Part shown: piece by piece, positions 1 to 23,084 of the stretch | Layout: the number at the start of each line of letters is the position of its first letter | Numbering within the stretch: position 1 is the first letter of the stretch | IMG/VR virus record: IMGVR_UViG_3300011128_000178 | Span: 1-23,084 of that record | Strand: one strand, 5' to 3' | Length of the DNA stretch: 23,084 nucleotides | Source of the DNA: a virus | Position numbers and translations under genes: made by a program | Notes under the pieces: model-generated | What the model was told of the DNA's origin: nothing | The model's input: the letters and a program-made list of their open reading frames with translations, nothing else | Database searches by the model: none

Positions 1-878
1 GCGCTCGTACCGATCCACGCTTTCAGTCCCAACCTAGCATGGTTACCCGTGAGCAAACCAGAAGCCAAAGTGGACATAGCATTCCAGCTGCACCCTGCGC
101 CAAGGACAAGGCAAATCCTGGCAAACTGCGTGCCACGATCGCGAGCCGAGGGCTCATCTGCGCCGAAAAAGTCTTGGAAAAGCTTGATTCGATCTTCTGC
201 GAGAGAGCGGAGTGTGGGCTTGTCTGCGCCTGCGCCTGCGCCTGCGCCTGCGCCTGCGCCTGCGCCTGCGCCTGCGCCTTCACCTTCACCCGCACCTTCT
301 TCCGCAGAGGGGGGCAGAAGTTCCGCGATCCGCTGCTCGTAGATCGGAACACCTGTGTCCGTGCCGGGAGCATCCGTGGCGGGAGCATCCGTGGCGGGAG
401 CATCCTCCATCGGAGGCCCCTGCACCGGGGCCAGTCTCATTGGTCCGCGACCGCCCGATCTCGGGGTTGGAGCAGGTTCATCTGTTTGGATAGGCATACG
501 AGTTTCTCTGCGTCCCGCCGAACCGGGTGGTAGAACAGGAAGACCCGTCTCAGAATCGTTAAAGCCCATCCCAACACCGAACCTATTAAAGTACATCTCA
601 CCTCCGAGATCGCTGGTCGGGAGTCCCATACGCTGACGCTCGCCGGAGGACATACTCAGCCACTGCTGGTAGGTGACAGGAGGCGCGGCCAGCGGAGAAG
701 GTCGAACACGAGTTTCTCTGCGTCCCGCCGAACCGCTAGGCGCGACCACTTCTGTGCCGTCGGCGAAGTTTTGCACTTCGCTGGACAGTTCGGGAAACGA
801 GGACATGATCCCGCCCATATCACGGAGCTTGGACCGGGCATCTTTGCTGGAGAAGAGCTTGCGTTGCGTCACGGACAT
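1..878 (-). CDS. Putative internal virion protein, partial (C-terminus beyond the left edge)
   Basis: The reading frame starts at ATG 878 and stays open for 292 complete codons to the window edge, so the C-terminus is missing. An AGGAG at 887..891, 8 bases upstream, fixes the start. The N-terminus is basic (MSVTQRKLFSSKDARSKL) and is followed by a DMGGIMSS motif around residues 20-27. The middle is low complexity: GSAGRRETR occurs near residues 49 and 119, three DAPAT-type units lie near 158-172, and an alternating Gly-Ala tract of nine pairs spans about 201-218. A non-repetitive, partly helical section follows to the edge. It begins 15 bases after the 415-aa gene, at the end of the run of low-complexity virion genes, so I infer an internal or ejected virion protein. 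No enzymatic domain is visible. That it is coding is supported by the ribosome site, the long open frame and in-frame repeats; the function is weakly supported. Confidence 0.72.
   Translation of the reverse strand, partial: MSVTQRKLFSSKDARSKLRDMGGIMSSFPELSSEVQNFADGTEVVAPSGSAGRRETRVRPSPLAAPPVTYQQWLSMSSGERQRMGLPTSDLGGEMYFNRFGVGMGFNDSETGLPVLPPGSAGRRETRMPIQTDEPAPTPRSGGRGPMRLAPVQGPPMEDAPATDAPATDAPGTDTGVPIYEQRIAELLPPSAEEGAGEGEGAGAGAGAGAGAGAGAGADKPTLRSLAEDRIKLFQDFFGADEPSARDRGTQFARICLVLGAGCSWNAMSTLASGLLTGNHARLGLKAWIGTS
225..278 (-). repeat. Hexanucleotide tandem repeat, nine TGCGCC units
   Basis: Nine perfect copies of TGCGCC on the plus strand are followed by two TTCACC units (279..290). On the coding minus strand this reads GGC GCA nine times, giving Gly-Ala pairs preceded by Gly-Glu pairs. 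Because the unit is six bases, gain or loss of copies would keep the frame and only change the linker length. Confidence 0.95.
366..405 (-). repeat. 15-bp in-frame tandem repeat (about 2.7 copies)
   Basis: The unit GGGAGCATCCGTGGC starts at 366, 381 and 396; the last copy is cut after ten bases. On the minus strand it encodes the repeated pentapeptide Asp-Ala-Pro-Ala/Gly-Thr within the partial left-edge gene. Confidence 0.9.
498..525 (-). repeat. 28-bp exact direct repeat, copy 1
   Basis: The 28 bases starting ACGAGTTTCTCTGCG are identical to 708..735. The copies lie 210 bases (70 codons) apart in the same frame of the left-edge gene, and each encodes GSAGRRETR on the minus strand. Confidence 0.9.
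708..735 (-). repeat. 28-bp exact direct repeat, copy 2
   Basis: Identical to 498..525, in the same reading frame. The flanks differ, so this is a separated duplication and not a tandem array. Confidence 0.9.
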
Positions 879-893
879 CGAGTGGTCTCCTTG

Positions 894-2141
894 TTATTGC
901 GCAGCACGCAAGCCGCCGATACCGGCAAGAAGCCCGCCGATTTGAGTGATCGGGCTTGGACCCGGTTGCGTTTGCGTCATTGCTCCAGATACTCCCGTCG
1001 GAGAGCCCGACAGGATATCGGCGCGGAACGCCGTCTGCTGGTACGGTGCCATCGTGCGCTGGTATTCGTTCATGCGCTGTGCATCCAGAATGGCTTGGTT
1101 GTACTGCATCTGCTGTTGGCCAATGCCCTGCATCAGCGACACGTCAGAGCCAACGCCCTGCTGCGCCTGCTGACCGAACGCAGCCTGCTGCTGCCCAAGG
1201 TTGCCAAGGCCGAGCCCGAGTTGTCCAACCTGCCCTGCACCTTGCAAGCCCAGCTGACCGTACGAAGTACCGAGGGTCCCGAGCCCCTGACCGATCTGGC
1301 TGGTAAGACCCGCCCCGGACATCTGCCGTGCCTGCTGCTGTTCAAAAGCAGTCTGTGCCTGCTGCTGCGCGCCCGTGTAGCCTTGCTGCCGCAACTGCGA
1401 CGTGGTCCGAGCTAGCTGGTCCGAAATGTTCCGTGCCGCCTCAGAACGAGCAACGGCTTCGCGCCCTCCGCCATAGGCACCAGACCCGACAGCTGAGGCG
1501 CCGACCTGTTGACCCATTATTGCGGCTTGCCGCGCGGCGTCCTGTTCGGTGGCCCGGATGACCTCGTCAGTGTAGGGGTTCATGTATGACTGGTAGGACG
1601 AGGGGTCGTAGCCTTGAGTTGCGCCCATCGCGGTCTGGGCGCCAAGGCCCATCATGTCCGCGGCCGCGGTTTGATACGGGGTTGCTCCCTGCATTGCTCC
1701 GCCGACCGTGCCAAGAGCGCCTTGCAGTGCTCCGACGCCGCCCGCCGTTGTCTGCGCGCCCTTCTGGAGATACGGTAAATACGATCCGACCCCTGAGGCG
1801 CCGATGTCGTAGGCGTTGCGCATCGCCGGGTCTTGGCCCGCGACTTGGTATTCTGGTAGCTGCGCGCCAAGGTCCGTCCCTGTCGTCAGCTGGTAGGCCT
1901 GCTCGGCGAGGCTGAGAACATCGCCGCCCTCGGCATAACCTTGAACGGGGCCACCGTCAGCGTACAGGTCACGCACCGTTCCCGCAGCGCCCTCAAGACT
2001 GCCGCCGGGTTGGAAGTACGCCGGGAGTATTCCTGTCATCGCCTCCGCCGGGAGTGAGCCGCCGTAAAGGTGAGCCTGAAGAACCGGGTCGAGTTCGGTC
2101 TTCGTGGTTTGGTTGATCGTCTGGGATTTAGGCGCGCCCAT
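894..2141 (-). CDS. Gln/Gly-rich putative internal virion (ejection) protein, 415 aa
   Basis: The chosen start is ATG 2141 (MGAPKSQTINQ) because AGGAGG lies at 2150..2155, 8 bases upstream. A further in-frame start at 2168 has no such site and would overlap the upstream gene more. Residues 1-130 are Gly/Ala/Tyr-rich. Around 180-270 there is a segment with a YMNPYTDEV motif and GAYGGGREAVAR, followed by Gln-rich helical sequence. Residues 270-360 are dominated by GQLGLQG-like and QQQ runs. The C-terminal segment ends in a glycine-rich hydrophobic stretch. From general knowledge, this NPYT...GAxGGxR pattern recurs in uncharacterised marine phage virion proteins; the ejection role is inferred from composition and position. 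It overlaps the upstream Ala-rich gene by 14 bases. No catalytic motif is seen. Confidence 0.85.
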   Translation of the reverse strand: MGAPKSQTINQTTKTELDPVLQAHLYGGSLPAEAMTGILPAYFQPGGSLEGAAGTVRDLYADGGPVQGYAEGGDVLSLAEQAYQLTTGTDLGAQLPEYQVAGQDPAMRNAYDIGASGVGSYLPYLQKGAQTTAGGVGALQGALGTVGGAMQGATPYQTAAADMMGLGAQTAMGATQGYDPSSYQSYMNPYTDEVIRATEQDAARQAAIMGQQVGASAVGSGAYGGGREAVARSEAARNISDQLARTTSQLRQQGYTGAQQQAQTAFEQQQARQMSGAGLTSQIGQGLGTLGTSYGQLGLQGAGQVGQLGLGLGNLGQQQAAFGQQAQQGVGSDVSLMQGIGQQQMQYNQAILDAQRMNEYQRTMAPYQQTAFRADILSGSPTGVSGAMTQTQPGPSPITQIGGLLAGIGGLRAAQ

Positions 2142-3042
2142 GGACCCGACCTCCTTTTTCAAACTCACGCATCATGCGGTAGAGGCGCGCGGCGCCCTCG
2201 GCTCGGTCACCGTTACCAGCACCGCGCACGGCATTTTCAGTCATCACGAACTCTCCGTCCGAGAGCCGAGCTTCTTGGACAGGGCGACCGTCCTGATAGA
2301 TTGTGGCGGGGATGGAATCACTGCGCCCGGTCCCCGGACCTTCGATGTATCCGCCTTCGCGGAAGTTTACTTGGCTCATCGGCATGGGCATCATCGGGTT
2401 CATCTGAGGAGTCATCGGACTCATTTGCGGCGAGCCGCTGAACAGCTTCATACCCGGAGATTCTGCGCTCTGTTGTGGAAGCGTGCCCATTATGCCCCCC
2501 GATTGTTGGCGGTTTCCGCGCTGAACTTCGGTGTTCATTGGAGCCGGGGCGGCGGGGGCCGAACCTTGATTCATGGCAGCTTTGCCTATGCGCATCATGT
2601 TCTTCGGAGTGAACAAGCTCGATTGCGCAGCAGCGGCCTTCGCTTGTATGGCCGCGTCCATGCCCGCTTTCTTTGCCAGCACGTCCGCGCCAGCAAGATT
2701 CCCCGCAAGTCCTACACCCGCAGGGGCGGCTTTGACGGGTGCGCCGAGACCCAGCATGCCCATTATGCCTCCCCCGGCGGTGGCAGCAGGAGCGGCGGCA
2801 GCGGCAGCGGCCGGAGCAGCAACCGCTTTCAACGCGGCTCCGCCTTTCAGGGTCGCAGCGGCGGCGGGGGCGAGCGCCGTAAGACCTCCGGCAGCGGCCG
2901 GAGCAAGTGCAGCCGCAGTACCTGCAGCAGCGGCCGGAGCAAGTGCAGCCGCAGTACCTGCAGCAGCGATCGGCGCAGCGGCGGCAGCGGCACCGCCACC
3001 GAAGAAGGCAGCGAGAGGAGCGAGGAAAGCGGGGAATGCCAC
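2128..3042 (-). CDS. Ala-rich virion protein with C-terminal SDSIPA/GEFVMT motif, 304 aa
   Basis: It starts at GTG 3042. A stop codon lies five codons upstream in the same frame and AAGGA lies about 9 bases before the GTG, so no longer start is possible. Residues 1-100 are extremely Ala/Pro-rich and contain a perfect 12-residue tandem repeat. The middle is Met/Pro/Gln-rich with MSPMTPQMNPMMPMPM-like runs. The C-terminus (about 230-304) is ordered: GYIEGPGTGRSDSIPAT, then LSDGEFVMTENAVRGAG and an Arg/Glu-rich helix. I recall the GpGtg-SDSIPA...LSDGEFVMT...VRGAG signature from many phage structural proteins encoded near the tail; its function is not established. The following gene begins inside its last 14 bases. 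An internal or ejected virion protein is the likeliest role. Confidence 0.82.
   Translation of the reverse strand: MAFPAFLAPLAAFFGGGAAAAAAPIAAAGTAAALAPAAAAGTAAALAPAAAGGLTALAPAAAATLKGGAALKAVAAPAAAAAAAPAATAGGGIMGMLGLGAPVKAAPAGVGLAGNLAGADVLAKKAGMDAAIQAKAAAAQSSLFTPKNMMRIGKAAMNQGSAPAAPAPMNTEVQRGNRQQSGGIMGTLPQQSAESPGMKLFSGSPQMSPMTPQMNPMMPMPMSQVNFREGGYIEGPGTGRSDSIPATIYQDGRPVQEARLSDGEFVMTENAVRGAGNGDRAEGAARLYRMMREFEKGGRVHGRA
2150..2155 (-). promoter_or_regulatory. Ribosome binding site (AGGAGG) deciding the start at 2141
   Basis: A perfect AGGAGG on the minus strand sits 8 bases before ATG 2141, inside the last codons of the upstream gene. It argues against the alternative start at 2168. Confidence 0.85.
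2891..2962 (-). repeat. Perfect 36-bp tandem duplication
   Basis: Two identical 36-base units (2891..2926 and 2927..2962) each encode twelve residues of an AAAGTAAALAPA type. A degenerate third copy begins at 2963. The two copies show no base difference, even at third codon positions, which suggests recent duplication or ongoing slippage. Confidence 0.9.
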
Positions 3043-3080
3043 AGTGACGAGTCCTTAGCTTAGTTACAACTTTCGAACTG

Positions 3081-3097
3081 CGCCAAACAAATTGGCG
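3081..3097 (-). other. Intergenic stem-loop
   Basis: CGCCAA and TTGGCG form a 6-bp stem with a 5-base loop in the 94-base gap between the 75-aa and Ala-rich genes. No T-run follows it on the minus strand, so it is not a canonical terminator. It may act in RNA processing or be incidental. Confidence 0.4.
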
Positions 3098-3136
3098 TTG
3101 GATGGATACTACAGAATAAGCGGCCGCAAGGCAATC

Positions 3137-3364
3137 TTATGTGGCTACCTTCACCGTCCCCGCGTCGTTGTACAAGGTCCCCGGTTCGAGGCCCGAGGCT
3201 GACGTAGGCAGTTCCGTCAACGTCACGTTCGTGAAACGACCGAGCCCGGGGTTGGCCTGCTGATCGAGAAACACCGAGAAAGCTCGAACGAGCTCGTTCA
3301 TATACCGGCGATTATACTCCGGCGGAGGTACGGGGAAGAACGGGCGTGCGAGGTTTCTGGACAT
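3137..3364 (-). CDS. Small conserved virion-type protein, 75 aa
   Basis: The start ATG 3364 shares one base with the stop of the upstream hub gene (TGATG) and has GGGAG about 6 bases before it. An in-frame start further upstream would lie inside the hub gene. The N-terminus reads MSRNLARPFFPVPPPEYNRR and is followed by a helix (NELVRAFSVFLDQQ) and a short C-terminal beta segment with LPTSASGLEPGTLYNDAG. That ending resembles the end of the 77-aa head-region protein at 16865..17098. From memory, proteins like this commonly follow the large hub gene in related environmental phages. A tail or neck component is inferred; no enzyme motif is present. Confidence 0.78.
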   Translation of the reverse strand: MSRNLARPFFPVPPPEYNRRYMNELVRAFSVFLDQQANPGLGRFTNVTLTELPTSASGLEPGTLYNDAGTVKVAT

Positions 3365-5277
3365 CAGCGTCTCCCGTCTGTACGAAGATCGGCCCGCGGG
3401 GTGCCGAGGCGCCATGTGGTGTTGAGATCGACCGAGTCGACCCGGAACTTCATCTGCCTGCCGCGCAGCCTCAAGTATACCTGCTCCGTGAACAACTCGA
3501 TCGGAGTGGAGGCGGTGCGCGTCGTAGCGTCAGAGTCAATCTGGCCGTACGAATCTCCCGGGCCGTCCGACGCCGAGACGGTCAGGGTCACCTGCGGGCT
3601 CGTCGCGGTCGACTGGCCGAAAGTTACGTCAGGCAGAAGTCTGGACAAAAACGCAAACTGATCCCCCTCCCCGACAGTGAGCGGGCTAGACTCAACGTAA
3701 GAAGTGATGGGGGAGAACGGGTCGGTGGAACCGTCGTTGAGTCCCGTTTCGTGGTAGTACAGGTAGTTCTCATCCGCCGCCAGCGGGACAGCGCCCGCGG
3801 CGCGGTCAACCCATGCCGAGCGAGACAGGGTTCCGGTGTACCAAATCTGTTGCTTGTAATTATAGACCACATACCGGTCGCATTCACCGGACAAGCTGCA
3901 TGGGTAGAACCACCAAATCTCGCTGAACTCGACGTTCGACCCGCACACCACTTTATACGCGCCTTCCTGATCCATCGTGTCAAAGACGTAGTTCAATACG
4001 GGGCAAGGAATCTCTTGCACCGCGCCGTCAAAGACGTAGAACACCCGGTCACCCATCCAGTAGACCGCGTCATCAACAGCCGTCGCCGCCTTCGGGGAAA
4101 CGACTGACGTGTTACGTGACACCATGTTGATGCCGAAGGTGAACGGAGGCCCCAAGTATTGCATCGCGTACAGCGACGTGTCCGTGAACACCAATGTCTG
4201 CTGACGTGTCTCAACACCCAGAACGATCTCAGAGCCGTTGCCCAAGCGAAGTGATCCTGCTGTCGTGGTGGCTGTGATCTGCCAGTCGGTGTAGTCCTCT
4301 TGGTCGGAGAACCGGATAAGCATCGGATCAAGGTCCGAGCTCCCAACATCGTTGACACCAAAAGCAATGACGTGACGGTCTCGATCCGAAACCATGACTT
4401 GGTTGGCCTTGGTCGGAATGTCCGTGCCGGAAAGTGTCGAGATGTCGACCGCGCGGCTTGCGGTTCCTGCGGAAGTATCCCAGACAAAAATAGGACCGCC
4501 CCGCCGATTGATCAGAATGTCTTCGCCGAAAGTATCGTGGGACCACGTTTGGATTTGAGACGTGCTGATGCCGCCGGACAGCGCGGCGTCATTCCAGCCC
4601 TGCCGGGACCATCCGCCCGCGCCCCACCCGGTGCCCACCGAGGTGGTGTCAGACACCGTGTTGACCTGATAGGCGCCCACGACGCTTGACCCGCCGTTTC
4701 CGGTGTCCGATGCGTTCGCAGGCAGTGCAGTGTAAGACAACGCCCCGTCAACCGTGATGCTTGCAATCGAGGTCCCCGCTGCGCGAGCCGTGATTGTGAA
4801 GGCGTTCCCGCTGACAACGGTGTCGATGCGGTACTCTTGGTTCAACACGGCCGCTGTAATAACCCCGCCAAGAGAAGCCGCGCCGCTGAACGTCACATAG
4901 TCGCCCTCCGCCGCGCCATGCCCTGTTTCGGTGACGGTGATCGTGGCTGACCCATTAGAGGCGCTGAACGTCACGTCCCCTGCCGCTGTCGTCAAGCGCA
5001 GAGGGGTGATATCAAAGTATGATCCGCCCTCTTCGACGTAATACTTTATGTTCGTGCCGACACCCGTGCGCTTCGATCCAGCAAGATCGAACCATGGCAA
5101 CAGCGCTCGGCACGTCCCGAGGAAACTGTTGTTCGACAGTTTTTGCCAGCCCCCGATCTTCTCTGGGAAGCCGAGTGTAAATCGAACCTTGTCGCCATCG
5201 CGCCAACCGCCCTCGTTGGCGTACGCGGTCGTGTCTTTCACGAAGCCGGGTCTAAACTGGAGCTTGGTCAGCGGCAT
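3364..5277 (-). CDS. Large tail-hub/DNA-stabilisation protein, P22 gp10-like (putative), 637 aa
   Basis: This is the second-largest gene in the window. The N-terminus (MPLTKLQFRPGFVKDTTAY, then NEGGWRDGDKVRF and GFPEKIGGWQKL) is a recognisable signature of a family found in short-tailed phages. The rest is rich in beta strands and aromatics, with repeated V-x-W-DTSAG, VYWMGDRVFYVF, IWWFYPC and YYHETG segments spaced like propeller blades. In P22, gp10 forms the tail hub/nozzle below gp4 and plugs packaged DNA. The present gene sits in the tail block of a phage that also has a gp4-like gene, so the same role is inferred. It starts one base after the stop of the 275-aa gene (TAACATG), and the 75-aa gene overlaps its stop. 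A generic tail-tube/nozzle protein is the main alternative. Confidence 0.75.
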   Translation of the reverse strand: MPLTKLQFRPGFVKDTTAYANEGGWRDGDKVRFTLGFPEKIGGWQKLSNNSFLGTCRALLPWFDLAGSKRTGVGTNIKYYVEEGGSYFDITPLRLTTAAGDVTFSASNGSATITVTETGHGAAEGDYVTFSGAASLGGVITAAVLNQEYRIDTVVSGNAFTITARAAGTSIASITVDGALSYTALPANASDTGNGGSSVVGAYQVNTVSDTTSVGTGWGAGGWSRQGWNDAALSGGISTSQIQTWSHDTFGEDILINRRGGPIFVWDTSAGTASRAVDISTLSGTDIPTKANQVMVSDRDRHVIAFGVNDVGSSDLDPMLIRFSDQEDYTDWQITATTTAGSLRLGNGSEIVLGVETRQQTLVFTDTSLYAMQYLGPPFTFGINMVSRNTSVVSPKAATAVDDAVYWMGDRVFYVFDGAVQEIPCPVLNYVFDTMDQEGAYKVVCGSNVEFSEIWWFYPCSLSGECDRYVVYNYKQQIWYTGTLSRSAWVDRAAGAVPLAADENYLYYHETGLNDGSTDPFSPITSYVESSPLTVGEGDQFAFLSRLLPDVTFGQSTATSPQVTLTVSASDGPGDSYGQIDSDATTRTASTPIELFTEQVYLRLRGRQMKFRVDSVDLNTTWRLGTPRADLRTDGRR

Positions 5278-5278
5278 G

Positions 5279-6106
5279 TTAAGTCCCCGCGAGCTTAAAG
5301 AAGGCTGCTTTTGGTAGGATAATCCTGTCCGCGCCCAGAGAGTACGTTATGTCTTGGTCGGTTCCCGTCAGGTTCCCAATGACCGCTACTTGGACATTGT
5401 CATACCACCAAGTGTTGTAGTGCAGAAGAAAGGTAAGGCTGGCGTTCGTTCCAAAATTGAGCAGGTCTGAGTAGGTGTCTGGGTTGCCTTGTATAAGGAC
5501 CAGCGCAAACATCCCTCCGGGGATAGTTAGGGTTCCCGTCGCGCCGAACACGGAGCTTCTCGAATCGGCCTCCCAACTCCCCGGCAAGAGGATTATTCCG
5601 CCTTTGTTGTTGAGTTGCGTGGCGGAGCTTCCGCCCTGAAAGTCCACGCTCGCAGTCGTCGTGCTCGCCGTCAGTGGTGTCGTAGCCTTAAACACCCGAT
5701 ACGAGGATCGGTAGGTCTTTCCGTTATCCGACGTGGACGACGTTTGATACATGAAGGCGTTGACCGCCGTGGCGGCGGCACCATTGATCTTAGGGTCTTG
5801 CGCAACATCGTCTGTGTTCGATGACTGCCACGCCAGAGCAGTCGTGGTGGACAAACCAAGGCTATCCGCCTGAGAACCCGCAGTGAATGTGCTGTCGCTC
5901 GTATCCCCGTTTCGGAACACGTCGGTGCGGGTGGGTTGTTCCGGCGAATTACCGAAGGTCTGCGTGGCACTAAAAGTGTACATGCCGCCGGAATAGTTGC
6001 TGGGGTGCGACGACGCATACGACCCAGCGTTCGCCGCCATTGCGGTGAAGATGTCGCCAGCAGAGACGCGTGACGCCGCCGAGAAGATCGGGAACGGAAA
6101 CGTCAC
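5279..6106 (-). CDS. Tail-associated protein of unknown function, 275 aa
   Basis: It starts with GTG 6106, whose last bases overlap the TGA of the 383-aa fibre gene (GTGA); the next in-frame ATG is 22 codons later. The protein is Ser/Thr/Gly/Ala-rich with short beta-prone segments. The N-terminus is FPFPIFSAASRVSAGDIFTA, the middle is low in charge with many Thr and Ser, and the C-terminal third contains TLTIPGGMFALVLIQG and FLLHYNTWWYDNVQV, followed by VIGNLTGTDQDITYSLG. I recognise no domain. Composition and its position between a fibre gene and the hub gene favour an accessory tail, fibre-tip or adhesin-like protein. Confidence 0.75.
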   Translation of the reverse strand: MTFPFPIFSAASRVSAGDIFTAMAANAGSYASSHPSNYSGGMYTFSATQTFGNSPEQPTRTDVFRNGDTSDSTFTAGSQADSLGLSTTTALAWQSSNTDDVAQDPKINGAAATAVNAFMYQTSSTSDNGKTYRSSYRVFKATTPLTASTTTASVDFQGGSSATQLNNKGGIILLPGSWEADSRSSVFGATGTLTIPGGMFALVLIQGNPDTYSDLLNFGTNASLTFLLHYNTWWYDNVQVAVIGNLTGTDQDITYSLGADRIILPKAAFFKLAGT

Positions 6107-7254
6107 TGAAGAGCCTCGATCAACAGAGACGTGAAGCCGTTGATCTTGGTGATGTAGGCGAAGAAATCATCCCCGTTTGTGGTGGTCAGATTACCGGTCC
6201 CCGTCGTCTTGGAGAAGCCCGAGGTAGAGATCGCCCCCGCAGAGGCATTGTTGGTCACTTGGACGATTATGGTGTAGTCGCCTGACGCGGTCGGCGCGGC
6301 GAGCGTGAACGCCCCGCCGTTCACGATCCGCTTCAGATTCCCGCCAGCAGGGGCCGGGGTGTATGTGCCGCTGGACTTCGTGCCGTCGTTGTCGGCGGTC
6401 GCGGTGTATCCGGCAGTCAGATTGTCGTCGGTGTCTGCCTTGAGGATTTCCGCGTCTGCGGCTTCTTTCGCATCCAGCTGCGTCTGAATCGCACTTGTGA
6501 CGCCGTCCGTGTAGTTCAACTCCGTCACGGTGGCCGTGATGCCATCCAGCGTGTTGAGTTCTGCCGCGGTGGCCGTCAATGTGTTGTAGCTGGTCAGCGA
6601 CCAAGTCACGCCGTCCAGAATATTGAGCTCCGCCGCAGTGGATGTGAGCGTGTTGTAGCTGGTCAGCGACCAAGTCACGCCGTCCAGAATATTGAGTTCT
6701 GCCGCAGTGGATGTGACACCCAACGAACCGAGCACAGTGTTCCCGCTTTCAACGACCCATGTAGAGCCGTTGCCCACGATGAAGTTGCCGTCCGTGACGG
6801 CCAAGTCCCCGATTGCGTTAAGCGTTGAGCCCACGAGACCGGCACTGACATCCACGACCTCGGCGCCGCTACCCGCTCCGTCGGAGTAAACGACCTTTGT
6901 TTTGCCAGCAGGGATGTCGACGTTCCCGCCCGACCCTTGCGTCATCGTCACCGTTTGGTTCGATGTGTTGTAAATCGTGTATAAGCGTTCGATAGTATTC
7001 GGGTTGATCGTCACCACACAGGTGGACCCCGGAGTCCCGGTGAACTTAATCACCGAATAGTGGCCCTCGGACAAGGCGCCGGATGTCGACGTTGTCAACG
7101 TGTGCGTGGACCCGGTCAAGGCAATAGCCCCCACCTGACTCGTCAATCGATCGACGATATCCATGTTGTCGTTTACGGTGTCACCCCAGTTGCCGACCTG
7201 TTCGCCGTCCGCGGGCTTTTCGATTGCGACGTTGGTTGTGTATGAACTGGGCAT
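6103..7254 (-). CDS. Tail fibre protein with repeats and shared C-terminal tip module, 383 aa
   Basis: AGGAGA lies a few bases upstream of ATG 7254. The N-terminus (MPSSYTTNVAIEKPADGEQV followed by GNWGDTVNDN) is the familiar start of phage fibre proteins. Residues 45-170 are beta-rich. Residues 180-250 hold repeats of the AAELNxLDGVT type, of which two 23-residue copies are almost identical; such repeats form trimeric fibre shafts. A short helical stretch (QLDAKEAADAEILKA) follows. Residues 279-383 form a terminal module strongly similar to the end of the 503-aa fibre ([38 protein letters not shown]). It begins just after the spanin-like genes. A role as trimeric side fibre or receptor-binding component is inferred. 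Confidence 0.85.
   Translation of the reverse strand: MPSSYTTNVAIEKPADGEQVGNWGDTVNDNMDIVDRLTSQVGAIALTGSTHTLTTSTSGALSEGHYSVIKFTGTPGSTCVVTINPNTIERLYTIYNTSNQTVTMTQGSGGNVDIPAGKTKVVYSDGAGSGAEVVDVSAGLVGSTLNAIGDLAVTDGNFIVGNGSTWVVESGNTVLGSLGVTSTAAELNILDGVTWSLTSYNTLTSTAAELNILDGVTWSLTSYNTLTATAAELNTLDGITATVTELNYTDGVTSAIQTQLDAKEAADAEILKADTDDNLTAGYTATADNDGTKSSGTYTPAPAGGNLKRIVNGGAFTLAAPTASGDYTIIVQVTNNASAGAISTSGFSKTTGTGNLTTTNGDDFFAYITKINGFTSLLIEALQ
6581..6716 (-). repeat. 69-bp tandem repeat in fibre shaft
   Basis: Copy 1 is 6581..6649 and copy 2 is 6650..6716. They differ at only two bases before they diverge at the end. Each encodes 23 residues containing AAELNILDGVTWSL. Shorter, diverged AAELN-LDG units follow towards 6500. 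The period keeps the reading frame. Confidence 0.9.
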
Positions 7255-7263
7255 GCGCCTCTC

Positions 7264-7452
7264 CTACGGGCTCCAACCGCACAGCTGCTCGCCGAGCGTG
7301 TTGTGTGACAGTATCTGTTTTACCGTGTCTTGGGTCAACACGTCTTGCGTGGATGGGCGAATCGGAGTCGCCCAATCACACGATTTAGGGCTCACGCATC
7401 CAGCGAGACAAAGCATCAGTCCGCTGATCGTCAGACATACCGAGAATCTCAT
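7264..7452 (-). CDS. Putative outer-membrane spanin lipoprotein (Rz1-like), 62 aa
   Basis: The protein starts with a short, weakly basic N-terminus, a hydrophobic stretch and a lipobox L16-A17-G18-C19, so it should be lipid-modified at Cys19. The mature part is about 44 residues with Cys24, Cys58 and the ending LCGWSP. The gene begins inside the 3' end of the upstream membrane gene in another frame (68-base overlap) and has its own AGGAAG 6 bases before ATG 7452. An overlapped lipoprotein frame after an endolysin and a membrane coiled-coil gene is the classic Rz/Rz1 layout. Rz1 proteins are usually proline-rich and this one is not, so the assignment rests on context and the lipobox. Confidence 0.72.
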   Translation of the reverse strand: MRFSVCLTISGLMLCLAGCVSPKSCDWATPIRPSTQDVLTQDTVKQILSHNTLGEQLCGWSP

Positions 7453-7624
7453 CGTCCACTTCCTTTCTCGCCTGCGCCGCTTTGAGGGCGGCTTGCAACG
7501 ATTTCATCACGGCACGGCGTTTCTCGGCGTTTCGGATGTATAGGATGCCCGAGCCGACGGCCGCGGCCAGCACCATTGCCAGCAGAGCGTAACGCCCAAG
7601 CCGAGAGCCAATCAGCCACGTCAT
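7385..7624 (-). CDS. Putative inner-membrane spanin (Rz-like), 79 aa
   Basis: ATG 7624 overlaps the endolysin stop (ATGA). The protein has one N-terminal transmembrane segment (about residues 11-30, RYALLAMVLAAAVGSGILYI). A charged, Ala-rich helix then runs from residue 31 to about 60 (EKRRAVMKSLQAALKAAQAR) and could form a coiled coil in the periplasm. The C-terminus is SRWMREP. This N-in, C-out layout, the small size and the position right after the endolysin match i-spanins, which join the inner and outer membranes and fuse them at lysis. The next gene, a lipoprotein, starts within its last 68 bases. It could instead be a small holin-like protein, but the single anchor and coiled-coil tail argue for a spanin. 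Confidence 0.75.
   Translation of the reverse strand: MTWLIGSRLGRYALLAMVLAAAVGSGILYIRNAEKRRAVMKSLQAALKAAQARKEVDDEILGMSDDQRTDALSRWMREP
7459..7464 (-). promoter_or_regulatory. Ribosome binding site for the overlapping lipoprotein gene
   Basis: AGGAAG on the minus strand lies 6 bases before ATG 7452 and inside the coding sequence of the membrane spanin-like gene. It supports translation of the overlapped frame. Confidence 0.65.
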
Positions 7625-8310
7625 CTATCGCCCGCTGCCCATTTTTTAATGCGCTCTTGCATGATCCAGATCAACGCAAACGCGCCCACACAAGCCGCCA
7701 CGATGATCACGATCTGGGCAGTGCCATCCAGTGCAGAGACAGCCGTCGCAACGCCCGTTGCACCAGAGACCGCCGCTGCCGCAGAGGCTTGGAGGGTGGT
7801 TGACTGCGCCGGATTGGTGCGCTCTTCGTCGGCCTCGATGCGCACGGGCGGGTCGCTCGCGTCAGTTTTTAGGAACAGGTCATGCTCTGCCGCGCGCCGG
7901 CGCACCAAGCCTTGCAGGACTTTTCCGCCCGCCTTGTTGAACCACGTCAGCGCCTCGGCAGCGCCCTCCATGTCGCCCGCATTGAACCGCTTCAGACATG
8001 TGGATTTTCCGAAGGCGCTAGGTCCGATGTTGTAGGCCAGAGAAAGCATCGCTGCGTATTGGTTATCCGTTGGTAAACGCGTCATCAGGGGAAGAATAAG
8101 ATCACTGAATTTATCAAGAGTCCTGCGCAGGTACATCTCCGCATCTTCTTCGCTGATGTTCATGTTCTCTTCGACGACGATCCCAACTCCCGCGCGGGTA
8201 GTCGTTCCGTATCCGATCGTCCAGACATCGGCAGGGCACTTGTACGCGGTCAGGCGCAGGCCCTCGAAATGTTTGATGAGGTCTAGCCCCTCTTTGTTGA
8301 TCGGTCTCAT
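7621..8310 (-). CDS. Endolysin, GH24 lysozyme-type with C-terminal membrane anchor, 229 aa
   Basis: I place the start at ATG 8310, one base after the upstream stop; a TTG three codons earlier is a weaker choice. Residues 1-150 are a T4/lambdoid-type muramidase that cuts peptidoglycan glycan strands. The active-site pattern is Glu16 (HFEGLRL), eight residues, Cys25 (YKCPADVW), five residues, then Thr31 (TIGYG): the E-8aa-C/D-5aa-T triad with Cys in the Asp position, as in some phage enzymes. A late GLVRRRAAEHDLF motif is also typical. Residues 155-195 form an Ala/Ser/Thr-rich linker. About residues 199-216 form one hydrophobic helix (IVIIVAACVGAFALIWIM), followed by a basic tail, so the enzyme is probably tethered to the inner membrane by its C-terminus. 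Spanin-like genes follow directly. Confidence 0.92.
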   Translation of the reverse strand: MRPINKEGLDLIKHFEGLRLTAYKCPADVWTIGYGTTTRAGVGIVVEENMNISEEDAEMYLRRTLDKFSDLILPLMTRLPTDNQYAAMLSLAYNIGPSAFGKSTCLKRFNAGDMEGAAEALTWFNKAGGKVLQGLVRRRAAEHDLFLKTDASDPPVRIEADEERTNPAQSTTLQASAAAAVSGATGVATAVSALDGTAQIVIIVAACVGAFALIWIMQERIKKWAAGDR

Positions 8311-8311
8311 G

Positions 8312-8749
8312 TTAGGCAACCTTCTGTGTCCACGTACTTCCCGGTGCAGGACTTATATCAGACCAGCCGCCGGTTGTAGAGGGGGTGACGCCGGACCACC
8401 CATCCGAGGCGCCCGTTTGCACTTCGGCCCAGTTCGCGGCCTGCGCCGGACCAATGCCAGACCAGTTGGGGTCTTGGTCTGGGAGGATCGACCCCCATAC
8501 CAGTACGCGGCCGACAGCGCCAGCGGCCGATACGCCCGTGAGCGTGAGGCTTACGCCCGTTCCCGTTGCGACGGTGACAGAGCCGACTTCACCAGTGGCC
8601 GATACGCCCGTGAGCGTGAGGGTAGCGTCCGCCGATACTGCGACAGTGCCAACAGCGCCCGTGGCCGATACGCCCGTTAGAGCGACCAGCGCATCTGCGT
8701 CGGCGAGGGCGGCTAGGGGTTCGCTCGCGAGAGGGCTGAAGCCGAGCAT
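8312..8749 (-). CDS. Repeat-containing tail/virion protein, 145 aa
   Basis: ATG 8749 has AGGAG 9 bases upstream, overlapping the end of the preceding gene's stop region. Residues about 20-90 consist of three tandem beta repeats of the type LTGVSATGAVGTVTV, each about 22-24 residues. The last runs into VWGSILPDQDPNW, and the C-terminus is built of short Trp-containing units (NWSGIGP, NWAEVQT, GWSGVTP, GWSDISP). I have seen this two-part layout in small phage tail proteins without a known function. The repeats suggest an extended beta structure, perhaps an adhesin or fibre accessory. It directly precedes the endolysin gene. Confidence 0.75.
   Translation of the reverse strand: MLGFSPLASEPLAALADADALVALTGVSATGAVGTVAVSADATLTLTGVSATGEVGSVTVATGTGVSLTLTGVSAAGAVGRVLVWGSILPDQDPNWSGIGPAQAANWAEVQTGASDGWSGVTPSTTGGWSDISPAPGSTWTQKVA
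8525..8677 (-). repeat. Three direct repeats of GGCCGATACGCCCGT in the repeat protein
   Basis: A 25-base unit beginning GGCCGATACGCCCGT occurs at 8525..8549 and 8597..8621, and its first 15 bases recur at 8663..8677. The offsets of 72 and 66 bases are multiples of three. The units encode the LTGVSATG part of each protein repeat. Confidence 0.85.
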
Positions 8750-8752
8750 TCT

Positions 8753-9208
8753 TTAGGGCTCCTGCGGCCAGATCACATTGTAGGGAAAGCCATCTTGATT
8801 CGTAATGTCGCGCAGTGCTTGGCGATAATCCAACCAGACCAAGGGAATTTGCACACCCAAGCCATCGCGAGCGTTTTGATCGATCGCTTTTGCCGTGGCC
8901 CAATCCGTAGCGTCTAGCAAGTCGTCGCGTTGATTGCGTACACGGGCTTTTGCCTCTGCTTCTGGTAGGTTGCTGATCGTTTTTCGATTAACAACACGAT
9001 TTGCTTCAACGATTATTTCATTTGTAATTACGGTTAGCGGATAGGTGCTGATGTCTATGGTTTCGTCAATCATTTCTACCACGGAATCTACCCCGTTAAT
9101 GTACCCTGCGACGGGCGGCGAAACGCGCTGACCATCAGCAAGGTCTACCCAGCCTTTATGTTCAAGGTAACGGCGAATGAGTTTGCCGTTTCGAATGTGT
9201 GCAAGCAT
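8753..9208 (-). CDS. Tail assembly chaperone-like protein, 151 aa
   Basis: The C-terminal half carries the pattern R-(3)-LL-x-x-TDW...YRQALRDI...GFPYNVIWPQEP, which matches what I know of the Phage_tail_APC family: short proteins encoded next to fibre genes and thought to assist tail or fibre assembly. The N-terminal half (MLAHIRNGKLIRRYLEHKGW, then VSPPVAGYINGVDSV) contains a small beta domain. AGGAC lies upstream of ATG 9208. The gene sits just after fibre and adhesin-like genes. Its base composition is clearly more AT-rich than that of most neighbours, especially around 8990-9080. The family assignment is from motif recognition only. Confidence 0.78.
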   Translation of the reverse strand: MLAHIRNGKLIRRYLEHKGWVDLADGQRVSPPVAGYINGVDSVVEMIDETIDISTYPLTVITNEIIVEANRVVNRKTISNLPEAEAKARVRNQRDDLLDATDWATAKAIDQNARDGLGVQIPLVWLDYRQALRDITNQDGFPYNVIWPQEP

Positions 9209-9217
9209 GTCTGTGTC

Positions 9218-9910
9218 CTACCTTAAAGCTATTGCGTGAGCGCCAAGGCGATCGCTGGAAGGGCTGTCCGTAATGGTGATTGAGTGTGAGGTCGCAGCAG
9301 AAGCAAACTCGCGACTCGCGGAACCATATCTACGACCATTCACGCTAACATCAGCGTCTTCATCTACCCCTGTCCATGCCAGAGAGTTCCTGTTATTCTT
9401 TGCTGTACCCCCGTTTGCAGCCACAATTCCCCCAGCCTCTACATCAATAGAACCAGACGCTGAACCTGTTGTCCCCGAGGCCATCTCCGCTGTGTCCGTC
9501 ACCGCACTCGCGTCGGTAAGATCAAAAACATTCCATACTGAAAGAAAGGCCCTGTTCGCGTCGTTGCTAAGAGAAAAGTCAAAGTCAAAATCGCCGGAAG
9601 TGCCTGTCTCCAAGAACAAGATAAAAAACGCATGGATATTATCGCCGTCTTCGTATTGGCTTAACAAAGTCGGCGTAACGCCACCAATATCGTCCATGCT
9701 GATATTTCCACTCAGTCCGCTTGCAGAGCCAAGGGAAAGACCCGCCAATATGTAGCGTCCTGTTGCTGCCGCGCCTAACGACACACTTGAAAAATCCATT
9801 ACCGAAGAGGAAGCCGAGTTGCTAATGGCAGTAGCCACAAACGTTATTGTCGCATCAGCAGCAGCCAAACTGCCGCCAGCATTAGTTACCATGGGTAAGA
9901 TCAAGCTCAT
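9218..9910 (-). CDS. Beta-rich tail/adhesin-like protein, 230 aa
   Basis: ATG 9910 overlaps the stop of the 503-aa fibre gene by four bases (ATGA), so the two are probably translationally coupled. The protein is low in Lys, rich in Ser/Ala/Gly/Asp, and looks all-beta. Sections include [62 protein letters not shown] and [20 protein letters not shown]. No Cys is present. I do not recognise a named family. Its place between a fibre and a tail-assembly-chaperone-like gene and its composition suggest a fibre tip, spike or host-recognition accessory. It lies in an AT-richer patch. Confidence 0.75.
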
Positions 9911-11418
9911 TGCAACGCTCTCACATTGAGCGTCGAATAGGTCGTGCCGCCTTTGTTAATCACGTCGACGTAACACAAGAAGTCGTTGCCGTTTGTTGTG
10001 TCAAAGCTGTCACCAGCCACTTTCGTGAAGCCGCTCGTAGTGATCGCGCCTGCACTTGCGTTGTTTGTGACAAGAATCTGCATGTGGATCGCCTCGTTGC
10101 TATCCGCAGTAGGTGGTGCAAGAGTGAACGATCCGCCGTTGACGATTGCTTTGGTGTTGCCCGTGTCTTCATTAGCTGTGTACGTACCGGACGATTTCGT
10201 CCCATCGTTGTCCAGCGCAGCAGTAAAGCCTGCGGTCAACTGGTCAGCAACATCAGCGAACAAAATGTCCGTGGTATCCAGAGCCTTTACACCAGCAAGG
10301 TCAGTCAACTCACTGTCCATGAGAGCGCCAGCAGAGGTCACGTTGGCGGTGTCCGTTACGTCAGCGCCGTCTTCAACATTTAGACCGCTACGAATTTGTG
10401 CGGGTGTAGATGGTCTGATGAAGTTGTTTCCCGTCCCCGTTTCTCTTTGGGTCATGATGAAGTTGACGGTACTGTTTGTGGTGTCGTATTCACTACGAAA
10501 CAATCTAGTGGTAATGTCGCCGCTGCTGTTACGCTCAACAACTGTGTTGTCTGCGTTGTCCTCAGACAGTTGACGACCATCGAGTGTGTCCGCGTCGAGA
10601 CCTGACCCAGCACCGTCTACAGTCTTAATGGCTGTAAGGATTTCTGCTGCTGTCATGTCTGCCGTAGCGCCCGCTTCAATGCCGTCGAGCTTCGTGCCGT
10701 CAGCAGCCACATCCCGGCCATCGACAGTGCCATCGACAGTGATATTCCCCGCGACTTCCAGCCCCGTTGCGTTGATCAACTTGAGCGCAGTCCCGGTTAG
10801 GCGAGCGACGATGGTTTGCACGCCCGCTTTGACGACAGCAAACTCCAACAGACCGTCTTCAGTCCCATCGGTCGCATCACTGATCTTGCCTGTTATCTTG
10901 GCGTAAAGCTGCTGGGCCCCGCCTGAGTGCCGTCCGTCAAAACGAACTTGGCCGAGGTAATCCCCGTCGTCAGGGGATGCGCTATCCCTGAACAGCGAAA
11001 ACTCTGGCCCAGCCGCGCTGTCCGCCGTAGCGTCCGTAAGCGTCACGTCGCCGTTTACACCAAGACCCGCGAACGTAGGACTGTCGCCTGTCGCAACGCC
11101 CTGATTCATGTCGGCTGCGCGTTGCAACTCGCTGGCCTTCATGCTGAGAAATACAATCGCAGAACCAGAGAGATTGATTGCCGCGTCCGAGTTGTTGCTC
11201 TCGCTGACCGTCCGACTTAGGGTCGTGCCGCTGGACGTGTACGTGCCTGTGCCGATCTCCCAGTTGTCGCCGTCTTCGATGACATAACTGACGGTCTGGC
11301 CGTTGGTGATCCCACCATCAGCAAATGACTGATAGCCCGCCTCCGCAGCGCCGAGGGTAATCGTCCCGGTGCCTGTAGTTGATGTCGCGACTTTGACTCG
11401 GTTGGCGAGGACAGCCAT
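9907..11418 (-). CDS. Tail fibre protein, 503 aa
   Basis: The N-terminus ([20 protein letters not shown] followed by [27 protein letters not shown] and [11 protein letters not shown]) is a typical virion-attachment domain of phage fibres. Residues 115-235 form beta-rich shaft sequence ([20 protein letters not shown]). Residues 236-290 contain [20 protein letters not shown] and [10 protein letters not shown], a motif set common in trimeric fibres. Residues 394-503 form a terminal module shared with the 383-aa fibre encoded at 6103..7254. GAGG-type ribosome site 5 bases upstream. It follows the 140-aa virion protein and is coupled to the 230-aa gene. It most likely binds the host surface. Confidence 0.87.
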
Positions 11419-11427
11419 GGGAACCTC

Positions 11428-11850
11428 TTATGCGAGGCGGACGATTGCGTTCGAAGCGTCCGCGGTTGGGAACTGTACAACAAAATCGCCCGCAGTCGAG
11501 GTCTTGTCCGAGCCGAAATCAAACACCGCCACCGCGGGGTTGCCCGCGGCAGTGCTGTTGTAGATCAAGGCGCCTCGCGCAGTGATGGTGGCGCTGGTCC
11601 ACGTCTCGTCAGCGAAGTCCACAAACGCTGTAGTGCCACTGAGCGTGACCGTCGGACTATCCAACGCCTGACCCGTTGCCGAGTACCCGGTCCCAGAGAC
11701 TTCGTTGGTCGCGGAGTAGGCTGTCGTGGACGCCCCGAGCGTGGCGCTCGATGTGTACAACGCCATCTTGAACGTGTGTGTGTTGAAATTATGAACACCT
11801 TCTAGAAGCTGCTCCTTGAAGGTGGAACACATCGCGGTGGTGATGGCCAT
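11428..11850 (-). CDS. Conserved virion protein, 140 aa
   Basis: AAGGAGA precedes ATG 11850. The N-terminus (MAITTAMCSTFKEQLLEGVH) is followed by KMALYTSSATLGASTTAYSA, NEVSGTGYSATGQAL, TAFVDFADETWTSATITARG, ALIYNST and GDFVVQFPTADASNAIVRLA. I recognise this as a widespread small structural protein of environmental phages with a beta-sandwich-like pattern; its precise place in the virion is not known to me. Located between the SU10-type adaptor and the 503-aa fibre, it may link neck and fibres or form a fibre-base or tail component. Confidence 0.83.
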   Translation of the reverse strand: MAITTAMCSTFKEQLLEGVHNFNTHTFKMALYTSSATLGASTTAYSATNEVSGTGYSATGQALDSPTVTLSGTTAFVDFADETWTSATITARGALIYNSTAAGNPAVAVFDFGSDKTSTAGDFVVQFPTADASNAIVRLA

Positions 11851-11862
11851 GGACGTCTCTCC

Positions 11863-12507
11863 TTAGGTTTTTGGTCGCATCAGCTTGCCCGTCCGATACT
11901 CGTCAGTTGTCTCGAGACCTTCTCCAAGGTTTTTGAGGCGCTGTAATGCTTCTGCGAAGCGTTGGCTGTACAGCACCATGAGGTCCTGATCGCCTTTGAG
12001 ATATGTATAGGCCTCTACAAGTGTTCCGTAAAGAAGTGCCACCTCTGCGTTTTGGCTCAACCACGTCGTGCCGCTGTCGCTCCCGGCCGTGAGGCTCGCT
12101 GGGCGGTATAGGTAATGCATCTCCAGCGCATATGCGCTGTCCGGAATTGGGGCGAGAATAAGGTTGTCCACATCGTACTGACCAAAATAAACGGGAGCTC
12201 CCGAGGCGCTGTCCCGGATATACTCCTGCACGAAGTCCGCATTCTTCAGCAAAAGAAACGTCTGTTCCCCGCCGATCGTCAAACTGAGCGAGATCGGGGC
12301 GAGGAAGTCGCTTGGCGCGGCCACGTACTTGTTGCCCGAGGTCGTCGTCCCAGAAGCGTTTTTCTGAAACAGGTTCAACCGCACGTTTTTCATTATCCGC
12401 TCTTCTGCAAGGCGGATGAAAAGAGGCAGGTTGCTGACAAAGCTTGTTTCGGTGGACTGGACAAAGTCCTGCACCGCCGTCTTGAGCTCACCGTAGGTCA
12501 TGGTCAT
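11863..12507 (-). CDS. Phage adaptor protein, SU10-type, 214 aa
   Basis: The start is ATG 12507, overlapping the previous stop (ATGA), with GGAGG about 10 bases upstream; an ATG two codons later is possible. The N-terminal part (YGELKTAVQDFVQ, then LPLFIRLAEERIMKNVRLNL) is helical. It is followed by a beta domain with KYVAAPSDFLAPISLSL, FLLLKNADFVQEYIRDS, GAPVYFGQYDVDNLILAPIP and YALEMHYLYRPASL. A C-terminal helical bundle has EVALLYGTLVEAYTYLKGDQ. This order is characteristic of the family that forms the ring between portal and tail in short-tailed phages such as SU10. It is encoded with a second adaptor-like gene (gp4-like) nearby. Confidence 0.85.
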   Translation of the reverse strand: MTMTYGELKTAVQDFVQSTETSFVSNLPLFIRLAEERIMKNVRLNLFQKNASGTTTSGNKYVAAPSDFLAPISLSLTIGGEQTFLLLKNADFVQEYIRDSASGAPVYFGQYDVDNLILAPIPDSAYALEMHYLYRPASLTAGSDSGTTWLSQNAEVALLYGTLVEAYTYLKGDQDLMVLYSQRFAEALQRLKNLGEGLETTDEYRTGKLMRPKT

Positions 12508-12806
12508 GGGGTGCTTACCTCCAACTGGCCGACCTTACCAAAGCCGACAACCGAATAATCACGCCACGTCTCGGGCGTCCAAATGCCGACATAAACAACG
12601 ACAGGCTCGACGCGATCGGGACGGGGGTTGCGGATCGCTTCTGGGTCCGCGCGGTGCTTGGGAGCCTTTAGCTGCGGGTGCTTGGGCTCATATTCGTCCT
12701 TGCCGACAAGGGCGCCCGTCCACTCTTTCCGCATATCACGGTGACGATAGCGAAATCCTGAGCGATCAGAAATCCCCCACGCGTTCTTTCCTGATGCAAA
12801 GGCCAT
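12504..12806 (-). CDS. Small conserved virion-type protein, 100 aa
   Basis: ATG 12806 is preceded by GAGGTGA and lies three bases after the stop of the gp4-like gene. The protein is basic and Trp-rich: MAFASGKNAWGISDRSGFRY, then RDMRKEWTGALVGKDEYEPK, HPQL and DPEAIRNPRPD, ending in VVVYVGIWTPETWRDYSVVG. The KHPQL...DPEA...RPD pattern recurs in small phage proteins encoded between neck genes; no function is known to me. Gene position suggests a neck or tail-attachment component. Its last four bases overlap the adaptor start. Confidence 0.8.
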   Translation of the reverse strand: MAFASGKNAWGISDRSGFRYRHRDMRKEWTGALVGKDEYEPKHPQLKAPKHRADPEAIRNPRPDRVEPVVVYVGIWTPETWRDYSVVGFGKVGQLEVSTP

Positions 12807-12809
12807 GCG

Positions 12810-13463
12810 TCACCTCGATCCGGGCACCAAGCGCAACGGCACCCGGTCCACGTCTTCCGCTGCAGCTAGAAGAAAGTCCTCGTCGTACATCGACTTGAGA
12901 AGTTGCATCCGCTCCGGCGCACGCTTTACAGACAGGTAGTAGGCCAGCCCTGAGATCGCGCACGGGAGAAAGCGGAAGGGGACCGCCGCGGTGTTTGTCA
13001 GGCTGTCCGCATCTTCGATCCGGCGCACATAATAATAGACCAGCGTGTCCGTCGAACTGTTGGGCGTTTGCCAAAGCACGAACTTGGGCTGCACCTGCCG
13101 GTCAAAGAAGAACTGACTGGGCCGACCCTGCGAAGTCTTGTTCGGGAAGTTCATGTACTCGCCGCGGCTTATTCGGTCGAGGTCGTAGTCCGTGCCGTCT
13201 CGACGGAGAGACACATCGAGGACATCTATGACGTCCGCGCCCAGCGTATATTCAGATGTGCCCGCAGTCAGAGCCTGCGTGGTCTTGGTCACCGTCCATA
13301 GGTTCAGACCCCGATTGGCCCAGTCTGCAAACAGCAGGTTCAACGATCGACGCGCAGTGCGCAGGTCGTATCCGGACCGTGCCTCAAGCCCGCACCGTTC
13401 GTACGCTTCCTCGATAATCTCAGCGACATCGAGATTGAAGTCCCGCGAGCCAGAAGTGGTCAT
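12810..13463 (-). CDS. Tail accessory factor / head-completion protein, P22 gp4-like, 217 aa
   Basis: The start chosen is ATG 13463, which shares one base with the upstream stop (TGATG) and has AGGAG at 13470..13474; a GTG immediately before it is also in frame. Family marks: an N-terminal helical section with DVAEIIEEAYERCGLEARSG and LRTARRSLNLLFADWANRGL, then NLWTV, a beta section with YTLGADVIDVLDVSL and FFFDRQVQPKFVLWQTP, and LVYYYVRRIED. The C-terminal helix has LAYYLSVKRAPERMQLLKSM. The pattern fits P22 gp4-type proteins that bind the portal and close the head before tail attachment. It opens the neck block and follows the small basic-protein genes. Confidence 0.85.
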   Translation of the reverse strand: MTTSGSRDFNLDVAEIIEEAYERCGLEARSGYDLRTARRSLNLLFADWANRGLNLWTVTKTTQALTAGTSEYTLGADVIDVLDVSLRRDGTDYDLDRISRGEYMNFPNKTSQGRPSQFFFDRQVQPKFVLWQTPNSSTDTLVYYYVRRIEDADSLTNTAAVPFRFLPCAISGLAYYLSVKRAPERMQLLKSMYDEDFLLAAAEDVDRVPLRLVPGSR

Positions 13464-13738
13464 CACTTTCTCCTTTTCGCCGCAGACACGCGGCGCGGTT
13501 TACCCGCGGGTTGCCCGAGACGCTTCTTTTCTGCAACCTTTTTCTTCTTCTCCGAAGACGACATCTCTCCCGACGTCTTGGGGGTCTTAGCACTCACACG
13601 TTTAGAAGGTCGGCAGTAAGGGGTGCCGCGCGTTTCGCCTTCCTTGCGTCCGCAAGCCTTGCCCGTGCGAACGTCTTTCCAGTCCTCTTTGAACCAACGT
13701 TTGAGCGCCGCGCCCTTCTTTGTTTTGCGAACGGCCAT
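13463..13738 (-). CDS. Small basic Lys/Arg-rich protein, 91 aa
   Basis: The start ATG 13738 shares one base with the stop of the 55-aa gene (TAATG); a longer in-frame start would lie inside that gene. The protein is about one third Lys/Arg. It has an N-terminal KRWFKEDWKDVRTGKACGRK segment, TPYCRPSKRVSAKTPKTSGE, then a Lys-rich tail. Two cysteines sit next to basic residues. I have seen the WFKE-W-D...CGRK...YCRPSKR...KTPKT pattern in small phage and large-virus proteins of unknown role. Strong positive charge suggests nucleic-acid binding, possibly packaged with the genome, but this is inference. It precedes the gp4-like neck gene. Confidence 0.8.
   Translation of the reverse strand: MAVRKTKKGAALKRWFKEDWKDVRTGKACGRKEGETRGTPYCRPSKRVSAKTPKTSGEMSSSEKKKKVAEKKRLGQPAGKPRRVSAAKRRK
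13470..13474 (-). promoter_or_regulatory. Ribosome binding site (AGGAG) deciding the start at 13463
   Basis: AGGAG lies 6 bases before ATG 13463 and within the last codons of the 91-aa gene. The spacing suits ATG 13463 better than the preceding GTG. Confidence 0.7.
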
Positions 13739-13905
13739 TAGAAAGTCCTTGCCCGGACAAGGCCACCCTTTGCCTTCTTCTGAGGTTTGCTGCCCCAGTT
13801 TTTGGCGCCGACCTTCCGACACTTAGCGATGGCTCCGCTCGCATACGCAGACGGGAAAACCTTGTAGCGGGCTTTGACTTTTTTATAGCACGCGTCTTTG
13901 GGCAT
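13738..13905 (-). CDS. Very small basic protein, 55 aa
   Basis: I found this gene by reading the gap between its neighbours. ATG 13905 shares one base with the upstream stop (TAATG) and its TAA shares one base with the next start (TAATG), an exact tiling that supports it. The sequence begins MPKDACYKKVKARYKVFPSA and continues YASGAIAKCRKVGAKNWGSK with a basic tail. The CYxKVKARYxVFPSAYASGAIAKCRKVGAKNW pattern is one I recognise from small conserved phage proteins; its function is unknown to me. Two Cys residues and about one quarter Lys/Arg suggest a compact, nucleic-acid-binding or metal-binding peptide. Confidence 0.82.
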   Translation of the reverse strand: MPKDACYKKVKARYKVFPSAYASGAIAKCRKVGAKNWGSKPQKKAKGGLVRARTF

Positions 13906-14108
13906 TACTTACCCATGGCCATGCGCTTGCGAGGACTGCACATGGTTTGGTCGACCGAGCCGCCTTTGGCATAGCCCTTCTTTTTTACCATGCCGCCCTT
14001 CTTGTATCCGGATTTCACCGAACCACCCTTTTTCATCCGCTTCGATTTACAGCCGTCCATAGGAGCCTCCGTTACCTGTTTAGCCATGTTACCACGGTTC
14101 ATCGTCAT
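13905..14108 (-). CDS. Small Lys/Gly-rich repeat protein, 67 aa
   Basis: The start is taken as ATG 14108 because it overlaps the previous stop as ATGA; ATG 14102 and ATG 14087 (MAKQVTEAPMDG) are in-frame alternatives, and no clear ribosome site separates them. The core is a run of KKGG and KKGY units (KKGGSVKSGYKKGGMVKKKG, then YAKGGSV). It ends with a Cys-Ser-Pro-Arg-Lys-Arg motif. There is no hydrophobic core and the peptide is probably disordered and highly basic. It is one of four small basic proteins encoded in succession; nucleic-acid binding or condensation is a reasonable but untested inference. Confidence 0.72.
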   Translation of the reverse strand: MTMNRGNMAKQVTEAPMDGCKSKRMKKGGSVKSGYKKGGMVKKKGYAKGGSVDQTMCSPRKRMAMGK

Positions 14109-14374
14109 TGTCCCACAATGTTGTTTTTGATTGACATCCAAACAGCAGCCGCAATGAACAGCAACAGACCTGTCGTAGCGATCCGAACCACTACGAGCCA
14201 AACCGCCTTCCGTGTTTCGCGCCATGAAGAAAGAAGCTCACGGATGTCGTGCATGTCTTTCTCTGCCGTATCGTCGTGAAGACCAAGCTCTTCAAGCGCG
14301 GCTCTCGCTCCGCGCTTCGCAGATCGGTCCAGCATCTTTTCGAGCTCTTCCACGCTTAAAGTTACTGTTCCCAT
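14105..14374 (-). CDS. Small membrane protein, DUF6127-like, 89 aa
   Basis: The N-terminal 60 residues are charged and helical (MGTVTLSVEELEKMLDRSAK, GARAALEELGLHDDTAEKD, DIRELLSSWRETRK). They are followed by one hydrophobic segment (about residues 64-83, VVVRIATTGLLLFIAAAVWM) and a short polar tail. The LGLHDD...D-(I/L)-R-(E)-LL-x-SWR pattern resembles, as far as I remember, the DUF6127 family found near phage and gene-transfer-agent structural genes. It is anchored in a membrane. Size and topology would also suit a holin-like or pinholin-like protein, but it lies 6 kb from the lysis genes, so I do not assign that role. Confidence 0.72.
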   Translation of the reverse strand: MGTVTLSVEELEKMLDRSAKRGARAALEELGLHDDTAEKDMHDIRELLSSWRETRKAVWLVVVRIATTGLLLFIAAAVWMSIKNNIVGQ

Positions 14375-14378
14375 GTTC

Positions 14379-14591
14379 TCAGCCCACGCTCTTCTGGCCC
14401 TTGCAGCCCCACGCCTTGCGCCGAACTTTGACCTTTGGGGTCCGCTTCTGGCTTACAGTGCGCGAGCAGTACGCATCACCACGCTTGGTGCCCGGGCTGG
14501 AGACGCGCCGGTGCGTCTTGCCCTTGCTGTCTTTGTATGTCGTGCCGTCGGCGTATTTCTTCGACGCGGGCACCTTGGGCTTTTTTGCCAT
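14379..14591 (-). CDS. Small basic protein, 70 aa
   Basis: ATG 14591 overlaps the stop of the 117-aa gene. The sequence is rich in Lys/Arg (MAKKPKVPASKKYADGTTYK, then KGKTHRRVSSPGTKRGDAY) with Cys in AYCSRT and WGCKGQKS. It shares with neighbouring small proteins a short pattern of basic residues around Arg-Gly-x-x-Tyr-Cys, as in the 91-aa protein. No domain is recognised. The composition suggests a nucleic-acid-binding or virion-packaged peptide. Confidence 0.75.
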   Translation of the reverse strand: MAKKPKVPASKKYADGTTYKDSKGKTHRRVSSPGTKRGDAYCSRTVSQKRTPKVKVRRKAWGCKGQKSVG

Positions 14592-14944
14592 TAGACCACC
14601 AGCGCAGGCGTTGCAGGGAGGCAGGTCGTGATACCTTCAAACACTTTAGTGTCTGTCGGCAGGTCTTCGCCCGTCTCTGGGTCTGTGCCGCCAAGCACTA
14701 TCTCTGAGCAATCAATCTCTGGGTTAGCGCAGGTGACGTTGACGTGATAACCAGAGACCTTGACACCCGGCGTAACCACTTCACCTTCTTCAGTGTACTC
14801 TGGTTCCACGTCCCAGATGACACCCACGGGGAAGACGTTCACACGGCTGACCGATTGGCCTTCCTCGTCAACAAAGCCCCACTGCAAGAGCTTCGCGTCC
14901 ATGGTCTGTTTATCAGGAGCGGTGAGGTATAGTTTATGCAACAT
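14591..14944 (-). CDS. Conserved hypothetical protein downstream of the head-spike fibre, 117 aa
   Basis: ATG 14944 lies one base after the stop of the 543-aa fibre gene. The sequence (MLHKLYLTAPDKQTMDAKLL, then QWGFVDEEGQSVSRVNVFPV, GVIWDVEPEYTEEGEVV, TPGVKVSGYHVNVTC) forms alternating beta and short helical elements. It is acidic in the middle and has Cys in VTCANPEIDCSE and ITTCLPATPA. I do not know a function. Small proteins of this type often accompany fibre genes, so a fibre-associated or chaperone-like role is possible; the evidence is only position. Confidence 0.7.
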   Translation of the reverse strand: MLHKLYLTAPDKQTMDAKLLQWGFVDEEGQSVSRVNVFPVGVIWDVEPEYTEEGEVVTPGVKVSGYHVNVTCANPEIDCSEIVLGGTDPETGEDLPTDTKVFEGITTCLPATPALVV

Positions 14945-14945
14945 G

Positions 14946-16577
14946 TTACGCTCCTGAAATGGTTTCTAGGGTAGCATCAGACCACCCCGGCGTTGCGGAT
15001 GGGCTTGAGTAAGGGAACAGCCGGAAGTCACGTATGCGGACAGTGTCTGTAACGCCGCTGGGGTCTCCGATACGTAGAGTCGTTAAAGCAGTGCTAATGC
15101 TCGCGGGGGCTACTGACTCAACACCCTGCCCACCAACACTTAGTGCAAGGTCTCCGGTTGCATACCGTGCAGAGGACTTGAACACCTCCCCAGAGTTGAC
15201 AACACGCAAACCTGCCCCGGTCCCAACGCCACTATCCGAAACAGAAAAGCGCACACTGTTTGAACTTTCCGTAGGTATCAGCCCCACGCGGTTGTTGCCG
15301 GTACCATCGTCTATCTGGAAGATACGCGGGAAGCCAGAACCACTTGTTTCGTAGTCAATAGACCCTTCGAAGTAGATCGAACCTTCACCTTGGATAAAGC
15401 CGTCAGGCAGACCGCGAGTAGGCTCATCCTTGGCGCGTGTGGCTGCTGCCGTTGTGGTGGGGATGAAGGATGTAGCTACGTGGCTCTGTTCGCACTGAGG
15501 AGCGGATACTCTGAGAGTGAAATCAACAGGGCCGGAACAATTAAGAAGGATTTGAGGTAAGATATAACCAGTCGAAGCCACTCCAGTTGCCGTAAGGCTC
15601 CTCTTCGCAAAGGTAGTTTCGTCCTTAAAGTCAGCACCAGCGTCAGCGGAGATTGACGACGTACCACCATCACGCCAGTTGATGCGAGGGCTAATCGTTG
15701 TGACGTTAGTTGTCGTACCATCAACGATGTAGGCGTAAAAGCTATTCGTCCACACTTCGTTTTCTGCGGCGGCAATTGCGGACTTTGAGTCAAAGTTTAT
15801 GATGCCAGCAGATGAGGGGGAACCCGTCACTTTTATGTCAATGTATGGAAAACCATCTATCGTACCGAAGGCTATAACTTCAGTTGCGATAGTGCCACCA
15901 AAAGCCCCAAAGTTGTTTGGCAAAGACCCACCAGAACCGGGGATTCCCACAGCAGCACCTTGCATGGTGCTATTGCGAATTCCATTCGTACCCAAAGGTT
16001 CCGCAAGGACTTCAGGCACACCGTTCGAGTGGTCTACACGCAGGGCAAACTTGGGAGATGCGCCCGTCTCAACGTAATCTTCACCGTCTTTAGAAGATAG
16101 CTGCATCCCGCCTAAATCGGATCGGTAAACACCGACAACAGTTATCGAACCAGACACCGTGCAAACAAGTGACGCAGTTGATGCAGTAACTTCAACGCGC
16201 ACGATATCATCGGCTCCCGTGCCTGCAAGGGTGCCAGACGCCGCACCGCTGTACGTGATCGATCCAGTGCCTTTGAAGCGAATTGTAAAATCTGCGCCAC
16301 TGGTTACGCTGATTGTTTGGGTGACACCTACAGCACTGTTAACGAAAAGGTTATGCAAGCCCCACTTGAGAGAGCCGTCAGCATCAATGCAGGTAGCTTC
16401 GCGTGTGCTGGCGTTGTCCCAAACGTCATGCAGGTTCTTGTTGCCCGTCAGGTCGTCAAGATATTTTGCGCCATCAGCGTCATTCACGAAGAAAGGCGTT
16501 AAGCCTCCAAGAGCATAGAGCGCCAAGGGCGAGACCGATCCCGCCCCTGTGAGGGACATGTTCAAGCCGATTCGCAT
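14946..16577 (-). CDS. Head-spike/tail fibre protein with receptor-binding-type C-terminus, 543 aa
   Basis: It starts at ATG 16577 with AAAGGTGA just upstream. The N-terminal 60 residues (ALYALGGLTPFFVNDADGAK, DVWDNASTREATCIDADG) look like an attachment domain. Residues 80-160 are beta-rich. Residues 195-370 resemble a jelly-roll carbohydrate-binding segment and end in the marker SFIPTTTAAATRAKDE, a motif I know from many phage fibres. Residues 385-530 look like a LamG/concanavalin-like lectin fold (SIYFEGSIDYE, FQIDDGTGNNRVGLI, LRIGDPSG, IRDFRLFPY). It lies directly after a spike-base gene, so a capsid-attached spike fibre, as in Rhodobacter GTA, is likelier than a tail fibre. The gene is AT-richer than the capsid gene. 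Confidence 0.8.
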   Translation of the reverse strand: MRIGLNMSLTGAGSVSPLALYALGGLTPFFVNDADGAKYLDDLTGNKNLHDVWDNASTREATCIDADGSLKWGLHNLFVNSAVGVTQTISVTSGADFTIRFKGTGSITYSGAASGTLAGTGADDIVRVEVTASTASLVCTVSGSITVVGVYRSDLGGMQLSSKDGEDYVETGASPKFALRVDHSNGVPEVLAEPLGTNGIRNSTMQGAAVGIPGSGGSLPNNFGAFGGTIATEVIAFGTIDGFPYIDIKVTGSPSSAGIINFDSKSAIAAAENEVWTNSFYAYIVDGTTTNVTTISPRINWRDGGTSSISADAGADFKDETTFAKRSLTATGVASTGYILPQILLNCSGPVDFTLRVSAPQCEQSHVATSFIPTTTAAATRAKDEPTRGLPDGFIQGEGSIYFEGSIDYETSGSGFPRIFQIDDGTGNNRVGLIPTESSNSVRFSVSDSGVGTGAGLRVVNSGEVFKSSARYATGDLALSVGGQGVESVAPASISTALTTLRIGDPSGVTDTVRIRDFRLFPYSSPSATPGWSDATLETISGA

Positions 16578-16586
16578 AGGTCACCT

Positions 16587-16847
16587 TTAGTAGAGCGCAA
16601 CAATGCTCGTTGCAGTAGTGCCCGTAGAATACACACGTTTGACTTGGACAGGGAGAATAGACCCCGCCTGAACATTCGTAAACGTGAGAGTGGTTCCAAG
16701 AGCCATGTCGACTTTAATGTTCCCGGCGACTCCTACGAACAAGGCCCGAGTGGGCCTGATGTCCACGGAGTCGGAGGGGGTCACCGCAGCCGCGTCATAA
16801 GCAGACACCGTGGCGTCTGCTGTACGGTATGATGGGGTTCCAGCCAT
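16587..16847 (-). CDS. Head-spike base protein, RCAP_rcc01079-like, 86 aa
   Basis: The sequence contains DAAAVTPSDSVDIRPTRALF, VGVAGNIKVDMALG, TLTFTNVQAGSILPVQVKRV and TGTTATSIVALY. This matches what I know of the spike base family typified by Rhodobacter capsulatus rcc01079, which forms the base of the head spikes of the gene transfer agent particle and binds the spike fibre. The length (86 residues) suits the family. It is directly followed by the 543-aa fibre gene, the order expected for a base and its fibre. A GGGGGC-type weak ribosome site lies upstream of ATG 16847. The spike function is inferred from family and context. Confidence 0.82.
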   Translation of the reverse strand: MAGTPSYRTADATVSAYDAAAVTPSDSVDIRPTRALFVGVAGNIKVDMALGTTLTFTNVQAGSILPVQVKRVYSTGTTATSIVALY

Positions 16848-16864
16848 TTGCTATGTGCCCCCGA

Positions 16865-17098
16865 TTAACCCGCGGAAACGTTGAGCACGCCGGAGTTGTT
16901 CCAGAGTTGACCCGCGTTGGTGGGGTTGGACGTTGGAAGCGCGCTAAGAATAACAGTGCCGGAGGCGGTCAGGTCTGTAATGGTGGTGGACGCACCAAAA
17001 GTGGCCGTGGTGGTCACCGCGCCAGTGGTCGCGTTTTTGGTGACGGTCTGAAAGCCGTTCTCGGAACGAACGGGTCCGTTGAATGTCGTGTTTGCCAT
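16865..17098 (-). CDS. Small head/fibre-type virion protein, 77 aa
   Basis: AGGAG at 17105..17109 lies 6 bases before ATG 17098. The protein reads MANTTFNGPVRSENGFQTVT, then a Thr/Ala-rich section (ATTGAVTTTATFGASTTITD) and an ending with LPTSNPTNAGQLWNNSG. This ending (LPTS...G-Q/T-L-W/Y-N...G) is a recurring C-terminal module of phage virion proteins and also occurs in the 75-aa protein at 3137..3364. It is the first gene after the terminator and lies directly before the spike base gene, which suggests a capsid decoration or spike-related role. Confidence 0.75.
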   Translation of the reverse strand: MANTTFNGPVRSENGFQTVTKNATTGAVTTTATFGASTTITDLTASGTVILSALPTSNPTNAGQLWNNSGVLNVSAG

Positions 17099-17113
17099 GT
17101 CGATCTCCTGTCG

Positions 17114-17150
17114 TGGCAGGTGTCAGCGAGAGTCGCTGTCAGGGATGCCA
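17114..17150 (-). promoter_or_regulatory. Imperfect stem-loop in the leader of the spike operon
   Basis: Outer arms TGGCA (17114..17118) and TGCCA (17146..17150) enclose a second stem, TG-T-CAGCGA pairing with TCGCTG-T-CA around the 3-base loop GAG, with one T-T mismatch. It lies between the capsid terminator and the ribosome site of the 77-aa gene. A processing site or leader structure is likely; I cannot identify a promoter there. Confidence 0.55.
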
Positions 17151-17169
17151 CATCGTACAAGAGCTTTGA

Positions 17170-17202
17170 ACAAAAAGAAAGAGGCGACCGAAGCCGCCCC
17201 TT
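17170..17202 (-). terminator. Intrinsic terminator after the major capsid gene
   Basis: On the minus strand a 10-bp GC-rich stem (17179..17202, two G-T pairs) with a TTCG loop is followed at once by TCTTTTTG. The TTCG tetraloop is the most stable common RNA loop. The hairpin lies 27 bases past the capsid stop and should end or attenuate transcripts from the head operon. Confidence 0.9.
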
Positions 17203-17228
17203 CCCGTAAATGACGATCAATTGATCGA

Positions 17229-18140
17229 CTAGGCTCCCGGAGAAGCGAAAACGGCACGGGGGTCACTAAAGCCGAAGCTATAGCGTTCACGCGCCTTGAA
17301 GCGCATGTTGCCCGTGTCGAAGTCGTCTTCCATGCCTGTCGACATTTTGACGCGTTCGAAGTGAACAAAGCCGCGCGGTGCGTCCGTCTTCACAAACCAC
17401 GCATCCGGGTCCGTGAGGAAGTCGTTTACCGCATATCCCTCAGGCAGCATGCCCATGGACTTCAGCGCATTCACGTCGTTGTCGGCGGTACCAACGCGGA
17501 GGTTCGAAACCATCAGGCGCTCGGCTACAAACTGCAGCTGACGCGGGAGGATGAGTTTCGTGCCGCGAAGGGCAACCTTGAGACCACGCTCGTCAACGAA
17601 TCCGGCGATGGAGATGAGCGCATCTTCCAACGAGGTTTCGTTGAGGTCCGACGCAACGGCCGGACGGTTCGAGAACGTGCCACCAGACAGGAGAGGGTGG
17701 TCGGTCGCGGCCAAGGCCTTACCGTCACCGCCAGCAGACGCACCAGCCGTGAACGCGTTGTTCAAGACTGCAGCGGCTTTGACCTGCTTGGAGTGAGCCA
17801 TCGAACGTGCGAGGGCTTTCGTGTAGCGACTGCCGAGGCGGTCGTACAGATTGTCCTCAACGGCTTCCTCGGTGATCGAGAAGGCCAGTGCGATGGTCTC
17901 GTGGTTGTACCGGGCGGTATATGCCTCGTTCGCGTCATCGAACGAGATTCCAGAACCTTCCGACTTGGTCGGCGCTGCACCAAACCCACCGAGCATCACC
18001 TCTTCTTCGAACGCGCGGTCCGAAGCTTCAGTGGTGTAAATCTCGGAATGCTGGTTGTCGTACCGGCCATATTCCATCCCAAACAGGGCGTTGAGGCCCG
18101 GTTCGAGTTCTTTCGCAAGCTGTGCGCGCGAGATTGCCAT
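17229..18140 (-). CDS. Major capsid protein (HK97-fold), 303 aa
   Basis: A strong AGGAGG lies 8 bases before ATG 18140. The sequence matches a capsid family common in phages of marine alphaproteobacteria, related to Mu gpT-type head subunits. The N-terminal helix (MAISRAQLAKELEPGLNALF) is followed by YTTEASDRAFEEEVMLGGFG, a glycine-rich E-loop-like section and ISFDDANEAYTARYNHETIA with FSITEEAVEDNLYDRLG. The spine-helix area has SMAHSKQVKAAAVLNNAFTA, and the A-domain has ALRGTKLILPRQLQFVAERL. The C-terminus is MRFKARERYSFGFSDPRAVF. No cleavable N-terminal delta domain or protease gene is visible, consistent with a separate scaffold. It is the last gene before a terminator. Confidence 0.9.
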   Translation of the reverse strand: MAISRAQLAKELEPGLNALFGMEYGRYDNQHSEIYTTEASDRAFEEEVMLGGFGAAPTKSEGSGISFDDANEAYTARYNHETIALAFSITEEAVEDNLYDRLGSRYTKALARSMAHSKQVKAAAVLNNAFTAGASAGGDGKALAATDHPLLSGGTFSNRPAVASDLNETSLEDALISIAGFVDERGLKVALRGTKLILPRQLQFVAERLMVSNLRVGTADNDVNALKSMGMLPEGYAVNDFLTDPDAWFVKTDAPRGFVHFERVKMSTGMEDDFDTGNMRFKARERYSFGFSDPRAVFASPGA

Positions 18141-18153
18141 CAGTCAGCCCTCC

Positions 18154-18789
18154 TTACACGCCGGTCGTCGAAACGGTACCGCCAGCGATGGCGCCGTTCG
18201 GCGAGTTGAAGTGGTTGTTCAAGCGAACAAGCACAGGGATACCAGCAGCGGCGAAGTCGGCGTTATCAGGGTCCTGTTGGATACCCATGACGCGCAGGTT
18301 CAGCGTGTTGGTGGTTGCGATTGTGCTGACAGCCAAACGTCCCGCCGACAAACCGGTGGTGTCATCACCCGTGGTTGCAGTCGAGAAGTTTGCGTTTGCG
18401 AAGACATGCGCGCGAGCGGTAGCCTCGTCAGTCAGCGTAGCGTCCGAGGCAATCACAAAGACCTGCATCGGATCGTCATAGACGAACGCCTTAACCGGAT
18501 AGGTCGAGTCTGCACCCGATCCCGGCCATGTGTTCGACCAGACTGTTTTGCCGGTGCTGGACGACACGTATTCGCAGCCCCAGAACACGCCAAGAAGACC
18601 CACGGTGCCGCCAGCAGCTGCGCCAACGATGTCAATGACACCGGCGGCGAGAGGCTTAACGGGCGAACCCTGATACATCTTGTTCGTGTTGCTAGACGCA
18701 ATGCGATACTCGGTCAGACCACCGGTGTTTCCGATCTGGCCCACCGTCCCTACGGGACGAAGACCGAACGAACCATTGGTGTTAGCCAT
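18154..18789 (-). CDS. Conserved head protein upstream of the capsid gene, 211 aa
   Basis: ATG 18789 follows GGAG by 7 bases. The sequence begins MANTNGSFGLRPVGTVGQIG and continues with GGLTEYRIASSNTNKMYQGS, PVKPLAAG, GVFWGCEYVSSSTGKTVWSN, and YPVKAFVYDDPMQVFVIASD. The later part reads ARAHVFANANFSTATTGDDT, LNLRVMGIQQDPDN and IPVLVRLNNHFNS. I know this pattern from a conserved protein paired with this capsid type in environmental phages. It is beta-rich and lacks a helical scaffold-like region, so a capsid decoration or head-stabilising protein is the best guess. No direct evidence of decoration is present. Confidence 0.82.
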   Translation of the reverse strand: MANTNGSFGLRPVGTVGQIGNTGGLTEYRIASSNTNKMYQGSPVKPLAAGVIDIVGAAAGGTVGLLGVFWGCEYVSSSTGKTVWSNTWPGSGADSTYPVKAFVYDDPMQVFVIASDATLTDEATARAHVFANANFSTATTGDDTTGLSAGRLAVSTIATTNTLNLRVMGIQQDPDNADFAAAGIPVLVRLNNHFNSPNGAIAGGTVSTTGV

Positions 18790-18806
18790 GGTATAGCTCC
18801 ATCAGT

Positions 18807-19271
18807 TTACTCGGAACCGCTATCGCGGCCTCCGAAAGTGACACGACTTTGCCGATCACGATGAATCGGCATCGAAGGATGTGCATCCTTCATTAAGTCC
18901 TGATCGACCGACTGCATTTGTTCGCGGGTCCGGGTCCCGTAATACGCGGCTCTTTCGTTTACAGTCTCGTCAGGCATTCGGCACAGCATCAATCCGCCAG
19001 TGCCGATAATTCCTTTGTGGCGTCCTTCCTCGATGGTCTCAGCGTTGAAGTCGGGGTATTCATCGGCACGGACAGGTTCCCAACCTTCTCGCATTCTCGA
19101 GAATGCGTTGGTTTTGTCCTCTACGTCCCGCATGGAAATCCGAATCCAGCGATGCACATACCCCTCAGGAGGAGGCGGTGATTTAAGCAGGCTGGGCGGA
19201 GCCCAAGGTTTCCTGCGCGCGCTATCTTCACGCGTTTTGTTGGAGCGGGGGGTTCTTTTTGTTTCCACCAT
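18807..19271 (-). CDS. Conserved head-module protein, 154 aa
   Basis: AAGGA lies 9 bases before ATG 19271. The N-terminal 30 residues are basic and disordered (VETKRTPRSNKTREDSARRK). The conserved part reads WAPPSLLKSPPPPEGYVHRW, IRISMRDVEDKTNAFSRMRE, GWEPVRADEYPDF, then IIGTGGLMLCRMPDETVNER, AYYGTRTREQMQSVDQDLMK and RVTFGGR. Proteins with this signature typically sit between scaffold and capsid genes in marine phages; function unknown. No catalytic motif is seen. Charge and position would allow a role in head assembly with the scaffold. Confidence 0.82.
   Translation of the reverse strand: MVETKRTPRSNKTREDSARRKPWAPPSLLKSPPPPEGYVHRWIRISMRDVEDKTNAFSRMREGWEPVRADEYPDFNAETIEEGRHKGIIGTGGLMLCRMPDETVNERAAYYGTRTREQMQSVDQDLMKDAHPSMPIHRDRQSRVTFGGRDSGSE
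18811..18835 (-). other. Stem-loop at the end of the 154-aa gene
   Basis: TCGGA pairs with TCCGA and CCGC pairs with GCGG around the loop TATC, with a small internal loop (A opposite CC). It spans the last codons of the 154-aa gene, 22 bases before the next start. No T-run follows, so a terminator is unlikely; it may be an RNA processing or mRNA-stability element. Confidence 0.45.
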
Positions 19272-19276
19272 CTGGG

Positions 19277-20176
19277 TCAGTCCTTCACGTATTTCGCGTA
19301 TTCCTCGAGAGGAACGTTAAGCTTATTGGCGATAGCGATCTGAGAAGGTGTTAACTTCACGCTCCGACGCCCCTGTGTTGTAGTGCGGGATGCAGAGGAA
19401 CTCGCAGAAGCGACCCGAGCCCCACCCGTTTTACGGTCAGACTTGAACTTGTTTGGAAACTCAGCCCTCATCCGACGATCCACCTCAGTATAGTACTCTT
19501 CGCTCTGCGGGTCAAAGCCTTCGTCTTCAACCAGTTTGCGATGAACACCAAACGCGGCATACGTCATGACTTCGTCCTGACCAAACCACGCATTCTTCTC
19601 CGCCCACGTCTGCGCTTTCGGGTCAACAGCTGGAGGTGCTTGCTGCACCTGTGGCGCAGGCTGCCTTTGCGGCGGAGGCGCCTGACGACGCGCCTGTTCG
19701 GCACGCTCCTCTTGCCGATCCGCGCGGGACTTCGCAAGGTTGTACCGATCCTGATCAGCGACCGCGCGGGACAGAGCCTCTTGAGCCGTGACAATCTTGT
19801 CGGTGTCCCCACTCTCGTGAGCATCCTTAAACAGCTGTCGGGCAGCGGCAACCTGCGCATCGGCGCGTGCTCCGTACTGATCGAGATACCCCGTGTCGAG
19901 TTGGTTGACCCGACCCCTGAGCTTCATGTTCTCCTCGCGGAGCTCTTCCGCAATACGAACCGCCTCTAGGCGGTTCCGCTCTTCGTTGCGGTACCTTTCT
20001 GTCAGCTTGTTAATCCGAGTTTTGACGCCCTTGCTGTAGTCCTGAAGCTCAGAATCTTTCGCGGCATCAGTCGGTCCCGAGTCGTCGGTAGAAGGCTGCA
20101 AGTCCTCTTCCTGAGTAACGCCTTCGGGCGCGTCAATCTCGACCTCTTGGCCGACCTCTTGGTTTTCTGTGTCCAT
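19277..20176 (-). CDS. Putative capsid scaffolding protein, 299 aa
   Basis: The start is ATG 20176 (MDTENQEVGQ), with GAGGAG at 20183..20188, 6 bases upstream; a longer in-frame GTG start would overlap the GroES-like gene by 77 bases and has no such site. The protein is typical of scaffolds. It has an acidic N-terminus (EVGQEVEIDAPEGVTQEEDL), a long charged coiled coil (about residues 50-170, with TRINKLTERYRNEERNRLEA and REENMKLRGRVNQL), a Pro/Gln-rich linker (APPPQRQPAPQVQQAPPAV), and a basic C-terminus for capsid binding (KFKSDRKTGGARV, then RRSVKLTPSQIAIANKLNV). It is encoded between portal and capsid, with no protease nearby. Scaffolds diverge quickly, so assignment rests on composition and place. 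Confidence 0.8.
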   Translation of the reverse strand: MDTENQEVGQEVEIDAPEGVTQEEDLQPSTDDSGPTDAAKDSELQDYSKGVKTRINKLTERYRNEERNRLEAVRIAEELREENMKLRGRVNQLDTGYLDQYGARADAQVAAARQLFKDAHESGDTDKIVTAQEALSRAVADQDRYNLAKSRADRQEERAEQARRQAPPPQRQPAPQVQQAPPAVDPKAQTWAEKNAWFGQDEVMTYAAFGVHRKLVEDEGFDPQSEEYYTEVDRRMRAEFPNKFKSDRKTGGARVASASSSASRTTTQGRRSVKLTPSQIAIANKLNVPLEEYAKYVKD

Positions 20177-20182
20177 TTTAGG

Positions 20183-20188
20183 CTCCTC
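20183..20188 (-). promoter_or_regulatory. Ribosome binding site (GAGGAG) deciding the scaffold start
   Basis: GAGGAG overlaps the stop codon of the GroES-like gene and ends 6 bases before ATG 20176. It supports this start over the upstream in-frame GTG 20263. Confidence 0.8.
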
Positions 20189-20669
20189 AGATATGCTTGA
20201 TGTCGTCAGGGTCCAGAATCGTCGCAATGACTTCGTCGTCATTGATAAGACGAACCTCGCCACCGTCGATCTTGAACCGGGACCCGGAGTATCGACCGAT
20301 GCAGACCCAATCTCCGGCCTTGCACCACGGTTCCCCTACCCCGAACTTATCTGGGTCTTCGTAAGCCAAGGGCCCGACTTTCAAGACGTAAGCAACCACC
20401 GTCGCCAATGCCTCACGGTCACGGACTTCGTCCGGGATGTGAAGACCTGCCGCGGTCTTCGTTTTGCCTTGATATGGCATGACCAAAACACGCCAGCCAG
20501 TAGGCTCAGGCATGCGGTCTAGGAGGGGCTTATCGAGGAGCGCGGGGTCTAACACCCGCTGGTCTTCTGAAACGTAGGCTTTTTCGAGTCCCGCGGGCGC
20601 TTTATTTTTTGCCCGGTCTTCGGCCTCGATTTTCTCAGCGACATGCTCAGGTAGTATCAAACTCGCCAT
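20187..20669 (-). CDS. GroES-like co-chaperonin, 160 aa
   Basis: The C-terminal two thirds match Cpn10. PTGWRVLVMPYQGKTKTA (about 56-73) corresponds to the first GroES strands. AAGLHIPDE (73-81) matches the mobile loop with its hydrophobic triad that docks onto GroEL. EALATVVAYVLKVGP follows, then a roof-like insertion (YEDPDKFG, 103-110), AGDWVCIGRYSGSRFKI and EVRLINDDEVIATILDP. An extra 48 residues, helical and charged, precede the domain; cellular GroES is about 97 residues, so this is extended at the N-terminus and in the roof region. Phage co-chaperonins such as T4 gp31 help host GroEL fold the capsid protein. Here the gene overlaps the small upstream gene by 23 bases and lies directly before scaffold and capsid genes, which supports that role. 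Confidence 0.88.
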   Translation of the reverse strand: MASLILPEHVAEKIEAEDRAKNKAPAGLEKAYVSEDQRVLDPALLDKPLLDRMPEPTGWRVLVMPYQGKTKTAAGLHIPDEVRDREALATVVAYVLKVGPLAYEDPDKFGVGEPWCKAGDWVCIGRYSGSRFKIDGGEVRLINDDEVIATILDPDDIKHI

Positions 20670-20856
20670 CGTCGGTATGGTTCTCCAGCAGGGACTTGAT
20701 CTCGTTCCGAATGAAGGAGAGTCCCCGAACCTCCCCCACCAGTGATTGGTATTGCTCCCAATCTTTTGCCGAGCCTGAGGACAACAAACTACTAATGTCT
20801 TGCTCGCGCTCTGCGATCAACTTGTACATATGTCGCGCAAAACTTACAACATCCAT
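20647..20856 (-). CDS. Small helical protein of unknown function, 69 aa
   Basis: ATG 20856 overlaps the stop of the Cys-rich gene (ATGA), with GGAG 8 bases upstream. The sequence is almost entirely helical: MDVVSFARHMYKLIAEREQD, SLLSSGSAKDWEQYQSLVGE, VRGLSFIRNEIKSLLENHTD, with an acidic end. The heptad-like pattern suggests a short coiled coil and oligomerisation. I recall similar proteins encoded between portal and scaffold genes in related phages, with no known function. Its last 23 bases overlap the GroES-like gene. Confidence 0.78.
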   Translation of the reverse strand: MDVVSFARHMYKLIAEREQDISSLLSSGSAKDWEQYQSLVGEVRGLSFIRNEIKSLLENHTDDGEFDTT

Positions 20857-21215
20857 CAGAAGGTCTCCCGGAAATCGTCCTGCGCGAGCGACGTAATTGG
20901 GCCTCCTTTGACCCAGTCGTCGCAGACATGATCCGACGCGCAGACAAACTTGTATATCTGGCAGTAACCCAGATCGCCGGAGTCGTCTTCGAGACAGTCG
21001 AGAATTTCAGTTGTTTGATTGTACGCGCCGCAGTTTCCGCAAAGCTCGGCCGAGCTTTCGGGAGGGTCGCGATAGTCCGCGTCCTCGACAGCGCCTTGCT
21101 TGTTCTTTGCGTTCACGTCCGAGTCCTGTGTCGGGACGGGGCATGAGGACCCTGTCTCGTACTCGTCAACAGGGATTTCTTTGGTCCCCGTTAACGTGAT
21201 CGTGATGCTGACCAT
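20856..21215 (-). CDS. Cysteine-rich putative metal/iron-sulfur protein, 119 aa
   Basis: ATG 21215 shares one base with the portal stop (TAATG) and has GGAGG 8 bases upstream. The N-terminal half is acidic (VSITITLTGTKEIPVDEYET). The C-terminal half packs six cysteines: LCGNCGAYNQ (C-x2-C), then LDCLEDDSG, GYCQIYKF, VCASDHVCDDWVKGG. The C-x2-C...C...GYC...C...C-D-W spacing recalls high-potential iron-sulfur proteins and small zinc-binding domains. It resembles proteins encoded beside portals of marine phages and sometimes annotated HiPIP-like. Metal type cannot be told from sequence. Conserved cysteines in a virion-module protein would be consistent with a structural cluster or redox sensor. 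Confidence 0.78.
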   Translation of the reverse strand: MVSITITLTGTKEIPVDEYETGSSCPVPTQDSDVNAKNKQGAVEDADYRDPPESSAELCGNCGAYNQTTEILDCLEDDSGDLGYCQIYKFVCASDHVCDDWVKGGPITSLAQDDFRETF

Positions 21216-23084
21216 TACTGCGTCCTCCGCATATTCGCCATGGCGACTCGTTGCTGAACATCGATTCGCTCTCTGTTCACAGCGTTTCGATCCCCTGCAA
21301 TCTCCTCTTGGAGCTCAAGACGAGCGGCCTCTCCTGCGGCCTTTTGCTGGAGTTTTTCTCGGTCCAATTCAATCCTCTGCATGTCCGCCATGGCGTCCTG
21401 CGCCAGCTTCTGAGCGTTCAGTTGAAGCTCCTGATTCCGTATTTGAACCAGAGGATCGGCGTTAGGATCGGGTGGTGGAGGAACCATCTGAGACATTACC
21501 TGCTCAAGCAGTTGCGCCTCAACAGTGGAGATGTACCCCTCAAGTTCTGTGGGGTCCGACATCTGTTGCTGAAGCATCATCAACTGTTGCTGCGCGGCAG
21601 GGCCGGGGAGCGCCCCCTGCATCGCCACCTGCTGAAGGTCTTGCATGATTCGCTGGGCCTCTCGCATCACTTGCTCGCGAGCAAGTAGCGCTACGTGCTG
21701 TTGAGTGTGCGCATAGAACAGAGCCGTCACCTGCGGGTCGGTCTGAACCAGCGGGGATTTAGCAGCGAGAATATGTGTTCGAATATGGGCCTCGTGGTTC
21801 TGATCCGGGAAAGCCTGTGCGGGCATCACAAGAACCATCTTGCCGTTCTCCATCGCGGCACTCTCGGGCTGCGGTTGTGGGGGTGGTGGCAGGACCTCGT
21901 CGATGTTCTGAACCTCGAGCGCCTGATACATCCGACGGTACGCCGCGTGCAGGTTGTGCATCTGCGGGTTGGACTGAGCCAGCTGTAGCTGCGTCTGAGC
22001 AAGAGACACACGTTGCGCCATCGAGAAGATGTTCGGGTCGCTGACAGGGATAATGTCGATGCGTCCGTCAAAATCGGACTGGACCACTCCGGGGACCCCA
22101 CCCTCAACCTGATACGGGTAGTTCACTGGAGCGTTCTCCGCGATCACCCGGGCGAGGATTTTGAACTCGTTTTTCTGCGCATAGTGCAGGCGCTTATGAA
22201 TCGCCGACATCACTTTCATGCCGCGCTCAAGCAGAGCCACCGTCGTGCCGACGGGGGCCTCTTGGTTCATGTTGCCCGCCTGCATGTCAGCGACGTTGAC
22301 GAAGCGGCGACCCGCCTCGACCAAGGCGCCCAGCAGTTGAGCCAGCGTTGCCGAAGGTTCTTTGTACGGCAGTGGGATGATTGCGTCACGGATGTTGCCC
22401 CCGGGAGCGTCCATGTCCCGGAACTCTCCGGGCTGCAGGGGTTCATCGCTATCACGGACACGGATGCCTTTGGCCTTGAAACCCGCCGGGAGGTTGGCAA
22501 GTGTGCCTGCGTCGATCAGCTGACGTAAAATCGATGTGGCTGCGCTGCCGATACCACCAACCATGTGAGTCAGCCCGAACCCGTAGAACCCAAGACCCGG
22601 AAGAAACTTGTAATGGGTGAAGTATGGCTTGGCTTTCCGCAGTGGGTCCGCCTCTTCATAGTTGCGACGGATCGAAAGGACAGAGTTTGAGTCTTTGTCA
22701 ATTGTGGCGATATACGGAAGCTTAATCCCCGTGGGGTTGCCTTCCGCGTCTTTGTCCTCGAAGCCCTCAATGTCGAGATCGGCGTGGATTTCGTACACTT
22801 CCCGGATATCGTCTCGGTAGGACTTCGACAGACCTTCGATGCTGTTTACGGCCTTGTCGACAGGGTCGCTGTCGTCATCTGCCGCGAAGGGCAGGTCAAT
22901 GTCTCGGTAGAACCCAGACACCTGCTGTTTGCGCAGGTCATTGTCAGTGATTTTGAGGACATGAGTTATACGTGGGCTCGAGAACAGGTCCGTCGCCGAG
23001 TACGGCACAACGACATCCTGCGCCGGAATGAAACGAGACACCTGACGCCCCATAGTCCCGCTCGGAAGAGCGTCGGGGAGGGAA
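21215..23084 (-). CDS. Portal protein, N-terminus beyond the right edge
   Basis: The frame is open from the right edge, with no stop between it and the first visible ATG at 23053, so the true start lies outside the window; 622 codons are present. The first visible section, PAQDVVVPYSATDLFSSPRI followed by THVLKITDNDLRKQQVSGFY, is internal in this portal family. It continues with KLPYIATIDKDSNSVLSIRR, YFTHYKFLPGLGFYGFGLTH, GSAATSILRQLIDAGTLANL and LLERGMKVMSAIHKRLHYAQ (the long portal stem helix). From about residue 390 the protein becomes Pro/Gln-rich (VLPPPPQPQPESAAM). It ends in long Gln/Glu-rich coiled coils (QQQLMMLQQQMSDP, EKLQQKAAGEAARLELQEE), which probably form the barrel or crown. 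Portals form the dodecameric DNA-entry ring at one capsid vertex. Confidence 0.9.
   Translation of the reverse strand, partial: SLPDALPSGTMGRQVSRFIPAQDVVVPYSATDLFSSPRITHVLKITDNDLRKQQVSGFYRDIDLPFAADDDSDPVDKAVNSIEGLSKSYRDDIREVYEIHADLDIEGFEDKDAEGNPTGIKLPYIATIDKDSNSVLSIRRNYEEADPLRKAKPYFTHYKFLPGLGFYGFGLTHMVGGIGSAATSILRQLIDAGTLANLPAGFKAKGIRVRDSDEPLQPGEFRDMDAPGGNIRDAIIPLPYKEPSATLAQLLGALVEAGRRFVNVADMQAGNMNQEAPVGTTVALLERGMKVMSAIHKRLHYAQKNEFKILARVIAENAPVNYPYQVEGGVPGVVQSDFDGRIDIIPVSDPNIFSMAQRVSLAQTQLQLAQSNPQMHNLHAAYRRMYQALEVQNIDEVLPPPPQPQPESAAMENGKMVLVMPAQAFPDQNHEAHIRTHILAAKSPLVQTDPQVTALFYAHTQQHVALLAREQVMREAQRIMQDLQQVAMQGALPGPAAQQQLMMLQQQMSDPTELEGYISTVEAQLLEQVMSQMVPPPPDPNADPLVQIRNQELQLNAQKLAQDAMADMQRIELDREKLQQKAAGEAARLELQEEIAGDRNAVNRERIDVQQRVAMANMRRTQ

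Follow-up and report, generated by a model that had tools for sequence, protein, structure and literature searches.

A GroES-like co-chaperonin in a conserved phage head operon, probably acting with host GroEL

Results

Identity of the groES-like gene

The 23,084-nucleotide virus sequence analysed here (the window; IMG/VR record IMGVR_UViG_3300011128_000178), from a phage of marine type, carries, within its head-assembly operon, a gene whose predicted product is, judged by profile matches and a structural model, a true GroES/Cpn10 co-chaperonin. We put at roughly 85% the probability that this protein serves as a heptameric lid on host GroEL late in infection, aiding the folding of new phage proteins, most likely those of the head module, such as the major capsid protein. 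It is not new, being a further member of a described family from an uncultivated relative of phage HTVC023P. An earlier note on this DNA had described a co-chaperonin linked to the scaffold and capsid genes by overlapping reading frames, and had taken this arrangement as a sign of a dedicated capsid-folding partner for host GroEL. The intact Cpn10 reading frame in the head operon, its conserved place and host GroEL as its natural partner stand, whereas the overlap with scaffold and capsid genes and the unusualness of the arrangement do not.

The gene (20187..20669, minus strand, as are all features described around it) is intact and encodes 160 residues (17.7 kDa, pI 4.9). The Pfam Cpn10 profile (PF00166) matches at 3.9e-9, with 36.9 bits against a curated cut-off of 21.1, and the match extends over protein residues 55-151, corresponding to positions 3-93 of the 93 in the profile, so that the Cpn10 domain recognised earlier is confirmed over nearly its whole length. 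The match to phrog_3188 (co-chaperonin GroES, 1.4e-14), together with a place in the head module that is syntenic with eight annotated phage regions, assigns the protein to the phage GroES family. The NCBIfam equivalog models for bacterial GroES did not reach their cut-offs (best score 42.7 bits against 96).

Predicted fold, mobile loop and roof

An AlphaFold model of the monomer, built from 46 sequences, displays the GroES barrel and mobile loop, with a mean pLDDT of 82.6 and values of about 90 or more across most of the Cpn10 domain. Foldseek returned 29 matches in the PDB at E<=0.001, those listed all being GroES/Cpn10 chains, with TM-scores by target length of 0.60-0.77 for the structural matches. 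The best matches in a viral structure library were GroES models as well, including a 155-residue protein of an uncultured virus that is 45% identical and aligned over its full length.

The barrel domain (20217..20507, residues 55-151 in profile coordinates) contains the tripeptide L76-H77-I78 within the segment KTAAGLHIPD. This segment aligns without gaps to bacterial GroES, which gives the mobile loop an ordinary length, and the KTAAG-LHI-P motif has the hydrophobic tripeptide expected in the mobile loop of a Cpn10 protein. Among the aligned homologues, Gly75 is invariant (348/348), positions 76 (I/L/V) and 78 (L/I/F/V/M) are hydrophobic in all or nearly all, and the motif KTxxG-[ILV]-x-[LIFV] is kept. 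The Cpn10 domain is under strong purifying selection, with a dN/dS of 0.046 for the domain as a whole and of 0.053 within the mobile loop, estimated in close relatives from 64 pairs that are not independent of each other.

The bacterial GroES proteins from Xanthomonas (3nx6) and Hydrogenophilus (8wuc, 31% identical to the window protein) share the barrel, a mobile loop of the same length and the hydrophobic tripeptide, but they have a shorter roof segment and no N-terminal extension. The roof insertion reported earlier is present but small, exceeding the bacterial segment by about six residues; in close relatives the roof carries the conserved motif GPxAYxDxxKF...PWC.

The N-terminal extension

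About 53 residues precede the Cpn10 domain (20511..20669), near the 48 claimed before, and, as was also claimed, this extension has no counterpart in the solved GroES chains. It comprises a predicted helix (residues 8-21), a variable linker and a conserved stretch at residues 31-53 (RVLDPxLLDKPLLERLP). In the same close relatives and non-independent 64 pairs, dN/dS is 0.147 for residues 31-53, which are conserved and constrained, and 0.40 and 0.48 for residues 2-14 and 15-30, where constraint is weak; at the start of groES the codons are shared with another gene, so that synonymous change is reduced at that end.

The length preceding the domain varies by lineage from 7 to 66 residues, with medians of about 52 in proteins resembling the one in the window, 47 in HTVC027P-like, 44 in DSL-LC04-like, 26 in CRP-902-like and 7 in Manatee-like proteins. 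The Manatee-like group retains the same order of scaffold-like and capsid genes, and since these lineages are nearly devoid of the extension, it is dispensable for the link with the head module. The suggestion that the extension could bind capsid or scaffold protein is weakened both by these short-extension lineages and by the weak constraint on residues 1-30; the extension may serve a lineage-specific role.

The head operon

The operon runs from the portal gene through two small reading frames to groES, and continues with a scaffold-like gene, two further reading frames and the major capsid gene, so that groES lies inside the head-assembly operon, as the earlier note had placed it. The portal protein (21215..23053, 612 residues) matches phrog_1216 at 7.9e-41. 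It is followed by a Cys-rich acidic protein of 119 residues (20856..21215; CGNCxxYN...C...GYC...KFxC...C), which has conserved cysteines and 49 relatives in neighbouring loci and gave no match in Pfam or the PDB; by eye, its cysteine pattern resembles that of small iron-sulphur proteins of the HiPIP type. Next comes a conserved 69-residue reading frame with no assigned function (20647..20856; phrog_32603, unknown function, 7.6e-4). A homologue of it stands just upstream of groES in 312 of the 328 loci with room for it, being present in all tested loci resembling those of the window, DSL, HTVC and CRP and absent in the Manatee-like group.

Downstream of groES lies an acidic, probably coiled protein of 299 residues (19277..20176; phrog_28737, unknown function, 2.1e-71), for which place and composition suggest a scaffold role. 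Two head-module reading frames follow, one of 154 residues with no assigned function (18807..19271; phrog_36003) and one of 211 residues (18154..18789; phrog_37556, unknown function), which from its place may be a decoration protein. The major capsid protein (17229..18140, 303 residues, 32.8 kDa) matches PF25209 Phage_capsid_4 (9e-11), PF10124 Mu gpT (3.9e-6) and phrog_371 (2.9e-24).

Stop and start codons overlap between the portal gene and the 119-residue frame, and again between the latter and the 69-residue frame, the 3' end of which runs 23 nt into groES. This is the true overlap of groES; none exists with the scaffold or capsid genes, the scaffold-like ATG at 20176 being separated from the groES stop by a 10-nt gap. 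All that overlaps the groES stop codon is a Shine-Dalgarno-like TGAGGAG.

Conservation among phages

Relatives of the protein are very abundant in IMG/VR (at least 597), and relatives annotated as GroES occur in Pelagibacter, Roseobacter, Caulobacter, cyanobacterial and other phages. Among loci retrieved through their GroES homologue, the gene immediately after groES is the scaffold-like one in 318/318 of those with room, and the capsid gene lies about 2 kb beyond groES in 156/156; because of common ancestry among the sampled loci, these counts are not independent. In the reverse search from the capsid, each of the 18 phage records whose capsid is at least 38% identical also carried GroES, a proportion that describes these capsid relatives and not phages at large. 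Two remoter viruses (28-31% capsid identity) also carry GroES, but away from the capsid genes. A large group of phages thus keeps groES strictly in this place ahead of the scaffold-like and capsid genes, and the arrangement, presented earlier as unusual, turns out to be a conserved and already described phage feature: pelagiphages of the HTVC023P type are reported to have GroES among their 13 core genes (PMC9599517), and the gene is also labelled where CRP-901/902-type genomes are compared (PMC10149686).

HTVC023P gp36, HTVC027P gp55 and the DSL-LC04 GroES are likewise extended Cpn10 proteins, with 48-53% identity over the domain. HTVC023P-type phages and DSL-LC04 share the order GroES, scaffold-like protein, proteins of about 155 and 190 residues and capsid, the capsids being 66-70% identical to that of the window (70% for HTVC023P); they differ in the sequence of the extension and in how many small genes separate the portal gene from GroES. 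The Cpn10 gene also directly precedes scaffold-like and capsid genes in Roseobacter CRP-901/902, Caulobacter RW, Alcaligenes QDWS535 and the Manatee Spring phages, but compared with the window protein the extension is shorter in the CRP group (about 23-29 residues) and almost missing in the Manatee group (7-10). GroES is common in aquatic phages, almost always by the same head genes. As a separate observation, virus L352 (BK063670.1), assigned to a methanogen (Methanomicrobiales), has groS at 1027-1383, upstream of terminase and portal genes and away from the capsid gene.

Discussion

A search for Cpn60/GroEL found none in 20 related records, each of which carries one Cpn10; the same search found it in 14 of 14 known genomes used as a control. 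A phage-encoded GroEL partner is thereby rejected for the records searched, and because these related phages encode no GroEL, the protein most likely acts on that of the host. Five genome contigs matched in a search for the host, all of them short and in unrelated metagenome bins, and no host was assigned. The partnership with host GroEL proposed earlier is the natural reading. The co-chaperonin would be co-expressed with the capsid genes late in infection and would form a heptamer (the model being of the monomer), its L-H-I tripeptide would bind host GroEL, and GroEL capped in this way would fold newly made head-module proteins, with the major capsid protein as a putative client. Gene order by itself cannot name a client, and we found no test of the client of this protein.

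The precedent is T4, where a phage co-chaperonin and host GroEL fold the capsid protein (PMC3012670; for T4 also PMC6318259). Like gp31 of T4 and CocO of RB49, which work with host GroEL and are linked to capsid folding (PMC3012670), the protein is a phage co-chaperonin, but its architecture is the opposite of that of gp31: in the latter the mobile loop is lengthened and the roof loops are missing (PMC6318259), and the window protein, with its ordinary-length loop and longer roof, has neither trait. The gp31 structure (1g31) was only a weak Foldseek match (E=0.036), with no match in sequence. Moreover, gp31 serves the 56-kDa capsid protein gp23, and the argument for an enlarged cage is not transferable to a capsid protein of 32.8 kDa. 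Loop length, roof length and capsid size thus lead us to reject an enlarged cage of the gp31 type. Since a 33-kDa capsid protein fits the ordinary GroEL-GroES cage, the benefit would probably lie in how much lid is available, or how tightly it binds, during the burst of structural-protein synthesis, rather than in the enlarged cage proposed for gp31. These phages offer a tractable case for asking why phages with capsid proteins of ordinary size keep a GroES of their own.

A broader role is plausible, though we lean against it: the protein could boost or take over from the GroES of the host in folding every phage (and host) protein, and its location in the head operon would then do no more than set late timing. 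T4 gp31 and RB49 CocO can substitute for GroES in all essential E. coli folding (PMC3012670), and the ordinary loop length and GroES-like fold agree with such a takeover; against it, the position is unusually fixed by one head module across divergent lineages, and head proteins from the same operon are the simplest clients. Conversely, strict linkage to one scaffold-like/capsid module, the longer roof with its conserved motif and the constrained residues 31-53 would suit a chaperone dedicated to the capsid in the narrow gp31 sense, where host GroES cannot fold the capsid protein and an altered roof or extension confers client specificity. We regard this as unlikely, given a capsid protein of only 33 kDa, a loop and roof opposite to those of gp31 (PMC6318259) and an extension that lineages sharing this head module nearly lack. 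More speculative still, and in our judgement improbable, is that residues 31-53 and the longer roof form a lid admitting or selecting one capsid family, a GroES variant of an architecture unlike gp31 that co-evolved with the scaffold/capsid module. The fixed place adjoining the scaffold-like gene and an extension foreign to solved GroES chains might even recall a Cpn10 turned into a structural factor that binds scaffold or capsid and no longer works with GroEL, which is very improbable given that the tripeptide and glycine of the mobile loop, the GroEL contact in known GroES, are conserved in 348 homologues under strong purifying selection.

Other features of the window

Near the left end of the window, a perfect hexanucleotide array (CTGCGC, 9.3 copies, 224-279) reads as (AQ)n or (RL)n depending on the frame. 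Reading frames of the tail region contain in-frame tandem repeats of 69 nt (6554-6716) and 66 nt (8510-8677).
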